A stretch of 64,000 nt of DNA from Clostridia bacterium (GTDB lineage Bacteria; Bacillota; Clostridia; Christensenellales; Aristaeellaceae), in assembly GCA_017395065.1 (NCBI GenBank), contig JAFPWH010000020.1, forward strand, positions 1 through 64,000. Direction: 5' to 3'. Positions 1-64,000 of the stretch are shown piece after piece. Each line of letters starts with the position of its first letter. The stretch's first letter is position 1. The notes under the pieces were generated by a model. That model did not search any database and was not told where the DNA came from. It was given only the letters and a program-made list of their open reading frames with translations. The translations under genes were made by a program, and so were the position numbers.

Positions 1-2088
<2,088 letters not shown>

Positions 2089-2122
2089 TCACGATATCAA
2101 GATAAAGGCGGATGCATCGGCT

Positions 2123-4636
2123 ATGATCTACACAGGAAGGCAGTTAAGGGAGATCAGTTTTCCGCTGGGCGGCATCGGCACAGGCTCGATCGGCCTTGCC
2201 GGAAACGGGAGACTGACGGATTTCGAGATCTTCAACCGCCCGAACAAGGGCTCCGTAAACGGCTTCAGCCACATTGCAGTCAGGGCGGTGACACACGGCA
2301 AGTGCGTGCCCCGCGTGCTCAGCGGCGACTACGAGGGCTGCTTTACGGGCCAGACCGGCTACAATTTCGGCTACGGTGTGCCCTCGACCACGATGGCGGG
2401 CTTTCCGCACTTCAGGGACGTGGAATTCCGGGGCGAATTCCCCTACGCGTTTCTGCGTTTCGGCGAAGGCGATTTTCCGTCAGACGTGCGCCTTAAGGCG
2501 TTCAGCCCCTTTATTCCGCTGAGCGAAGACGATTCCTCCCTGCCCGTGGCGGTCTTCGAGGTGAATATCACGAATACCCTCAGCGAAAGAACGCGCTTCG
2601 CGGCGGCGTTTTCGTTCAAAAACCCCTACGGGAAGGACGGCGTGAACCGCGCGGTATCGACAGCCGAGGCGGGCGGCCCGGGCGTCTGCTTCGAAAGCGC
2701 GCTGCCCAAGGACGACACGGCCTACGGAAACATTTGTCTGGCCTGCGACGATCGGGGCGCGCAGGTGCAGACCGCCTGGTACCGCGGCGGCTGGAACGAT
2801 TCGATCACGACGTTCTGGAACGAGTTTTCGTCCGGCAGGGCCCTGAGCACGCGCTCCTATCCCGACGGGAAGAGCGACCACGCGACGGTCATGAGCGAAT
2901 TCGATCTGGACGCGGGGGAAAGCCGCTCCGTGCGCTTCGTGCTGAGCTGGTATAACCCCAATTGCTACAACTACTGGAGCCCGCTCAAAGACGAAAACGG
3001 CAGGGACGTCACGTGGAAAAACCACTACGCGACGCGCTTTGAAAGCGCCTGCGCCGTTTCGGGCGAGGTGCTGAGGCGCATGGACGAGCTGGACGGGCGC
3101 ACGATGGCGTTTCACGACGCGCTGTTTGCTTCGACCGTGGACCCCTGCGTGCTGGACGCCGCGGCGAGCTCGCTTTCCGTACTGCGCTCCGCCACCGTCA
3201 TGCGGCTCGAGGACGGCTCGTTTTACGGCTTCGAGGGCGTAAGCGAGCACGGCGGTTCGTGCGAGGGCACTTGTCAGCACGTGTGGAACTACGCCTACGC
3301 GCTGCCGTTTCTGTTCCCGAAACTCGAAAGGTCCATGCGCGATCTGGAATACAAATACTCGACCGACGAACACGGGCACATGGAATTCAGGCTCAAACTC
3401 CCCCTCGGGCGCGCGTTCACGCCGTTTCGCGCCTGCGTGGACGGGCAGATGGGCGCAGTGATCAAGACCTACCGGGAGTGGAAGCTCTCCGGCGACACCG
3501 AGTGGCTCAGAAGCGTATTTCCCAAAACGATGAGCGCGCTCGAATACGCCGTAAGCCCGTTCAACCCCGACGGCTGGGACGCGGACGCGGACGGTGTGCT
3601 CGAAGGGCGGCAGCACCACACGCTGGACATGGAGCTGTTCGGCCCGTCCGGCTGGCTTGAGGGCTTCTATCTGCTGGCGCTGGACTGCGGCCGCGCGATG
3701 GCCGAGGCGCTGGGATACGCCGATAAGGCCGCGCTGTACAAGCGCCTTTACGAGAGCGGACGCAGATTCCTGAACGAAGAATTGTTCAACGGCGAATACT
3801 TCTGCCAGAAGATCGATCTTACGGACAAAGCGCTGCTAACGCGCTACGGCGCCGAAAACTACTGGAACGACGAAGCCGGTGAGATCAAATACCAGATCGC
3901 AGGCGGCAGCTCCATCGACCAGATGTGCGCCCAGTGGCACGCGGACATACTGGGTCTAAGCCGCCCCTTCGACAAGGATAAGACCGACACGGCGCTTCGG
4001 AGCATGATGAAATACAACTTCATGCCCTCGGTGCGCTACTTTGCAAACCCCTGGCGGCTGTTCTGCCTGAACGACGAGAGCGGCACGCTGATCTGCGCCT
4101 ATCCCGAAGGCACCGAAAAGCCGAAGATCCCCGTGCCCTACTGCGAAGAGACGATGCACGGCTTCGAATACCAGTTCGCGGGGCTTCTGATCGCCGAGGG
4201 CTTCCTCAAGGACGGGCTCAGGGTCGTAAAGGCCGTGCGCGACCGCTACGACGGCACGCGCCGCAATCCCTACAACGAGATCGAGTGCGGCTCCAACTAC
4301 GCGCGCTCGATGGCGGCGTGGGCGCTTTTGCCCATCCTGAGCGGTTTTAGCTTCGATCTCGTGAACGGCTATATCGGCTTCGATCCCAAAACGGACGGGG
4401 ATTTCCGCTGCGTGTGGAGCCTCGGCACCGCGTGGGGAAGCTACGCAAGAACGCAAAGCAAAAGCGTCATAGAGATCGCGGAGGGCGCGCTTGCGCTTGC
4501 GTGCGTCGGAATCAAAGACGCGCAGAAGGTAAAGAAGCTCCTGCTCGACGGCAGGGAAATTCCGTTTACGGCGCGGGAAAACGCGCTGTGCTTTGAAAGG
4601 CAGGCCGCGCAAAGGCGCATAGAGCTCGTCATGTAA
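2123..4636 (+). CDS. GH116-family glycoside hydrolase (GBA2-like beta-glucosidase / beta-xylosidase)
   Basis: Predicted retaining beta-glycosidase of the non-lysosomal glucosylceramidase family, 837 aa from this start. The N-terminal beta-sandwich opens with FPLGGIGTGSIG (typical of GH116). The catalytic (alpha/alpha)6 region includes GSCEGTCQHVWNYAYALPFLFP and HHTLDMELFGPSG. By position relative to human GBA2 and TxGH116, E381 is the likely nucleophile and D502 the likely acid/base; this was judged by eye, not aligned. There is no signal peptide, so it probably acts on imported oligosaccharides. The start is ATG 2123 after AAAGGCGG, because the upstream in-frame ATG at 2072 sits inside the -10 box. 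The sirtuin gene follows 17 bp later. Confidence 0.88.
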   Translation: MIYTGRQLREISFPLGGIGTGSIGLAGNGRLTDFEIFNRPNKGSVNGFSHIAVRAVTHGKCVPRVLSGDYEGCFTGQTGYNFGYGVPSTTMAGFPHFRDVEFRGEFPYAFLRFGEGDFPSDVRLKAFSPFIPLSEDDSSLPVAVFEVNITNTLSERTRFAAAFSFKNPYGKDGVNRAVSTAEAGGPGVCFESALPKDDTAYGNICLACDDRGAQVQTAWYRGGWNDSITTFWNEFSSGRALSTRSYPDGKSDHATVMSEFDLDAGESRSVRFVLSWYNPNCYNYWSPLKDENGRDVTWKNHYATRFESACAVSGEVLRRMDELDGRTMAFHDALFASTVDPCVLDAAASSLSVLRSATVMRLEDGSFYGFEGVSEHGGSCEGTCQHVWNYAYALPFLFPKLERSMRDLEYKYSTDEHGHMEFRLKLPLGRAFTPFRACVDGQMGAVIKTYREWKLSGDTEWLRSVFPKTMSALEYAVSPFNPDGWDADADGVLEGRQHHTLDMELFGPSGWLEGFYLLALDCGRAMAEALGYADKAALYKRLYESGRRFLNEELFNGEYFCQKIDLTDKALLTRYGAENYWNDEAGEIKYQIAGGSSIDQMCAQWHADILGLSRPFDKDKTDTALRSMMKYNFMPSVRYFANPWRLFCLNDESGTLICAYPEGTEKPKIPVPYCEETMHGFEYQFAGLLIAEGFLKDGLRVVKAVRDRYDGTRRNPYNEIECGSNYARSMAAWALLPILSGFSFDLVNGYIGFDPKTDGDFRCVWSLGTAWGSYARTQSKSVIEIAEGALALACVGIKDAQKVKKLLLDGREIPFTARENALCFERQAAQRRIELVM

Positions 4637-4653
4637 AAAAGGAGCGTGAGACC

Positions 4654-5364
4654 ATGAAAACATTGCAGGAGATCGTCTCGGCGTCCAAGCGCATCGTGTT
4701 CTTCGGCGGCGCGGGCGTGTCCACCGAGAGCGGCATACCGGACTTTCGCAGCGTGGACGGGCTGTACAACCAGACCTACGCCTACCCGCCCGAGACCATC
4801 CTTTCGCGCACGTTCTTCGAACTGCACCCGAAGGAGTTTTTCCGCTTCTACCGCGACAAGATGCTCGCCCTGGACGCAAAGCCCAACAAGGCACATTTAA
4901 AGCTTGCGGAAATGGAGAAAAAGGGCGTGCTGAGCGCCGTCGTGACCCAGAACATCGACGGGCTGCATCAAAAAGCCGGCAGCAGGAACGTGTTCGAGCT
5001 GCACGGCAGCGTCCACCGCAACTACTGCATGGACTGCGGAAAGTTCTACCCACCGGAGTACATCTTAAACAGCAGCGGCATCCCGCGCTGCGAGTGCGGC
5101 GGGGTCATAAAGCCGGACGTGGTGCTCTACGAGGAAGGGCTGGACAACGCGACCGTGAACGGCGCGCTGCGCGAGATCTCCTCCGCGGACACGATGATCG
5201 TGGCGGGCACTTCGCTGAGCGTGTACCCCGCGGCGGGCTTTTTAGACTATTTCCGGGGAAAAGAGCTGGTTCTGATCAACCGCGACCCCACCCCCGCCGA
5301 CCATAAGGCCACGCTCGTCATTCACGACAAGGTGGGCAAGGTCTTGAGCGAACTGAACGTGTAG
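4654..5364 (+). CDS. cobB: Sir2-family NAD-dependent protein deacylase (sirtuin)
   Basis: Removes acyl groups from lysines using NAD+, yielding nicotinamide and O-acetyl-ADP-ribose; cytoplasmic. 236 aa, normal for bacterial class U/III sirtuins. Visible motifs: NAD-binding GGAGVSTESGIPDFR (about residues 19-33), the TQNIDGLHQKAG segment with the catalytic region HGS, a four-cysteine zinc site (CMDC and CEC, the last with one residue between the cysteines) and the GTSLSVYPA ribose-binding stretch. AAGGAG lies ahead of the ATG. It is co-directional with and close to the GH116 gene, so probably co-transcribed. The stop faces the trmD stop 10 bp away, with no room for a terminator. Confidence 0.93.
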   Translation: MKTLQEIVSASKRIVFFGGAGVSTESGIPDFRSVDGLYNQTYAYPPETILSRTFFELHPKEFFRFYRDKMLALDAKPNKAHLKLAEMEKKGVLSAVVTQNIDGLHQKAGSRNVFELHGSVHRNYCMDCGKFYPPEYILNSSGIPRCECGGVIKPDVVLYEEGLDNATVNGALREISSADTMIVAGTSLSVYPAAGFLDYFRGKELVLINRDPTPADHKATLVIHDKVGKVLSELNV

Positions 5365-5374
5365 GCTTGTAGGC

Positions 5375-6709
5375 TCAGAAAGCGTATTCGCAAAGGATCC
5401 TTTTCGCCGTTTCGACAGCGCTTTCCGCGGTCGGGACGGCGCCTGTTTCAATGAAATCCAGCGCAGCGCTATAAAAGCCGCGCGTTTCGTTTGAGGGTGC
5501 AAAGGAAAGCGACGTGCCGTCCCTGAAGAGCGCCTCGATTCGGGGCGATATACCGTCCTTGAACATCGCGCGGGCGCTCTTTGGGTAGCAAACCGCCTTT
5601 TCGGTGATCTTTCTGACCGGCAGGATGCGCGAAGCGAGATACGAAAAACACTCCCTGCCCATGCCGGAAAACAGCACGAGCCTTATGCCGTCGTCGCCGA
5701 TCAATTCCATGAAGCGCGGGTCGAACGCGCAGGGCGTACAGCCCCAGATCAGCGCGCCCGCGTCCCGCGCGGCCGCCTCTTCGTTTTCCGTGGGGACGCG
5801 CGGCAAAACGACGCGCTTTGCGCCCTCTTTCAGCGCCTGACCGATTTCGATATCCCCGTCCAGAAACAGTACGTTTTCGCTGCCGTCAAAGCGCACGAGG
5901 CCGCGGCTTATCTCGTACAGCGCGGCCTCGGCGCGGCTTTGCCTGTCCGCGTCGCGCGAAAGCACGCGCAGGGAAACCGATTTTCCCCGTTTTATGCTTC
6001 GCAGATACGCGCGGTCTTTTCCGTCGAGAGCAGCCGAAAGCAGCATTTCCGGCCGCCTTTCGAGGGTGAGCCTGAGCGCCTCCCTCCTTCGCCAAAGGTC
6101 GATTTCGGCCTGATCGCCGCCGAGCAGGACCTCGGGCACGCGCAGGCCCTCGAACTCCCTCGGGCGGGTGTACTGCGGGTATTCCAGCAGGCCGCAGGAA
6201 AAGCTCTCGTCGACGCTGCTCTCGTCCGAGCCCAGCACGCCGCTTTGCAAGCGCGACACCGCGTCCATGACGATCAGCGCGCCCAGCTCGCCGCCGGTCA
6301 GCACGTAGTCGCCCACGGAAATCTCTTCGTCGATGTATCTGTCGATGACCCGCTGGTCCAGCCCCTCGTAGTGGCCGGAGAACAGTATGAGCTCCTTTTC
6401 GCGGGCGAGCCGCTCCGCCGTCTTCTGGTCGAATCTTTTGCCCTTGGGCGAAAGATAGATGCGCTTTCCGCTAAAGTTTTCGCCCATCGCGAAGCGGATC
6501 GCGTCCGCGGCGGGCTGCGCCGTCATCAGCATGCCCGCGCCGCCGCCGTAGGGCGCGTCGTCGGTGTTTTTGTGCTTGCACTGAGAAAAAGGGCGGATGT
6601 CGATCACTTCCGCCCTTATCGCGCCGGATTTTATGGCCCTGCCCAGTATGCTCTCCCCGAGCACCGCGCTCATCATGTCCGGAAAGATCGTAAGCAGCTT
6701 AAAGGTCAT
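5375..6709 (-). CDS. trmD: tRNA (guanine37-N1)-methyltransferase TrmD with about 200-residue C-terminal extension
   Basis: Residues 1-240 are a complete TrmD: the SPOUT knot shows FSGHYEGLDQRVIDRYIDEEISVGDYVLTGGE split across about 110-141, then DESFSCGLLEYPQYTRP near 168. It makes m1G37 in tRNAs reading CNN/CGG codons and prevents frameshifting. TrmD normally ends near residue 245; here the frame continues without interruption to residue 444. I do not firmly recognise the extension. Its last 70 residues (EALFRDGTSLSF ... RGFYSAALDFIETG) recall the tail of Gfo/Idh/MocA oxidoreductases, but a Rossmann GxGxxG is not evident. It overlaps rimM by 11 bp (standard rimM-trmD coupling). No internal RBS was noticed that would separate the two parts. 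Confidence 0.92.
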   Translation of the reverse strand: MTFKLLTIFPDMMSAVLGESILGRAIKSGAIRAEVIDIRPFSQCKHKNTDDAPYGGGAGMLMTAQPAADAIRFAMGENFSGKRIYLSPKGKRFDQKTAERLAREKELILFSGHYEGLDQRVIDRYIDEEISVGDYVLTGGELGALIVMDAVSRLQSGVLGSDESSVDESFSCGLLEYPQYTRPREFEGLRVPEVLLGGDQAEIDLWRRREALRLTLERRPEMLLSAALDGKDRAYLRSIKRGKSVSLRVLSRDADRQSRAEAALYEISRGLVRFDGSENVLFLDGDIEIGQALKEGAKRVVLPRVPTENEEAAARDAGALIWGCTPCAFDPRFMELIGDDGIRLVLFSGMGRECFSYLASRILPVRKITEKAVCYPKSARAMFKDGISPRIEALFRDGTSLSFAPSNETRGFYSAALDFIETGAVPTAESAVETAKRILCEYAF

Positions 6710-7229
6710 TTTCCACCGCCACTTCCTTTAGTCTCTCCTCGGACAAGAGCATCTGCCCGCCCTCGACATCGGTCTTCAGAACGACGCTTTTCAGCGCGGG
6801 CACGAGCCACTCCTTGCGGGCGGCCCTGTCCACAAAAACGTAGACGTCGTTTCCGCCCGGCTGCATGACCTCGGTGATTTTGCCGAGGGTCCTTCCCGCG
6901 TCGGTCACGCCCGAAAGGCCGATCAGGTCGACGATGAAGTTTTCGTCCTCGTCCAGTTTTGCGGCGTGCGCGCGGTCCACGTACAGAAGCTGCCCGCGAA
7001 GCGTCTCCGCGGCGTTGCGGTCGTTTACATTTTCCAGGCGCAGGTACACCGCCGCGCCGTCGAAGCGCACGAAGCGGCAGCCCACCGGGCGGTAGGCGTC
7101 CTTCTCCTTTAAGTACAGCTTTTCGCAGTCCTCAAAGCGCATCGGGTCGTTCGTGATCGGCCTTACCTTGACCTCGCCCTGAATGCCCTGCGGCTTCAAT
7201 ATTTCCCCTACGATCAGATATTCGTCCAT
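6699..7229 (-). CDS. rimM: Ribosome maturation factor RimM
   Basis: Assists 30S head assembly through ribosomal protein S19. 176 aa, normal length. The N-terminal RimM beta-barrel begins VGEILKPQGIQGEVKVRPIT; the C-terminal PRC-barrel contains LIGLSGVTDAGRTLGKI and the ending AVENDL. The ATG lies 4 bp after the EEP hydrolase stop and the 3' end overlaps trmD by 11 bp, so translation is coupled. Unlike most Firmicutes, no rpsP-ylqC pair lies directly upstream; the preceding genes are an EEP-fold hydrolase and a ROK kinase. Confidence 0.95.
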   Translation of the reverse strand: MDEYLIVGEILKPQGIQGEVKVRPITNDPMRFEDCEKLYLKEKDAYRPVGCRFVRFDGAAVYLRLENVNDRNAAETLRGQLLYVDRAHAAKLDEDENFIVDLIGLSGVTDAGRTLGKITEVMQPGGNDVYVFVDRAARKEWLVPALKSVVLKTDVEGGQMLLSEERLKEVAVENDL

Positions 7230-7233
7230 TTTT

Positions 7234-8004
7234 TCAGATTTCCGTGCGTTCTATTTCCACTTCGATGGGATAATGGTCAGATAAATACACGCCATTGAGG
7301 CAGTCGTCCCACTTTACCGCCGGCTTGTCGGCTTTGAAATGCTTTACGTAAATGTAATCGATCTGCGGGTCGTTTCCCCTTCCCCAGTTGTGCCAGGTCG
7401 TGCCGATGCCCTTCGTAAGCTCGGTCAGGCCGAAGGGATGCTCTGCGATGTAGCTGTTTTCCTCGGAATCCGGGTAGGCGTTGAAGTCGCCGCACAGCAC
7501 CACGGGCAGGGGAAGCTTTGCGTAATCTTCCTCGATCTTTTCCATCAGGCGCTTTGCGCCCTTCACGCGCGCGTACGCCTCCTGGTGGTCAAGATGCGTG
7601 TTGTAGACGTGAAAGTTTTCACCTTTGATCATGTCCCGCATGACCAGGTGGGTGATGATGCGCGGGCAGGAGCTCTGTTTCTCATAGCGCGAGCCGGGCA
7701 CGTCGGGCGTGTCCGAAAGCCAGCTCACGTCCAGCGAGATCGGCTCGTACCGGTCGTTTTTGTAGGCGACGGGGTTGTGCTCGCCCTCGTAATTGTCTCC
7801 CCTGCCGCAGCCGAGCAGCGTATAGCCCAGCAAATTCAAATGCGGACGCATGTACGATTGCATGTCGTGGCGCATCTCCTGAAAGCCGATCAGATCCGGC
7901 TGTTCCTTTTCGATCTTGTCCAGAATAAAGCCGCGGCGGAAGAAAAAGCGGTTCACGCCGTCCACTGCGGCCTCGGTGCGGATGTTGAAGGTGAGAAATT
8001 TCAT
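7234..8004 (-). CDS. Endonuclease/exonuclease/phosphatase (EEP) family hydrolase
   Basis: 256 aa without a signal peptide. It carries the DNase I-like metal-dependent hydrolase motifs in order: FNIRTEAA (N-terminal Asn), IGFQEMR (catalytic Glu), NTHLDHQE, CGDFNAYPDS and SDHYPIEVE (terminal Asp-His). Substrates in this superfamily include nucleic acids, inositol phosphates and phospholipids, and the sequence alone does not decide. GGAGGG lies 8 nt before the ATG. It sits between a ROK sugar kinase and rimM on the same strand, so it is part of the same transcript by spacing. Confidence 0.85.
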   Translation of the reverse strand: MKFLTFNIRTEAAVDGVNRFFFRRGFILDKIEKEQPDLIGFQEMRHDMQSYMRPHLNLLGYTLLGCGRGDNYEGEHNPVAYKNDRYEPISLDVSWLSDTPDVPGSRYEKQSSCPRIITHLVMRDMIKGENFHVYNTHLDHQEAYARVKGAKRLMEKIEEDYAKLPLPVVLCGDFNAYPDSEENSYIAEHPFGLTELTKGIGTTWHNWGRGNDPQIDYIYVKHFKADKPAVKWDDCLNGVYLSDHYPIEVEIERTEI

Positions 8005-8041
8005 GCTGTAAGCCCTCCGTTCGGCAAAGATTACTTGAATT

Positions 8042-8923
8042 TCACGCGTTCAAAAGGTTCCTTTTCGCAAGCGCCGCCGCGCCGACCATGCCCGCGTCGT
8101 TGCGCCCCTTCGCAAGGCGCAGCACCTTTTCGATCGTGCTTCGGTCGAAGTTGTAGCAGGGTTCTATGTGCCTTAGTATCCTTTCGATCAGTATTTCGCC
8201 GCCCGCGCTCACGCCTCCGCCCAGCACGATCGCTTCAGGCCGGAAGATCATGTAGAGCGAGCACACGCCCAGGGCGACCTCGCCGGCGTAGCGGTCGAGC
8301 GCCTCGATCATCGCCTTGTCGCCCTGCTTCGCCCTGTCCAGCACCGTGCGCGCGCGCGTACCGCCCGAATAGCGCACCAGCGTGCCCGCCGAAGCGTACA
8401 TTTCGAAGCAGCCGCTCATGCCGCAGGAGCACTTGAGTCCGCCCGCGTGCGTGATGAAATGGCCCAGCTCCGCCGCGCCGTTGTCGTGGCCGCGCCAGGG
8501 CTTTCCGTCTATGAGCAGCGCGCCGCCGATGCCCGTGCCGAGCGTAAGGTACACGACGTCCTTAAGCCCCCAGCAGCTGCCGCCGGGCAGCGTTTCGGCC
8601 TCGAGCGCGGCCTGCGCGTCGTTGTCGATCCAGACCTTTATGCCCACGGCGTCCTCGAGCGTACGGCCGAAATTCACGCCCGCCCAGCGCAGGTTTCCGC
8701 TGTTGACCCTGCCAGAGGGGCGAAACACCGCGCCGGGCACGCCCGCGCCGAGGATATCTGCCTTACAGGGCGCGTCATCGAGCAATTGCCTGATCTGCTT
8801 TGCGCAGGCGACGGTATCGGCGCGGATCGTGTGGACCAGCTGCGTGTATATGCAGTTCAGCTCTTCGTCGAACAGGCCGAATTTCAGATTCGTGCCGCCG
8901 ATGTCAACGCCGGCTATAACCAT
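8042..8923 (-). CDS. ROK-family sugar kinase (glucokinase-like)
   Basis: ATP-dependent phosphorylation of a hexose or N-acetylhexosamine. 293 aa. N-terminal phosphate loop AGVDIGGTNLKFGLFDE; LGTGIGGALLIDGKPWRGHDNGAAELGH carries the ROK sugar-binding E-x-G-H element; CSCGMSGCFE is the zinc site C-x-C-G-x2-G-C-x-E; the adenosine motif LGGGVSAGG follows. The start at 8923 (MVIAGVDIGG) fits the family. An in-frame TTG at 8983 would put 20 non-conserved residues over a terminator-like hairpin. Length and zinc motif fit a glucose or ManNAc kinase; the substrate is unproven. Confidence 0.9.
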   Translation of the reverse strand: MVIAGVDIGGTNLKFGLFDEELNCIYTQLVHTIRADTVACAKQIRQLLDDAPCKADILGAGVPGAVFRPSGRVNSGNLRWAGVNFGRTLEDAVGIKVWIDNDAQAALEAETLPGGSCWGLKDVVYLTLGTGIGGALLIDGKPWRGHDNGAAELGHFITHAGGLKCSCGMSGCFEMYASAGTLVRYSGGTRARTVLDRAKQGDKAMIEALDRYAGEVALGVCSLYMIFRPEAIVLGGGVSAGGEILIERILRHIEPCYNFDRSTIEKVLRLAKGRNDAGMVGAAALAKRNLLNA

Positions 8924-8981
8924 TTCGCGTATCCCGTGTCCTTTTTGAGTGTATTTGCTTTGATAGACCTTTTCGCGTTGC

Positions 8982-9002
8982 AAAACGGCCGCACGCGCGG
9001 CC
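8982..9002 (-). terminator. Possible terminator after the 9011-9700 gene
   Basis: On the minus strand a 6-bp GC stem (GGCCGC/GCGGCC, 9002-8987) with a 4-nt loop, followed by GTTTTG. The U-tract is short, so the termination strength is uncertain. Confidence 0.45.
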
Positions 9003-9010
9003 GAATGAAT

Positions 9011-9700
9011 TCATGCTTTGTAGTGGCCCTCGCGGGGCTTTTCCGTGGGCAGCGGCTTTTGTTCGGGTCCCGGCTGCTCGTCGCCGCCGTCGGGCTCGAG
9101 GCCGTCCCAGATGCCGTCGGGGAGGTCATCGTCTCCGCCTTCGTTTCCGCTGTCGTTTCCGTCTTCGCTGCCGTCTTTGTTTCCGTCTTCGCCGCTTGCG
9201 TCCGCACTGTCGAAGTCCAGGCGCACGAAGCCCAGCACGATGCTGTTTTTGTCTCCGTCCGAGGAGTTCACGCCGGTAAAATACCAGCCGTTGGAGGAGG
9301 TCGCGTATTCGTTGCCCTCTTCGTTCAGACGGCTCAGAAAGCTGCTTAAGATCACCAGCGCGCCTTCGAAGCCCAGCTTTTCGTCGCAGGCGGCCAGCGC
9401 GCACGTGGCGACGGTAAGCAGGCTTTCGTTCTCCGCCTTGCTGTGCAGCGCGCACAGGTAGGGCTCTCCGCTGTCTTTCAGGTACAGTACGAGCAGCGTG
9501 TCCTCGTCCGGCATCGCGTCCCAGCAGCCCTCGTCCGCGTCGTATTCGAATTCGCCTGCAGGGATGGGCTTTATGCCGTGCAGGGAAGCCAGCTCGTTAT
9601 AGACGTTCAGCCACGCTTCGACCGCGCCGTCATCGCCCAACGCGCCCATTCCCGAAAGCAAAAGGCACGCGGCCAGTACAAAAGAAAGCGTTTTCTTCAT
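9011..9700 (-). CDS. Secreted protein of unknown function with acidic Gly/Asp-rich tail
   Basis: 229 aa. A classical signal peptide (MKKTLSFVLAACLLLSGMGALG) is followed by a compact domain of about 130 residues (WLNVYNELASLHGIKPIPAG ... YFTGVNSSDGDKNSIVLGF). The C-terminus is a low-complexity tail of about 60 residues rich in D, E, G, S and P, ending TEKPREGHYKA. No family is recognised. It lies downstream of, and on the same strand as, the anchored protein at 9803-10822, whose tail is also low-complexity, suggesting related envelope or extracellular roles. Confidence 0.7.
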   Translation of the reverse strand: MKKTLSFVLAACLLLSGMGALGDDGAVEAWLNVYNELASLHGIKPIPAGEFEYDADEGCWDAMPDEDTLLVLYLKDSGEPYLCALHSKAENESLLTVATCALAACDEKLGFEGALVILSSFLSRLNEEGNEYATSSNGWYFTGVNSSDGDKNSIVLGFVRLDFDSADASGEDGNKDGSEDGNDSGNEGGDDDLPDGIWDGLEPDGGDEQPGPEQKPLPTEKPREGHYKA

Positions 9701-9802
9701 GTCGTTTTCCTTCCGTCAAAGTCCGCCGGGGCGCCTGTTCGTCAGACGCCCGCGCTTTTCAGCGCGAGCGCCCGCAAGACAACCGCCGCTTTTATACCGG
9801 AC

Positions 9803-10822
9803 TCAGTTGTTCTCTATCCCGCCCACGGCGGTCACGATGCCGTCCTTGACGGTGAAGTTGTACGTGTCGCCGAAGGTATAGCCGTGGTGGAAATGATTGG
9901 TTTTGCTGTTGTGCGTGATCGTGAAGTGGTGGCAGGAGCCAATGGAATACGTGCCGTCGGGATAGCCGCTGACGTCGATGATGCAGGTGAAATCGGCCAT
10001 GTCCATGTTCTTGCCGCCAGTGGTGGTGTGCGTCATGCCGGTCGCGCCCGCGGCGGTCGTCACCGCGTAGTAGCTGACCTGCTTTTTCTCGTTGGTCACG
10101 TAGAGGTAGGTCGTGTTGTGCTTGCCGTCCCAGCCTCTGTTGGCGGTGTTGTAGGTGGCGTAGGACCAGCCGGTTATGCTGATGACGCTTCCGCTGTTCA
10201 CGCTGGGCAGCACGACGAAATCGGTGATGCCGTTGTTGATGCGGGTCTGCTTGTCGGTCAGCCATTTTGCGCCCGTCACGTCCTTTTTGGTGACGCGGGA
10301 AGCGTACATTTCCTGCGGCACGGCCGTCGCCGCGGGCGAGGGCGTAGGCGTGGGCACGGCGGTGGGCGTGGGCGTCACGGCGATTTCGAAGTCGTCGCCG
10401 CCGTCCGTCCCTTCGCTGCCTTCCGTTCCTTCGATGCCCTCGGTGCCTTCGGTGCCTTCCGTGCTTTCTCCGCCGTCGTTCGAAAGGATGTCGCCGAAGG
10501 TGTCGCCTTCGTTTTCGCCGTTCTCTGTCCCGTTATCGTCCGCCTGCGCGCCGGTGTTTTGGGTTTCGTCGCTGCCGGCCTGGTCCAGGGGCGTCGTGTC
10601 TCCCTCGACCGTCTCCGCGCCGCTGTTTACCGCCGTCTGCACGCCGCTTGTCACGTCGTCGGCGGGATTATCGGATTTCTTGAGCCAGAATTCGTTTATC
10701 ATAATGACCAACGCGGCGATGATGATTGCGCCGATCAAAAAGCGCACCAGCGCCCTGCCCATGTTGTTTTTTCTGACGGAGAACGCCTTTTTTTTGCCAT
10801 TTCCGTTTAAGGACGCGCTCAT
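9803..10822 (-). CDS. Membrane-anchored extracellular protein of unknown function
   Basis: 339 aa from ATG 10822, chosen because AGGAGG lies 9 nt upstream; an earlier in-frame start has no RBS. After a basic N-terminus (NGNGKKKAFSVRKNN) comes one transmembrane helix, FLIGAIIIAALVIMINEFWL. Then follow about 120 residues of disordered acidic sequence with Glu-Gly-Thr repeats and a Thr-Pro stalk (TPTPTAVPTPTPSP), and a C-terminal domain of about 160 residues (ISGW-like aromatic/Gly/His-rich, ending HHGYTFGDTYNFTVKDGIVTA split over the last 30 residues). The last part looks like a small beta-rich extracellular domain. The gene has its own consensus promoter. Confidence 0.72.
   Translation of the reverse strand: MSASLNGNGKKKAFSVRKNNMGRALVRFLIGAIIIAALVIMINEFWLKKSDNPADDVTSGVQTAVNSGAETVEGDTTPLDQAGSDETQNTGAQADDNGTENGENEGDTFGDILSNDGGESTEGTEGTEGIEGTEGSEGTDGGDDFEIAVTPTPTAVPTPTPSPAATAVPQEMYASRVTKKDVTGAKWLTDKQTRINNGITDFVVLPSVNSGSVISITGWSYATYNTANRGWDGKHNTTYLYVTNEKKQVSYYAVTTAAGATGMTHTTTGGKNMDMADFTCIIDVSGYPDGTYSIGSCHHFTITHNSKTNHFHHGYTFGDTYNFTVKDGIVTAVGGIENN
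10405..10468 (-). repeat. Short tandem repeat encoding Glu-Gly-Thr/Ser/Ile units
   Basis: About six 9-bp units of the type EGT/EGI/EGS inside the linker of the 9803-10822 protein. Units differ at single positions, as expected for slippage-prone coding repeats. Confidence 0.7.
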
Positions 10823-10853
10823 ACAAAAATACCTCCTGAGTATTCCTGTCAAT

Positions 10854-10882
10854 ATTGTACATTATTTGAGATAAATTGTCAA
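10854..10882 (-). promoter_or_regulatory. Sigma-A promoter of the 10822 gene
   Basis: Perfect TTGACA (10882-10877), 17-bp spacer, TACAAT (10859-10854), about 30 bp upstream of the start codon. The 157 bp from here to the next, divergent promoter are AT-rich and hold no gene. Confidence 0.88.
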
Positions 10883-11039
10883 CCATTTAAAAATTCTTTT
10901 GTAATATTTACAAGGCCGTTCCGCCTTCGTCGAAAGGGAAAGGACGGGCAGCCGCACCGCCTCCGCCCACAAATCATTTTCCATTAGCATATTTCATTTT
11001 TGCCACGGACTCAAATATTAGAAAATTTGATTTTTGCAA

Positions 11040-11068
11040 TTGACTTAAAGCCCGTTCAAATATATAAT
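11040..11068 (+). promoter_or_regulatory. Sigma-A promoter of the AAA+ gene
   Basis: TTGACT (11040-11045), 17-bp spacer, perfect TATAAT (11063-11068). Transcription would start near 11075, leaving a leader of about 80 nt. Confidence 0.88.
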
Positions 11069-11156
11069 ATTATGTTGGGGAATGTGCCATAAATCAAACG
11101 CAAACAAATACGGCGCCCCCGCGAAAATTTATTTTTTGTGTTTTGAGGAGGAAAGT

Positions 11157-13628
11157 ATGACGCTTACCGGCAAGATTACGCTGTGTGAACTTGAGGAAGA
11201 CAACCCTCAAAAATCGTATTTCAGAGTGCGCCCGCTTCTGACGGGCGAAAACGGCCAAAGCGAAAAGGTGGAAGACGTAGACAGCCTCTATCCCGACGAG
11301 GGCGGTATCAGGATCGTGCCGGACAAAAACGAGGCCATGCGCTTCAAAAGCCGCATGCGCACGCTGGGCGGTTACTGCCTGCTCAATCTCATACGCCATC
11401 CCAACGAAAACGACAAGATCCGTCCCAACAAAAACTATTCGCCCGAGCGCGGCGAAATGAACCGCAACATCGTCTATTCCGACGTGATCCAGGCCTGCGG
11501 CCCGCTGGACGTGATGCAGGTTTTGTCCGCGGGCGATTCGGGAAAAAGCAAGATCGGCTACACCCATAAAGTGCTTTTGCGCGAGCGGGGCATGCTCAAG
11601 GGCCCCTACATTCCGGAGCTCACGCCCGACAGAATGATCTTCGGCTTCAACGCCGACGTATATAACGAACCCATCGAGGCAAAGGAAGAAAACATTCACC
11701 GCTTCATGCGCGGCAACGAAGAGATCGAATTATACATCTCCGATTCCGTGTTCAGCCCGAGCGCCGAAAGCGCGCCGCGCCCCTTTGCGCCCGGCGCGGA
11801 GGCCGCCGAAAACAGAAGCGAAGCGCCCGGGGAAACCGCGTCCCCCGCACCCGCCGCGCAGACGCCGGACGCGCAGGAGGCGGAAAGCAAGGCGTCAGCC
11901 GAAAGCCCCGCGCCGAAAACCGAGCCCGAGGCGGAAAAGCCCGCGGCCGCGCCCCAGCCCTTCGCAAGGCCCGCGCTGCGCCCCCAGGCGCCGAAACCTG
12001 CAAAACCCGAAGAAAACAAGCCCGCAGCGCGCGAAAACGCCCCGCAGGCCGAAAATACACCCGAAAAGCGCCCTTTACGCAAAAACGATCCCTACGAGGG
12101 GCAGGTGGGCCTGAATCCCCGCCGCAGCAAGAGCTTGAGCGAGGTCGTGGACTATTACTGGCGCCAGTCCCGCATTGAGCAATTGGGCGCGGAGGTCTCC
12201 TCGCAGAGCAAGTCCAGCCCCGTGGTCAGCCCCGTGGAGCAGGCGTTGCGCCTCGTTCGCGAGGTCTGGCAGCTGCCAGACGGCAGGCAGGCGCTGATCA
12301 GCGGCCTTACCAAGCTGGACGGGCTGGGCAGCAGCATTTCTCCCGCCGCCGCACAGGGCGCCAAAACCGAAACGTCCAATGCAAGCGACGACGAAATGAA
12401 CCGTCTGGAGGCAGAGCGGCTTGAGCTTCTGCGGGACATCGACCGCTTAAAGAGCGACCGCATACGCCAAAGGGGCGAATTGATGGAGGAGACCCGCGCC
12501 GCCCACGCCAAGGAGATCAGCGAGCTGGAAAAGCGCGAGCAGATGCTAAGGGACGAGTGTCAAAGCCGCGAGCGCGCCGCCCAGAGCGCGCGCCAGGCCC
12601 AGGCCGAGGCCGAAAGGCTGCTCACCAAGGAGAGTAAGGACAAGCTCGACAGCGAATTTCTGCGCTTTGCGATGTTCACGAAGGCCGCGGGCCTGATCAA
12701 GAACGAAGAGATGCTGGACACGGACGAGTTTACCGGCATCCCCGAAACCTGCGAAAAGACCGCCGCCCAGATGATCAGCGACCTAAGAAGCGCGTTCGAG
12801 ACCGGCGGAAAGGTATTGAGCCACGACGACGCGCTCAACTACCTCGCCTGCCTCGCCATCGGCAGCATCGTGCTGCTCAGCGGCCCGACAGGCTGCGGCA
12901 AAAGCTACACCGCCCACGCGCTTGCCGGCGCGCTGGGCCTCAGGCAAAAGGGCGCTGCCCGCTTTGCAAGGCTGGAAGAGGGCGTCCGCGACGCGCGCAA
13001 GTGCATCGGCTTCAGGGAGCTCATGCGCGCGACCGATTACACGAGCCAGCGCTTCATGCTCCTGGAGGACATCAATCAGGACGACGTGACCGACCAGTCG
13101 CACGGCACGCTGCCCTTCAGCGACGGGGCAAAGAGCGAGGGAATAACGCTGCTTATGACCTGCCTCGACGATCAGATCGGCTACCCGCTGCAGTCGCGCC
13201 TGCTCGACCGCGCCTTCCTGATCCGCCTGAAGATGCCCGAATACGCCGGCTGGCACAGGTCCAAGCCCATCCCCACGGCCGACAAGGCGCCCACGCTGGA
13301 GTGCGTGCGCCGCGCGTTTTTGAGCGGCGACGACGTGCCCGAGGAGATCCGCCAGCGCATGGACACGCTGATGAAGCGCCTGCGCGAGGCCGGCGTCAGC
13401 GTGACGCCCAGGGCCCTCAACGACATCTATCTCTACTGCGCGGCCGTCTGCCCGCTGATGACGGGCGAAAAGATCGACGCGCTGGACCGCGCGTTCAGCC
13501 AAAGGGCGCTGCCCCACATCATGGCCACTGCAAAGGCCGAGGCACTCAGGCGCCTGCCCGAGATCCTGTGCGACATGCCGCGCAGCATAAGCCTGCTCAA
13601 CGAGCCGCTCGCGCTGCCGCCGATGTGA
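11157..13628 (+). CDS. Large AAA+ ATPase with unknown N-terminal domain, disordered linker and coiled coil
   Basis: 823 aa. Residues 1-200 form a conserved-looking domain I do not recognise (opens MTLTGKITLCELEEDNPQKS and contains GGYCLLNLIRHPNENDKIRP). About 205-345 is Pro/Ala/Glu-rich linker. About 350-410 is helical (SLSEVVDYYWRQSRIEQLG). About 415-505 is a charged coiled coil. The AAA+ core follows: Walker A GPTGCGKS at about 576-583, Walker B FMLLEDIN at about 634-641, an arginine-finger-like RLLDR, and a C-terminal helical lid. The insert after Walker B suggests the MoxR/McrB-like side of AAA+, by eye only. The start is ATG 11157, with GAGGAGG 6 nt upstream. It stands alone between its own promoter and a strong terminator, with no obvious partner gene. 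Confidence 0.75.
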   Translation: MTLTGKITLCELEEDNPQKSYFRVRPLLTGENGQSEKVEDVDSLYPDEGGIRIVPDKNEAMRFKSRMRTLGGYCLLNLIRHPNENDKIRPNKNYSPERGEMNRNIVYSDVIQACGPLDVMQVLSAGDSGKSKIGYTHKVLLRERGMLKGPYIPELTPDRMIFGFNADVYNEPIEAKEENIHRFMRGNEEIELYISDSVFSPSAESAPRPFAPGAEAAENRSEAPGETASPAPAAQTPDAQEAESKASAESPAPKTEPEAEKPAAAPQPFARPALRPQAPKPAKPEENKPAARENAPQAENTPEKRPLRKNDPYEGQVGLNPRRSKSLSEVVDYYWRQSRIEQLGAEVSSQSKSSPVVSPVEQALRLVREVWQLPDGRQALISGLTKLDGLGSSISPAAAQGAKTETSNASDDEMNRLEAERLELLRDIDRLKSDRIRQRGELMEETRAAHAKEISELEKREQMLRDECQSRERAAQSARQAQAEAERLLTKESKDKLDSEFLRFAMFTKAAGLIKNEEMLDTDEFTGIPETCEKTAAQMISDLRSAFETGGKVLSHDDALNYLACLAIGSIVLLSGPTGCGKSYTAHALAGALGLRQKGAARFARLEEGVRDARKCIGFRELMRATDYTSQRFMLLEDINQDDVTDQSHGTLPFSDGAKSEGITLLMTCLDDQIGYPLQSRLLDRAFLIRLKMPEYAGWHRSKPIPTADKAPTLECVRRAFLSGDDVPEEIRQRMDTLMKRLREAGVSVTPRALNDIYLYCAAVCPLMTGEKIDALDRAFSQRALPHIMATAKAEALRRLPEILCDMPRSISLLNEPLALPPM

Positions 13629-13674
13629 CGAAAAACGGCGATCCGCAAAGCCCTTGCGCGCATCGCCAAAGCAT

Positions 13675-13720
13675 AAAAAAGGGGCTGCCGCAGACGTTTT
13701 CTCTGCGGCAGCCCCTTTTT
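13675..13720. terminator. Bidirectional rho-independent terminator
   Basis: Perfect stem GGGGCTGCCGCAGA / TCTGCGGCAGCCCC with loop CGTTTTC, flanked by A-run (13675-13680) and T-run (13716-13720). It ends both the AAA+ gene (plus) and the SH3 gene (minus). Confidence 0.95.
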
Positions 13721-13741
13721 ACGGCCTGCGTTCCGACCGCT

Positions 13742-14740
13742 TTAATCGGTGACCGTCAGGGTGTCGAGCATCGCGTCGAAGCGTACACCGAGGCCTTCGG
13801 CGGCTTCGATTTCGTAGTGGGCCCAGGCGACGATGCTGCCTTCGCCTGCGGGGATGATGTAGACCGCCTGAAGCTTATCGGGCATGTACTTTCCGCCCAC
13901 GGCCGCGGACGCATCGATATAGATGCAGCTGCCCGCGCCGGCGAGCATGCGGGAACCGACGTAGAGCTCGTATTCTCCGGAAAGCTCCTCCGAGACGGAA
14001 GCGGCCGCTTCCTCGGCGCCCAGGGGGCTCAGCGTGATCTCGAGGTAGTTTTCAGGCGCGGTGGGATCGTCGTAGCGGGAAACGAAGCATTCACGGCCTT
14101 CTTCGCTGCGCCTTGCGAAGCGCTCGTAGTCGTAGTCCATCTCGAAGCCGATGCTTTCGCTGCGGATGCGCTCGTACTGCACGGTCTCCTCCATGCCCTC
14201 GATCGTGATGACGCCTTCATGGCGATCGATCAGGTCGCTTCTGCCCTCGACGTGGATCCAGCCCGTCGCGCCGCGAAGGCTGACGATGAGCCAGTCGCCC
14301 TCGTCCTTGAGAATCGGAAGATACGTGTCTTTGTCCAGAAGGACCGTGTTTGCCTCCAGCATGGCGACCTTGGGGGCCGCTGTATCGTTCCAGGCGTAGA
14401 CCGGCGTCTTCTCCTCCGTGCGGTACCAGGCGGGATCGATGACGATATATTCGCTGTTGACCCAGCCGGACAGCGCGTCCTCGGAATCGCCCAGCACACA
14501 GCGCGCCCAGCCGTCCTTTTGTTCCGTCACGATGATGAGGTCGCGGTATTGCAGGCTCTTGAGCGCCCTGGAGGAAGCGCTGGGCTTTTCGCGCAGGGTC
14601 AGCTTTTCGCAAAGCACGGCGGCCTGAAGGCCGATCTGCCCTTCGCCGTGGGGCGGGATGATTTCCGCATAGGCCGCCACAAAGCTTGTCAGCAGCAGCG
14701 CCGCGATCAAAAGAGCAGAAAGCAAAGTCAATTTTTTCAT
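13742..14740 (-). CDS. Secreted SH3-domain protein
   Basis: 332 aa. Signal peptide MKKLTLLSALLIAALLLTS ending near AYA. Two bacterial SH3-like modules follow: the first LTLREKPSASSRALKSLQYRD ... DGWARCVL ... GWVNSEYI, the second around VYAWNDTAAPKVAMLEAN ... TGWIHVEG. The C-terminal half (about 150 residues, ending MLDTLTVTD) is a separate domain I cannot name. SH3_3 domains bind cell-wall peptides, so an envelope role is likely. ATG 14740 is preferred (AAGGAG 10 nt upstream); an ATG at 14746 is only 4 nt from the AAGGAG. The 202 bp to the next gene hold no clear promoter. Confidence 0.78.
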   Translation of the reverse strand: MKKLTLLSALLIAALLLTSFVAAYAEIIPPHGEGQIGLQAAVLCEKLTLREKPSASSRALKSLQYRDLIIVTEQKDGWARCVLGDSEDALSGWVNSEYIVIDPAWYRTEEKTPVYAWNDTAAPKVAMLEANTVLLDKDTYLPILKDEGDWLIVSLRGATGWIHVEGRSDLIDRHEGVITIEGMEETVQYERIRSESIGFEMDYDYERFARRSEEGRECFVSRYDDPTAPENYLEITLSPLGAEEAAASVSEELSGEYELYVGSRMLAGAGSCIYIDASAAVGGKYMPDKLQAVYIIPAGEGSIVAWAHYEIEAAEGLGVRFDAMLDTLTVTD

Positions 14741-14942
14741 GTTCATTACACTCCTTGTTTGTGATCCACAGTAGGACGGATGAAGCAGCTTTTTTGTTCC
14801 CGGCTTTTTTTGCGCGGCCGCCGAACGAAACGCCCGATGACCGAATAATACCTGCACGGAAAAATGTCGCCCGGCAAACGACCACGAAGGCGGTGCATCG
14901 CGCTATACTTACACCATCAGGACGAAACGGAGGAATAAGAAA

Positions 14943-15746
14943 ATGTACGGAGCCATACTCGGAGATATGATCGGAGCGCCCTACGAGTTCGACAGGGGCA
15001 AGCAGACGAAGGAGTTTCCGCTTTTTTGCAGGTACTCACATTTCACGGACGACAGCGTGATGACCGTCGCGGTGGCGGACGCGCTGCTTACTTCCCGCAG
15101 GAAGACGGAAGCGCAGATCAAAAAAGCGCTGGTGTACACCATGCGCACCTGGGGGCGCAAATACCCCGACGCGAGCTACGGCGTGCGCTTTTACGGCTGG
15201 CTGTTCTCAAAGGACCCCAAGCCTTACGGAAGCTACGGAAACGGCTCCGCGATGCGCGTGTCTTCGGCGGGCTGGCTGTGCGACACGCTCGAAAAGACGC
15301 GGTGTCTTGCCCGGCTCACCGCCGTCGTGACGCACAATCACCCGGAGGGCATAAAGGGCGCGGAGGCGACCGCAAGTGCGATCTTCCTGGCGCGGACCGG
15401 CCATGGCAAGGCGGAGATCAGGGAATACGTCGTGCGCGAATTCGGCTACGACCTTTCCCGGACCTGCGACGAGATCCGCCCGGGCTACCGTCACATCGAG
15501 ACCTGCCAGATGACCGTGCCCGAAGCGATCACGGCCTTTCTGGAGGGAAACGATTTTGAAGACGTCATCCGCACGGCCGTCTCCTTGGGCGGCGACTGCG
15601 ACACGCTTACCTGCATCGCGGGCAGCATCGCGGAGGCGTTTTACGGCGTGCCGGACGAAATGATAAAGGAATGCAGGAAGCGCCTGCCCGAAGACATGCT
15701 TTCCGTCGTCGACCGCTTTTACGCCGAGAAGGAAAAGCGCGCGTAA
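14943..15746 (+). CDS. ADP-ribosylglycohydrolase (DraG-like)
   Basis: Predicted to hydrolyse ADP-ribose from arginine or a small-molecule carrier with two Mg2+ ions. 267 aa, typical for the family. Metal-site motifs: ILGDMIGAPYEF at the N-terminus, FTDDS (about residue 36-40) and SLGGDCDTLTCIAGSIAEA near residue 205. GGAGG lies ahead of ATG 14943; a TATACT at 14904-14909 is a possible -10 box with a poor -35. The chromosomal target is unknown. The nearby sirtuin at 4654 is also an NAD-linked enzyme but is not in the same operon. Confidence 0.9.
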   Translation: MYGAILGDMIGAPYEFDRGKQTKEFPLFCRYSHFTDDSVMTVAVADALLTSRRKTEAQIKKALVYTMRTWGRKYPDASYGVRFYGWLFSKDPKPYGSYGNGSAMRVSSAGWLCDTLEKTRCLARLTAVVTHNHPEGIKGAEATASAIFLARTGHGKAEIREYVVREFGYDLSRTCDEIRPGYRHIETCQMTVPEAITAFLEGNDFEDVIRTAVSLGGDCDTLTCIAGSIAEAFYGVPDEMIKECRKRLPEDMLSVVDRFYAEKEKRA

Positions 15747-15760
15747 TTCCCAAAAAACAG

Positions 15761-15808
15761 GCTGCTCCCGAACCGCCTTTTCGCGGCGCGGGAGCAGCTT
15801 TCTTTTCT
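15761..15808. terminator. Terminator between convergent genes
   Basis: Stem GCTGCTCCCG (15761-15770) / CGGGAGCAGC (15789-15798), followed on the plus strand by TTTCTTTTCTT and preceded by an A-run for the minus strand. It serves the DraG gene and the foldase gene. Confidence 0.88.
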
Positions 15809-15811
15809 TGT

Positions 15812-17107
15812 TTACTTATCCAGGAAATTGGGCTCGCCGATGAACTCGTCATACGCGGGGAAATAGACGACCTCGAACTGCCTGAGCTTCTCCACGATGT
15901 CGTTGTAGACCAGCTCGTTCTTCATATCCGCCGTCAGCGACTGCGCGATCTCTTCGGTGAATTCCACGACGCCGGAGGGCACGTCCCTGAGATAGTACAG
16001 TATGTGAACGCCGTAGCTGGTGACGACAGGCGCGCTGATGTCGCCCGGGGCGTCCATGCCCTCGGAGAAGGAGCCCTGCGTGAATTCGGGCATGAAGAGT
16101 ATGCCGTCCTTGTGCACGAGATAGCCCTTGGCGAGCGTTTCCTCGTCGGTCATGCCGGGATCGACGTTGTACTTGGCAATCAGCTCTTCAAAGGGCGTTC
16201 CGGCCTCGAACGCGCCGTAGATCTCGTCCAGCGTGTCCTGCACGGACGCGATCACCGCCTGCGCGGCAGCGGCCTTCGCTTCGCCCTCTTCCGCGTCGGC
16301 ATAGGCGCTCAGAAGCGCTTCGTCCGCTTCGATCAGTATGTGCAGTATGCCCCTGTAGCCTTCGGGCACGTAGTAGCTCTCCTGCCCCATGTAGTTGACG
16401 TTGCGGTCGAAGTCCGCGATGTTGTTCTCGTAGGCGGCGCGGTCCTGCTCGGCCAGCTCGAGGAAGCGCTCCATCACCGCTTCGTCGTCGATCTCCACCT
16501 CGTAGTCGGCGAGGTAGGCGCGGTAGGCGTCGTCCAGCAGGCGCTCGCGGATGAACAGGTCGCGGGTGTAGCCGCCGTCCAGGAAGTACTGCAGGGCCTC
16601 CTGCTCGGCCTCCTCGTCGGTGCCGCTGTAGCCCTCGGCGGATTTGATGGTCTCGATCTGCTGCGCGACGTACCCGTCGAACTCGGTGCCGTAGTCGGCA
16701 AACAGCGTGTCGTACGAGTCGCCCAATATCCGCTCAACGTCCTCGTCCGTCAGAAGCAGCTTGGGGGCCACGCCGTAGTAGAGCACGTACTGAAGGGAAT
16801 CCAGATTATCGTAATAGTAATCCAGATAGCCGTAGGAATAGTACATGTAGGTCAGGTTGGAGTAGTACTCCACGTCGTCCTGATAGACAGGCTCTCCGCC
16901 CAGCGTCATCAGGACCACGCGTTCGGCGGGTTCGTTTTCTTCCTGCTGTGCCGTCTCCTCGGCGTCCTCTTCGGTCTGCTCCGCCGTCTCCTCGGCGGCC
17001 TCTTCGGTCTGCTCAGCCGTCTCTTCGGCGGCTTCTTCGGCAAAGCACGCGCCGAAAAGCATCGTCAGCGCGAGCAAAAGCGCCAAAAGCTTCGTCATTT
17101 TCTTCAT
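15812..17107 (-). CDS. Secreted parvulin-type peptidyl-prolyl isomerase (PrsA/SurA-like foldase)
   Basis: 431 aa. An N-terminal signal sequence ends LFGACFAEE; the cysteine could be a lipid anchor, but F at -3 is a poor lipobox. Then comes a triplicated acidic 11-residue repeat, a helical chaperone domain with many Tyr/Asp residues, and a C-terminal parvulin-like segment (GILHILIEADE near 235, PFEELIAKYNVDPGM, KGYLVHKDGILFMPEF, ISAPVVTSYGVHILYYL). The last motif (G-V-H-I-L) is the usual end of a parvulin domain. It acts outside the membrane in folding exported proteins, by family. Own promoter; terminator shared with the DraG gene. Confidence 0.82.
   Translation of the reverse strand: MKKMTKLLALLLALTMLFGACFAEEAAEETAEQTEEAAEETAEQTEEDAEETAQQEENEPAERVVLMTLGGEPVYQDDVEYYSNLTYMYYSYGYLDYYYDNLDSLQYVLYYGVAPKLLLTDEDVERILGDSYDTLFADYGTEFDGYVAQQIETIKSAEGYSGTDEEAEQEALQYFLDGGYTRDLFIRERLLDDAYRAYLADYEVEIDDEAVMERFLELAEQDRAAYENNIADFDRNVNYMGQESYYVPEGYRGILHILIEADEALLSAYADAEEGEAKAAAAQAVIASVQDTLDEIYGAFEAGTPFEELIAKYNVDPGMTDEETLAKGYLVHKDGILFMPEFTQGSFSEGMDAPGDISAPVVTSYGVHILYYLRDVPSGVVEFTEEIAQSLTADMKNELVYNDIVEKLRQFEVVYFPAYDEFIGEPNFLDK
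16941..17040 (-). repeat. Three imperfect 33-bp tandem repeats in the foldase N-terminus
   Basis: Encodes E-E-A-A-E-E-T-A-E-Q-T twice, then a diverged third copy, directly after the signal peptide. It gives a strongly acidic linker between membrane/signal and the chaperone domain. Confidence 0.8.
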
Positions 17108-17175
17108 TTTATGCTCCTTTTTTGTTCCTTTTCGGCAGAACGCCTTGAATGACGCCCGCCCTTGTCATCGGTATC

Positions 17176-17203
17176 ATTATATACCTGCGTCCGCGTTCGT
17201 CAA
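17176..17203 (-). promoter_or_regulatory. Sigma-A promoter of the foldase gene
   Basis: TTGACG (17203-17198), 16-bp spacer, TATAAT (17181-17176) on the minus strand. The leader to ATG 17107 is about 60 nt. Confidence 0.85.
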
Positions 17204-17219
17204 CCGGTTTAACGCAAAG

Positions 17220-17235
17220 GGCGAAATATTTCGCC
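17220..17235. repeat. 16-bp perfect palindrome between GH31 and the foldase promoter
   Basis: GGCGAAATATTTCGCC, 17 bp upstream of the -35 box of the foldase promoter and 14 bp after the GH31 stop. It could be an operator or a weak terminator stem for GH31 (followed by CTTTG, not a U-run). Confidence 0.5.
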
Positions 17236-17248
17236 GAGTTTGCCCATT

Positions 17249-19267
17249 TTACAGCCGTTTGAAGACGGGGATGCTGTCGATGGGCGCCTTTGCCGTGACG
17301 CGCGCGGGGCCGCATGCGACCTCCTGCGTGCGGATGTCCTGCCACGAACCCGCGGGCAGGTATACGCTCCTTTCCCGCGCGCCCGCCTCGAGCACCGGCG
17401 CGACCAGATAGTCGCTTCCGAACATGTACTGATCCGACAGCTCCCAGCAGGTTTTATCCTCCGGGAACTCGTAGAACATCGCGCGCATCAGAGGACTTCC
17501 GTTCTCGCTGGCCTCGGCGAAGATCTTTTCGAGGTAGGGCTGAAGGCTCTTGCGCAGTTCGTAGTTTTTGAGCATGATCCCCTGCATCTCCTCGCCGTAG
17601 GACCACATCTCGTTGGGCTGGCCGGTGTGCAGGTAGCCGCCGCCGCGCTCGCGCTCGTCAAGCTGTGGAATGGTGAAGGGCTCCCTGTCGCCGTGCAGGC
17701 GCATGATGGGCTCGAACACCGCCCACTCGTACCAGCGGGCGAGCAGCTCCTTGAATTCGGGGTCGAAGACGTTGCCCTCCATGAAGCCGCCGATGTCGGT
17801 GTTCCACCAGGGGATGCCGGCGATGCCCATGTTGAGGCCGATCTGCAACTGATCCCTGAGCGATTCCCAGGTCGAGGGCACGTCGCCGCTCCAAAGCACG
17901 TTTCCGTACTTCTGGCTGCCCGCCCAGCCGGAGCGCAGGAGGTTTACGACCGGCTTGCCGAGCTTCGTCATCTCGTCGAAGTAGGCGCGGCTGTACCACT
18001 GCGGATAGAGGTTGCTCACCTCCATCGCGGGGCCGGCGTAGTAGCGGAAGTTGTCGAAATCGTACTTGGTGAGGTCGGGCTCGCTGTTGTCCAGCCAGAA
18101 ATAGTCGATGCCGTAATCGGCGTAGTTCTGCTTGCACTTCTCCCAGACGTACTTGCGCGTCTCGGGATTGAACGGGTCGATCTGCACGCAGTCGCCCTGA
18201 TAGTCGTAGGTCTGCATCGCGCCGCGTTCCGTGCGCATCAGCAGGCCGCGCTGCGCCATCTCGTAAAAGTTTTCGCTGCGCCTGTCCACCGACGGCCATA
18301 CGGACACCATGACCTTGATGCCCATCGAATGCAGCTCGTCCACCATCGCCTTGGGGTCGGGCCAGTAGGTCTTGTCGAACTTCCAGTCGCCCTGCACCGT
18401 CCAGTGGAAAAAGTCGATGACGATGACGTCCAGCTTGACGCCCATCTTATGGTACCTGCGCGCGACCGAAAGCACCTCTTCCTGCGTGCGGTACCTGAGC
18501 TTGCACTGCCAAAATCCCATCGCGTCCGAAGGCATCCTGGGCGCGCGGCCCGTCACGTCCGTGTAGTTTTTCAGGATCTCCTTGGGGGTATCCGCGGCCG
18601 TCACCCAGTAATCCATCTGTTTGGTCGCGTCGCTTACCCATTCGGTCATGTTCTTTCCGAAGGTGACCTTGCCCACGGCGGGGTTGTTCCACAAAAAGCC
18701 GTAGCCCAGGCTCGAGAGCGCGAAGGGGACCGTCGTCTGGCTGTTTTGCTGCTTCAGATCCAGCGCGCAGCCCTTCATGTCCATGTACGGCTGCTGATAG
18801 CCGCCCATGCCGAAGAGCTTTTCGCCGTCGTTGGGCTCAAAGCGCACGATCAGCTTATAGTCGCCCGCGATATAGGGGATCCATTGGCGGGACGGCGTCT
18901 TCTGGCAGTGGCTCTCCCGGGTGGCGAGGCCGTCGTAGGAACGGTGCTGCTCGTGCAGTATGCGTTTCCCGTCCTTAAACAGGCTTACGACGCCCGCGTG
19001 GTTCACCTTGGCGCTCATGCGCCCGTTTCTGATGAGCGCGTAAGGATAGTCGGCGATTTTGCCGTCGCCCTCTCGCCAGGGCTCCGTAAGGAATTCGATT
19101 TCGGCGTCCGCGCTCTGAACGGGCTCGGTGAGCGCCCAGTTTTCTTCGTTCAGCGCAGGGAACATCGTCGCGCGCACGCGCAGAGAATCCTTTCCCCAGG
19201 CCTCGATGCGCAGCGTCTCGCCCGCGCCCGTGCAAACGAGCGTGCCCCCGTCATTCACAAACCGCAT
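17249..19267 (-). CDS. GH31 glycoside hydrolase (alpha-xylosidase / alpha-glucosidase)
   Basis: 672 aa, no signal peptide, so it acts on imported oligosaccharides. The GH31 barrel is clear: DVIVIDFFHWTVQGDWKFD and YWPDPKAMVDELHSMGIKVM, then nucleophile D393 in FWLDNSEPD and the acid/base D462 in LWSGDVPSTWESL. The substrate loop (KFDKTYWPDP) resembles YicI-type alpha-xylosidases more than maltases, which is tentative. Start ATG 19267 has GGGAGG 8 nt upstream. It lies 22 bp after the rlmH stop on the same strand, so it is probably the last gene of the radical SAM-yycJ-CPBP-rlmH transcript. Confidence 0.92.
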   Translation of the reverse strand: MRFVNDGGTLVCTGAGETLRIEAWGKDSLRVRATMFPALNEENWALTEPVQSADAEIEFLTEPWREGDGKIADYPYALIRNGRMSAKVNHAGVVSLFKDGKRILHEQHRSYDGLATRESHCQKTPSRQWIPYIAGDYKLIVRFEPNDGEKLFGMGGYQQPYMDMKGCALDLKQQNSQTTVPFALSSLGYGFLWNNPAVGKVTFGKNMTEWVSDATKQMDYWVTAADTPKEILKNYTDVTGRAPRMPSDAMGFWQCKLRYRTQEEVLSVARRYHKMGVKLDVIVIDFFHWTVQGDWKFDKTYWPDPKAMVDELHSMGIKVMVSVWPSVDRRSENFYEMAQRGLLMRTERGAMQTYDYQGDCVQIDPFNPETRKYVWEKCKQNYADYGIDYFWLDNSEPDLTKYDFDNFRYYAGPAMEVSNLYPQWYSRAYFDEMTKLGKPVVNLLRSGWAGSQKYGNVLWSGDVPSTWESLRDQLQIGLNMGIAGIPWWNTDIGGFMEGNVFDPEFKELLARWYEWAVFEPIMRLHGDREPFTIPQLDERERGGGYLHTGQPNEMWSYGEEMQGIMLKNYELRKSLQPYLEKIFAEASENGSPLMRAMFYEFPEDKTCWELSDQYMFGSDYLVAPVLEAGARERSVYLPAGSWQDIRTQEVACGPARVTAKAPIDSIPVFKRL

Positions 19268-19289
19268 GTTTTTTTCCTCCCGTACAGTG

Positions 19290-19766
19290 TTATTTGTGGT
19301 ATCTTTCACCCGCGTTGATCTTTTCCGCGCGGTAGAGCTGCTCAAGCAGTATCAGGCGCATCAGCTGGTGCGGAAAGGTCAGCTTCGAAAAGGAAAGCCG
19401 CATGTCGGCCCTCGAAAGCACCTCCCCGGACAGGCCGAGGGAGCCGCCGATCACGAGACAGACGTGCTTTCCCGCGATTTCGAGCTTTTTTACCTCCGAC
19501 GCCAGCTGTGTCGAGGACAGCTGCGCCGCGTCGACGCACAGCGCGATCACGAAGTCTGCGGGTTTGATTCTTTTGAGGAGCGCCCTGCCCTCCTTCCGGA
19601 TCACGATGTCGCTTAGTTTTTCGTTCGGGACCGCCGGCTCCGGTTCGTCCGGCACCTCGACGAGCTCGTACCTTCCGTAGCGTTTCAGGCGCGTAAGGTA
19701 TTCCGCGCAGGCGTCCTTTTGCCATTTCTCCCGAAGGGAGCCAACGCACAGCACGCTTGCGTTCAT
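19290..19766 (-). CDS. rlmH: 23S rRNA pseudouridine1915-N3 methyltransferase RlmH
   Basis: SPOUT methyltransferase acting on helix 69 of 70S ribosomes. 158 aa, the usual length. C-terminal signature present: VCLVIGGSLGLSGEVLSRAD and SFSKLTFPHQLMRLILLEQLYRA (shown in parts), ending in the characteristic RYHK. The start is ATG 19766 (MNASVLCVGSLR); the frame extends far upstream but that part is antisense to nothing conserved. The ATG overlaps the CPBP gene stop as ATGA, so translation is coupled. Confidence 0.96.
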   Translation of the reverse strand: MNASVLCVGSLREKWQKDACAEYLTRLKRYGRYELVEVPDEPEPAVPNEKLSDIVIRKEGRALLKRIKPADFVIALCVDAAQLSSTQLASEVKKLEIAGKHVCLVIGGSLGLSGEVLSRADMRLSFSKLTFPHQLMRLILLEQLYRAEKINAGERYHK

Positions 19767-20752
19767 CGTATCGCCCCGACGAGGCGCAGGACGTCCTCCG
19801 CGTACAGCGAGACGGCCGCCGCGACGCCCGAAACGATGACCGTGTAGTCGTAGGCGTCCCTTTCCCGGGTCTTGAGCTTTGGCCGTCCGAAGGGCTTTCC
19901 GCTTATCTTTTTCATGTAGCGAAGCAGGCAGATGAGCAGTATAAGCAGCAGAACGCTTACGCCGCCGATCACGAGGCAGCCCTTCAGGCCGCCGATCGCG
20001 TCGAAATAAGAGCTTTTGACGCTCTCCGCGGCGTTTGCGCCGACGGCGCTCAGCACCAGCGCGAGCGTGTTGTGCAGCGCGTGGTACACGATGCCGGAAA
20101 ACAGCGAACCCGTCACGATCACGATGAAGGCCATCACGAAGCCGCTCATCAGCTGCACCGGCATACCGCTGACGGCGGAGTGCAGCAGCATGAACAGGGC
20201 CGTCGAGATCAGCATGGCCCTCTTCGAGCCCTTTTCCTCCCAGGCGGAGAGCAGCGCGCCCCGGAACAAAAGCTCCTCGCACACGGCGGGCATCATCGCG
20301 TTGCTCAGGAACAGTGCGAGCATGTCGCCCGCGCTGCTGATCTGCGGCGTCTGCGTATGGGTGACGGATCCGCCCAGCGCCTCTATGCCCATGCACCAGA
20401 AATAGTTGACGTAGGCGCACAGAAAGTACCCAAGCGGCGCGCAGAGGATCAGGGGCAGTATAAATCTCGTCCTGATCGGGTGCACGCGGATGTATTCGCC
20501 CATGCCCGGGCGCCTGAGCGCCAGCAGCAGAAACGGCAGCAGCAGAAACACGAGGTAGTACGTGCCCGTGACCATGGCCGAAAAGAACGCGTCGTCCAGA
20601 TTGTACACGAAATAGGACATCGCGCGCTTGATCAGCGGCGACAGGCTCCCCATGATCGGCTTGCCCGCCACGGCGCTGAAGAACAGGCAGCTCGCCGCGA
20701 ACACCGAGGGCACCCTGTCGGTGCCCGGCAGTACAAAGTTATTGCCTTCCAT
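19763..20752 (-). CDS. CPBP-family intramembrane glutamic protease (Abi/CAAX-like)
   Basis: 329 aa with about eight hydrophobic helices. The family motifs appear in order: EELLFRG (E-E-x3-R, about residue 158), FMLLHSA (F-x3-H) and HALHNTLAL (H-x3-N). Members cleave prenylated proteins in eukaryotes; bacterial ones process pheromones, give bacteriocin self-immunity or have unknown substrates. It sits between yycJ and rlmH, where many Firmicutes carry an HtrA protease, so an envelope proteolysis role is possible but inferred. Confidence 0.9.
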   Translation of the reverse strand: MEGNNFVLPGTDRVPSVFAASCLFFSAVAGKPIMGSLSPLIKRAMSYFVYNLDDAFFSAMVTGTYYLVFLLLPFLLLALRRPGMGEYIRVHPIRTRFILPLILCAPLGYFLCAYVNYFWCMGIEALGGSVTHTQTPQISSAGDMLALFLSNAMMPAVCEELLFRGALLSAWEEKGSKRAMLISTALFMLLHSAVSGMPVQLMSGFVMAFIVIVTGSLFSGIVYHALHNTLALVLSAVGANAAESVKSSYFDAIGGLKGCLVIGGVSVLLLILLICLLRYMKKISGKPFGRPKLKTRERDAYDYTVIVSGVAAAVSLYAEDVLRLVGAIR

Positions 20753-20771
20753 TTGCCCTTTTCTCTGTGAT

Positions 20772-21578
20772 CTAATTCTCCGCGATGCGGAAAACGCCGG
20801 TCAGGGAATCGCGCTTTGCGACGCTCAACCCCACGTCCCTGCCCGCGCGGATGCCGTGCTCGAACAGTATGCCCTCGCAGGTCTCCTCGGCAAGCTCCGG
20901 AAAGTTGTTGTTTTTGCTCAGGTGCCCCAAAATGATCTGCCTCGTTCCCTTTGAGACAAGGTGCGCCGCCGCCCTGCCCGCGTCCTCGTTGGATAGATGC
21001 CCCCTCCGGCCGCGGATGCGCATTTTGAGGTCGTAGGGATAGCTGCCGGCAAGCAGCATGTCCTCGTCGTAGTCCGCTTCCAGCAGCACGAGGTCCGCGC
21101 CCTCGACCGCGTCCAGCCATTTGGAATTGACGTAGCCGATGTCGGTCGCGACCGCAGCCCGAAGGCTCCCCAGGGTAAAGCCGAAGCCGCAGGGCTCCAG
21201 GCAGTCGTGCGGGGTGGGAAAGGCCATCACGTTCATGTCGCCCACGAAGAAATCCTCGAAGGGGCTTATGACCCTGATCTGCGAAGGGTCGAGCTTGCCC
21301 GCCCGCTTTCCGAGGCCCCCTTCCCAGGTGCCCTGCGTGGCGTACAGGGGAACGCTCAGCTTTCGCGCCAGCACGCCCGCGCCGCCGATGTGGTCGGTGT
21401 GCTCGTGCGTGACCAGCACGGCCTTGACCGCGCCGGGCGAAATGTGCGCTTCGTTCAGTTGGCTGAGCGCGCTCGTCGCGGAAACGCCGCAGTCCACGAT
21501 CACGCCCGCGTCGCGGCTGCCCACGTAAGTGCAGTTGCCGCTCGAGCCCGAAAACAGGGGTGAAAACAACAGTTCCAT
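20772..21578 (-). CDS. yycJ: MBL-fold metallohydrolase YycJ/WalJ
   Basis: 268 aa. Beta-lactamase-fold metal motif VTHEHTDHIGG (H-x-H-x-D-H), plus the later conserved HD (PTPHDCLEPCG) and GHLSKNN. The opening LLFSPLFSGSSGN is typical of the YycJ 5'-exonuclease/WalJ group, which links DNA replication and cell division with the WalRK system. No walR/walK genes lie here; only the yycJ-rlmH linkage is kept. It starts 5 bp after the radical SAM stop, so it is in the same operon. Confidence 0.93.
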   Translation of the reverse strand: MELLFSPLFSGSSGNCTYVGSRDAGVIVDCGVSATSALSQLNEAHISPGAVKAVLVTHEHTDHIGGAGVLARKLSVPLYATQGTWEGGLGKRAGKLDPSQIRVISPFEDFFVGDMNVMAFPTPHDCLEPCGFGFTLGSLRAAVATDIGYVNSKWLDAVEGADLVLLEADYDEDMLLAGSYPYDLKMRIRGRRGHLSNEDAGRAAAHLVSKGTRQIILGHLSKNNNFPELAEETCEGILFEHGIRAGRDVGLSVAKRDSLTGVFRIAEN

Positions 21579-21583
21579 GCTTT

Positions 21584-22474
21584 TTATCCGTTTGCGGCGG
21601 AATGCACGCCGCGCAAGTCGAATTCGGGGGTATAGGCGCTCGTCGCCGCGCTGAGCTCCTGCGTATAGCCGTTTTCAAGGCCCAGCGCGTACATAGTTTC
21701 CAGCGCTTCGTCGTATTCCTCCCGCGTGAGGGGGCGGTTTATGTCGCTTATCTCCGCCGCCCGTCCCATCGGCACGTACTGCGCCATCAGGGAAAGGTAG
21801 GCGTCCTCAAAGTCCCATTTTATGCGCCTGAGCACCTGTTTGGTGTTGTCCAAATGATTCGGCAAAACCAGATGGCGTATGATCGTGCCTTTTCGGATCA
21901 GGCCGCTTTCGTCAAAGACCGCTTTTCCGCTCTGGGAGAGCATTTCGCCTATGGCGTCCACGGCGACCTCCGGGTAATCGGCGGCGCCGCTCAGCCTTTC
22001 GGCAAGTGCCCCGTCCATGTATTTGAAATCCGGCAGGTACACGTCCACCGCGCCTGCCAGGGCCCTGAGCGTGCTCACGCTCTCGTAGCCGCTCGAATTC
22101 CATACGACCGGCACCGGCAAGCCGCCCTTCAGGGCCTTTAAGATCCCGGGCACGAAGTGCGTGCCGCTGACGAGATTTATGTTGTGCGCGCCCTGCGCGA
22201 TCAGCTCGAAAAAGATGTCCCTCAGGCGGGAAGCGTCCACGCTGTCGCCGAAGCACCCGTGGCTTATACCGTAGTTCTGGCAGTAGGCGCACTTGAGCTG
22301 GCAGCCCGAAAAGAACACCGCGCCGCTTCCGCGCGTGCCGCTTATGCAGGGCTCCTCGTCGAAGTGCAGCGCGCAGCGGGCGAGCTTCGGCCTCGTGCCC
22401 GTTTTGCAAAAGCCCTCTCCGATATATTCGTCTCTGTACGCCCCGCATTTTCTGGGGCACAGGTTGCAGATCAT
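21584..22474 (-). CDS. Radical SAM protein (PflA/PflX-like activase family)
   Basis: 296 aa. N-terminal cysteine cluster CNLCPRKCG ... GFCKTG precedes the radical SAM motif FSGCQLKCAYCQNYGIS (C-x3-C-x2-C). The rest is a partial TIM barrel with DVYLPDFKYMD. The family resembles pyruvate formate-lyase activating enzymes but lacks an adjacent glycyl-radical enzyme, and its target is unknown. The small NrdD-like protein at 26345 could in principle be a substrate, which is speculation. Start ATG 22474 (GGGGAG upstream) fits the conserved N-terminal cysteines. First gene of an operon running to rlmH or GH31. Confidence 0.88.
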   Translation of the reverse strand: MICNLCPRKCGAYRDEYIGEGFCKTGTRPKLARCALHFDEEPCISGTRGSGAVFFSGCQLKCAYCQNYGISHGCFGDSVDASRLRDIFFELIAQGAHNINLVSGTHFVPGILKALKGGLPVPVVWNSSGYESVSTLRALAGAVDVYLPDFKYMDGALAERLSGAADYPEVAVDAIGEMLSQSGKAVFDESGLIRKGTIIRHLVLPNHLDNTKQVLRRIKWDFEDAYLSLMAQYVPMGRAAEISDINRPLTREEYDEALETMYALGLENGYTQELSAATSAYTPEFDLRGVHSAANG

Positions 22475-22521
22475 TTCTCTCCCCGGCCGAACGCCTTGTT
22501 TCAAAAATTTCTCTGCGTATC

Positions 22522-22550
22522 ATTATATACCAAAGCGGCCCCCGCGTCAA
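22522..22550 (-). promoter_or_regulatory. Sigma-A promoter of the radical SAM-yycJ-CPBP-rlmH operon
   Basis: TTGACG (22550-22545), 17-bp spacer, TATAAT (22527-22522). Divergent from the aspartokinase promoter 49 bp away. Confidence 0.85.
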
Positions 22551-22598
22551 AACCTGTGCGTTAAAAAACGGAAAAAAGCGGGTGCCGAAAACTTTTTC

Positions 22599-22627
22599 TT
22601 GCAAGCAAGGCGGGCTTGTGCTATACT
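22599..22627 (+). promoter_or_regulatory. Sigma-A promoter of the aspartate kinase gene
   Basis: TTGCAA (22599-22604), 17-bp spacer, TATACT (22622-22627). The leader is only about 30 nt, so no lysine riboswitch is present. Confidence 0.8.
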
Positions 22628-22664
22628 GCAAGACGAAAAAAGGCATGTATAAGAAGAGGTCGTT

Positions 22665-23984
22665 ATGCGCACATACGCGGTCAAATTCGGCGGAAGCTCG
22701 CTCGCGGACGCCGAACAGTTCAGAAAGGTTCGCGCGATCATACAAAAGGACGCGGCGCGCCGCTTCGTCGTCGTGTCCGCCCCGGGCGCGCGCTATCCCG
22801 GCGACATCAAGGTGACCGACCTTCTGGACGCCTGCCACAGCCTTGCGCTGAAGGGCGAATCGTTCCTGCCGGAGCTTGAAAAAATCGAAGCGCGCTTTGC
22901 GGACATCTGCGCGGGGCTGGGCATAGGCCTCGATCTCAAAAGCGAGTTTTCCGCGATCGCAACCTGCATAAACGCCGCGCCGCAGAAGGATTACGTTTTG
23001 AGCCGCGGCGAATACCTCTCGGCGAAGATCATGGCCGAATATCTGGGCCTGCCCTTTATCGACCCCGCGCGCTGCGTGCGCTTCGACCGCGACGGCCTTT
23101 TGATGGAGGAGGAGACCTACGACGCTCTGTCCCGGCTGCTAAGGCCCCTTCCCGGCGCGGTGATCGCGGGCTTTTACGGCTCCGCGCCCGACGGCGGCAT
23201 CAAGACCTTCTCGCGCGGCGGCAGCGACGTGACCGGCGCGCTGGTCGCCCGCGCCGTGAACGCGGACCTCTACGAAAACTGGACGGACGTGAGCGGCCTT
23301 ATGGAGGCCGACCCGCGCATCATTCCGGACGCGCGGCCCGTGGAATACATAAGCTACCGCGAACTGCGCATCCTTTCCTACATGGGCGCAAGCGTACTGC
23401 ACACCGACGCGGTAAGGCCCGTGAGCGCGCTGAACATTCCCATCAACATCAAAAACACCAACCGTCCGGAAGACGCGGGCACGCTGATCGTAAGCCGCCT
23501 TCCCGACGACCACACGCGCCGCTCCGTGACCGGCATCGCCGGGCGCAAGGGCTTAAGCGTCGTGCAGGTGGAAAAGAGCATGGTAAGCGACGGCGCGGGC
23601 TTTACCGCGGTATTGCTGGACATTTTCAAGCACCACAGAGTGCCGTTCGAACAGTGCTTAACGGGCATCGACACGATCTCCATCGTGATCAGGAGCGAGC
23701 TGCTCGAAAGCAAAAAGGACGATATCATACGCGATATCGCCCGGGAGCTCAGCCCCGACACGCTCAGGATCATCGACCGCCTTTCCATGATCACCGTGGT
23801 CGGCGAAAACGCCGGCGACAGCAACGAGGTAAGCGCCCGTCTGATCTCCGCCGTACAGTCCGCGGGCGTCAGCATAAGCACGATCAACCAGGGCGCGGGG
23901 CGGCTCAACCTCATCATCGGCGTAAAGGAAGCCGACTACGTGCGCGCGATCCGGGCGCTGCACGCCTCGATCAGCGAAGGCTGA
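22665..23984 (+). CDS. lysC: Aspartate kinase
   Basis: First step of the aspartate pathway (Lys, Thr, Met, diaminopimelate). 439 aa. AVKFGGSSLADAEQFRKV is the kinase signature; SRGEYLSAKIMAEYLG and FSRGGSDVTGALVARAVNADLYENWTDVSG (in parts) are catalytic. The C-terminus has two ACT domains (GRKGLSVVQVEKSM; MITVVGENAGDSNEVSARL), expected to bind an inhibitory amino acid. It stands alone under its own promoter. The stop is 2 bp from the convergent ABC ATPase stop. Confidence 0.95.
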   Translation: MRTYAVKFGGSSLADAEQFRKVRAIIQKDAARRFVVVSAPGARYPGDIKVTDLLDACHSLALKGESFLPELEKIEARFADICAGLGIGLDLKSEFSAIATCINAAPQKDYVLSRGEYLSAKIMAEYLGLPFIDPARCVRFDRDGLLMEEETYDALSRLLRPLPGAVIAGFYGSAPDGGIKTFSRGGSDVTGALVARAVNADLYENWTDVSGLMEADPRIIPDARPVEYISYRELRILSYMGASVLHTDAVRPVSALNIPINIKNTNRPEDAGTLIVSRLPDDHTRRSVTGIAGRKGLSVVQVEKSMVSDGAGFTAVLLDIFKHHRVPFEQCLTGIDTISIVIRSELLESKKDDIIRDIARELSPDTLRIIDRLSMITVVGENAGDSNEVSARLISAVQSAGVSISTINQGAGRLNLIIGVKEADYVRAIRALHASISEG

Positions 23985-23986
23985 TC

Positions 23987-24559
23987 TCAGCGCGTTATCT
24001 CCACGGTCCCGCCGCCGAAAAAAGCGGCGTCCTCCCGGTCGTGGGTCACGAGCAGCAGGGTCTTGCCCTGCGCTCTTTTTTTGATGACTTCGGCGGTCAG
24101 AAGGCGGGTGTTCACGTCGAGCCCCTTCAGGGGTTCGTCCATGAGCAGCGTGTTTGCGGGATGGATCAGGCATCTTGCGATGCTGACGCGCCGCGCCATG
24201 CCGCCGCTGAGCTCGCGCACGGGTTTCGTGACGCTGCCTTCGAGCCCGAGCTCGGTCAGCAGCTTTTTGATCTCGCCGTCGTCCCTTTTGCTCTGCACGA
24301 GGCGCAGGTTTTTGAGCGCGCTCAGATGGCTGATCAGCCTGTCCTCCTGAAACACGCAGGCAAAGCGCGTGTCTTTCGGCAGCGCGATCATGCCTTTGTC
24401 CGGCTGCTCCAAACCCATGATCAGGCGAAGGAGCGTCGTTTTTCCGAGGCCCGAGGCGCCCATGATGCAGGTGACGGCGCCGGTCGGAAAATCGTGCGAC
24501 CAGTTGTCGAACACCTTCACGTCGCCGTAGCTTTTGGAGATGTTTCTGACTTCGATCAT
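23987..24559 (-). CDS. ABC importer ATPase (nitrate/sulfonate/taurine or thiamine-precursor type)
   Basis: 190 aa from ATG 24559, chosen because it overlaps the permease stop as ATGA. All motifs are present: Walker A GASGLGKTT, Q-loop VFQEDRL, signature LSGGMARR, Walker B TLLMDEP, H-loop VTHDRED. It is 50-60 residues shorter than most SsuB/TauB proteins because it ends right after the H-loop region (VEITR), so it is a minimal nucleotide-binding subunit. It forms a three-gene importer with the permease and binding protein upstream. Confidence 0.9.
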   Translation of the reverse strand: MIEVRNISKSYGDVKVFDNWSHDFPTGAVTCIMGASGLGKTTLLRLIMGLEQPDKGMIALPKDTRFACVFQEDRLISHLSALKNLRLVQSKRDDGEIKKLLTELGLEGSVTKPVRELSGGMARRVSIARCLIHPANTLLMDEPLKGLDVNTRLLTAEVIKKRAQGKTLLLVTHDREDAAFFGGGTVEITR

Positions 24560-25350
24560 TTGCCCGCCCCCCACCTTCTGCCAAGCAAGCCGAGCGCGAG
24601 TTTGAAGAGCCTTGAAAACAGCGCGCTCAGGCACACGATCGTGACCGTCCAGGCCAGCGTGTCCACGGTCATCATGGCGGTCTTCGCCTTGTAGATGCCG
24701 CCGCCGATGGAGAGCACGGAGGTCGCCGTGGCGATGTATTCGGCGGCGACGCCGCTTTTCCAGGCAAGGCCCACGGCCACCTCCCCCGCGGAGAGCAGGT
24801 GCGGGATCAGCGCGGGCAGGTAGATGCTGCTAATTCTTTTGAAAAAGCCGAGCCTGAACACCTTCGCCATTTCAAGCAGCTTGCCGTCGGCCGAATGAAG
24901 GCCGGTCTGCGTGTTGGAATAGAACACCGGAAAGCAGATCAGAAACGATATGAACATGCCCAGCTCCCTGTAGCCCACCCAGTAGACCGCGACGATGATG
25001 AACGTCACCACAGGCACGGAGCGGATGACGGAGACGAGGGGTCTGAGCAGTTCCCGGACGAACGAAACGAAAAACGCGCACGCCCCCAAAAGCGTCCCAA
25101 GGCACGCGCCCAGCAGCATGCCGGCCGTCACGTGCAGCGACGAAAACAGGACACGGCTCCAATAGTTGTCCGTGCCCATCATTTCCCAAAGCTTTTTTGC
25201 GACCTGAACGGGCGAGGACAAAAGCAGGTCCCGCCCGTTCACGTCGGTCACTTCGTAGAGAAGCTGCCACAGGCCCAGCCATACGAGCACCGCCCAAAGC
25301 TTCATGCCCGGATGGCCGATCATCTTACGGAATGTAGTAGAATTCTTCAT
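24556..25350 (-). CDS. ABC importer permease (BPD_transp_1)
   Basis: 264 aa with about six transmembrane helices and the EAA-like loop EMAKVFRLGFFKRISSIYLP that docks to the ATPase. LAWKSGVAAEYIATA is typical of SsuC/TauC-type permeases. This start overlaps the binding-protein stop by 26 bp. A second ATG at 25323 (MIGHPGMK) directly after that stop (TAAGATG) is an equally plausible start by re-initiation, since neither has a strong RBS. Confidence 0.9.
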   Translation of the reverse strand: MKNSTTFRKMIGHPGMKLWAVLVWLGLWQLLYEVTDVNGRDLLLSSPVQVAKKLWEMMGTDNYWSRVLFSSLHVTAGMLLGACLGTLLGACAFFVSFVRELLRPLVSVIRSVPVVTFIIVAVYWVGYRELGMFISFLICFPVFYSNTQTGLHSADGKLLEMAKVFRLGFFKRISSIYLPALIPHLLSAGEVAVGLAWKSGVAAEYIATATSVLSIGGGIYKAKTAMMTVDTLAWTVTIVCLSALFSRLFKLALGLLGRRWGAGK

Positions 25351-26272
25351 TCGGCAGCGCGCCGCCCACGGAGGAGGCGTCCTGTTCGAACAGAACGTTC
25401 AGATAGCCGCTCAGCAGCGTCTTCATTTCTTCGCCGCCGATGCAGACGATGTTGCAGTAGGGCAGGGCTTTGACTGCCACCTGCTCGGCCACGATCTCGT
25501 AGCCGCCGATGAGCTTTGCGGCCTCTTCGACGTTTTCGTTGACGTACTGAACGCTGGCTGCGTAGGCTTCCATGAAGGCAGCGACCGCGTCCGGGTTTTC
25601 GTCCGCGAAGGCGGCGCGCGCGATGACCACGCCGGTCAGCATCGCGCTGTCCGAGGTGACCTTGTTCCATTCCTCGGTCAGGTCAAGCGCTATGCGCACG
25701 TCGTCCTTTTTGCTCTGCGCCACGGTCACGAAGGGCTGGGGCAGCATCGCGCAGGCCTTGGGATCGTTGATCAGCGCGGTCAGGCACTCGGCGTGCTCGC
25801 TCTGCCAGACGATGTTCACGTCCTTTTCGGCGTCGAGGCCGTTCTGTTTGAGCAGGTACCTGAGCGCGTACTCGGGTGTCGCGCCCATGCCCGCAGAGTA
25901 GATCGTGCGGCCCTTGAGGTCAGCAAAGCTATGGACCGTGTCGTCCCTTTCGACGATGTACAGTACGCCCAGCGTGTTGATCGCAAGGACTCTCACGCCG
26001 CCGTTCGTGCGGTTGTACAGTACGCTCGCAAGGTTTGCCGGCACGCATACGATGTCGTACTCGCCCTTGATGAAGCCGGGCACGATCACGTCGGCGGAGC
26101 CCGCCAGCGTAAAGGCGTAGGCGTCCTTGCCCTCTTCGTCGCTCATGAGCTTGACCATGCCCATGCCGGTGGGGCCGTTGAGCGCGGCGACGTTCAGCGT
26201 TTCGTTATCGGCCAGCGCGCCCAGGGACAGAAGGACCGTGAGCGCAAGAATCAGCGAAATGATCTTTTTCAT
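25325..26272 (-). CDS. ABC importer substrate-binding protein (NMT1/SsuA-like)
   Basis: 315 aa. Signal peptide MKKIISLILALTVLLSLGALA with no lipobox cysteine, so it may be released or held by the uncleaved helix. The mature part has the periplasmic-binding type II fold seen in NMT1/TauA proteins: LNVAALNGPTGMGMVKLM, ADVIVPGFIKGEYDIVCVPA, YSAGMGATPEYALRYLL (shown in parts). The ligand cannot be read from sequence. Start preceded by AAGAGGT. Confidence 0.87.
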   Translation of the reverse strand: MKKIISLILALTVLLSLGALADNETLNVAALNGPTGMGMVKLMSDEEGKDAYAFTLAGSADVIVPGFIKGEYDIVCVPANLASVLYNRTNGGVRVLAINTLGVLYIVERDDTVHSFADLKGRTIYSAGMGATPEYALRYLLKQNGLDAEKDVNIVWQSEHAECLTALINDPKACAMLPQPFVTVAQSKKDDVRIALDLTEEWNKVTSDSAMLTGVVIARAAFADENPDAVAAFMEAYAASVQYVNENVEEAAKLIGGYEIVAEQVAVKALPYCNIVCIGGEEMKTLLSGYLNVLFEQDASSVGGALPNEEFYYIP

Positions 26273-26344
26273 CTGTTCATACCTCTTGTTCGTTCAATAA
26301 AACAGCGCCCGCGCGCAGGAGCGTGCCGGACGCTTGCTTTTCGT

Positions 26345-26614
26345 TCAGACGGCGTGCTTTACGCGGTCGCGCTCCTCGGCGCGCTTGCCGTTGTTCCACT
26401 TGTCCATCGTGCCCACGAGATAGCCGGTGATGCGGCGGATGCGCTCAAAGGGCAGCTTGGAGGTGTAGTAGTGGATGTCGGCGTATTCGCCGTCGAGCTT
26501 TACCTCCACCTTTTCGAGGGCTCTGCCGTACTTTTCGATGCCCCTTTTCAGATAGGCCTGCTTTTCCTCTTCGTTTATTTCCTGTCCTTCACAGACAAAT
26601 TCGATTTCCTTCAT
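26345..26614 (-). CDS. Small NrdD C-terminus-like protein (glycyl-radical-type motif)
   Basis: 89 aa. The C-terminal half, RIRRITGYLVGTMDKWNNGK followed by RAEERDRVKH, matches the end of anaerobic class III ribonucleotide reductase NrdD (E. coli: RRVCGYLG ... N-x-G-K ... RRVKH), where the Gly of the R-V-x-G-Y motif carries the radical. The catalytic barrel is absent. Short stand-alone proteins of this kind occur in Firmicutes; their role is not settled. By analogy with GrcA (YfiD), it could be a spare glycyl-radical part, which is inference. It is preceded by a class II-type regulator site and the Crp/Fnr gene. Confidence 0.75.
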   Translation of the reverse strand: MKEIEFVCEGQEINEEEKQAYLKRGIEKYGRALEKVEVKLDGEYADIHYYTSKLPFERIRRITGYLVGTMDKWNNGKRAEERDRVKHAV

Positions 26615-26644
26615 GGCGGTGTTTCCTCCTCGTTTGATGTGTGG

Positions 26645-26689
26645 ATTATAAGGCTTTTGGCAGCAAAAATCCGTTGCAATTGCAACGGA
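26645..26689 (-). promoter_or_regulatory. Crp/Fnr-type operator centred at -41.5 with TATAAT -10 box
   Basis: A perfect 20-bp palindrome TCCGTTGCAATTGCAACGGA (26670-26689) lies upstream of TATAAT (26650-26645) on the minus strand. Taking +1 as 26638, the palindrome centre is at -41.5, the exact class II activator position for Crp/Fnr proteins. There is no -35 match (CGGATT), as expected for an activator-dependent promoter. The likely activator is the adjacent Crp/Fnr protein at 26697-27341. Confidence 0.72.
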
Positions 26690-26696
26690 ACGTGTA

Positions 26697-27341
26697 TTAA
26701 TTTTCGATGTTGAGCGTGACCCGGTTTTTGCTGATGTCGATCAGCCCCTCCCTCTTCATTTCGCCCAGCACCCGGCTGAGCGCCGAGCGGTTCGCGCCGA
26801 GGTAGGCGGCGAGGCTTTCGCGGTCGAAGGGCAGCGTGAAGCTCGGCCCGTACTGCAGCGCGTACTGGGAAAACAGCGTAAAGAGTTTGTCGCGCAGCGT
26901 GAGCTTGCTAAGCGCCTGCACCCGGTCGTTCATCGAGAGGGTCTTTGCGGTCAGCATGTTGATAAAGCGCGCCTCGTGCCCCTTCCGAAGGCCGTCGGCG
27001 CTGAGCCACAATACGGAGGTGGGGCTGAGCGCCGCGGCGTACACGGGGCTTTCCCTTTCCCGCTGAAAGCACAGCGATTCGCCGAAACTCTGCGACGGCT
27101 GCACGGTGATCATGATCATGTGATGGCCGTTTATGTCGTCGCTCATGACCTGCACGCTGCCGCTCAGGATCACCGCGAATCTCTCCACGGGAAAGCCCGT
27201 CTTGAGCAGCGTGTCTCCCTTGACGTAGCTCTTTTTTTCGGCTTTGTAGAATTTGAGCTCCGCGTCGAGCTGTGTGCCGCTCAGGCCCTCGAACAGCGGA
27301 TTTTGGATGAGGGCCTGCATTTCGTCGGGCGTAAACGTCAT
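26697..27341 (-). CDS. Crp/Fnr-family transcriptional regulator
   Basis: 214 aa: an N-terminal cNMP-binding-like barrel (VKGDTLLKTGFPVERFAVILSGSVQV, in parts) and a C-terminal winged helix with the Crp helix-turn-helix SLAAYLGANRSALSRVLGEMKREGLI (in parts). There is no N-terminal cysteine cluster, so it is not a classical Fe-S Fnr; the effector is unknown. ATG overlaps the DUF1015 stop as ATGA, tying it to the serC-serA-DUF1015 transcript. A matching palindrome lies just after its stop, ahead of the NrdD-like gene. Confidence 0.92.
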   Translation of the reverse strand: MTFTPDEMQALIQNPLFEGLSGTQLDAELKFYKAEKKSYVKGDTLLKTGFPVERFAVILSGSVQVMSDDINGHHMIMITVQPSQSFGESLCFQRERESPVYAAALSPTSVLWLSADGLRKGHEARFINMLTAKTLSMNDRVQALSKLTLRDKLFTLFSQYALQYGPSFTLPFDRESLAAYLGANRSALSRVLGEMKREGLIDISKNRVTLNIEN

Positions 27342-28570
27342 AGGATGCGCCTTGCCTCCATGTAGAAGCGCTTCTCGTCCGCCTCGCCCATCGAAAAGCT
27401 CTTGCGCGGCAGAACGCCGTTTTGCCTGACCGAGGGAAACAGCGCCGCTTTGTCGATCGTGCCGAGCTCTATGCCGGCCGCGCCGCTCTTTTGACAGACC
27501 TCCCTCAGCGCTTCCTCCCCGTGCACGTAGTCGATCGACGCCTCCGGGTGCGAAGAGAGATACCCGTCCAAAAACGCCTGCAGGTGCACCGCGGGCAGCA
27601 CGTCCTCGGCGCCTTTGATCGCGTAGGAGCCCGCGCCCAAAAAGCGAACGGCGCTGCCCTCCGCAAGGCTCAGACCCCGCTTTGCAAGGTAGGCGGAAAA
27701 CGCGTCCCTGAGCACACAGGCGTCCGCGCCGAACACCGCGCGGTGGATCGGGCGGAACAGAAGCGCCCCGCAGTGCAGGTTCACGATTTCGACGAGCGCG
27801 TACCGCGCGGGATGGTTTTGCTTTTCTTTTTCACTCAGCGACTTTTTCAGCTTTTCCCAGCAGGCCTTGGCGGTCGCCAGAGAGTGGTTGCCGTCGCCGA
27901 CCGCAGCGAGAAAGCCTTTTCCTTCCTCAAACAGCCTTTTCAGCGCCTCGTCTATGCGCTTTAATTCGCTCTCCCCTTCGATCTTCCAGCCGCTCAAGTG
28001 TCCGCCGCCGAGCATCAGCTCGAAGTCGTACAGCTTCCCCGTTTCCTTTACGCGCGCATAGGCCGCTTCGACGAGCGTGCCCTTGGGGTCATCCACGAGC
28101 AGCATGATGTGCGGGCATTCCAGCGGCGCGCCTTCGCGGATCTTTACGCGGGGCGGCAGCCTTTCGATGATCGTGCCCTCGCTGGCGCGAACGGGCCGGT
28201 CGTTGCCGGGGGCAAATTCGTAGGCGTCCAGGTCGACCTTGCCGACGAGGCCGGGGCGAAGGCCCGACGCCGTCTTTCGCAGCGTGAGCACGAAGCCGTC
28301 CGTCACCCGGCGGGTAAGGACGCCTTCGTCCAGATAGCGCCGCATGCAGTCGCGTATGAAGGGCAGGCGCCGGTCGGCCTGATCCAGCCGGATCTCGGGC
28401 TGAATGAGGTTGAGCGTACTGGGCGAAGAACCCACCGTTTCCTCCACCTTCTGCCAGTATTCGCTCTGGCTGGTGTACTGGTCGCAGGCGATGACCGCCC
28501 AGCGCGTCAGATCCACGCCCGCGGCGGGCAAAAGGATGTCCGCCGGGGAAATGCCGTGACAAAAGCTCAT
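27338..28570 (-). CDS. DUF1015 family protein (serine-pathway associated)
   Basis: 410 aa, full length for DUF1015 (opening PADILLPAAGVDLTRWAVIACDQYTSQ in parts; FLAAVGDGNHSLATAKACWE; VEIVNLHCGALLFRPIHR). The conserved D-G-N-H-S looks like an active-site loop. The biochemical role was not recognised with certainty; the repeated genomic link with serA and serC points to serine metabolism. GAGGTAG lies 10 nt before ATG 28570. A 76-bp gap with a hairpin separates it from serA; its stop overlaps the Crp/Fnr start. Confidence 0.88.
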   Translation of the reverse strand: MSFCHGISPADILLPAAGVDLTRWAVIACDQYTSQSEYWQKVEETVGSSPSTLNLIQPEIRLDQADRRLPFIRDCMRRYLDEGVLTRRVTDGFVLTLRKTASGLRPGLVGKVDLDAYEFAPGNDRPVRASEGTIIERLPPRVKIREGAPLECPHIMLLVDDPKGTLVEAAYARVKETGKLYDFELMLGGGHLSGWKIEGESELKRIDEALKRLFEEGKGFLAAVGDGNHSLATAKACWEKLKKSLSEKEKQNHPARYALVEIVNLHCGALLFRPIHRAVFGADACVLRDAFSAYLAKRGLSLAEGSAVRFLGAGSYAIKGAEDVLPAVHLQAFLDGYLSSHPEASIDYVHGEEALREVCQKSGAAGIELGTIDKAALFPSVRQNGVLPRKSFSMGEADEKRFYMEARRIL

Positions 28571-28600
28571 ATTCTTGTAACTACCTCAACATAAATTCAA

Positions 28601-28628
28601 GGGCGATGGCGCGTGTGCGCCGTCGCCC
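28601..28628 (-). other. Intercistronic hairpin between serA and DUF1015
   Basis: 12-bp stem GGGCGATGGCGC / GCGCCGTCGCCC with loop GTGT and one G-U pair. No U-tract follows on the minus strand, so it is more likely a transcript-stability or partial-termination element than a full terminator. Confidence 0.6.
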
Positions 28629-28646
28629 CGCAAAGTGTTTTCGCTT

Positions 28647-29813
28647 TTACTTCAGCACCCTGATCTCGTAGACCGTCTCCAGCGCGCTGATCTCGTTTAT
28701 GAGCGCGTCGGTGGGGTCGCCGTCGAGGTCGAGGATCGTGACGGCGTGGGTTCCCCTGGACTTGTTGAGCATGTTGCTGATGTTGATGTTTCTGGCAGAG
28801 ACGCGGCTGGTCACCGACGAGACCACGTTGGGCACGTTTTTGTGCAGAACGATCAGCCTGGGGCTGGTCAGCGCGCCGGGATCGGCGGCGGGGAAGTTGA
28901 CGGAGTTGACGATGGTGCCGGTTTTAAGATAGTCGTCCAGCTGCCTTATCGCCATGCGCACGCAGTTGTCCTCGCTCTCGGGCGTCGACGCGCCCAGGTG
29001 CGGCACGCACACGACGTTCTTTACGCCCAGCAGCTTTTCGCTGGGGAAATCGCAGACGTAGCGGCGCAGCTGCCCGTTTTCGAGGGCGGAAATCACGTCG
29101 TCAGCCACCACGAGCTCGCCCCTTGCAAAGTTGAGCAGCGCCGCGCCCTTCTTCATGCGGGAAAAGACCGAGGCGTTGAAGGAGCCGCGCGTTTCGTCCG
29201 TCAGGGGCACGTGCACGGTCACGTAGTCCGCGTTTTCAATGATCTCGTCCTGGCTCTTGGCGTGCCTGACCGCGCGGGAGAGCTTCCAGGCGTTTTCGAC
29301 GGAGATGTAGGGGTCGTAGCCCAAAACCGTCATGCCCAGCGCGGCGGCGGCGTTAGCGACCTGCAGGCCGATCGCGCCAAGGCCGATCACGCCCAGCGTC
29401 TTGCCCATGATCTCGGGGCCGACGAAGGCTTTTTTGCCCTTTTCGACCAGCTTTTCCACTTCGGCGCCCTGGCCCTTCAGGCCGTTTGCCCATTCGATGC
29501 CGCCGGCGATGTCGCGCGAGGCCAGCAAAAGCCCGGCGAGCACCAGCTCTTTTACGGCGTTGGCGTTCGCGCCGGGGGTGTTGAAGACGACCACGCCCTT
29601 TTCGGCCAGCTCGTCCAGCGGGATGTTGTTTACACCGACGCCCGCGCGGGCGACCGCCCAGACGCTTTTTTCGATTTCGTAGGAATGCATGTCCGCGCTG
29701 CGCACGATGATCGCGTCGGGCGCGTCGCATTCGGTGCAAAGGTTGTATTCGCTTTCGCTTACGACCTCATTCCATACGGGCGAGACCGGGTTGAGCAGTT
29801 TTACGTTTTTCAT
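28647..29813 (-). CDS. serA: D-3-phosphoglycerate dehydrogenase
   Basis: First step of serine synthesis, NAD-dependent oxidation of 3-phosphoglycerate. 388 aa, the short bacterial type: substrate domain, Rossmann domain (GVIGLGAIGLQVANAAAALG), catalytic R/E/H set (ARAGVGVNNIP; FARGELV; VPHLGASTPESEDN) and a C-terminal ACT-like region (NISNMLNKSRGTHAVTILDLDG, in parts) that may bind serine. ATG overlaps the serC stop (ATGA). Confidence 0.96.
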   Translation of the reverse strand: MKNVKLLNPVSPVWNEVVSESEYNLCTECDAPDAIIVRSADMHSYEIEKSVWAVARAGVGVNNIPLDELAEKGVVVFNTPGANANAVKELVLAGLLLASRDIAGGIEWANGLKGQGAEVEKLVEKGKKAFVGPEIMGKTLGVIGLGAIGLQVANAAAALGMTVLGYDPYISVENAWKLSRAVRHAKSQDEIIENADYVTVHVPLTDETRGSFNASVFSRMKKGAALLNFARGELVVADDVISALENGQLRRYVCDFPSEKLLGVKNVVCVPHLGASTPESEDNCVRMAIRQLDDYLKTGTIVNSVNFPAADPGALTSPRLIVLHKNVPNVVSSVTSRVSARNINISNMLNKSRGTHAVTILDLDGDPTDALINEISALETVYEIRVLK

Positions 29814-30892
29814 AGCTTGACCTTCTCCGTTTCAAACTCTTTCATCACGTCGATCAGCTTCTGAACGCCCGCGACCGGCATGGCGTTGTAGATGCTTGCG
29901 CGCATGCCGCCGACCAGGCGATGGCCCTTGATGTTCGAGATGCCGTTGGCGGTCGCGAACTTTACGAACTCGGCGTCGAGGTCCGCGCTGTCGGTGCGGA
30001 AGGTGACGTTCATCAGCGACCTGTGCTCGCGGGCGGCCGTGCCCTTGAACAGCTTGCTTTCGTCGAGGTAATCGTACAGCAGTTTCGCCTTTACCTGATT
30101 GCGCATGTAGATCACGCGCACGCCGCCCTCTTTTTTGAGCCATTCCAGGCACAGGCCCGCCATGTAGATGGGGTAAGTGGCGGGGGTGTTGAGCATGGAG
30201 CCGGCCTCGGCCTGTTTTTTCCAGTCGAAGATCTTCGGGGTCTCCTTGCGGGCCTGACCGATCAGGTCCTTGCGCACGATGACCACGACGACGCCCGCGG
30301 GGCCGATGTTCTTCTGCGCGCCCGCGAAGATCACGCCGAACTTGTTGACGTCGACGGGCTCGGACAGTATGTTGGACGACATATCGGCGACGAGCGGCAC
30401 GTTTCCGGTATCCGGAATGGAGGTGTAGCGCGTGCCGAAGATGGTGTTGTTGGTCGTGATGTAGAAATAATCCGCGTCCCTGGACATGTTTTCCGGCTTG
30501 ATTACGGGGATGTAGGTGTAGTTGTCGTCCCTGGAGGAAGCGACCACGTTGACCTCGCCGTACTTTTGCGCCTCGACCAGCGCGCCGTGGGCAAAGTTTC
30601 CGCTGTCCACATAGTCCGCCTTGGTCTTCATCAGGTTCATCGGGATCGCCGCGAACTGGCCCGTAGCGCCGCCCTGCAGCATGAGCACCTCGTAGTCGTC
30701 GCTGATGCCCATCAGTTCGCGCAGCAGGCTGACCACGTGGTCGTAGATCTCAATATAGTCCTTGGAGCGGTGGCTCATCTCCATGACGGACATGCCGCTG
30801 TTTCCGTAGGACATCATTTCGGAGGCTGCCCTCTGCAGCGCCTCTTCGGGCAGCATGGAGGGGCCGGCCGCAAAATTGTAAACGCGGTTCAT
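29810..30892 (-). CDS. serC: Phosphoserine aminotransferase
   Basis: PLP enzyme converting 3-phosphohydroxypyruvate to phosphoserine. 360 aa. N-terminal YNFAAGPSMLPEEALQRA; PLP-lysine segment FAGAQKNIGPAG; C-terminal RLVGGMRASIYNAMPVAGVQ. First gene of the serC-serA-DUF1015-Crp operon, with AAGGAG and a consensus promoter directly upstream. No serB is in the window. Confidence 0.97.
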   Translation of the reverse strand: MNRVYNFAAGPSMLPEEALQRAASEMMSYGNSGMSVMEMSHRSKDYIEIYDHVVSLLRELMGISDDYEVLMLQGGATGQFAAIPMNLMKTKADYVDSGNFAHGALVEAQKYGEVNVVASSRDDNYTYIPVIKPENMSRDADYFYITTNNTIFGTRYTSIPDTGNVPLVADMSSNILSEPVDVNKFGVIFAGAQKNIGPAGVVVVIVRKDLIGQARKETPKIFDWKKQAEAGSMLNTPATYPIYMAGLCLEWLKKEGGVRVIYMRNQVKAKLLYDYLDESKLFKGTAAREHRSLMNVTFRTDSADLDAEFVKFATANGISNIKGHRLVGGMRASIYNAMPVAGVQKLIDVMKEFETEKVKL

Positions 30893-30923
30893 TTGGTATT
30901 CTCCTTATAACGTGATGGGCTGT

Positions 30924-30952
30924 ATTATACGCCCGAAGGAATAAAAATGCAA
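30924..30952 (-). promoter_or_regulatory. Sigma-A promoter of the ser operon
   Basis: TTGCAT (30952-30947), 17-bp spacer, TATAAT (30929-30924). The leader is short (about 25 nt), leaving no space for a riboswitch or T-box. Confidence 0.87.
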
Positions 30953-31043
30953 GTCTCTAAAACAAAAATATGCAAATTTAATCTAAAATACTCTTTTACG
31001 CGCCGAAATTTGTAATTATGAAGTTCTTAAAATGCATAAATAG

Positions 31044-31075
31044 GGCTCTGAAGCGTCGCTTCCGCTTTCAGAGCC
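31044..31075 (-). terminator. Terminator-like hairpin after trmB
   Basis: Stem GGCTCTGAAAGCG / CGCTTCAGAGCC on the minus strand with one bulge, directly after the trmB stop. It is followed by a U-rich but interrupted tract (CTATTTATGCATTTT). It likely ends the recN-trmB transcript. Confidence 0.65.
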
Positions 31076-31077
31076 GT

Positions 31078-31737
31078 CTATATTTTCACCGCGATGAGCG
31101 CCTTGATCGGTTTTCCCTCGTCCATGAACATCTTTTCGTGTTCGCTGACGTAGTTCGTGATCCCCTGCTCGCGAGCGAGGTCGTAGGTTATAAATTTTAT
31201 GTCGAAGCCGGCGTCCGGGAAGTAGCGAAGGGAGTCCTTAAACAGCTCGTCGTCGTCGGTCTTGAAGAAGACTTCGGCGTTTTCCGCCATGAAGGCGCGG
31301 TAGAGCGTCAGAAGCTTCGTGTGCGTCAGGCGGTGCTTGGACTGTCTGCGCCGCTGCGTCCAGGGGTTGGGAAAGCTTATGTAGACGCGCTCCACCCGGT
31401 CGTTTTCGTCGAACATGCGGTCGATCAACTCGATTTCGTGGATGGCGAGCTTTATGTTGTCCATGGGGCGAATTCCCGAAAACGCGCTTTCGACGTTGCG
31501 CTTTGCGACGCCGAGGACGCTATAGTTTATGTCGATTGCCACGAAGTTGACGTCCGGTTCGTGAAGCGCCATCTGAGAGGTGGAGACGCCCTTTCCGCAG
31601 CCAAGCTCCACGTGCAGCGACAAAGCGGGGTTTGCAAAGGACTGCCGCCATTTTCCGCGCAGCGCGTCCGGCTCGCCTACGTAAAACGGGCAGCTTTCCA
31701 GTTCCGGGCGCGCCCATTTTTTAAGCCGCATCCTCAT
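31078..31737 (-). CDS. trmB: tRNA (guanine46-N7)-methyltransferase
   Basis: 219 aa. SAM-binding LHVELGCGKGVSTSQMAL, then FVAIDINYSVLGVAKRN and the conserved ISFPNPWTQRRRQSKHRLTH (in parts) tRNA-binding segment; F-K-T-D-D-D-E-L-F near residue 160. ATG overlaps the recN stop as ATGA. Its place after recN is unusual: in B. subtilis spoIVB-spo0A lie there. Confidence 0.96.
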   Translation of the reverse strand: MRMRLKKWARPELESCPFYVGEPDALRGKWRQSFANPALSLHVELGCGKGVSTSQMALHEPDVNFVAIDINYSVLGVAKRNVESAFSGIRPMDNIKLAIHEIELIDRMFDENDRVERVYISFPNPWTQRRRQSKHRLTHTKLLTLYRAFMAENAEVFFKTDDDELFKDSLRYFPDAGFDIKFITYDLAREQGITNYVSEHEKMFMDEGKPIKALIAVKI

Positions 31738-33446
31738 GATCCGGCCCCCTCGCGCAGCAGCTGCTTTCTCGCCTCCGCGCTTTTGAGCATGCTCTTTGCG
31801 TGCTCGGTGCGGCTTTCGTCGGTCTCCGCGCCGCCGACCAGGCGCGAGATCTCCTCCACCCTGCCCTCAAAGTCCAGCTTCGTTACGGCAGAGCCCGTTC
31901 TTCCGCCGCGCACGGTCTTTTCCACGACGTACTGCGTATCCGCCAGCGCCGCGATCTGCGCAAGGTGCGTAACGCACACGACCTGCTTGTTTTTGCCCAG
32001 CAGGCTCATCTTTTCGCCCACGGTCTGCGCCATGCGGCCGGAGATGCCCGTGTCGATCTCGTCGAAGATCATCGTGTCGATGCCGTCGTTTTCGGCGAGG
32101 ATCACCTTGAGCGCCAGCATCAGGCGCGAAATCTCGCCGCCAGAGGCGATGGCAGCCAGGGGCTTGAGCGGCTCGCCCGGGTTCGTGGAGACCATGAATT
32201 CGACGTCCCGGTCGCCGCCGGCGCTTATTTCTTTTCGGGGTCTGAAGTCCACGCGGAAGACGGTCGAGCCCATGCCCAGTTCCTTGAGCTGCTTCATGAC
32301 CTCCGTCTCCAGCTTTTCAGAGCTTATCTTCCGCACATCGTACAGGCGGTCCGCGCATTCCTTGAGCTTTGCTGCGGCTTGATCCAGCGCCTGCTTGGCT
32401 TCCTCGCGGCTCGAATCCATGTTTTCGATGCGCTTCAATTCCTCGCGCACGCTCCGGCCGTGCTCGAGCACGTCTTTTATTTCAGGGCCGTATTTGCGCT
32501 TGAGCTTCTTGATCGTCTCCAGCCTGTCCTGCACGCGTTCCGCCTCGGCGGGGTCGAAGGACAGCTCCTCATAGCGGCTCTGCACCTCGTAGCCGATGTC
32601 CTTTACGGCAAAAAGCAGCTCCTCCAGCCGCGCGGCCAGTTCGCTGTAGGCGGGGTCGATGTCCGAAACGGCGCCGAGCGCGTCGGCGGCCTTTTTGATG
32701 CTGTCCTGTGCGCTCAGGCTCTTGCCGCCCTGGTAGAGCCTTTCATAGGCGACGCGCACGTACTGGGTCAGCTTTTCGGCGTTGTCGTAGATTTTGCTCT
32801 TTTGCAGAAGCTCCTCTTCCTCGTCTTCTCTAAGCTTTGCCGCCGTGATCTCCTTGTTCTGAAGGTTGAGAAGGTCGAGCCTTAGCATGAGCTCCCGTTC
32901 GTCCCGGTCCAATTGCTCCGAGGCGCGCTTTGCCGCAAGGTATTCGGCGTGGGCCGCCTTCATTTCGGAAAGCGCCGAAAAGGCCTCCTCGCCCGCGAAC
33001 GCGTCCAGATACTGCACGTGGTTCGCGGGGGAAAGCAGCCTTTGGTGCTCCTGCTGGCCGTGCAGGTCCACGAGCGTGGAAGCAAAGTCCCTGAGCGTCG
33101 CCTGCGGGACGAGCGTTCCGTTGATGCGGCAGACGTTTCTGCCGGCTGCGTTGATGTCGCGGCTCAGCTCCACGTAGCCGTCGTCGTAGTCGATGCCGCT
33201 TTCGTCCAGATACGCTTTGGCGCCGTCACAGTTCTGTATGTCGAACAGCGCCTTTACGCTTGCCTTCTCTTCGCCGGTTCGCAAAAGCTCCCTGCCGCCC
33301 CGCTGGCCCAGGGCCAGGTTCACGCAGTCCACCACGATGGACTTGCCCGCGCCGGTCTCGCCGGTCAGCGCGTTGAGCCCGCGGTCAAATTCGATCGTGA
33401 GAGATTCGATCAGGGCGATGTTCCTGATGGTCAGTTCGCAAAGCAT
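31734..33446 (-). CDS. recN: DNA repair protein RecN
   Basis: SMC-like ATPase for double-strand break repair. 570 aa: N-terminal Walker A GETGAGKSIVVD, long coiled coils from about 150 to 370, and C-terminal ABC signature ASGGEISRLMLALK with Walker B TMIFDEIDTGISG. Normal length. It lies 13 bp after argR and overlaps trmB. Part of the housekeeping supercluster. Confidence 0.97.
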   Translation of the reverse strand: MLCELTIRNIALIESLTIEFDRGLNALTGETGAGKSIVVDCVNLALGQRGGRELLRTGEEKASVKALFDIQNCDGAKAYLDESGIDYDDGYVELSRDINAAGRNVCRINGTLVPQATLRDFASTLVDLHGQQEHQRLLSPANHVQYLDAFAGEEAFSALSEMKAAHAEYLAAKRASEQLDRDERELMLRLDLLNLQNKEITAAKLREDEEEELLQKSKIYDNAEKLTQYVRVAYERLYQGGKSLSAQDSIKKAADALGAVSDIDPAYSELAARLEELLFAVKDIGYEVQSRYEELSFDPAEAERVQDRLETIKKLKRKYGPEIKDVLEHGRSVREELKRIENMDSSREEAKQALDQAAAKLKECADRLYDVRKISSEKLETEVMKQLKELGMGSTVFRVDFRPRKEISAGGDRDVEFMVSTNPGEPLKPLAAIASGGEISRLMLALKVILAENDGIDTMIFDEIDTGISGRMAQTVGEKMSLLGKNKQVVCVTHLAQIAALADTQYVVEKTVRGGRTGSAVTKLDFEGRVEEISRLVGGAETDESRTEHAKSMLKSAEARKQLLREGAGS

Positions 33447-33459
33447 AAAGCGTTCTTCT

Positions 33460-33909
33460 TCACCCGATCAGCGCGCTTAGGCGCTTCATGACGTCGCTTA
33501 CGTCCTCGATGTTTTTGACGATGGCAAGCACCGTGTTGTCGCCGGCGATCGTGCCCACGATCTCGGGCCAGTTCAGGTTGTCCAGCGTCTCGGCGGCGGC
33601 CTGCGCGGAAGCACTGATGGTCTTTAGCACGATCAGGTTGCCCGCGTTGTTGACCGACAGCACCGTGTCGCTGAAGATGCGCATGTGCCTGTCCATCGCG
33701 TGCTTGGGCGAGTTGTCCGCCGCGGCGTACTTGTAGCCGCCGCCGGCCGAGGCGACCTTGATGAGCATGAGCTCCTTGATGTCGCGGGAAATGGTGGCCT
33801 GCGTGACCCGGATGCCGTTTTGCTCCAATTGCTGCGCAAGCTCCTCCTGCGTCTCGATCTCGTTGTTGGCGATGATATCCAGTATAAGCGCGTGACGCTT
33901 GGACTTCAT
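33460..33909 (-). CDS. argR: Arginine repressor ArgR/AhrC
   Basis: 149 aa from ATG 33909 (GGGGAG upstream). N-terminal winged helix KRHALILDIIANNEIETQEE and TQATISRDIKELMLIKV; C-terminal oligomerisation/arginine domain with AGDNTVLAIVKNIEDVSDVM. It represses arginine synthesis and activates catabolism when bound to L-Arg. Its promoter contains a palindrome over the -10 box, compatible with autoregulation. No arg structural genes are nearby. Confidence 0.96.
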   Translation of the reverse strand: MKSKRHALILDIIANNEIETQEELAQQLEQNGIRVTQATISRDIKELMLIKVASAGGGYKYAAADNSPKHAMDRHMRIFSDTVLSVNNAGNLIVLKTISASAQAAAETLDNLNWPEIVGTIAGDNTVLAIVKNIEDVSDVMKRLSALIG

Positions 33910-33934
33910 GATGCTCTCCCCTTTATTCAATCTG

Positions 33935-33968
33935 GTATAATTATACAGTATATGCGAAACATTGTCAA
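33935..33968 (-). promoter_or_regulatory. argR promoter with palindrome over the -10 box
   Basis: Perfect TTGACA (33968-33963), 17-bp spacer, perfect TATAAT (33945-33940). A 12-bp palindrome GTATAATTATAC (33935-33946) covers the -10 box and is AT-rich like ARG boxes, so ArgR autorepression is plausible but not shown. Confidence 0.8.
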
Positions 33969-34001
33969 ACACGCCCTCTTCCGGGCGGATCGTTTGCATA
34001 C

Positions 34002-34805
34002 TTATGCGCCTGCTTCGAGCGCGGCGTGGGCCTTTTCCACCGTTTCGAGGATCTTTTCGCGGCTGACGGAGTCGCCGCAAGCGTCGTTTTTCAGAAGCGT
34101 CAGAAATTCGATATTGCCCTCCGGCCCCCGGATGGGCGAAAAGCTGAGATCCCGGACGCTGATCCCGCTTTGCGTGAGAAACGAAAGCAGGTCTTCGATG
34201 ACCGATATGTGCGCTTCCCTGTCGCGCACGACGCCCTTTTCTCCGACCAGCTCCCGGCTGATTTCGAACTGCGGCTTGATCAGCGCGACGAAGTCAGCGT
34301 CCTTTTCCAGCACGCCGAACACCGCGGGCAGTACGAGCTTTAGGGAGATGAACGATACGTCCGTCGCGCCGAACTGTATGCGCTCGGCAAACATTTCCGG
34401 CCTGAGCAGCCGCGCGTTCGTTTTTTCCATCGGAACGACCCTGGGATCGCTGCGGATCTTCCAGTCCAGCAGATTGTAGCCCACGTCCACGCAGTAGACC
34501 TTCGAGGCGCCGTATCTCAGCATGATGTCGGTAAAGCCGCCCGTGGAGGAACCAATGTCTGCGCAGACCTTGCCTTCGGCCGAGATCGGAAACACCTCGA
34601 ACGCCTTTTTGAGCTTATAGGCGCCGCGGCTCACGTATTCGCCCTTTGCGCCCTTGAGCCGCAAAAGCTCCGGCCGTTTTATTGTCTGGGAGGGATAGGC
34701 GATCCTGTCCGAGCCGTACAGCGCCCTGCCCTCCATGATCAGCGCCCGGGCGCGCTCGACGCTTTCGCAGATGCCGGATAAAACCAGCGCTTCGTCCGCC
34801 CTCAT
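34002..34805 (-). CDS. tlyA: TlyA-type rRNA methyltransferase (hemolysin A family)
   Basis: 267 aa from ATG 34805, which overlaps the dxs stop as ATGA. S4 RNA-binding domain at the N-terminus (MRADEALVLSGICESVERAR), then an FtsJ/RrmJ fold: SRGAYKLKKAFEVF, SAM motif ADIGSSTGGFTDIML, ALIKPQFEISRELVGEKGVV (in parts). Family members 2'-O-methylate rRNA; many Firmicutes orthologues are uncharacterised. A long open extension upstream is discarded. Confidence 0.94.
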   Translation of the reverse strand: MRADEALVLSGICESVERARALIMEGRALYGSDRIAYPSQTIKRPELLRLKGAKGEYVSRGAYKLKKAFEVFPISAEGKVCADIGSSTGGFTDIMLRYGASKVYCVDVGYNLLDWKIRSDPRVVPMEKTNARLLRPEMFAERIQFGATDVSFISLKLVLPAVFGVLEKDADFVALIKPQFEISRELVGEKGVVRDREAHISVIEDLLSFLTQSGISVRDLSFSPIRGPEGNIEFLTLLKNDACGDSVSREKILETVEKAHAALEAGA

Positions 34806-36637
34806 CGGTCTATTCCGCGCGCCCGCGCCTCTTGAAGCACCCGCTCGCAAACGCTCCCGGCGTCCAGAGCACAGTACTTCAGCTGTTCGTCTATGCTGCC
34901 TGCGGGGATGAACCTGTCCGGTACGCCCAGACACAGAGCGCCCCCGACCGCCCCGCTCACGCTCTCGCCGAGGCCGCCGCAGGCGGCGCTGTCCTCGAGC
35001 ACGGCAAGCAGTCCGTATTCTTCAGAGGCTTCCCGAAGGATGCGCCCGTTTTCGCCGCCAATCGTATCGTTCAGGGTCCTCGCGTTCAGAACGGAGACGG
35101 CAAGGCCCTTTTCCTTCAGCATTTCCGCGGCCTTCAGCGCGACGGAGACCATGCGCCCGTAGCTTATGACACAGACCTTTCCGCCTTTTATCACGTATTT
35201 CCAGCGCGTAACGTCTCCTTCGCCCGCTTCGCCCTCCGGCAGGGTCTTGGGATATTTGATCGCAAAGGGCGCGTTTCTTTCGAGCGCCGCCTCCAGCATC
35301 GCCCTGAGCTCCCCCGTATTCGAGGGCGCGCAGACGGTGAGATTCGGCAGCGATTTCAAAAGCGCCGTGTCGAACACGCCCTGATGCGTCTCCCCGTCCG
35401 CGCCGTTTAGGCCGCTGCGGTCGATCAAAAGCGTTACGGGCGCCCTGTTCAGGCACACGTCCATGCCGATCTGGTCGTAGGCGCGCTGCATGAACGTGGA
35501 GTAAAGCGCCACGAAGGGTCTTAATCCGCTCAGCGCAAGCCCCGCCGCCATCGCAGCGGCGTGCTCCTCGGCGATGCCGACGTCGAAGCAGCGCTCGGGG
35601 AAGCGCTTTGAAAATTCCTCCAGCCCCGTGCCCGAAAGCATGGCCGCAGAGACGCCCGCCACGCGTTCGTCCGTTTCGGCCTTTTCGATAAGCCACTTGC
35701 CGACGACCGACGCACAGCTTACGCCGGAGGCGATTTCGCCCGCGGGGCTCACGCCGTGGTATTTGCTCGGGTTTTCCTCGGCGGGCGCGTAGCCCTTTCC
35801 CTTGCGCGTCACCACGTGCACCACCACGGGGCGGTCGTAGGTCAGCGCGGTCCTGAAGACCTTTTCCATTTCGGAAATGTCGTGCCCGTCGATCGGGCCA
35901 AGATATTCTATGTCCAGCGAATCGAAAAACATATCGCTGACGAGAAGCGCCTTCAGGGAATCCTTGACCCTGGAAAAAAAGCGCTCCATTCGGTTTCCGC
36001 CCTTGGGCAGGCGGTTGATCGCCTTTCGCAAAAACTGCTTAAAGCCCCTGTAGGCGCCGCTTTGGCGCATGTGCGTCAGGTGCCGGCTCATCGAGCCCAC
36101 GTTTTTGGAGATGCTCATTTCGTTGTCGTTGAGCACGATGAGCATGCGGGTTTTGCTTTGGCCGGCGTCGTTTAGCGCCTCGTAGCACATGCCGCCCGTG
36201 AGCGCGCCGTCGCCCAGCACCGCGGCCACATTGTAGTTTTCTTTTTTTATGTCGCGGGCCTTGGCAAATCCCAGCGCCAGCGATATGCTGTCCGAGGCGT
36301 GGCCCGAGGCTACGGTGTCGTAGACGCTCTCCGAGGGGCGGGTAAAGCCGCTCAGCCCCTGAAAGCGCCTGAGCGTGTCGAACCGCTCGCAGCGGCCGGT
36401 CAGGAGCTTGTGGGCGTAGCACTGATGCCCCACGTCGAACAAAAGCTTGTCTTCGGGTGCGCTGAGCACGCTGTGCAGCGCGATCGTCAGTTCGACCGCG
36501 CCCAGATTCGAGCTCAGATGACCGCCGTTTTTGAGCGTCGTCTGAATGATCCTGTCCCGGATCTCCCGGGCCAGCGCCTGCTTTTGGTCAAGCGTCAGAT
36601 TTTTTAGCTGCCCGGGATTCTGTATCGTTTCAAGCAT
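34802..36637 (-). CDS. dxs: 1-deoxy-D-xylulose-5-phosphate synthase
   Basis: First enzyme of the MEP isoprenoid route, TPP-dependent, from pyruvate and glyceraldehyde 3-phosphate. 611 aa. Motifs: GGHLSSNLGAVELTIALH; TPP-binding GDGALTGGMCYEALNDAG; transketolase segment DVGIAEEHAAAMAAG; DRSGLNGADGETHQGVFD (in parts). It follows ispA by 3 bp and couples to tlyA. The local order ispA-dxs-tlyA-argR-recN is the classic Firmicutes arrangement. Confidence 0.97.
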   Translation of the reverse strand: MLETIQNPGQLKNLTLDQKQALAREIRDRIIQTTLKNGGHLSSNLGAVELTIALHSVLSAPEDKLLFDVGHQCYAHKLLTGRCERFDTLRRFQGLSGFTRPSESVYDTVASGHASDSISLALGFAKARDIKKENYNVAAVLGDGALTGGMCYEALNDAGQSKTRMLIVLNDNEMSISKNVGSMSRHLTHMRQSGAYRGFKQFLRKAINRLPKGGNRMERFFSRVKDSLKALLVSDMFFDSLDIEYLGPIDGHDISEMEKVFRTALTYDRPVVVHVVTRKGKGYAPAEENPSKYHGVSPAGEIASGVSCASVVGKWLIEKAETDERVAGVSAAMLSGTGLEEFSKRFPERCFDVGIAEEHAAAMAAGLALSGLRPFVALYSTFMQRAYDQIGMDVCLNRAPVTLLIDRSGLNGADGETHQGVFDTALLKSLPNLTVCAPSNTGELRAMLEAALERNAPFAIKYPKTLPEGEAGEGDVTRWKYVIKGGKVCVISYGRMVSVALKAAEMLKEKGLAVSVLNARTLNDTIGGENGRILREASEEYGLLAVLEDSAACGGLGESVSGAVGGALCLGVPDRFIPAGSIDEQLKYCALDAGSVCERVLQEARARGIDR

Positions 36638-36640
36638 GGC

Positions 36641-37543
36641 TTAATGGTTCCGCTTGTACATTTCTTCGGTGAGATTTCTGAAATAATCCGCTCCTGCGCC
36701 GAACGCGCTGAGGCACGAGAGCGCTTCGTTTCTGAGGTCGCGGCTGAGCGCCATTGCGCCTTCCAGCCCGTAAACGGCCACCGCCGTGAGCTTGCCTTCC
36801 TCTTCGTCCTTGCCCTTGGATTTGCCGAAACCCGCCTCGTCGGCGGTCACGTCCAGTACGTCGTCGGTCACCTGGAACAGGCGGCCGAAGGCGTCCGCAA
36901 AGCGGCTGAGTGCGCTGATCTGCTTTTCGTCCGCGCCCACGATGCAAGCGCCCGCGACCACCGCGCCTTTGAACATCGCGGCCGTCTTTCCCAGGTGGAT
37001 ATAGGTCAGAAGCGCTTCGCCCGTCTCCCGGCCGTTTTCCGCCCAGAGGTCGGCGCACTGCCCCGCGATCATGCCGGTCACGCCCGCGCCGCGCGCGACG
37101 GCGTAAAGCGCCTTCGTGCAGGTTTCCTGTCTGTCCGGGTGCGAAAGCATATGCTTAAGCATGACCTCGTAGGCGTAATTGAGCAGACCGTCGCCGGCCA
37201 ATATCGCCTGTCCCACGCCGAAAACCACGTGGTTGGTCGCCCGTCCCCGGCGCAGCGTGTCGTTGTCCATGCCGGGCAGATCGTCGTGGATCAGCGAATA
37301 GGTGTGGATCATCTCCATCGCGCAGGCGAAGTCGAGCGCCTCTTCGATGTCGCCGCCCAGCATTTCGCAGGCGGCCAGAAGCATGCACGGGCGCAGGCGC
37401 TTGCCGCCGGCCTGCACGCTGTAGCGCATGGCGTCGCAAAGGAGCTTGGGCATGTCGCCCGGACCGAAGGCCGCCTCTCTTTCGGCGAGCAGTTCGCTTA
37501 AGCGCGCTTCGACCAGGCGCTTGTATTCGTCATGCGTCCGCAT
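36641..37543 (-). CDS. ispA: Farnesyl diphosphate synthase (polyprenyl synthetase)
   Basis: 300 aa. Two aspartate-rich motifs: first IHDDLPGMDNDTLRRGR (D-D-x2-D), second FQVTDDVLDVTAD (D-D-x2-D). Bulky residues before the first motif (MEMIHTYSL) fit a C15 product. Supplies farnesyl-PP for undecaprenyl-PP and quinones. Overlaps xseB by 14 bp. Confidence 0.95.
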   Translation of the reverse strand: MRTHDEYKRLVEARLSELLAEREAAFGPGDMPKLLCDAMRYSVQAGGKRLRPCMLLAACEMLGGDIEEALDFACAMEMIHTYSLIHDDLPGMDNDTLRRGRATNHVVFGVGQAILAGDGLLNYAYEVMLKHMLSHPDRQETCTKALYAVARGAGVTGMIAGQCADLWAENGRETGEALLTYIHLGKTAAMFKGAVVAGACIVGADEKQISALSRFADAFGRLFQVTDDVLDVTADEAGFGKSKGKDEEEGKLTAVAVYGLEGAMALSRDLRNEALSCLSAFGAGADYFRNLTEEMYKRNH

Positions 37544-37757
37544 CTTCGTCCTCCCCGCTTTTTTCGCCGCAGGCCTTCGTGAGTTCTATGATCTTCGCGT
37601 CGCCCTCGTCCAGTATTTTTTTGAGCTCCGCGTAGAGCTTTACGCCCTTTTCGTACTGCTTAAAGGACTCGTCGAGCGTGGTTTCCCCGCTCTCCAGGCC
37701 GGAAACGATCTGTTCCAGCTCCTCGAGGCCCTGTTCAAATGTGAGCTTCTTCGCCAT
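37530..37757 (-). CDS. xseB: Exodeoxyribonuclease VII small subunit
   Basis: 75 aa. The body LTFEQGLEELEQIVSGLESG ... SFKQYEKGVKLYAELKKIL is diagnostic. Several copies bind each XseA subunit. It overlaps xseA by 23 bp and ispA by 14 bp, indicating coupled translation. Confidence 0.95.
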   Translation of the reverse strand: MAKKLTFEQGLEELEQIVSGLESGETTLDESFKQYEKGVKLYAELKKILDEGDAKIIELTKACGEKSGEDEDADA

Positions 37758-38967
37758 GCGCGTACCTCCCGATCTTCCCGACGGCGGCGGTGAACTCGCC
37801 GTCCATGAGCTCCACGTTCAGCGTGTCGCCCGCGTTTATTGCGTCGATTGTGCCGATCACGCCGCCCGGCCCGCGCACGACCGCGTAGCCGCGCTTTTTG
37901 ATGTTCGAGGGGTTGAGCGTGTCCAGCAGGCACCTGAGCGCCTCCGTCTTCTGCGCGCAGGCGCTCATTTTCGCATTCTGCGCGCTTACGAGTTTTTCCT
38001 TGAGTGCCTCCAGACGCATAAGCCTGTCGCCGATCAGCGTTTCCCGCGGCTTTGTAAAGGCGCGGCTCCTCAGCAGCGCGCCAAGGCGCTGCCGGCGGTG
38101 CTTTTGGCCGCTCGTCATCGAAAAGCCGAGGCGCCTGTTCAGGTTTTCCAGCGCATTTGTCAGCTCCTTCACGTCCGCCACGGCGAGCTCCGCGGCGTTC
38201 GAGGGCGTGCTGGCCCTTACGTCCGCCGCAAAATCGCAGATCGAATAATCGGTCTCGTGTCCTACGCAGGAGATGACCGGCGTTTTGCAGCGGTACACCG
38301 CCCGCGCCACCGGCTCCTCGTTGAAGGCCCACAGGTCCTCCATCGAGCCGCCGCCGCGGCCGACCAGGATCACCTCTGCCCGCCCGTCCTTGTCCAGCGC
38401 GTCCACGGCGGAGGCGATCTCGAATTCCGCGCCCTTGCCCTGCACGGCGCAGGGCGCGACGATGATGTCTATGCGCGGGTTCCTCGCCCGCGCGACCTTT
38501 ATGATGTCGCGGATCGCCGCGCCGCTCAAGGACGTGGCGACGCCGATCGTCTTTACCTTGAGCGGCAGGGGCTTTTTGAGCGCCGCGTCGAACAGCCCCT
38601 CCGCCATCAAGCGGTTTTTGAGCTCCTCGAAGCGCCGAAACAGGTCGCCCTGCCCCTCTTCGGTCATCGAATCGGCGATCAGTTGGTATTTGCCGGCCGG
38701 CACGTACAGCGTGACCTGCCCGTGCACCGTTACCTTTTTGCCGACCCGCGGCACGAAGCGCAAGAGCGAAACGTTGCTTCGCCACATCGTGCAGGAGAGC
38801 ACGGCCTTTTCGTCCTTGATCGTAAAATAAGCGTGCCCGCTGCCCATTTGCTGGCGGTAATCGCTTATCTCGCCGCGCACGGAGATGCGCTTGAGAAAGG
38901 GGTCGCCGTGCAGGCGGTCTCTGACGTACTCGTTGAGCTCGCTCACGCTCACCGTGAGCTCAGGCAT
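37735..38967 (-). CDS. xseA: Exodeoxyribonuclease VII large subunit
   Basis: 410 aa from ATG 38967, with GGAGG 6 nt upstream. N-terminal OB-fold (LTVSVSELNEYVRDRLHGDP; VRGEISDYRQQMGSGHAYFT, in parts), catalytic core with GVATSLSGAAIRDI, the GRGGGSMEDLWAFNE loop, and HETDYSICDFAADVRASTPS (in parts), then a coiled coil and C-terminal strand. It overlaps the folD stop by 8 nt as ATGCCTGA. Confidence 0.96.
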   Translation of the reverse strand: MPELTVSVSELNEYVRDRLHGDPFLKRISVRGEISDYRQQMGSGHAYFTIKDEKAVLSCTMWRSNVSLLRFVPRVGKKVTVHGQVTLYVPAGKYQLIADSMTEEGQGDLFRRFEELKNRLMAEGLFDAALKKPLPLKVKTIGVATSLSGAAIRDIIKVARARNPRIDIIVAPCAVQGKGAEFEIASAVDALDKDGRAEVILVGRGGGSMEDLWAFNEEPVARAVYRCKTPVISCVGHETDYSICDFAADVRASTPSNAAELAVADVKELTNALENLNRRLGFSMTSGQKHRRQRLGALLRSRAFTKPRETLIGDRLMRLEALKEKLVSAQNAKMSACAQKTEALRCLLDTLNPSNIKKRGYAVVRGPGGVIGTIDAINAGDTLNVELMDGEFTAAVGKIGRYAHGEEAHI

Positions 38968-39811
38968 TTTGCGCCTCCGCTGCAAGCATCGTGTTTTTGA
39001 GCAGCATCGCGATGGTCATCGGCCCGACGCCGCCGGGCACGGGGGTTATCATCGAAGCGCGCTTCGAGGCGCTTTCAAAGTCTATGTCGCCCGTGATGCT
39101 GCCGTCTTCGAGGCGGTTTATGCCTACATCCAGCAAAACGGCGCCGTCTTTGAGCATATCGCCGGTCACGAGCCCGGGTTTCCCCGCGGCGGCGACGACG
39201 ATGTCCGCGCGGCGCAGCACGTCGCCCAGGTCCTTCGTCTTCGAATGGCACACGGTGACAGTGGCGTTGAGCCTCAAAAGCATCAGCGCCACGGGCTTGC
39301 CCACTAAATTCGAGCGCCCGACGACCGCGGCGTTTTTGCCCGCGATCTCGACGTTCATGCGCTTTAGCAGCTCGATGCAGCCCTTGGGCGTGCAGGGCTC
39401 GAGCAGCGCTTCGCCCTCGAGCAGCTTTCCCGCGTTCATCGGGTGAAAGCCGTCCACGTCCTTTTCGGGATTGATCGCGTCCAGCACCTTTTTTTCGTCG
39501 ATGTGGGCGGGCAGGGGCAATTGCACCAGTATGCCGTTTACGAGTTTGTCCGCGTTGAGCTTTCCGATCAGCCCAAGCAGCTCTTCGGTCTTCGTCTCCG
39601 CGCCCAGGCGCAGCGTCTCCGCGTCGATGCCGGCCTTTTCACAGGCCTTTTGCTTGTTGTTTACGTAGATGCAGCTTGCGGGGTCGTCGCCGACCAGGAT
39701 GACCTTGAGGCAGGGCTTCACGCCGTATTTTTCGGTGAAGGCGGCCGCCTCCTTTGCGATCTCGCGCCGGATGTCCTTTGCGATGGCTTTTCCGTCAATC
39801 AATGTCGCCAT
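38960..39811 (-). CDS. folD: Methylenetetrahydrofolate dehydrogenase / methenyl-THF cyclohydrolase
   Basis: Bifunctional one-carbon enzyme. 283 aa, normal length. YVNNKQKACEKAGI carries the catalytic Lys; VQLPLPAHIDEKKVLDAI and PEKDVDGFHPMNAG; NADP site VVGRSNLVGKPVALML; GGVGPMTIAMLLKNT at the end. ATG lies inside the last codons of the M22 gene (17-bp overlap). Confidence 0.97.
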   Translation of the reverse strand: MATLIDGKAIAKDIRREIAKEAAAFTEKYGVKPCLKVILVGDDPASCIYVNNKQKACEKAGIDAETLRLGAETKTEELLGLIGKLNADKLVNGILVQLPLPAHIDEKKVLDAINPEKDVDGFHPMNAGKLLEGEALLEPCTPKGCIELLKRMNVEIAGKNAAVVGRSNLVGKPVALMLLRLNATVTVCHSKTKDLGDVLRRADIVVAAAGKPGLVTGDMLKDGAVLLDVGINRLEDGSITGDIDFESASKRASMITPVPGGVGPMTIAMLLKNTMLAAEAQNA

Positions 39812-40754
39812 GGGGTACTCCTCTCCGTTTTTCGTCGCCGATCAGCGCGACCCCGCAGGCGTTGTCGCCGGAGAGCTCGGGGCGCGCCCAGTACGGTTTT
39901 ACGTCGTATCTTCTGGCCTTCAGCCTTTCGGAAAGCAGGCGCTTGAGCAGCGCGCTCGAGGCGACGCCGCCGGCCAAAAGCACGTTAGAAAGCCCGGTTT
40001 TCTTCTGCGCGGTCAGGATCAGGTGAAGCACGCAGCGCGCAAGAAAATCGTACAGCTCCATCGCGACGTCCTCTTTCGCCATGCCGGCTTCGTAAAAGCT
40101 TCTGAGCTTGTTTTCCGCGCCGGAAAACGAGCAGCCGTCATCAAACCGGCTCATGGGGACGCGGCTTTCGCTTTTTCCGCCGAGCGCCAGCTTTTCCATT
40201 TCCGGCCCGCAGGGAAACGTCATGCCCAGCATGACGCCCGTACGGTCGACCAGCTGCCCGGCGTTTAGGTCGCTGCTGCCGCCAAGGTCCGTAACGCGCA
40301 GGCCGTCCTTTACCAGAAGGCTCTGCGTGGTGCCGCCGGACAGGTGCAGCGCAAGGAAATCGCCCGAAGGCAGGCCGCTGTCCACCATCGCCGCGCGGAT
40401 GTGCCCCTGCTGGTGCGTCGTGCAAAACAGCGGCACCCGAAGGCCCGAAGCGAGGGCTTCGGCAAAGGAGAGCCCGGCCTGAAACACCGGCATGTACGAA
40501 TTTTCCGCGTCCACGGGCTTTTGGGACGCGCACACGGCCGCGACGTTCGCGTCGGGGTTTTGCGCAAACAGTTCGCCGAGCAGTTCCGGCAGCGCCTTTA
40601 CGTGCTGAAACACGGCCTCGGACTGGCGAAGGCCCCTTTGCCCCTTTTCGACGCGCAGCAGCCGCCGGTTCGAATATACAATTCGCCCGTCGCTTGCGAA
40701 AGCCACGGACGTAGTGTAACAGCTTGTGTCTATGCCAAGCGTGACCTCAGGCAT
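39795..40754 (-). CDS. TsaD/Kae1-family paralogue (peptidase M22-like)
   Basis: 319 aa. ASKHA-fold motifs: [13 protein letters not shown], the metal motif [11 protein letters not shown] (H-x3-H), [29 protein letters not shown] and [12 protein letters not shown]. It is shorter than canonical TsaD (about 335-340 aa), and these variants of the motifs suggest the uncharacterised M22-like paralogue found in Clostridia rather than the t6A synthase itself. No tsaB/tsaE nearby. The ATG overlaps the nusB stop as ATGCCTGA, the same 8-nt junction seen between folD and xseA. Confidence 0.82.
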
Positions 40755-41151
40755 CGGCCTTGCCCCTCGAGATCCCGCCGAGCACGCCGTTTACGAACGT
40801 GCCCGCCTTGTCGCCCGAATAGGTCTTGGCCAGCTCCACGGCCTCGTTGATGGCGATGCTGTCGCCGAGGGACGTGTACAAAAGCTCGTACGCGCCCACG
40901 AGCAGTATCGCGTGATCCACCCTGGACAGCCTCTCCATGCGCCAGCTCGGGTCGAGATGTTTTTCGATCTCTTCGTCCAGCCGGGTCATGTTTTCGGTGA
41001 CGCCGTTAAAGAGCAAAAGCATGTAGTCGGCCTCGGGCTCGTCCGCCGATACCTCGAGCATGCCGCTGAGCGTGTCGGGGCCGCCGTCGCCGCCCATTTC
41101 CCACTCGTAGACCAATTTCATGGCGCAGGCGCGCGCCTTTCTTCTGTCCAT
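40747..41151 (-). CDS. nusB: Transcription antitermination factor NusB
   Basis: 134 aa, all helical. [19 protein letters not shown] at the N-terminus, then [44 protein letters not shown] (in parts), the family signature. It binds boxA RNA with NusE in rRNA antitermination. It starts 1 bp after the Asp23 stop. Confidence 0.96.
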
Positions 41152-41152
41152 A

Positions 41153-41641
41153 TCAGCCCTCTTGCTCCTTGCCCGTCTGCCCCTCGGCGATCGCTTTGGC
41201 TTCGGCCTGCGTAAGGTAGCTGTGGTAGTCCGTCTCGGGGACGGCCGCGTTTTCCTTGTCGAAATTCAGCCCCGTCACGTGCACGTCCACGCTCTTTACG
41301 CTCATGCCCGTCATCGTCTCGATGGTCTTTTTCACGTTTTCCTGGATCGCGCGGCAGACCTCGGGCACCGAGTAGCCGTACTCGATGACGGAGGTGATGC
41401 TGACGGACACCAGATTGTCCTTCACGTCCACGCGGATGCCCTTGGTCAGGTTTTTGATGTTGAGGGTGTTCTTTTTTCCGCTTTTGTCGTTTCTCAGGCC
41501 CCCGTATTTGATGATGTTGGCGATGCCCTCGATCTCCGTGAGCGAAAGCCCCGCGATGGTCGCGATGACGTCCGAGGCAAAATAGACCGAGCCGCTCGCC
41601 GGAGAATTTATCTTCAGATCCACAAAGGAATTTTCAGCCAT
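41153..41641 (-). CDS. Asp23/Gls24 family envelope stress response protein
   Basis: 162 aa. The Asp23 domain is evident: [27 protein letters not shown] (in parts), ... [45 protein letters not shown] (in parts). Members (YqhY in B. subtilis) sit upstream of nusB and affect fatty-acid synthesis and envelope homeostasis. First gene of the supercluster, with a promoter 40 bp upstream. Confidence 0.93.
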
Positions 41642-41680
41642 TTCGATGACCTCCCTATGAATGCAAACTTATACACAGTT

Positions 41681-41709
41681 ATTATAGCAGGTTTTGTTCA
41701 AAAACGCAA
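41681..41709 (-). promoter_or_regulatory. Sigma-A promoter of the Asp23-nusB-...-tlyA supercluster
   Basis: TTGCGT (41709-41704), 17-bp spacer, TATAAT (41686-41681). All nine genes down to tlyA have gaps of a few bp or overlaps, so this promoter can drive them; argR-recN-trmB has its own. Confidence 0.78.
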
Positions 41710-41861
41710 ATGCTTGCGCAATACTTAATCAAAATAATCTCCGAAATGACATTCCAAAGCCGAAAATCTATCGAAGCGCGCCTCCACGCCGGAAAATCCG
41801 GTATTTCGTGTTACGATATTTACACTGCGCCGGGGCGCAGCGCACCCCGAAAGCACGCAAA

Positions 41862-41887
41862 CGGCGGCAGCCGTCCGGCTGCCGCCG
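41862..41887 (-). terminator. Terminator of the nfeD-floA operon
   Basis: Perfect 11-bp GC stem CGGCGGCAGCC / GGCTGCCGCCG with 4-nt loop, 12 bp after the stop of the 41899 gene. A T-rich tail (TTTGCGTGCTTT) follows on the minus strand. Confidence 0.75.
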
Positions 41888-41898
41888 CATGAAGTATT

Positions 41899-42300
41899 CT
41901 ATTGTCTCTGCCAGTTGTTGTTTTTCCGGCGCGAAAGCACTTCCCCGATCACGAAGCCTTTGATCAGATCGTCCATTCTCGGGTCGTGCTCCGGGGCAGA
42001 CCGCCGCAATTCTTCGGGCGCGATCGCGTCCATGTCGTCGTGGCAGGGGTCCTCGCCCTCGTGAAACTCCGCCCTGGAGTCCCAGCTGCCAGCGTCCGCT
42101 TCATAGGGCCGCGCAAACGGGGCCGAAGGGCGCGGTTCGAAGGTGGGCGCCGAGGGTTCCGCCGGAGTTTGGCTTTGCTGCGGACGCGCGGCCTTCCTTT
42201 GCGCCTCTGCCTTCCGCTTCAGATTTCCGGTGATTCCGGCAAACGCGGCCGCCGCCACAAAGACGAGCAGGATAGGCAGTACGGTGCTGAATTCCTCCAT
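41899..42300 (-). CDS. Small membrane-anchored protein downstream of floA
   Basis: 133 aa. One N-terminal transmembrane helix (STVLPILLVFVAAAAFAGI), a basic Gln/Pro-rich linker and a soluble C-terminus ending EHDPRMDDLIKGFVIGEVLSRRKNNN (in parts). No family recognised. ATG 42300 is preferred because AAAGGAG lies 10 nt upstream; a GTG 9 bp earlier sits too close to that RBS. Last gene of nfeD-floA, so it may belong to the flotillin membrane microdomain, by context only. Confidence 0.68.
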   Translation of the reverse strand: MEEFSTVLPILLVFVAAAAFAGITGNLKRKAEAQRKAARPQQSQTPAEPSAPTFEPRPSAPFARPYEADAGSWDSRAEFHEGEDPCHDDMDAIAPEELRRSAPEHDPRMDDLIKGFVIGEVLSRRKNNNWQRQ

Positions 42301-42315
42301 AGCCCGCACGCTCCT

Positions 42316-43314
42316 TTATTTGCCCGTGGGCGCGGGTTTGGACAGATCGGAGGCCGGCGTCGACGCCTTGGCTATGCCCTCGCGCATCTGCGTGTCGGCG
42401 ATGGTGTTTTTCATGTTGTAGTAATCCATCACGCCCAGCTTTCCGCTGCGCAGCGCGTCTGCCATGGCTTCGGGCACCTTGGCCTCGGCCTCGACGACCT
42501 TGGCGCGCATTTCCTGCGTGGCGGCCTTCATTTCCTGCTCGCGCGCAACGGCCATCGCGCGCCTCTCCTCCGCCTTGGCCTGCGCGATGCGGCGGTCGGC
42601 CTCGGCCTGATCCATCTGCAGCTGCGCGCCCACGTTCCTGCCGACGTCGACGTCCGCGATGTCGATGGACAGAATCTCGTAGGCCGTGCCCTTGTCAAGG
42701 CCCTTGTCCAGCACGGTCTGGCTGATCAGATCCGGGTTTTCCAAAACGGCCTTGTGGGTCACCGAGGAACCGATCGTGGTGACGATGCCTTCGCCTACGC
42801 GGGCGATGATCGTCTCCTCGCCGGCGCCGCCGACCAGGCGCTCGATGTTCGTGCGCACGGTCACGCGGGCCTTTGCGCGAAGCTCGATGCCGTCCTTTGC
42901 GATGGCGGCGACCGGCGGGGTCTCGATGACCTTGGGCAGTACGCTCATCTGCACCGCCTGCAGTACGTCGCGGCCCGCAAGGTCGATCGCGCACGCGGTG
43001 GTGAAGGACAGGTCGATGCTGGCCTGCTTGGCCGAAATCAATGCGTTGATCACGCGCTCCACGTTGCCGCCCGCCAGGTAGTGGGTTTCCAGCATGTCGG
43101 TCGTGATGTCGAGGCCCGCTTTACAGGCCTTGATGTAGGCGTTTACGATCTTCTGGGGCGAAATGCGGCGAAAGCGCATGCCGACCAGCGAGCTGATTTT
43201 TACCGAAGCGCCGGACGCGCGGGCCGTGACCCACAGTCCCAGCGGCACATAGCGGAAAAACAGTATGATAATGATGACCAGAGCGATGACCAAAGCGAGA
43301 ATTACACCGGGCAT
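42316..43314 (-). CDS. floA: Flotillin-like protein FloA
   Basis: 332 aa. N-terminal membrane hairpin ([21 protein letters not shown], in parts), then the FloA/YqfA family sequence [39 protein letters not shown]-like SPFH region, and C-terminal Glu/Ala-rich coiled coil ([27 protein letters not shown], in parts). Scaffold of functional membrane microdomains. It follows nfeD by 2 bp. Confidence 0.95.
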
Positions 43315-43316
43315 AA

Positions 43317-43808
43317 TCAGTTATCCACCTTTCTTACGACAATTTTTTTGCCTTCCGTCCGGATGACCCTGATCCGGGCGCCTTTGACGACGAAGCCGTC
43401 ATCGGAAAGTACGTTGTACCGGGTACCGTCTATTTCGGCTTCGCCGACGGGACTGAGCGGGGTAAGCGCCGTGCCGGTACGGTCCAGGAGCGATTTTTCC
43501 GCGTCCAGGGACTGCGCCTCAACCGTGCCGCTCAGTATGACGCCGGACTTCGAAAGCTTTCCCTTCGCCGCGCTTTTTACGGAGATCAGCACCGCGCCCG
43601 CGGAAAACAAGAGCGTCGCAAACAGGGAAATGAGCCCCGCCGCGCTGCCGTGCGCACGCCACATCAGCGCCGTGCCCACGGCCATGAAAGCCGCGCCGGC
43701 GATGCCGGGCAGATCCATGCCGGGCGTGAGCGCTTCAAAAGCCAGCATGATCGCGCCGAGCGCAAGACATACGATGATCACGGCGTCGCCGCTGAAAAGT
43801 TCACTCAT
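43317..43808 (-). CDS. NfeD-family membrane protein (short form)
   Basis: 163 aa. About three transmembrane helices ([52 protein letters not shown]), then the NfeD OB-fold ([29 protein letters not shown] ... [16 protein letters not shown], in parts). The N-terminal ClpP-like protease domain of long NfeD proteins is missing. Start ATG 43808 or 43814; the 43808 ATG has the better RBS spacing (AAGGAG, 10 nt). Partner of FloA in many Firmicutes. Confidence 0.9.
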
Positions 43809-43832
43809 ACTCATCACACTCCTTCCGGGGAT

Positions 43833-43861
43833 ATTATACAGCAAATTTCCTGAATAATCAA
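43833..43861 (-). promoter_or_regulatory. Sigma-A promoter of nfeD-floA
   Basis: TTGATT (43861-43856), 17-bp spacer, TATAAT (43838-43833), 25 bp ahead of the start. It resembles SigW-independent expression; no SigW-type TGAAAC/CGTA was seen. Confidence 0.82.
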
Positions 43862-43890
43862 CTGCTTTCCGCGCCGGACGAAAGAGGGTG

Positions 43891-45390
43891 TCATTCCCAC
43901 GTCAGCCGGAACATGCCTGCGGAGGAGCAGATCCTGTTTGCCTCGTGCCAGTCGATGCCGCGCGCGAACCTTGCGTTGATAGGTGTATCGAAAGTGAATT
44001 GCGCGCATTCCGTGCCTTCCGGGAATTCCACGCGGCGCGTCTCGAGCGTGCGCAGGCGAAGGATGTACATACAGCTTCTCCCCGTGACCAGCGCGTATTC
44101 GCCGTCGGGAGAGAGGCTTACGGACAGGACGTAGTCGAAGTCTTCCGTTTTGCCGTCGTTGATCAGTTGCAGAAACTGCGTTTTATTCATCCTGACCGCG
44201 CTGCCGTCCGTCTTGATGAGCGCCGGCTCCGAGAGCCCGCTCATGTTTTTGTCGGTATCGACGATCAGCAAAAAGCCCGGAATCAAAAGGCGCCCTGTCA
44301 TGTCCGAATTTGCCTCCTGGTCGAGCGCGACGCCAAGACCGCTTTGCGCGTTCACGTCGAAGCTCACAATGCGCCCAAGGGGCTGAAGCCCAGTCTCGTA
44401 CCGTCTGAAGGCGCGCCCGGCAGAGCCTTCGTACAGATACAGAAGGCCGCAATCGCCGCGCTGCCTGCCCTCGTACAGGGTCAGCAGGCTTCCGTCGCGC
44501 AGCATGTGCAGGCGCGGACGGGACGGAAACTCCGCCATGTTCTCAAGATAAGCCTGAAGCTCGACGTCTTCCCCGGTCTGCGTATCGTGCCTGCGCAGCA
44601 CGGGCGGATGGGCCCATACGGTGTAATAAATGTATCTGCCGCTTTCGTCGAAGCACGCGCCCATCACCGCCCCGAAGTCATCGTCTTTGGCCAGAGACTC
44701 TCCGAACCTGTGCGCGAGGTACGCTTCGCCCGTTTCCATGTCCGCGATCATCAGCTGCGCGAAATACGTGTACGCCATACTCAGAAAAGAGCCGCTGTAC
44801 AAAAGCACCGCCTTGCTGCCGTCGGGGGACCAGATCACTCCGTCGGTGGAGCCGATCAATCTGCTGAATGCGTACGGGTTGGCTTGAAGGAACCCGATAA
44901 GATCGTCGTCTTCCGTTTCCCCGCGCTGCACGCTGCGCTCTCTTGACCAGCTGAGCACGACCAGCTTTTCGCCGTCGTAGCACCACAACGTGAGGCGGTC
45001 GTACACCGCCAGCATTTTACTGCCGTCCGGCGAGACGGACATCGGGAAAAAGAACTTCGCGTCCTCGCCCACGACGTCGCCCGCGTTTGCGACGAACACG
45101 AGCCCTTCCGTGATACTGTCCGGCGAAATGCCGAGGCTTTCGGCGTTGTCCCGCGCATATTCCGCGTTCACATACACCGGCACCTGACTTACGTCGATGT
45201 ACTCCTTTTCGAGCACGGGCGTCAAACCCGAATCGAACAGGCGGTCGAACTCGCTCTCTTCGCGCTCGGCCGCTTCGTCCGAGCCCGCCGCGGACTCCCA
45301 AAGCCCTCTGAGCCACGAGCCCAGCCCGTCCGCCGAGGCCGTGCCCATACACAGGCACAGCACAAGGATCGCTGCGATCAGCTTTTTCAT
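43891..45390 (-). CDS. Secreted beta-propeller-like protein (PD40/WD40-like repeats)
   Basis: 499 aa. Signal peptide MKKLIAAILVLCLCMGTASA, then an acidic stretch and a run of TolB-like repeats: MSVSPDGSKMLAVYDRLTLW, GVIWSPDGSKAVLLYSGSF, GACFDESGRYIYYTVW, VSLSPDGEYALVTGRSCMYI. Each has the S-P-D-G-x-x pattern. No enzyme motif seen; a sensing or scaffolding role outside the membrane is likely. Start ATG 45390 has GGAGG 7 nt upstream; the ATG at 45396 is too close to that RBS. A hairpin (GCCGGCC/GGCCGGC, 45438-45459) lies in the leader. Confidence 0.8.
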   Translation of the reverse strand: MKKLIAAILVLCLCMGTASADGLGSWLRGLWESAAGSDEAAEREESEFDRLFDSGLTPVLEKEYIDVSQVPVYVNAEYARDNAESLGISPDSITEGLVFVANAGDVVGEDAKFFFPMSVSPDGSKMLAVYDRLTLWCYDGEKLVVLSWSRERSVQRGETEDDDLIGFLQANPYAFSRLIGSTDGVIWSPDGSKAVLLYSGSFLSMAYTYFAQLMIADMETGEAYLAHRFGESLAKDDDFGAVMGACFDESGRYIYYTVWAHPPVLRRHDTQTGEDVELQAYLENMAEFPSRPRLHMLRDGSLLTLYEGRQRGDCGLLYLYEGSAGRAFRRYETGLQPLGRIVSFDVNAQSGLGVALDQEANSDMTGRLLIPGFLLIVDTDKNMSGLSEPALIKTDGSAVRMNKTQFLQLINDGKTEDFDYVLSVSLSPDGEYALVTGRSCMYILRLRTLETRRVEFPEGTECAQFTFDTPINARFARGIDWHEANRICSSAGMFRLTWE

Positions 45391-45472
45391 CGTCATTCCT
45401 CCAATCGTTCTTCGCGCCGGAACGCGAACGCTGCTTCGCCGGCCGATCGAAAGGCCGGCAGCCAATACCGAT

Positions 45473-45500
45473 ATTATACCTGTTTCGCAGTTTTTTGCAA
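45473..45500 (-). promoter_or_regulatory. Sigma-A promoter of the beta-propeller gene
   Basis: TTGCAA (45500-45495), 16-bp spacer, TATAAT (45478-45473), with an 80-nt leader containing a 7-bp GC hairpin. Confidence 0.78.
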
Positions 45501-45566
45501 GGGAGGAAGCGCTGCGGTTTTGCAGTCCGTAACGCCCGTGATCTTCACCGTAATCGGCAATGAGTG

Positions 45567-46796
45567 TCAAAACGCCTGTTCGGTGCGGATAAAATCGATC
45601 AGATTCACGTGCCGTATCCCGTTGCGTTGCTGCAGAAGATAATCCGTGGTCATTACATATTTGGGGTAGTTGTCTTTTATGCTTTCAAGCGGCCTGTATT
45701 CTCTGTCTTCCGTTTCTTTGCTGAGGGCGATCGTATAGGCCACCTGCGCGTATGCATAATCCAGTCCGCTGTTTCGGATGATGAAGTCGCACTCAAGCTT
45801 GCCGATTTTGCCGACACTGACGGCGTTTCCCAGGCTTTTTGCGTAGAAATACACTATGTTTTCAAGAACCGGCCCGTATTGTATGCGGTTGTCCGTGTTC
45901 ACGGAAAAATACACGCTGAGGTCCGCGACGTAATACTTTTTTTCTCCCAAAAGTGATTTCCTCGATTTCATGTCAAACCGCTCGCATTCGTACAGCACTT
46001 TTGCGTCGACGAGCGCTTTGATATAGCGGCCGATCGTTTGCCTGCTAACGCCATGGCCGTTTTTGTTCAGATCCTTGTACAGGTTGTTCAGGCTGGTGGT
46101 CGCGCCGAAGTTGTTGACGATATAATTGCGGATCGTCTCAAAGGATTCTTTGTTTCTGATCTTTACACGCCTGCGAATATCCTTTTCGAATATCTCTTCG
46201 GTTACGCTTTGCGTATAACTGCGCTTATCGGCAAGGTCGGGTAACAGGATCGCCCTCGGAAAGCCGCCTTCGAGGATAAATCGCTGAAGCTCCGATAAGG
46301 GATTCGGATCGATATCCATGTGATAGAAGGCTTTCATCTGTTCATATTCGTCGAATGTCAGTGTATACATCTCAAATTCAATATATCGCCCGGTCAGCTT
46401 TGTGACAAGCTCGCCGCTGAGCAGATACGAATTGGAGCCCGTTATGAAAATGGAACAGTTGCCTTCTTCCCTGAAAGCATTGATCACTTCTTCGAAGCCG
46501 TTTACATTTTGTATTTCATCTATGAAGACGTAATTCAGCCCCTGCGCATTTACTCTTTTATCTATTTCTTCCTCTAACTGATCCGCTGTCTTCAGTTTCC
46601 TGAACGCCCTGAGGTCAAGGTTCAGATACACGATATTGCTTTCCGGAATTCCCTCGCTGCGTAATTCGTCGGCGATCATCTGCATCAGGCTGGATTTCCC
46701 GCATCTGCGGACGCCCGTGATGACTTTGATGATATCTGCGCTGTGGTAGAATCCCCGAATCCTTTTGAGGTACTTTTCTCTCCTGAACAATACCAT
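45567..46796 (-). CDS. AAA_14 / DUF4143 ATPase
   Basis: 409 aa. N-terminal P-loop ATPase: KVITGVRRCGKSSLMQMIADEL (in parts; Walker A GVRRCGKSS), Walker B YVFIDEIQNV, sensor IFITGSNSYLLSGEL. C-terminal DUF4143 (PD-(D/E)xK-like fold) with ENIVYFYAKSLG ... KLECDFIIRN ... YAQVAYTI. These proteins are abundant in gut Firmicutes, often next to mobile DNA, and have no agreed function; toxin-like and defence roles are suggested by context elsewhere. Its composition is more AT-rich than the neighbours, suggesting transfer. Confidence 0.9.
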   Translation of the reverse strand: MVLFRREKYLKRIRGFYHSADIIKVITGVRRCGKSSLMQMIADELRSEGIPESNIVYLNLDLRAFRKLKTADQLEEEIDKRVNAQGLNYVFIDEIQNVNGFEEVINAFREEGNCSIFITGSNSYLLSGELVTKLTGRYIEFEMYTLTFDEYEQMKAFYHMDIDPNPLSELQRFILEGGFPRAILLPDLADKRSYTQSVTEEIFEKDIRRRVKIRNKESFETIRNYIVNNFGATTSLNNLYKDLNKNGHGVSRQTIGRYIKALVDAKVLYECERFDMKSRKSLLGEKKYYVADLSVYFSVNTDNRIQYGPVLENIVYFYAKSLGNAVSVGKIGKLECDFIIRNSGLDYAYAQVAYTIALSKETEDREYRPLESIKDNYPKYVMTTDYLLQQRNGIRHVNLIDFIRTEQAF

Positions 46797-46831
46797 TCTA
46801 TGTCTTCCTTTCCGATTTCACTTGTGCGAAC

Positions 46832-46860
46832 ATTATACCCTTTCCGTCCCAAAAAAGCAA
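46832..46860 (-). promoter_or_regulatory. Promoter of the AAA_14/DUF4143 gene
   Basis: TTGCTT (46860-46855), 17-bp spacer, TATAAT (46837-46832). The -35 box touches the inverted repeat at 46861-46907. Confidence 0.75.
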
Positions 46861-46907
46861 GTTAACGTTGCAGCTTTTTCATTTTTGACATTTTTTGCAA
46901 CGTTAAC
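46861..46907 (-). repeat. 12-bp perfect inverted repeat with 23-nt spacer
   Basis: GTTAACGTTGCA (46861-46872) and TGCAACGTTAAC (46896-46907). On the minus strand it is followed by TTGCTTTTTT, so it could terminate the DUF4832 gene. It also abuts the -35 box of the ATPase promoter and could be an operator. Each arm is itself near-palindromic (GTTAAC). Confidence 0.8.
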
Positions 46908-46938
46908 CGGCCTTTTTCCAGTTCTCCCGGCGCCTGCG

Positions 46939-48252
46939 CTACGCCGTGACGTCGATGCTTCCCACCTCGCGGAAATCGCCGAAGGCAGGCGCGTCCGAGG
47001 CGAAGCTGACCCCTTCGATGCCGATCTGTACGCCGTAGCTGCCGCAGGGCACGTCTTCGGGAAGGGTCAGGGAAAAGCGCTTCTCGCTCGTTCCCGGCAG
47101 CAGGGTGATCGGCTCGATTCCCGTATCGAACGCGAAGGTCTTCTTGCCCACCAGGCGCAGCGTCAGCGGAAGCTTTTCGTACAGCGGGGCGACGCCGGTG
47201 TTTTCGATCGTGAGCGCGCAGGCGATTTCGCACCCGGGGCGCGCCGCATCCGGGCAGGTGAAGCAAAGCGGCGTATAGTGATAGCCCATCCTGCTGAGCC
47301 AATACGCCACCTTTTCCCTGAGCTCGCAGGGGATCGCCACGGATTTGGCGTTGAACGCGCTCACGTGCCAGGCAAGCGTCTGTTCGATGATGTCGTCAAC
47401 GTCCCAGCCCTGCCGGAGCCACTCGGACAGCCACCAGTACGACTCGAACGATACGGGCGCTTTTTTCCAGATCTCGCCGTCAAGCTGCGAAAAGAGCCGC
47501 GGATAGCGCTCGCGCATGTGGTGCGGTTCGCCGCAGCCGTCGCCGCGCCAGCCGACCGGCCGCACGCCGTTTGCGTAATTGACCAGCCACGGCAGGCCGA
47601 TCTGCGCGACCAGATTCGTGTGTCTGAAGGAGAACAGGAACGTGTCGATCAGCTCCCGCAGATCTTCGTCGGAATACAGTTCCAACCTGTGCCCCTCTCC
47701 CCACGCGCCGGGCAGGCAGATGTCCACGGTATGGAACGCGGGCTCGCCGTCGAAGCGCTCCGCGAGCTTTTCGATCGCTTTTCCGAACAGCTTCAAAAAC
47801 AGAGGGTCCGTCGGCGAATCCTTGACGCGCTTCCCTTCGGGCCGCTCGGGGCAGGGGATCAGCTGTTTCAGCCAGTCCGGCACGTCGTCCCGCGCGCGCG
47901 TGCTGTGCGCGATCAGGCGGAAGGTGATCGTTTGCCCTTTTTCCTTCGCGGCGTCGACGAGCTTCTGTATCAGATCATAATTATACTGCCCCCGGACGGG
48001 CTCGAATTCCTTCCACAGCACGCGGAAATACGCGATCTTCGCCTCCGGATAGAAGCCCTGCTCCCGGCCGTCTTGCGCGGCGTCCTCCGGGATCGGCCAG
48101 CATTCGAAGCGCTCCGTCTCGCACATATGGTTTTCGGGCCGCACGACGACGTCGCTGTAGAGGGCCCCGTCGGTAAAATGCTGAAAACTGGTAAAGCCCA
48201 TGTAGGGATTTGCGTGCGCTTCCTTCGCCCTGCCGAAATATCTCGTGCCCAT
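46939..48252 (-). CDS. DUF4832-containing, glycosidase-like protein
   Basis: 437 aa from ATG 48252 (AGGGGG 6 nt upstream). The N-terminal two thirds read as a TIM-barrel glycosidase relative: NPYMGFTSFQHF, IAYFRVLWKEFEPVRGQYNY, HTVDICLPGAWGEGH, WLVNYANGVRPVGWRGDG. The C-terminal beta-sandwich (IACALTIENTGVAPLYEKLPLTL, in parts) is the DUF4832 type. No signal peptide. The conserved Glu in W-K-E-F-E and W-G-E-G are candidate catalytic residues, unproven. Own promoter, divergent from the tRNA promoter. Confidence 0.78.
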   Translation of the reverse strand: MGTRYFGRAKEAHANPYMGFTSFQHFTDGALYSDVVVRPENHMCETERFECWPIPEDAAQDGREQGFYPEAKIAYFRVLWKEFEPVRGQYNYDLIQKLVDAAKEKGQTITFRLIAHSTRARDDVPDWLKQLIPCPERPEGKRVKDSPTDPLFLKLFGKAIEKLAERFDGEPAFHTVDICLPGAWGEGHRLELYSDEDLRELIDTFLFSFRHTNLVAQIGLPWLVNYANGVRPVGWRGDGCGEPHHMRERYPRLFSQLDGEIWKKAPVSFESYWWLSEWLRQGWDVDDIIEQTLAWHVSAFNAKSVAIPCELREKVAYWLSRMGYHYTPLCFTCPDAARPGCEIACALTIENTGVAPLYEKLPLTLRLVGKKTFAFDTGIEPITLLPGTSEKRFSLTLPEDVPCGSYGVQIGIEGVSFASDAPAFGDFREVGSIDVTA

Positions 48253-48278
48253 GATATGCCCCCTTTGAATCTGCACAG

Positions 48279-48307
48279 ATTATAGCAGATATCGCCGCGC
48301 GCCGCAA
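48279..48307 (-). promoter_or_regulatory. Sigma-A promoter of the DUF4832 gene
   Basis: TTGCGG (48307-48302), 17-bp spacer, TATAAT (48284-48279). Back to back with the tRNA promoter. Confidence 0.8.
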
Positions 48308-48336
48308 CCTCGCTTACGAATTAACTATTTCTTTTC

Positions 48337-48365
48337 TTGCAATTCTCTTCTGGCAGTGCTATAAT
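48337..48365 (+). promoter_or_regulatory. Promoter of the tRNA-Ala transcript
   Basis: TTGCAA (48337-48342), 17-bp spacer, perfect TATAAT (48360-48365). Transcription should begin near 48372, 129 nt before the tRNA. Confidence 0.87.
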
Positions 48366-48371
48366 AATCAA

Positions 48372-48500
48372 GCTTGATTGAGAGATGTGCTTTTCTCGCC
48401 AAGCAAAGGCCGAAAGGCTGTTCCCTTGAAAAGGGACGCCCCCAGACCCGCAGGCGTAAAACGCGGGAGACTTCCCCGAGAAAAACTCGGGAAAATATAT
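48372..48500 (+). ncRNA. Highly structured 5' leader of the tRNA transcript (unassigned RNA)
   Basis: Four hairpins follow one another: GCC-GAAA-GGC (48409-48418), TCCCTT-GAA-AAGGGA (48422-48436), CCCGC/GCGGG (48447-48467) and TTC(C)CCGAG/CTCGGGAA with an A5 loop (48472-48493). The last ends 7 nt before the tRNA. There is no open frame with an RBS. I do not recognise a known riboswitch, 6S, SRP or ribozyme core. It may be a processed tRNA leader or an independent small RNA. Confidence 0.5.
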
Positions 48501-48573
48501 GGGGCATTAGCACAGTTGGTAGCGCGCAACGTTCGCATCGTTGAGGTCAGGGGTTCGAATCCCCTATGCTCCA
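48501..48573 (+). tRNA. tRNA-Ala (anticodon CGC)
   Basis: Acceptor stem GGGGCAT/ATGCTCC with one G-U pair, D arm with AGTTGGTA, anticodon stem CAACG/CGTTG with loop TTCGCAT (anticodon CGC, reads GCG), T arm AGGGG-TTCGAAT-CCCCT, discriminator A. CCA is not encoded. A promoter precedes it and a terminator follows 8 nt later, so it is a single-tRNA transcription unit. GCG codons are common in this GC-rich window. Confidence 0.95.
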
Positions 48574-48581
48574 TAACAAGA

Positions 48582-48615
48582 AAAAGACTTGAGGCGAATC
48601 GCTTCAAGTCTTTTC
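48582..48615 (+). terminator. Terminator of the tRNA transcript
   Basis: AAAAGACTTGA ... TCAAGTCTTTT stem with an inner GCGA-ATCGC loop, followed by TTTTCTT. Confidence 0.88.
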
Positions 48616-48639
48616 TTATGATTTTAAGGCTCAGTTTTC

Positions 48640-48803
48640 AGTATATTACTTTGGATCACGACAAGGCGAAGACCAGCGCGGCGGTCTATGGCGCCATGGA
48701 AACTGCAAAAGCCAACAGTCTGAAACCGGAGAAATACATCAGATGACCTGCTGACCGTCCTGCCGGAGCGCTTCGCCAAAGACCCGAAAGCCGCTGTCGA
48801 TGT
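48640..48803 (+). pseudogene. IS66-type transposase C-terminal remnant (frameshifted)
   Basis: The frame to 48746 reads AKTSAAVYGAMETAKANSLK then PEKYI, the characteristic IS66 transposase C-terminus (K-A-S-A-x-I-Y-S-x-V-E-T-A-K-x-N-x-L). A +1 shift at about 48742 continues DDLLTVLPERFAKDPKAAVD, the next IS66 segment. Only about 55 residues survive, with no inverted repeats seen. Dead remnant beside the tRNA. Confidence 0.75.
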
Positions 48804-48930
48804 CTGCCAGATGAATATCCAGTTTCCCTGTCAGGAGCATCCTATAAACAGATCGACGGGTCACGATGTTTTTCCACAGTCGATGCGCATAGCTGCCTTT
48901 GCGCTTACGGATCGGAATACTGGTCGTCAT
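48804..48930 (-). pseudogene. TnpV-like transposon protein remnant
   Basis: The minus strand encodes IPIRKRKGSYAHRLWKNIV, then YRMLLTGKLDIHLADID. The pattern Y-x-x-x-L-L-x-G-K-L-x-x-x-L-x-x-I-D resembles TnpV proteins of Clostridia transposons. The frame then runs into the antisense of the IS66 remnant, so the C-terminus is lost. Identification is weak. Confidence 0.35.
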
Positions 48931-48963
48931 GCCAGCCTCCCTTGGATATTGTTCAGATATTGC

Positions 48964-50145
48964 TTATTTTTGCAGCTTCAGTACGACAGGCTGGGCTTCA
49001 CGAATCGCTGCTTCTTCATCAAAATCGCCTTCATGCCCGATATAAATCCTGAGCGTCAATTCTGACGGAGCTCTGCCGGTTCCTTCATACATAAAGCGCA
49101 TATGACCAGGCTGGGTATCGTCATATTCCGTGACACGTAATACGCTGCCGTTCTCATCCGCCAATTGCAATTCATACCAGTGATCGTCGTCGGGAAGCTT
49201 CGGAAAAGATTCCCCTTCAAAGCTCATTTCAAGCTGTGCATAGACTGCGGAAGCATGCACTGTCACTTCATAATACAGACCGCTATATTGGCCGCTCCCT
49301 GCAAAGGTATGCGTCTGGGTGTTGTTATTCCATACCGTCGCCTTCATCGGCTCCAGCTCCCGCCGCTCTCTGTAAGCGTAGACATCTGTGCCGTCAAAGT
49401 AATAGTAGCATACGCTCTGATAGAGACGAATATTCAGTGTCAGATGATCAAGGTTCCGCAGTGCTTCCTCAAGTGGAGATTTATACTCGCGAATGGTATA
49501 TTCTATTCCGTCTTCTCCTGTTCGCGTTTCCTCCAGGTATGGCGGAATATCCGTCCCATCATCTGTAACCGTATGATCCCCCGGATAGGTGTCGTAGATT
49601 GCAATGCCCATCGGGGTACCGCCCTCTATGGCTTTCATCCATTTCTCAACCAGAGCTTCCTCACTGTCCGAAATTGTGTCAATAGTTGATGCATCATCTG
49701 TCTTTATCATATTCCCAAGCAAAGCATCGTCTGGCGTAAACTCCTCGGCAAGAGAGCCATTCTGAATTGCATAACCCACCAGCAGTGAATGACCGTCATA
49801 GAAGGCGCTGTTTATGGATGCGACCGTCGTTCCCAATTTCACTGTGGTGACAGACACCTTCGAGTTCTGCTCGAGAATCGTATACGGGGCGATCTCCTTA
49901 TAACGTTCATCTGTTTTTCCGAAAAGTTCAAAAACATTGAACCCAAGCATTTCTGCGACGGCAGCGGTGGCTCCAACCGCGAAAGCAGCAATCACAAGTA
50001 TCGCCGCCAGTGAGACTTTCTTCTTCACAGGTTCGTTACCTCCTTTTTTTATTCGGTTCAGGACAGCGTATTGATCGCGCATTGACCATGTAACCTTGGA
50101 AAGCTCGGCATCCACCTGAGAGCGAATATCATTCTTCATCTTCAT
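48964..50145 (-). CDS. DUF4179-type anti-sigma factor
   Basis: 393 aa. Cytoplasmic N-terminus (DAELSKVTWSMRDQYAVLNRI, in parts), one transmembrane helix (VSLAAILVIAAFAVGATAAV), and an extracytoplasmic DUF4179 domain of about 300 residues with many Tyr and acidic residues. Its start overlaps the ECF sigma gene by 17 bp, the usual sigma/anti-sigma arrangement, so it probably holds that sigma factor at the membrane and releases it on an envelope signal. Base composition is lower in GC than the core genes. Confidence 0.85.
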   Translation of the reverse strand: MKMKNDIRSQVDAELSKVTWSMRDQYAVLNRIKKGGNEPVKKKVSLAAILVIAAFAVGATAAVAEMLGFNVFELFGKTDERYKEIAPYTILEQNSKVSVTTVKLGTTVASINSAFYDGHSLLVGYAIQNGSLAEEFTPDDALLGNMIKTDDASTIDTISDSEEALVEKWMKAIEGGTPMGIAIYDTYPGDHTVTDDGTDIPPYLEETRTGEDGIEYTIREYKSPLEEALRNLDHLTLNIRLYQSVCYYYFDGTDVYAYRERRELEPMKATVWNNNTQTHTFAGSGQYSGLYYEVTVHASAVYAQLEMSFEGESFPKLPDDDHWYELQLADENGSVLRVTEYDDTQPGHMRFMYEGTGRAPSELTLRIYIGHEGDFDEEAAIREAQPVVLKLQK

Positions 50146-50632
50146 ACCACCCTTTCAGGTTCCGGCGAAGGATTTGATTGGCTTTTTTCAGTCGCCTCTT
50201 CACCGTAGCAAGGGAAACACTCAAAGCATCCGCAGATTCCTGCAGGTTCAACCCTTCAAAGTATCTGAGCAGAATAATCACTTTCAACTTGGGCGGCAGA
50301 GCGGCAATTGCGCCTGCCACCGTGCCATCCTTAAATGAAAAATCAGCGCTTTGCTCCGGCAGACTATCCGGTGTCACCTTCCGATCCATGAACCGAAACC
50401 ACCCCGTACGCTGGTAATCCCGGCATGTATTCAGCGCGATGCGTATGAGCCACGTCTTTTCGCTGCTCTCTCCCCTGAAAGTTTCCAGTGCCCGCCAGGC
50501 CTTGAGGAAAACCTCTTGCGCGGCGTCTTCCGCCAAGACGGCATCTCTGAGCTGCACTGTACAGAATCGCTTTATATCCGTGCCATAGGCATGCATCAGG
50601 TATTCCAGACGTTCCGCCGATTGCGTTTCCAT
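50129..50632 (-). CDS. ECF-type RNA polymerase sigma factor
   Basis: 167 aa. Region 2: YLMHAYGTDIKRFCTVQLRD and EDAAQEVFLKAWRALETFRG (in parts). Region 4: LPPKLKVIILLRYFEGLNLQESADALSVSLATVKRRLKKA (in parts), with a clear helix-turn-helix. AAAGGAGG lies 9 nt before the ATG. Co-transcribed with its DUF4179 anti-sigma partner. No self-regulated ECF promoter could be picked with confidence in the 130 bp upstream. Confidence 0.93.
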   Translation of the reverse strand: METQSAERLEYLMHAYGTDIKRFCTVQLRDAVLAEDAAQEVFLKAWRALETFRGESSEKTWLIRIALNTCRDYQRTGWFRFMDRKVTPDSLPEQSADFSFKDGTVAGAIAALPPKLKVIILLRYFEGLNLQESADALSVSLATVKRRLKKANQILRRNLKGWYEDEE

Positions 50633-50762
50633 TGCCTTCAGCCTCCTTTCACCTAAATTGACGGATGAAGTCGGAAAAACAGCTCATTCCAATACCCTGG
50701 ATGGTTCTAATTATTGAACATTTAACACTTCCAATCGGCGCAGTGTTTGCACAGCTTCGCTT

Positions 50763-52202
50763 TCATAGGATTTTGATTGTTTTCAATTCTTCAGATGTGT
50801 TCTGTACAGCGGGCAAAGACAGTTGCCGGTATGTAGCTGCGATCACAAAGACCGCAATGACAAAAGTGAGGAGGTCAGATACCGGCATGGAGTACAGCAC
50901 GCCATCCAGGCCGAACCACAGCGGAAGCAGCAGAGCGAAACCTACGCCAAAGATCACTTCGCGCACCATGGAAATCATCGTGGATGCCAGTGCCTTACCT
51001 ACTGATTGCAGATAGATGAAGGTGCCTTTGTTGACTGTCGCCAGCGGCATCAGGCATAGATAAGTGCGGAAGGCCTTGATGGCAAAGTCAGTATAGGCCC
51101 GGCTCTCATTGGCTGCGCCGAAAATACCGATGAGTTGCCGTGGAAAGAACTCAACAATGATCAGCGCAACAGCGCCTACTGAGAATTCTCCGATCAGCAG
51201 CCTGGTGAACAGTGCCTTGACCCGGTCGTTCCGGCCGGCACCTACATTGTAGCCAACAACAGGAATGCAGCCAGCGGCCATGCCCACAGCGATGGAGATG
51301 ACGATCTGGAAGAACTTCATCACGATTCCAACGACAGCCATAGGGATCTGGGCGTACTCCGGATTGGAGAATACCGCGTCCAGAGCGCCGTATTTCCGAA
51401 TCATATTGTTGATGGCCATCATAGCAGCCACCAGAGAGATTTGAGAAAGGAAGCTGGTCATGCCCAAAGCCAGGTACTGCTTTGCAAGTTTCAAATGGAA
51501 GCCGAAGCTTTCTTTCTGCAGCTTAACAGCTTTCATGTGGCGCAGATACCAGATTGCCAATATCGCTGTCAGAATCTGACCCAGAATTGTGGCCAGAGCA
51601 GCGCCCATCATGCCCCATTTGAATACAAAGATGAAGACAGGATCCAGAATAATGTTCACAACCGCACCTGCCAAGGTCGACACCATGGCAAACCGGGGAC
51701 TGCCATCAGAACGGATGATCGGATTCATCGCCTGACCAAACATATAGAAGGGCATACCGACTGTGATCCAGAAAAAGTAGCTCCGGGCCTGCTTGAAGGT
51801 TTCCTCATTGACCCTGCCGCCAAAGGCCGTCAGGATACCTTCGGCAAAGATCAGGTAAACGGCCGTCATGATGAGACTGAGGATCGCGCACAATACCACA
51901 GCGCTGCCGATGGACTTGTGCGCTTCTTCTTTTTTCCCTGCACCCAGACTGATGGAGACAAACGCGCATGCGCCGTCACCGATCATGACAGCTATGGCCA
52001 GCGCTACAACAGTCAAAGGAAAAACCACTGTATTCGCGGCGTTTCCGTATGAGCCGAGATACGTTGCGTTTGCGATGAAGATCTGATCGACGATGTTATA
52101 CAGCGCGGCAACCAACAATGAGATGATGCATGGAACCGCATATTTCATCATCAGTTTGCCGACGGGTTCTTTCTCCAGAAAGGTATTCTCCTTGTGTTCC
52201 AC
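50763..52202 (-). CDS. MATE-family multidrug exporter
   Basis: 479 aa with about 12 transmembrane helices in two halves (MKYAVPCIISLLVAALYNIVDQIFI; GMTSFLSQISLVAAMMAINN, in parts). Cation-coupled drug efflux, by family. The start is GTG at 52202: GGAGG lies 8 nt upstream and the protein then begins VEHKENTFLEKEPVGKLMMKYAVP. The frame is open upstream to 52331 but that part is the untranslated leader. An attenuator-like leader and a consensus promoter precede it, so inducible expression is likely. Confidence 0.9.
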   Translation of the reverse strand: MEHKENTFLEKEPVGKLMMKYAVPCIISLLVAALYNIVDQIFIANATYLGSYGNAANTVVFPLTVVALAIAVMIGDGACAFVSISLGAGKKEEAHKSIGSAVVLCAILSLIMTAVYLIFAEGILTAFGGRVNEETFKQARSYFFWITVGMPFYMFGQAMNPIIRSDGSPRFAMVSTLAGAVVNIILDPVFIFVFKWGMMGAALATILGQILTAILAIWYLRHMKAVKLQKESFGFHLKLAKQYLALGMTSFLSQISLVAAMMAINNMIRKYGALDAVFSNPEYAQIPMAVVGIVMKFFQIVISIAVGMAAGCIPVVGYNVGAGRNDRVKALFTRLLIGEFSVGAVALIIVEFFPRQLIGIFGAANESRAYTDFAIKAFRTYLCLMPLATVNKGTFIYLQSVGKALASTMISMVREVIFGVGFALLLPLWFGLDGVLYSMPVSDLLTFVIAVFVIAATYRQLSLPAVQNTSEELKTIKIL

Positions 52203-52210
52203 GAGCGTTT

Positions 52211-52295
52211 CCTCCTGCCAACAGGCATAAAAATACGTCTGACCGTCAGCTGGTTCCGCTGCGGCAGACGTTCTGAACACAAGAAGAGCGTTGGC
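52211..52295 (-). promoter_or_regulatory. Attenuator-like leader of the MATE exporter gene
   Basis: In the 5' leader, ACGTCTG-CCG / CGG-T-CAGACGT forms a 10-bp stem (52271-52235), followed by ATTTTTAT, a terminator-like arrangement. Separately, GCCAAC (52295-52290) can pair with GTTGGC (52222-52217), which touches the AGGAGG. The two pairings give alternative folds that could control termination or RBS access. No leader peptide with its own RBS was found. Confidence 0.5.
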
Positions 52296-52336
52296 CACAG
52301 TTGGATTTACGCTGTTAGCCACACGCTGCAAACATT

Positions 52337-52364
52337 ATTTTATTCAGATTTTCATTTTTGTCAA
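52337..52364 (-). promoter_or_regulatory. Promoter of the MATE exporter gene
   Basis: Perfect TTGACA (52364-52359), 16-bp spacer, TAAAAT (52342-52337); leader about 130 nt. Confidence 0.75.
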
Positions 52365-52392
52365 ATGAATTTTCTGTGCAAGCCTTTCTATT

Positions 52393-52560
52393 CAATTGTA
52401 TTCCAAAGATAGATTCAGTAACAGGATGACGTCCCAGTGGACGGTGATTTCGCGTTCCATGCATTCTCTCAGCATTCGGGCGACGCAGACGAGCGCTCCG
52501 ATGCCTTCCGCCCGAAAGCGCGGCGCGGTACAGAAAGGGCGGTTCCATGATCCTTTCGGG
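52393..52560 (-). pseudogene. Possible coding remnant at the end of the modification operon
   Basis: Minus-strand frame ending TGA 52395-52393 reads ALVCVARMLRECMEREITVH then WDVILLLNLSLEYN, with GC-rich third positions typical of coding DNA here. There is no start codon in a good context and upstream frames do not continue the sequence. No family recognised. The rest of 52365-52681 shows nothing clear. Confidence 0.3.
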
Positions 52561-52681
52561 CGAGCATATTCCTTCTTTTCCGCGCCTGCGGGACGAGCAT
52601 GGCCGGAGCGTATTCTTCTCTGTTCTCAATTTACTTCTCCTCCAGCCGCTTGCGCGCAGACGGAACGGACGCAGGTCCCGT

Positions 52682-53119
52682 TCATCCGAGATTTTTGCGG
52701 AACCAGTAGGAAGTTTTCCGATAACCGATGCTTTCGTAAAACGCATGCGCTTCGGTCCGGCTGATGCCGGAAGCGAGCCCGACGTAGGGAGCGCCCTGTT
52801 CGACGGCAAAACGCTCGACGTGTTCCATCAGCTTTTTCCCGATCCCCCGACGCCGGTATTCCGGCAGCACGCCGAGGCCGTTCATTTTGACGTAGCCGCC
52901 CGGATGACCGATCGCCAGCACCTTTACCGCGGCGGCCAGCCCGACGATTTTTCCGTCCGTCTCCGCGACGAAAGTGACGTAGCTGCCGTCGCGCTTCATG
53001 ATTTCATACGTTTCGGCCACGCTTTCAAGCGTAGCGTTCCGGATGTCGAGCACTTCCCGCCATAGGGCGGCCACTGCCGCATAATCGCTTTGCCGTATCT
53101 TCCTGATCGTCGCTTCCAT
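52682..53119 (-). CDS. GNAT-family N-acetyltransferase
   Basis: 145 aa. Standard GNAT order: IRKIRQSDYAAVAALWREVL, then VGLAAAVKVLAI, NGLGVLPEYRRRGIGKKLMEH (acetyl-CoA loop R-R-x-G-I-G) and HAFYESIGYRKTSYWFRK. Substrate unknown. Last intact gene of the eight-gene operon, 22 bp after the APH-like gene. Confidence 0.9.
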   Translation of the reverse strand: MEATIRKIRQSDYAAVAALWREVLDIRNATLESVAETYEIMKRDGSYVTFVAETDGKIVGLAAAVKVLAIGHPGGYVKMNGLGVLPEYRRRGIGKKLMEHVERFAVEQGAPYVGLASGISRTEAHAFYESIGYRKTSYWFRKNLG

Positions 53120-53141
53120 TTCAAAAACCCCCCGGCTGATT

Positions 53142-54140
53142 TCAGTCTCCCTGTCCGATCCCCGCGTAGGGGATATTGCGCATCAGGCATTCCGCCGCGT
53201 CTTCGATATCTTCGGGATCCGGTTCTTCCCCTTCCCGGGCGCAGCATTCAAGCTCGTCGACGACGTTTTCGATCAGCACCATGTCGATGAACAGCGGAAG
53301 CTTCTTCAGCATCTCCTCCGGAAGCTCCGTTTCGCTCCTGTAGCCCTGCAGCTGCAGATCGAAGCACTTTTGCATCAGCTTAAAGCGCTCGCCCGGGTCG
53401 GTTTCCTGCCGCGTCCAGCCTTCGTTGTGAAGCCAGAGGTTGGCAAGATCGAACATGTACCAGCAGTTCATGCAGTTGTCGAAGTCGAACACGGTGATAT
53501 CGCCCGTGTCCATGTCGATATGCCAGTTTCCGTCGCTGAAATCGAAGTGGATTAGGCCATAGCTTTCTTCGTCCTTCGGGAGCGCACGGAACGTCTCCAA
53601 GCGTTTGGCGATCGCCGTCTTCAGTTCGCCGTATCCGTCCGGGATCAGGCGGCCAAGGTATTCCATGTTGTACTTGTCGAAGTAGTCCGCCCGGCGATGG
53701 ACGGGCACATAGGTTTTGGACAGCCTGTGGATCGCGCCGAGGGCCTTGCCGGTATTGTAAAAGTATTCGCTCAGCTCCGCGCCTTCCCGGTAGCGGTAGC
53801 CGTTGTCCGCAAACAGCATGCCTTTGGCGCAGGCGAACAGACTGACGAAGACCGTCTTGCCGTCCGCCTCCGCGCGCTCCGCCAGCCTGCCCCGAACGGA
53901 CGGAATCACGTCCGCCACGGGCGCGCCGTTTTTTGCCAGAAAGCGGACGAACTCCGTTTCGGCGAGATATTCTTCCTCGCTTCGGTCTCCGAGGGCGGAA
54001 ATGCGCAGAACATATCGTTTTTCGCCGTGAAGGCTCACGGTCACGAGTTGATTTCGCCCGCCCTCGTGGCCGGATACCGGGGCGAAGGCGCAGCCTTCCA
54101 GGGCATAAAGACGTTTCACCTGTTCAAGGATTTGCTTCAA
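53142..54140 (-). CDS. APH-family phosphotransferase (aminoglycoside/choline kinase fold)
   Basis: 332 aa. Kinase-fold motifs: ATP-lobe RYVLRISALGDRSEEEYLAE, catalytic GLIHFDFSDGNWHID (H-x-D-x4-N) and metal-binding ITVFDFDNC. These are the Brenner/H-D-x4-N and D-F-D elements of the APH/ChoK superfamily. Natural substrates may be aminoglycosides, homoserine, choline or sugars; sequence does not decide. Co-transcribed with a P-loop kinase upstream and a GNAT downstream. Confidence 0.88.
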   Translation of the reverse strand: MKQILEQVKRLYALEGCAFAPVSGHEGGRNQLVTVSLHGEKRYVLRISALGDRSEEEYLAETEFVRFLAKNGAPVADVIPSVRGRLAERAEADGKTVFVSLFACAKGMLFADNGYRYREGAELSEYFYNTGKALGAIHRLSKTYVPVHRRADYFDKYNMEYLGRLIPDGYGELKTAIAKRLETFRALPKDEESYGLIHFDFSDGNWHIDMDTGDITVFDFDNCMNCWYMFDLANLWLHNEGWTRQETDPGERFKLMQKCFDLQLQGYRSETELPEEMLKKLPLFIDMVLIENVVDELECCAREGEEPDPEDIEDAAECLMRNIPYAGIGQGD

Positions 54141-54168
54141 TCGGATGCCTCCTCCTTCATGATTCGGT

Positions 54169-54663
54169 TCATTCGCTCACCGCGTCGATCTGTCTCTTCA
54201 TTTCACGGGCGACGTCCCGGACGCTCCTATCGTCCGTGTCGATCACGATATCCCCCGGGCAGGGCGGAAGGTGCAGCCAGTAATAGTTCGTTTCGCCCTT
54301 GTCGCCGCGTTTGTCGTGGCGCTTTTTCAGCGTTTCCTCCGAGCAGGTGAGCGTAAAGGCGACGGTTTCGTAATCCTTCGCCGTGATCCCCTTCAGGATG
54401 TTTTCCCGGATCGTCGGGTCCGTCAGCACGACGGAGGTGAAGAACACATACGCAAAACCCGACTCGAGATAGTTGGTGAGGACGAAGGACATGCTCCTGT
54501 CCCCGTTCCTCAGGCGTTTGTCCGTGACCGAAAAGGGATGCACGCACCAGCACCAGTCCCCGTCCAGATACGCGCTGTTGTCATAGATTTCAAACAGGCG
54601 CATGCCCACGACCGTCTTGCCCACGCAGGGAGAACCGCTGATGAGGATCAGTTTTTTGCACAT
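54169..54663 (-). CDS. P-loop small-molecule kinase / AAA_33-like ATPase
   Basis: 164 aa. Walker A LILISGSPCVGKTVVG at the N-terminus; AYLDGDWCWCVHP is a DGDW-like substrate or metal site; CSEETLKKRHDKRGDKG is the arginine-rich lid. Overall like chloramphenicol-phosphotransferase, shikimate-kinase and uridine-kinase relatives. It overlaps the preceding frameshifted gene by 16 bp. Confidence 0.78.
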   Translation of the reverse strand: MCKKLILISGSPCVGKTVVGMRLFEIYDNSAYLDGDWCWCVHPFSVTDKRLRNGDRSMSFVLTNYLESGFAYVFFTSVVLTDPTIRENILKGITAKDYETVAFTLTCSEETLKKRHDKRGDKGETNYYWLHLPPCPGDIVIDTDDRSVRDVAREMKRQIDAVSE

Positions 54664-55576
54664 GCCTGCTGCTCCTGTTTCTGTTGCTTCTTCACTTCGT
54701 CCATTTCCGCGATCAGTTCCTTAAGCGGGCGGTATTCGCCGCCCCACCATTCGAACACGTGCATCCCTTCCTCTTCGAGCACGGATTCCGTGAGCGTCAT
54801 TTGGATGCCCAGCTGCCTGAGCAGCCCTTCGCGGTCCACCGCCTGATAGTCAAAGGGCAGGAGCTTGCAGAACTCTTTGTAGGACACGCCGCACACGACC
54901 TGATCTGATGCGCGCCGATCTTGATGGGGTCGGGCGGATAGAACGTGCCCAGCATCACGTCCACCATGGGCGTCTGCCTGTCGTCCGTCCGGTAGAAAAT
55001 GTTGCGTTTCGTGAAATAACGCTTAAGTGCCTCTTCGCATGCCGCCCTGCATCCCTGCAAGCGCAGCTCGGCGGCCAGCAGCAGGTATTCGACCGTCAGC
55101 CGCGCGCAGCTCTTGTGGGATTTTCGGGGATCGTTGATCTTTTTGTTGGTGCTGATGCACCGAAAGCCGCCGTCTTCCTGAATCAGCTCAAGGACGCTGT
55201 CGATCTCGTTTTTCACGGCGTCTTCCCGTCCGTAGCCCAGTTTCACCAGATTCCTCAGCAGGAGCGGCTCTCCGCACAACATTTTGAAGCCCGTGCTTTC
55301 GATCAGCGAAAACACCTCGCCGTCGACGTCCTTTCCGATATCGGCCCGCGTAAGCCCCCATTCGGCGAAGGACAGGACAGCGTCGAACTTTGCCCAGGAC
55401 TTGTCGGTCCTGAGCTTCTTAAGTGCGCGCTCGTATGTTTTGCTCTGCAGCAGCAGTTTTTTGCACCCGGCGACGCGCTCATCGTCCTCCGGCAGCTTTT
55501 TGTACTCCTTCAGCGTCCTCAGCCGCACTTCCGGGTTCTCTTCCTCCAGCAGCCACGCAAGAATCGATCGATCCAT
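54648..55576 (-). pseudogene. Alpha-toroid/HEAT-like protein gene broken by a frameshift
   Basis: The first frame (55576 to about 54905) encodes ILAWLLEEENPEVRLRTLKE and continues with HEAT or prenyltransferase-like helices (DSVLELIQEDGGFRC; RLTVEYLLLAAELRLQG) to GTFYPPDPIKIGAHQI. The matching C-terminus lies in another frame from about 54896: VCGVSYKEFCKLLPFDYQAV then GLLRQLGIQ, ending QQKQEQQACAKN. One inserted base near 54900 would join the two into about 309 aa. Relatives are often mislabelled NifH. Either a true pseudogene or a sequencing/assembly error. Start MDRSILAW; 16 bp after the methyltransferase. Confidence 0.8.
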
Positions 55577-55592
55577 TTCCGCTTCCTCCCGC

Positions 55593-56393
55593 TCAGCCGG
55601 TTTTCCGCCCCTGAATGATCATGGAAAGCGGAAAACCGCTGTGATCGAGCGAAGAAAAGCCGCCGCTTATGTCGTAATCGAATTCCTTTAGGCCGGTCAC
55701 GATGATGCCGTTTTCACACATTCCCGAAACGATCTCCGACAGCGGATGGGTGTAGTCCGTAAAGGTCTTCGAGCGATAGCGCTTGAGCGTCATGTAGTAC
55801 ATGCCCTCGTTGCCCGTCCATTCGTGCTCGAAGTAGGAATACAGGCATGCCGTCCTGTGCTCCGGGTCATACAGTTCCTCGCCCTCCGTCGCGAGCATGT
55901 TCGTGCAGGGATGCTGTTCGTTGATCACGATGACTGCCCCCGGCTTCATGCATTTTGCGACGACCGCGAAAAAGCGGTCGAGGTCGTTGAACCAGCACAG
56001 CGCGCCGATGGTGATCAGCGCCACGTCGAACTGTTCCCGGTAACGGTCGTCGATATCATAGATATTCACCGCTTCAAACGTGCAGGGCAAATCCAGCTCC
56101 CGTGCCTTTTCGTTTGCGAACGCGACCTGATTTTCGGCGATGTCGAAGCCGACGCCCTTCTTTGCCCTGCCGCTTTTGACCAGCGAAAGCAGCTCCCGCC
56201 CGTTGTTGCAGCAGAACTGGCCGATCACCGCGCCTTCCGTACGGAGCTTTTTCAACACGTCTTTCGTTTCCTCGTTGAAAAACGGGTATTCCTCCGTCCG
56301 CACGCGCCCGGCGATGTCGGCGCCCCAGGACGCGTCCCTGTTCTCGAACGCCTCCTCCCACGCTGCTTTGTTTCCCTCGATATATTTCTCCAT
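55593..56393 (-). CDS. Class I SAM-dependent methyltransferase
   Basis: 266 aa from ATG 56393 (GGAGG 5 nt upstream). Motif I is variant: AVIGQFCCNNGRELLSLVKSG (C-C-N-N-G-R-E). Then GVGFDIAENQVAFANEKA, DVALITIGALCWFNDLDRFF and KPGAVIVINEQHPC. This C-C-N-x-G-x-E form occurs in a Firmicutes methyltransferase group of unknown substrate. 11 bp after the second methyltransferase. Confidence 0.87.
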   Translation of the reverse strand: MEKYIEGNKAAWEEAFENRDASWGADIAGRVRTEEYPFFNEETKDVLKKLRTEGAVIGQFCCNNGRELLSLVKSGRAKKGVGFDIAENQVAFANEKARELDLPCTFEAVNIYDIDDRYREQFDVALITIGALCWFNDLDRFFAVVAKCMKPGAVIVINEQHPCTNMLATEGEELYDPEHRTACLYSYFEHEWTGNEGMYYMTLKRYRSKTFTDYTHPLSEIVSGMCENGIIVTGLKEFDYDISGGFSSLDHSGFPLSMIIQGRKTG

Positions 56394-56404
56394 AATGTCC
56401 TCCG

Positions 56405-57121
56405 TCAGTTTTTCCGGACACAGATCAGTACGAAGTTCAGTATCCTGTCCAGTCCCTTTTGCAGAAATTCCCTGTCGCGGACGCTGTATTTGTGCCCGGA
56501 TGCAAACCACTCCTGCCAGGCGATATCGAAGCATTCGGCTTCCGCAACGGCGACGTCGCATTTTTCCCCGCACTCGTTTTTCAGAAGCGCCTCCCACCAG
56601 GCCGCCGTTTTGAAAAGTTGGGCATCGTCCCCCTCGGCCCAGGTCTCGAACAATTGCTTGAGCTCGCCCCGGGGCTGTTCCTTCAGTCCCGGAACGGCGA
56701 TCATCACGTAACCGCCTTTTTTGACGAACGGCAGTATCTTTTCGGCAAACACGCCCTCCCGGCAGCCGAAGTAATGGTAGGCGTCTACGCTGATGATCGC
56801 GTCGAAGTATTCGTGGGCAAAGGGCATGTCCATGGCGTCGCCGTGGATCGGGATGATTTTGTCCTCCAGACGGTTGTCCCGGATCCTCCTGTAGTTTTCC
56901 GTCGCGGAGATCCACAGATCATAGGCGTACACGGTGTCCGCGTCCGTTTCGTTGGCGAGAAACAGGGACGTCAGTGCAAAGCCGCACCCCAGGTCCAGCG
57001 TCCGGTGAAACCGGGCGTCGGGCGGCCTCCTTTGGATCAGTTCATCCAGCAGGCGGAACGAATTCGGCCCCATCAGGTATTCTTTTGTGAAGTATTTCCG
57101 GTATTTTTCGATGTCGCTCAT
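56405..57121 (-). CDS. Class I SAM-dependent methyltransferase (Methyltransf_25/11 type)
   Basis: 238 aa from ATG 57121 (MSDIEKYRKYFTKEYLMGPN). Motif I RTLDLGCGFALTSLFLANET, acidic AYDLW, IHGDAMDMPFAHEYFDAIIS, VDAYHYFG and LPFVKKGGYVMIAVPG. The C-terminal part carries a cap likely to bind substrate. A GTG start at 57175 overlapping the upstream stop (GTGA) is an alternative. Confidence 0.87.
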   Translation of the reverse strand: MSDIEKYRKYFTKEYLMGPNSFRLLDELIQRRPPDARFHRTLDLGCGFALTSLFLANETDADTVYAYDLWISATENYRRIRDNRLEDKIIPIHGDAMDMPFAHEYFDAIISVDAYHYFGCREGVFAEKILPFVKKGGYVMIAVPGLKEQPRGELKQLFETWAEGDDAQLFKTAAWWEALLKNECGEKCDVAVAEAECFDIAWQEWFASGHKYSVRDREFLQKGLDRILNFVLICVRKN

Positions 57122-57171
57122 TTCCGTTTCACTCCATGCGCTTATGCGGGTCTTTCTTCTCTCAAAGCGGC

Positions 57172-58545
57172 TCACAGCTTCTTCACATACGCCACGATCC
57201 GGTTGGCTTCCTCAAAGCCGACAGAGCGATGAAAGCGCTGACTTTCGGTGTTGTCAAGTTCGCAGTCGCTGGCAAACTCCGCGCAGCCCTGCGCCTTTGC
57301 CCAGCTTTCGCACGCTAAGAGCAATTTGCGGGCGACGCCCTGCCGCCGCGCGCTCTCCCGGACGTAAATCCCCTCCAGATACCCCACCGGGCTGGTCTGC
57401 GTTCCTTCCACATAGTCGTGGCGAAGCTGGCACTGGGCAAAGCCCGCGGCTTTATCCTGCTCCCTGTACAGAAAGACCGCCGCGTCCTTGCGGGCAAGCA
57501 GGGAGGCGAACTCCTCCGTCATCTCTTCCAAAGAATGCTCCGGCCACAGCTCGCAGGCGAGCAAAGCGACTTCTGCGGCGTCTTCGCTGCCGGCCCGGCA
57601 GGGGTTGGTCAAAGGCGCCTCCGCCTGCTTTTCCTCCCGCTTCCATTTTGTCCAGTGGAGGCCCTTTCCGTACCCGAGCTTTTCGTAAAACGGGTCCCCG
57701 CCGCCGGTCATGTGGGTGGCGCCCAGCGCTTTCATCCTGTGATAGTGTCGGGACAGCGCGGCTGCCGCCAGCCCCTTCCTCCGGTGATCCGGATGCGTGC
57801 ACAGGGGCTCCATGTAGGCTAATTTGTTTTCAGGCACCCACCACATGCCGGAGAAGCACACATACTCCCCGTTTTCGTCCGCGATGATCACGTCGTATTC
57901 GTGGGTGGAATGCGGCGCGGGCGCGGTCATGGGGCCGATGACGCCCTTATAGGATTTGGCGGGCGTCCATTCAAAAGAATCGTCCTCCCGGTCCCAGCCC
58001 TCGAAGGGCCCTTCTTCGCCGTGGCCGAAGCCGTACCAGAGGAGCTTTGCGAGCTTCAAGCCGTCCGCGTCCTTCGGATCCACGAAGTGATAGCCTTCGG
58101 GCAGCGGATGATTGAGTTCATTGCGGAAATCAAAGTGCCTGTCCTCGTATTCCTCCGTCAGTACGAATCCGCGCTTCGCCGCCGCTGCCTTCAGGTATTC
58201 CTGACCATTGAAAAGAACGAGCCGCTGCCTTCCGCCGAAATCCGGCATCGCGGAAACGGCGTAGTCCACCAGCCCGTCCGCCAGGAATTCGTATCCCCTG
58301 CGGACACTGAAGAAAATGTCCGTCACGGGCGCTTCGTAAAACACGAAGGCAACCACCCTGTCCCCGTCCAGCCAGAACCGGTCCAGGTAGCAGTAGGACC
58401 GATCCATCCAAGACGATTGCAGCGCGTACTCGAAAAACGGCGCAGCCACGCCGCTGCCGTTTTTCCGGTCGTAGATGTCCGTAAGGAAATCCCAGACGAG
58501 ATCCGCGTCAGTCAGGATTTGAAACTGTTTTGTGGTGATGTTCAT
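57172..58545 (-). CDS. Fused double acetyltransferase: GNAT plus AAC(6')-like domain
   Basis: 457 aa. Residues 1-300: a GNAT protein with YMEPLCTHPDHRRKGLAAAA and DPFYEKLGYGKGLHW. Residues about 310-457: a second, complete GNAT that looks like aminoglycoside 6'-N-acetyltransferase, with LLACELWPEHSLEEM, YLEGIYVRESARRQGVARKL and FASDCELDNTESQRFHRSVGF. The latter S-D-x-E-x-x-N-x-x-S-x-x-x-H-x-x-x-G-F pattern is typical of AAC(6')-I enzymes. Start ATG 58545 with AGAGGT upstream. Second gene of the modification operon. Activity on a drug is inferred, not shown. Confidence 0.85.
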   Translation of the reverse strand: MNITTKQFQILTDADLVWDFLTDIYDRKNGSGVAAPFFEYALQSSWMDRSYCYLDRFWLDGDRVVAFVFYEAPVTDIFFSVRRGYEFLADGLVDYAVSAMPDFGGRQRLVLFNGQEYLKAAAAKRGFVLTEEYEDRHFDFRNELNHPLPEGYHFVDPKDADGLKLAKLLWYGFGHGEEGPFEGWDREDDSFEWTPAKSYKGVIGPMTAPAPHSTHEYDVIIADENGEYVCFSGMWWVPENKLAYMEPLCTHPDHRRKGLAAAALSRHYHRMKALGATHMTGGGDPFYEKLGYGKGLHWTKWKREEKQAEAPLTNPCRAGSEDAAEVALLACELWPEHSLEEMTEEFASLLARKDAAVFLYREQDKAAGFAQCQLRHDYVEGTQTSPVGYLEGIYVRESARRQGVARKLLLACESWAKAQGCAEFASDCELDNTESQRFHRSVGFEEANRIVAYVKKL

Positions 58546-58579
58546 GTCGCTGTCACCTCTGATCATATCTGTATTGTCG

Positions 58580-59671
58580 TCACGCTCCCGCGGCCGTTCC
58601 GTCTTCGCGGCTTCCCACATCTGCCCAGAGCTTTTTCAGTTCCGCAGATTTGCCGCGCAGCACGGAATCCACCGCGTCCATCGCCGTTTTTCCGAGCAGG
58701 TCGTGCGCGTTCGTCGTCTCCGATTCGCGCACGTATTTCACCTGATTCGCTGCATAGTTCGGTTTTTCGTCAAAGGCGAGGGCGAGCGCTTTCGCCTTCC
58801 CAAGAGACGCTTGCGCTCCCTTCCGGTCGCCGGACCTGTACTGAAACACCGCCAGGAAGGCGTCGAAAACCGCGATCATTTTGACGATGAAGTCCGCTTC
58901 GTCTGTCTTTTTCAGTCCCTCCAGCGTAGGCACGATCCAGCGCATCATTTCCATGCCGGAAGCGTTGTCGTTCTTCACGTCGAAAAGCATCGCGTAGCCG
59001 ATCACGGTCTGTATGAGTGAACCGATCGTCCGCAAAAACCCGTCTTCCAGATAATCGTTCGCTTCCTCCGGATCGCCTCCGTGGGAAAGCAGCATGATGC
59101 CGATCCGGTCGTCGAAGATCGCGCCGGGGTTGTGCTCTTTGAGCAGCTTGAGCGCTTTGTCCGTTTCGCCCAGCATCTCGTGCATCTCCGCGATCATACC
59201 GCAGAGATAGGATTCGTTCAGGCGGGAATCCGTGCACTGGTTTACCAGCAGGCGCGCGTCGTTAAGCAGTTCTATGGCCCGCCGGAGCCAGGGCTCCTTT
59301 TTCGTTTCCGCGCCGAAGGTATAGTAGAGGAACGCGGCGGCATAGACCGCGTCGAAGGAATGCGGGTATTTCCTGACCGCCCCTTCCGCCTCCGAAAGCG
59401 CGCCGTAATCCCGGCTGCCGCCGGCCTTCCACAGGCGTTCCACGGTCGCGTTCAGCCGCTTGTCCTTCATGCGGTAGCCCAAAAGCGCGTCCACGGAGAC
59501 GTCGAAGAAATCCGCCATCTCCATGATGAGCCTGATTTCCGGCAGCGACGATTTCGATTCCCATTTATACACCGCGCCGACGGATACTCCCAGCACCTCC
59601 GCCAGCTGCTCCTGGGTCAGCCCCCGCTGTTTCCGGTAAGCGCGGATGTTCTCAGCGATGCTCGTGTCCAT
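58580..59671 (-). CDS. XRE-family regulator with C-terminal TPR-like helical domain
   Basis: 363 aa from ATG 59671 (GAGGA upstream). N-terminal Cro/CI helix-turn-helix: NIRAYRKQRGLTQEQLAEVL and VSVGAVYKWESKSSLPEIRL. The remaining 290 residues are helical repeats (AVYAAAFLYYTFGAETKKEP; YLCGMIAEMHEMLGETDKAL) like the peptide- or ligand-sensing domains of Rgg/PlcR-type regulators. First gene of the eight-gene operon, so it is the likely controller. Confidence 0.88.
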   Translation of the reverse strand: MDTSIAENIRAYRKQRGLTQEQLAEVLGVSVGAVYKWESKSSLPEIRLIMEMADFFDVSVDALLGYRMKDKRLNATVERLWKAGGSRDYGALSEAEGAVRKYPHSFDAVYAAAFLYYTFGAETKKEPWLRRAIELLNDARLLVNQCTDSRLNESYLCGMIAEMHEMLGETDKALKLLKEHNPGAIFDDRIGIMLLSHGGDPEEANDYLEDGFLRTIGSLIQTVIGYAMLFDVKNDNASGMEMMRWIVPTLEGLKKTDEADFIVKMIAVFDAFLAVFQYRSGDRKGAQASLGKAKALALAFDEKPNYAANQVKYVRESETTNAHDLLGKTAMDAVDSVLRGKSAELKKLWADVGSREDGTAAGA

Positions 59672-59701
59672 GCCGTCCTCTTCCTTTTGCCTGATAGCGC
59701 C

Positions 59702-59731
59702 ATTATAATACGCAAGGCCCCTGCCTGTAAA
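59702..59731 (-). promoter_or_regulatory. Promoter of the modification operon
   Basis: TTTACA (59731-59726), 18-bp spacer, perfect TATAAT (59707-59702), 31 bp ahead of the regulator start. Confidence 0.75.
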
Positions 59732-59805
59732 GAGACGACTGTTATAATTATCAGGGTATTTTCCCATACCTACGGTATGGATCACATTGTACATAGTACT
59801 AAAGA

Positions 59806-59833
59806 GGAGCTGTTGCACAAGTGCAACAGCTCC
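59806..59833. repeat. 13-bp perfect hairpin
   Basis: GGAGCTGTTGCAC-AA-GTGCAACAGCTCC, nearly loopless, between the operon promoter and a terminator. A smaller one, CCATACC-TAC-GGTATGG (59764-59780), is adjacent. The pattern suggests a mobile-element end or REP-like sequence. Confidence 0.75.
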
Positions 59834-59843
59834 GGGGAGATTT

Positions 59844-59872
59844 GGAGGGGCCGCAGCCCCTCCGACTTTTTT
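59844..59872 (+). terminator. Rho-independent terminator
   Basis: GGAGGGGC-CGCA-GCCCCTCC followed by GACTTTTTT on the plus strand. No plus-strand gene lies directly upstream, which suggests it came in with mobile DNA. Confidence 0.8.
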
Positions 59873-59893
59873 CCGCAGGACCGGCTTCGCCGG

Positions 59894-60130
59894 TTCGAGG
59901 AGAATTCTGTCGAAGGGCAGTTTGCCGCTTTTGTGGATTCCATGTTCGACATAGCCTGGTATACGTTGGCGCATCTCATGACAGAGGAGCCCATGCTGAA
60001 AGCCCCGGGCACGAGGGAAACGAACCTGAAAGGCATCATGGCAACCTGAAAAAACTGCGGACGGCTGTTTATCCGGATGGGCAGCAGAAACAATTACTGC
60101 GATCCTCTGGCTGGTTGTCAGATAAACTAA
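59894..60130 (+). pseudogene. Decayed zinc-finger protein gene (DUF6076-like C-terminus) with UGA in a Cys position
   Basis: The frame reads FEENSVEGQFAAFVDSMFDI, then LTEEPMLKAPGT-like sequence to GIMAT, a TGA at 60047-60049, and KNCGRLFIRMGSRNNYCDPL ending at TAA 60130. The TGA stands where a C-x2-C zinc finger needs its first cysteine. No start codon or RBS is visible and the N-terminus is missing, so this is a remnant. Confidence 0.5.
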
Positions 60131-60192
60131 CCAAACTTATTGTAGTAAAAAGATTACAAACAGCCACAGATGCGGTTACGATCGATATGATT

Positions 60193-61104
60193 TTACTCAA
60201 TACATTTGATAATTGTTAATATATAGCTATCCACATAAGTCCCGGCAAATGTATTATAATTCTCCTTGTATGCCATCACAATTATACGCTCATCGCCATC
60301 AGGCTTAAAGCTCGTTTTCCCGTCAAAGAGAATTCTTGGTAATCCATTTTCTATATTGAGAATGACTGTTTTATTCAGACAAGCATTATAATAATATAGA
60401 TTATTTCTGACGATGATGTATCCATATATCTCGCCGTAATCCATTAACCCTGTCTCATCATTGCAGTAATTATCTACAAGTACTTGCGGTTTATTTTCTA
60501 ACAGGTCAATTGATACTATTCGACCATGGTTGTCCGATATAATTAGACTGTTATTATATATAAAGGATCTATTGTTATGACTGTAATTTGTGATTTCGTA
60601 ATTTGTATTGTAAATCGGCTTTTCTTGAAATGTATAAAGATTAATATGATAAATCATATGATCTGTCAATAATACCAGTCCATCATTATACAGTACAAGA
60701 TCATTTATTTGCTCGGAAGCTCTTTTACTATAAAAAGGAATTGGCTCAATACTGTCATTTTGGAGTTCCCAAAAGTCAATATGGTAGAGCCCGTTATTCT
60801 GTTTGATTTCATTAATAATCAATATCCCGTTTTGCCAAGGTATCATGTGGATATCTCCAAAAAATTTTTTTGTAAGGTTTTGCATTTGACCAGTACCGTT
60901 GTCGGTTTTAGTTATTTCATACCATTCAGGAGACCAAGACGTTAAATAATAATATCCTGCAGCTGTGTACGTATACTGCTCTGATTTACACACACACTTG
61001 TTAAACGTTTTTGTCCATCCCGTGTTGTATTGATTTTCTGCAAGTGATAAATTTTCACAGAAGACTAGAAATAAAAGCATAAGCATTATGAAAGTTTTCT
61101 TCAT
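60193..61104 (-). CDS. Secreted orphan protein, AT-rich
   Basis: 303 aa from ATG 61104, with GGGAGGG 6 nt upstream. Signal peptide MKKTFIMLMLLFLVFCENLS (cleavage near LAEN). The mature protein has repeated beta-type strands with many N, Y and I (DLVLYNDGLVLLTDHMIYHI; SFIYNNSLIISDNHGRIVSI), suggestive of a small propeller. No family recognised. Its low GC and codon use differ sharply from the core genes, pointing to recent transfer. Confidence 0.65.
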   Translation of the reverse strand: MKKTFIMLMLLFLVFCENLSLAENQYNTGWTKTFNKCVCKSEQYTYTAAGYYYLTSWSPEWYEITKTDNGTGQMQNLTKKFFGDIHMIPWQNGILIINEIKQNNGLYHIDFWELQNDSIEPIPFYSKRASEQINDLVLYNDGLVLLTDHMIYHINLYTFQEKPIYNTNYEITNYSHNNRSFIYNNSLIISDNHGRIVSIDLLENKPQVLVDNYCNDETGLMDYGEIYGYIIVRNNLYYYNACLNKTVILNIENGLPRILFDGKTSFKPDGDERIIVMAYKENYNTFAGTYVDSYILTIIKCIE

Positions 61105-61207
61105 CGCGAACCCTCCCTTTTTATATTTTGGACTGGTATGGAAAACCTGAGTGGTTTCCGTGACCATATGCATAATTATGTTAAAGATGATGAAATAGCA
61201 AAGCAAG

Positions 61208-62023
61208 CTATTGATCCAGTTTAAAGCCATGCTCCTTTAGCATCTCTTTTGTCCTTGTCTCGTTCATTTTCAGTAATCGTTGGATTTCTTCTGTATCATT
61301 ACGATCCACCAATACTTTTAATTTCCGGAAAGGCCATAGTGTTGCACCTACTTTATTCCTTGCCCATTCGTCTTCCTTAAGCCTTTCAGTAGCTAAAGCA
61401 TAATTTTGCATATCCAACAAGCTGTAAATCTCAATTAGAGTAGCACTCAATGCGGTGAATTCTATATGCGCTTTCTTATAGGCTTTGGTTGCAGGATCAT
61501 TTGCAGAATCGGCATTCATTCTCATGTACTTCAGCGCAATTTCCTTTAGCCTGATACATAATTCATAACAACCCAAAGAGTCAACCGCGTTTTCCAAGGC
61601 CGGTTTTGTGACAGTATCAAATTGATTCCTCATCTCTTCCTTGATGAGGTCAATGCCCGGGTCATGGGAATACCGAAGAGCGAAACGGATGGCATTAAGA
61701 TATGGTGACGAATACATTCCCATCTTTTCCATTTGAGCAAGAATGATACTTGTATCCCCATCTTCAAAGAGTACGGGTATTTTGCCCCTTTTTTCTTCGA
61801 TAACAGAAGTCCCAATTGGAACGGCGTATGGAGTGCAGCAAAACCCAATGTCATGTTCACCGCCACTGTACTTGGATAATCCCAAAAACTGAATCACGTT
61901 GTTGATTGAGCGATACCAATACTTATATGTTCTGTTGTACAAAAAACCGTTGTTATCAGTATAATAGCCGAAGACATCTTCTCCAACTTTATACAGGTTT
62001 TGCTTTACCAGTTTGAATCTCAT
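61208..62023 (-). CDS. Orphan protein carried between the inverted repeats
   Basis: 271 aa, AT-rich. Preceded by AAGGGGG and ATG 62023. The N-terminal 90 residues (YKVGEDVFGYYTDNNGFLYN; FCCTPYAVPIGTSVIEEKRG) look globular; the rest is helical (EFTALSATLIEIYSLLDMQN). No signal peptide, membrane helix or known motif. It may be a passenger of the IS-like unit. Confidence 0.65.
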   Translation of the reverse strand: MRFKLVKQNLYKVGEDVFGYYTDNNGFLYNRTYKYWYRSINNVIQFLGLSKYSGGEHDIGFCCTPYAVPIGTSVIEEKRGKIPVLFEDGDTSIILAQMEKMGMYSSPYLNAIRFALRYSHDPGIDLIKEEMRNQFDTVTKPALENAVDSLGCYELCIRLKEIALKYMRMNADSANDPATKAYKKAHIEFTALSATLIEIYSLLDMQNYALATERLKEDEWARNKVGATLWPFRKLKVLVDRNDTEEIQRLLKMNETRTKEMLKEHGFKLDQ

Positions 62024-62099
62024 ATGAAATCCCCCTTATTCAAACAATCATGATTCTTTGGATGGTGTGTTTTTGTTCATTATCTTCTGCCTGCCCCGC

Positions 62100-62284
62100 C
62101 TCCGGAAGAACGACCACCACCACCAGAATGCGAACGATGCTGCCCTTGATCCCGTATTCTTCCGGCAACTGCTGAACCATCCGCCTGCTGTATTGACTTC
62201 CTCTGTCGCTGTGAAAAACCGGAGATTTCGGTTTTCCGTTCCGCGCGACCGCATTCATCAGCGCCCTGCAGGCTGCATACCCTA
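62100..62284 (-). pseudogene. IS3-family transposase (integrase core) fragment
   Basis: Minus strand reads CRALMNAVARNGKPKSPVFH then SDRGSQYSRRMVQQLPEEYG and IKGS: the rve motif H-S-D-R-G-S-Q-Y-S with the second catalytic Asp. The expected S-x-x-G-x-x-x-D-N-A after IKGS is degraded. Both ends of orfB are missing. Confidence 0.85.
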
Positions 62285-62334
62285 TGCATATAGTATACCA
62301 CTACCCACTAACCTTTTTCCATACCAGTCCAAAC

Positions 62335-62367
62335 TGCATGAAACGAATCTCCGATTCATTTCATGCA
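62335..62367 (-). terminator. Hairpin over the 3' end of the acyltransferase gene
   Basis: 15-bp stem TGCATGAAATGAATC / GATTCGTTTCATGCA (one G-U pair), 3-nt loop, overlapping the stop codon of the 62361 gene. No U-run follows; it abuts the inverted repeat. Confidence 0.5.
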
Positions 62368-63635
62368 AGCCCCGGCTTGCAGGGGCGGCCCCGGTCGCGG
62401 CGCTCCTTTTGATAAAGCTCCTCCGTGGCGAGCGCCATCTTCGTGACGGCAAAATCGCAGTCGTGCGGGTAGACGTACCACGTGTCCTCGAGCGTGTTCA
62501 GATCCACGCAGTCGCCGAATTTGCCGAGGTACTCGTATTCGATATGGCAGGAATACAGCGACGGGACCGGCTTGACCATCTCGAAGGGGTCGCCGTCCGG
62601 GTCCGTGCCGCGCACGGTGAAGCCGTTCATGTCGTGCCGCAGCGTGCCTTCGCCGAGCAGTATGAACTTTTTCGCGTTCGGCAGCGAGCGCACCGTGACG
62701 GGAAGCTCGCCCGTGTCGTACGTCCCTTCCTCCACCTCTTTGCGCACGTTCATGCGTTCCCATTCGTACCAGTCCGGGATGTGGGAAAATTCCGTTTCGC
62801 CCTGCTCCGCCTTAAGTTCGCCCAGCTCGGTATACTGCCACCGCCTGCCGCACGATGAGCAAAACAGCGCCGTCCCTTCGGAGGCCATGCGGTATTCCGT
62901 GCGGCAGTGCGGGCACTGATACAGCACCTTTTCGAGGCCTTCGGCGCGCTTGGGGTAGCTGACGCGTATGCCGCGCTGCTTCTGCCAGGCGTATTCGTCG
63001 TATTGAAACGCGCTAACCAGCTTTGCATTGATTTCGTCTGCCGAAGCGCGCTTCAGTTCCTCCGGCGTGAACAGGAGCGTCATTTCCGCCTCCGTGGGTT
63101 TTACGCCCCTTCGGTGCAGGTTCCAAAACGGCGAATTTATGTGGTGCCCGTGGCAGATCAGCGTCACGACCGGTACCTGCAGGAATTTGCACAGCGTCCC
63201 GAGGGAAGCCGGCAGCACGGCTGTGGTGCCGCACAGCGAATAGCGCGCCTCCGGGTAGATCATGCAGATGTCGCCGTTTTGAATGACCTGCCTGATCTGC
63301 CGTATCAGCATGATGTCGCTCGTGAACTTGCGCTTGCAGATGCAGCCCACCTGCCGCAGCAGCTTTTCGCGCCCGATGAAGCCGTCGATTGCGACGATGT
63401 AGTTCGCGCGATGAGGAAAGGTCGCCATCGTCGCCACCTTGAAGTCCAGAAACGCGTTGTGGTTGCACAGCAAAAGGTAGGGCGGCTTCAAGCCCTCCGT
63501 TCGCAGCTTCGTGATCTCCGCCCTGTGCAAAAGCACGTCCGGCGCGCTGAGCAGATAGGTCAGCGGCCGCAGATACCAGGCCGTGCGCCGGGGCGGCTGC
63601 GTCATATCGAAACGCTCGAGATCCTTCTGGTTCAA
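62361..63635 (-). CDS. PlsC-like 1-acylglycerol-3-phosphate acyltransferase with C-terminal zinc ribbon
   Basis: 424 aa. Acyltransferase motifs LLCNHNAFLDFKVA (N-H-x4-D) and CMIYPEARYSLCG (Y-P-E-A-R). PlsC proteins are usually 190-260 aa. Here the first 240 residues are PlsC and the rest contains a C4 zinc ribbon (YQCPHC ... FCSSCG) and a beta-rich tail. Start TTG 63635 is chosen: GAGGAG lies 7 nt upstream, and another TTG at 63650 is upstream of that RBS. Probably membrane-associated phospholipid synthesis, or acylation of another substrate. Confidence 0.83.
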   Translation of the reverse strand: MNQKDLERFDMTQPPRRTAWYLRPLTYLLSAPDVLLHRAEITKLRTEGLKPPYLLLCNHNAFLDFKVATMATFPHRANYIVAIDGFIGREKLLRQVGCICKRKFTSDIMLIRQIRQVIQNGDICMIYPEARYSLCGTTAVLPASLGTLCKFLQVPVVTLICHGHHINSPFWNLHRRGVKPTEAEMTLLFTPEELKRASADEINAKLVSAFQYDEYAWQKQRGIRVSYPKRAEGLEKVLYQCPHCRTEYRMASEGTALFCSSCGRRWQYTELGELKAEQGETEFSHIPDWYEWERMNVRKEVEEGTYDTGELPVTVRSLPNAKKFILLGEGTLRHDMNGFTVRGTDPDGDPFEMVKPVPSLYSCHIEYEYLGKFGDCVDLNTLEDTWYVYPHDCDFAVTKMALATEELYQKERRDRGRPCKPGLA

Positions 63636-63669
63636 TCGATCACTCCTCAAAGCCCGTTCGCCGAGCGCT

Positions 63670-64000
63670 CTATCCGTTGATCTCCCTGACCGCCGCCGAG
63701 AGGGCGCCGCTTAAGATGCGCGCGTCCTGCGCGATGGTCATCCACTGCACGCCCCTTTCCATGAGCGCTTCGCAGGAACGCTTCGTCGGCCCCGCACAGG
63801 AGCCGCAGTATTTGCCGTTCCGGCGGGCGAGACGGGCGACTTTGCGCTGGACATCCGCGATTTTCGCGGGCTTGTCTTCGGGCCTTACGCCGACCATGCT
63901 CATGCCGAGGTCCGCAGGGCCGACGAACAGCGATTGGAAGCCCGGCACGGCGGCGATCTGTTCTATGTTGTCTACGGCTTCCATGCTCTCGATCTGGAAG
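63670..64000 (-). CDS. HpcH/HpaI-family aldolase, C-terminal part (cut by window edge)
   Basis: The C-terminal 109 residues remain: QIESMEAVDNIEQIAAVPGF then LFVGPADLGMSM, the conserved HpcH/HpaI signature (metal-binding Glu upstream and Asp in G-P-A-D-L). These aldolases cleave 4-hydroxy-2-oxo acids, e.g. 2-keto-3-deoxy sugar acids, to pyruvate. It starts beyond 64000. The acyltransferase follows 34 bp later. Confidence 0.88.
   Translation of the reverse strand, partial: FQIESMEAVDNIEQIAAVPGFQSLFVGPADLGMSMVGVRPEDKPAKIADVQRKVARLARRNGKYCGSCAGPTKRSCEALMERGVQWMTIAQDARILSGALSAAVREING

Follow-up and report, generated by a model that had tools for sequence, protein, structure and literature searches.

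Closest described systems

Among the described elements, the mobile insertion cassette (MIC) comes closest to the locus reported here, and it is represented by MIC231, which goes with IS231 (IS4 family) of Bacillus cereus (Chen et al. 1999; De Palmenaer et al. 2004; both as cited in PMC2266710); MIC231 is also cited in PMC6542083. Transporter IS (tIS) are named in a passage of PMC9330008, another part of which refers to the end promoters of IS911.

The present locus lies in the window, i.e. the whole stretch of 64,000 nucleotides that was analysed. As in MIC231, IS ends without a transposase gene hold a passenger between them, but the ends belong to the IS3 family rather than to IS4, a transposase relic remains, there is one copy, and mobilization in trans is only putative. 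The likeness to tIS is that of an IS-sized element carrying passenger DNA; a tIS keeps its transposase, whereas the window element is left with a 46-codon transposase relic only. With the members of the IS3 family (IS911, IS2 and others) it has in common the TG...CA ends, the orfA/orfB order, an rve integrase and promoter elements in the ends, but it is without orfA and most of orfB, and no target duplication is seen; the nearest plasmid-borne transposases are about 42–49% identical. IS3-derived miniature elements in related genomes (364 and 358 bp in contig C193 of genome G138, 606 bp in contig C11 of genome G122) display the same orfA-side end (IRL) and orfB-side end (IRR) with an internal deletion, but they hold only or mostly IS sequence and no full-length passenger gene. 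Judged by its sequence, we place the element among the IS3 derivatives that carry a passenger; it is a MIC by architecture and of an already known kind.

We think that the value of this locus resides in the view that it gives, in one place, of an insertion sequence becoming the vehicle of a foreign gene: the ends are kept, together with a 46-codon remnant of the transposase, a passenger in the same direction and a possible end promoter. Should units of this kind be moved in trans, IS3 elements would contribute to the spread of orphan genes among rumen bacteria, in which gene exchange is of practical interest. At present, it is one stationary-looking example.

Two ends of one IS3 element

The initial annotation of this DNA had described a perfect 19-bp inverted repeat enclosing an integrase fragment and an AT-rich orphan gene, and the coordinates, the profile matches and the GC content (40%, against 59–61% in the flanks) bear this out. 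The repeat and the ends derived from it are the following:

61127–61145, plus strand: left arm of the perfect 19-bp inverted repeat (inverted-repeat search)
62315–62333, minus strand: right arm of the perfect 19-bp inverted repeat (inverted-repeat search)
61129–62331, minus strand (transposase-sense strand): whole element, 1203 bp, IS3 derivative with passenger (ends by comparison with IS copies of genus mates)
62282–62331, minus strand: IRL, the orfA-side end, 50 bp (98% identity over 50 bp to the IRL in G138 C193, E=2.1e-18)
61129–61174, plus strand: IRR, the orfB-side end, 46 bp (100% identical to the IRR query across 46 bp, E=1.4e-17)

The two arms, of 19 nt each, are 100% complementary with 1169 nt between them, and the inverted repeat extends imperfectly to about 46–50 bp. 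When up to three mismatches are allowed, the 17-bp core of the repeat is found at these two sites only in the window, against an expected number of 0.06 in shuffled windows, and two sites appeared in 0 of 100 shuffles. These figures, and the presence of the same ends on IS3 copies in other genomes, count against a chance inverted repeat unrelated to any IS, an explanation that we regard as negligible. The comparison with IS copies in genus mates sets the natural IS ends at TGGA/TCCA, and therefore the element is taken as 61129–62331; the outer TT/AA of the 19-bp repeat is probably a chance extension.

Copies elsewhere have two types of end, namely an IRL followed by AAGGGGGATTCTATGCCAAGCAACAACAGCAAG..., which is the start of orfA, and an IRR situated behind the C-terminus of orfB, and profile searches tell them cleanly apart. 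The terminal inverted repeats in the window start with TG, end with CA and match IS3 elements having orfA/orfB. By these comparisons, both ends in the window are authentic, they differ from each other, and they belong to one IS3-family element; as one IRL and one IRR face each other, the arrangement is that of a single IS. In an inverted-partner test of 19 end units, scores above shuffle were obtained for the window element (17/17), the 358-bp element of G138 (17/17) and the 606-bp element of G122 (16/17) only, the shuffle maximum being 12, whereas the other 16 end units scored 10–12, inside the shuffle range.

The homology to the IS breaks off at TATGCATAG at the right end of the element (IRL) and at TATGCATA at the left end (IRR). 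The latter is a palindromic octamer found in the sub-terminal part of both ends, and breakpoints of IS homology lie at or beside it in the window (61174 and 62282) and in locus L025 of contig C60 of the congener G138 (5404 and 5796, in further pieces of the same ends).

Content of the element

Between the ends and inside the IRL, the following features were located:

62136–62273, minus strand: remnant of the integrase core encoded by the IS3 orfB, 46 codons in an intact frame (PF00665, NF033516, 92.7% DNA identity to the L025 copy)
62080–62135, minus strand: foreign segment, 56 bp, which reads HRSHSGGGGRSSGGGAGRR-stop (read from sequence; IS homology ends at 62136)
61208–62023, minus strand: passenger ORF, 271 aa, orphan (ORF list, composition, family and homologue searches)
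62031–62037, minus strand: probable ribosome-binding site of the passenger, AAGGGGG (sequence)
62292–62321, minus strand: promoter-like site inside the IRL, TGGAAA-18-TATACT, with TG before the -10 (extended -10), pointing at the passenger (consensus match only)

Behind the IRL, homology to the IS resumes at 62273 and stops again at 62136, inside the integrase core. The IS3-type DDE (rve) transposase is present as this relic only, a stretch of 138 bp that matches PF00665 (E=4.4e-5, and E=6.2e-6 in a second search), corresponds to positions 260–305 of 369 of NF033516, and has its closest counterpart in the fuller orfB copy of L025. Its order and orientation between the ends are correct for an IS3 element. 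From 62136 inwards, the foreign tail of 56 bp is followed by a spacer, the ribosome-binding site, the passenger, 33 bp, and the IRR from TATGCATA outward. The foreign tail has the look of the 3' terminus of a Gly-rich donor gene that would have been captured along with the passenger, and its reading may resemble TPM-type C-termini.

A previous reading of the layout as an IS3 element that had lost its transposase and kept a passenger agrees well with the two matching ends and the 46-codon relic between them. We think it probable that orfA and the larger part of orfB disappeared from one IS3-family copy and that a foreign segment of about 0.96 kb with the orphan gene stands in their place, which results in a MIC-like architecture; the identity, order and orientation of the parts are the observed portion of this explanation. 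Both transposase-recognition ends would have been retained in the single IS3 copy, while a complete orphan gene in transposase orientation, together with what looks like a donor-gene 3' tail, would have replaced the lost part. We infer that the passenger was acquired by deletion or illegitimate recombination within the IS. Two replacements would then have taken place in one IS copy, with both outer junctions at TATGCATA, through a junction mechanism that is likewise conjectural. A two-step or compound origin of the element may instead have led to the same arrangement.

The passenger gene

The GC content of the passenger is 0.401, versus 0.586 for the window and 0.59–0.61 for the genes on either side, and its GC3 is 0.42 versus 0.82 in the adjoining acyltransferase gene. 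By our own estimate, it is unlikely that a frame of 271 codons would stay open at such a composition unless it is coding. The passenger may be transcribed from an IS promoter in the IRL, judging from the promoter-like site listed above; TGnTATACT is also present in the IRL of several IS copies.

No usable homologue of the passenger was obtained from Pfam, NCBIfam, PADLOC, PHROGs, phages, plasmids, genome contigs or viral contigs, and the gene is absent from 100 relatives and 391 genomes of the class save for chance-level matches, the best non-self match having an E value of 0.003 over 62 residues, which is at chance level. A relationship to two AT-rich genes in L025 and to DUF4304 was considered and dropped, with no BLASTP support and no DUF4304 match. 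An AlphaFold2 model from the single sequence had a mean pLDDT of 37 and was unusable. At most, the passenger can be called an orphan gene that has the orientation of the transposase and lies downstream of a possible IS end promoter.

The same ends in other genomes

In the host genome, the exact 17-bp core occurs at four places, which are the pair in the window, C36:90062 and C55:148033. Three further IS ends are present there, all of them unpaired relics, which makes three of the five ends unpaired. A scan of the family detected the core in 6 of 308 genomes, including the genus mates G136 (RGIG7988) and G138 (RUG14130), from which we infer that the host, an uncultured gut bacterium, is apparently of rumen type. 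Genus and family mates hold fuller IS copies as well as two-ended derivatives with the same ends; miniature deletion derivatives of the latter kind lie at 3949–4312 (364 bp) and 4885–5242 (358 bp) of L024 (G138:C193) and at 2880–3485 (606 bp) of L027 (G122:C11). When 84,980 species genomes were scanned for the IS end, 22 contigs matched. Of these, 21 come from MAGs placed in Clostridia or related Bacillota, the majority of rumen or omasum origin; the remaining one, from Allorhizocola, looks like a chance match. The end pattern had no match in viral contigs, nor had the element with its surroundings in a DNA search of plasmids. The initial annotation had considered that the repeat might occur only here and that relatives might carry the gene without flanking repeats; the ends do occur in other genomes, and no case of the second kind was found among the relatives.

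In several of the matched contigs, the end (28–40 bp) is not followed by orfA and has no inverted partner within 3 kb. No IRR partner scored above shuffle level for the single-ended copies of other families, which are therefore not established as two-ended cassettes. A more general proposal would be that the 30–50 bp end of this IS3 lineage is a portable boundary acquired by many unrelated orphan genes in Clostridia and related Bacillota, mostly of the rumen, with two-ended cassettes and single-ended tandem arrays (as in RGIG6836) forming one cassette system on IS3 ends. We see this as a long shot.

Some individual loci are worth describing. RGIG6836 (Lachnospiraceae; L143, G358:C33) has four 30-bp IRL ends in the same direction on the minus strand, at 2462, 3208, 4877 and 5889, each of them situated 3–25 bp past the stop codon of one AT-rich gene and preceding the next gene, with no inverted partner. 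The four ends are identical at 26–30 of 30 positions and the next 100 bp are far less similar, while three of the four share an additional leader of 120–185 bp at 70–77%. At 769–2344 of L026 (G120:C101), an IRL with the start of orfA is followed by a gene for a 336-aa secreted leucine-rich-repeat protein of BspA type (PF13306, E=1.1e-9) and then by a piece of orfB. This locus would represent a second passenger inside an IS of the same kind; an IRR was looked for there and not detected. In L083 (892–1807), a 42-bp IRL end leads directly to a ribosome-binding site and a lipoprotein gene where orfA is expected, and no inverted partner of this IRL was found.

Mobility of the element

The unit had been proposed to be a mobile insertion cassette moved in trans. 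The first part holds as far as architecture is concerned, with both IS ends around a passenger and no functional transposase, but movement in trans is not supported: a second copy of the passenger, a target duplication and an intact IS3 transposase in the assembly were looked for and not found. In principle, the unit could be moved in trans by an IS3 transposase. That it is an active cassette, moved with its passenger in this way, seems to us rather unlikely, even if several observations favour it. Both ends are complete, and perfect over 19 bp. They also look better kept than the integrase relic (1/96 versus 10/137 differences from the best matches, Fisher p 0.03, a comparison biased by the choice of best matches as comparators), and an AT-rich passenger sits amid GC-rich surroundings. 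In addition, G136 has an orthologous acyltransferase gene (87% identical) with other DNA behind it instead of the element. The flank is lost right behind that gene, however, and the collinearity is too low for an exact empty site to be read, so that the check for empty sites yielded the absence of the unit only.

Against an active cassette stands the single copy of the element in the host genome and its relatives, together with the absence of the passenger from the genomes searched. No target duplication flanks the element. Duplications of 3–4 bp are typical, not universal, in the IS3 family, and the two-ended derivatives of 364 and 358 bp (G138) and 606 bp (G122) have none, or 2 bp at most; thus, its absence is not diagnostic in this lineage. 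The host assembly, a draft of 81 contigs that is 97.3% complete, contains no intact IS3 transposase, and its only other IS3 transposase match is a 46-residue relic at C55. Since repeats can drop out of such a draft, the assembly may lack an IS that exists in several copies. An IRL is about 140 bp from a contig end in G136 (141 bp from the end of contig C49) and in contigs L086 and L098, as expected where an intact repeated IS breaks the assembly, and active relatives may therefore exist. As no matching transposase was found, the element is probably stationary in the host genome, and its mobility is not supported.

Surroundings of the element

Two features outside the element were examined next to its ends:

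62335–62367, minus strand: terminator-like hairpin between the acyltransferase gene and the element (93% complementary arms; -20.4 kcal/mol, z -5.8)
60193–61104, minus strand: gene B, 303 aa, GC 0.323, with a start that resembles a signal peptide (begins 24 bp beyond the IRR)

Gene B has no family match in Pfam, NCBIfam, PADLOC or PHROGs. As it is AT-rich too, foreign DNA reaches beyond the element, which is a further argument against an active cassette. The AT-rich zone, from about 60.0 to 62.1 kb, crosses the left end of the element, and contig C60 of G138 shows a mixture of IS pieces and AT-rich genes. Both observations, and the frequency of unpaired IS ends in the host genome, would suit a situation in which the gene, as part of a larger AT-rich island (genes A and B), lies by chance between two separate IS3 relics, or between a relic and a newly inserted end. 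We give little credence to this explanation, as IRL and IRR face each other 1.2 kb apart with a piece of orfB between them in the correct order and orientation, which chance need not give. The loss of orfA and most of orfB from one IS3 copy is the reading that we retain.

An Rfam search over the element region gave no match. AT-rich or signal-peptide-type genes begin about 13–70 bp outside an IRR and point away from the element at four places (window 60193–61104, L030 left of 4063, L047 right of 2217, and L025 1724–2590); perhaps they are driven by the IS end or were captured beside it. Farther to the left, positions 59803–59929 of the window form a dispersed repeat that is highly structured (-70 kcal/mol, z -5.2), belongs to no Rfam family and has several matches in the same genome and more than 30 in G138. 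The left edge of the AT-rich zone is a pseudogene tail at 59922–60102, which is repeated in the same genome at L076 1658–1812 (92%) and L077 1620–1800 (87%).
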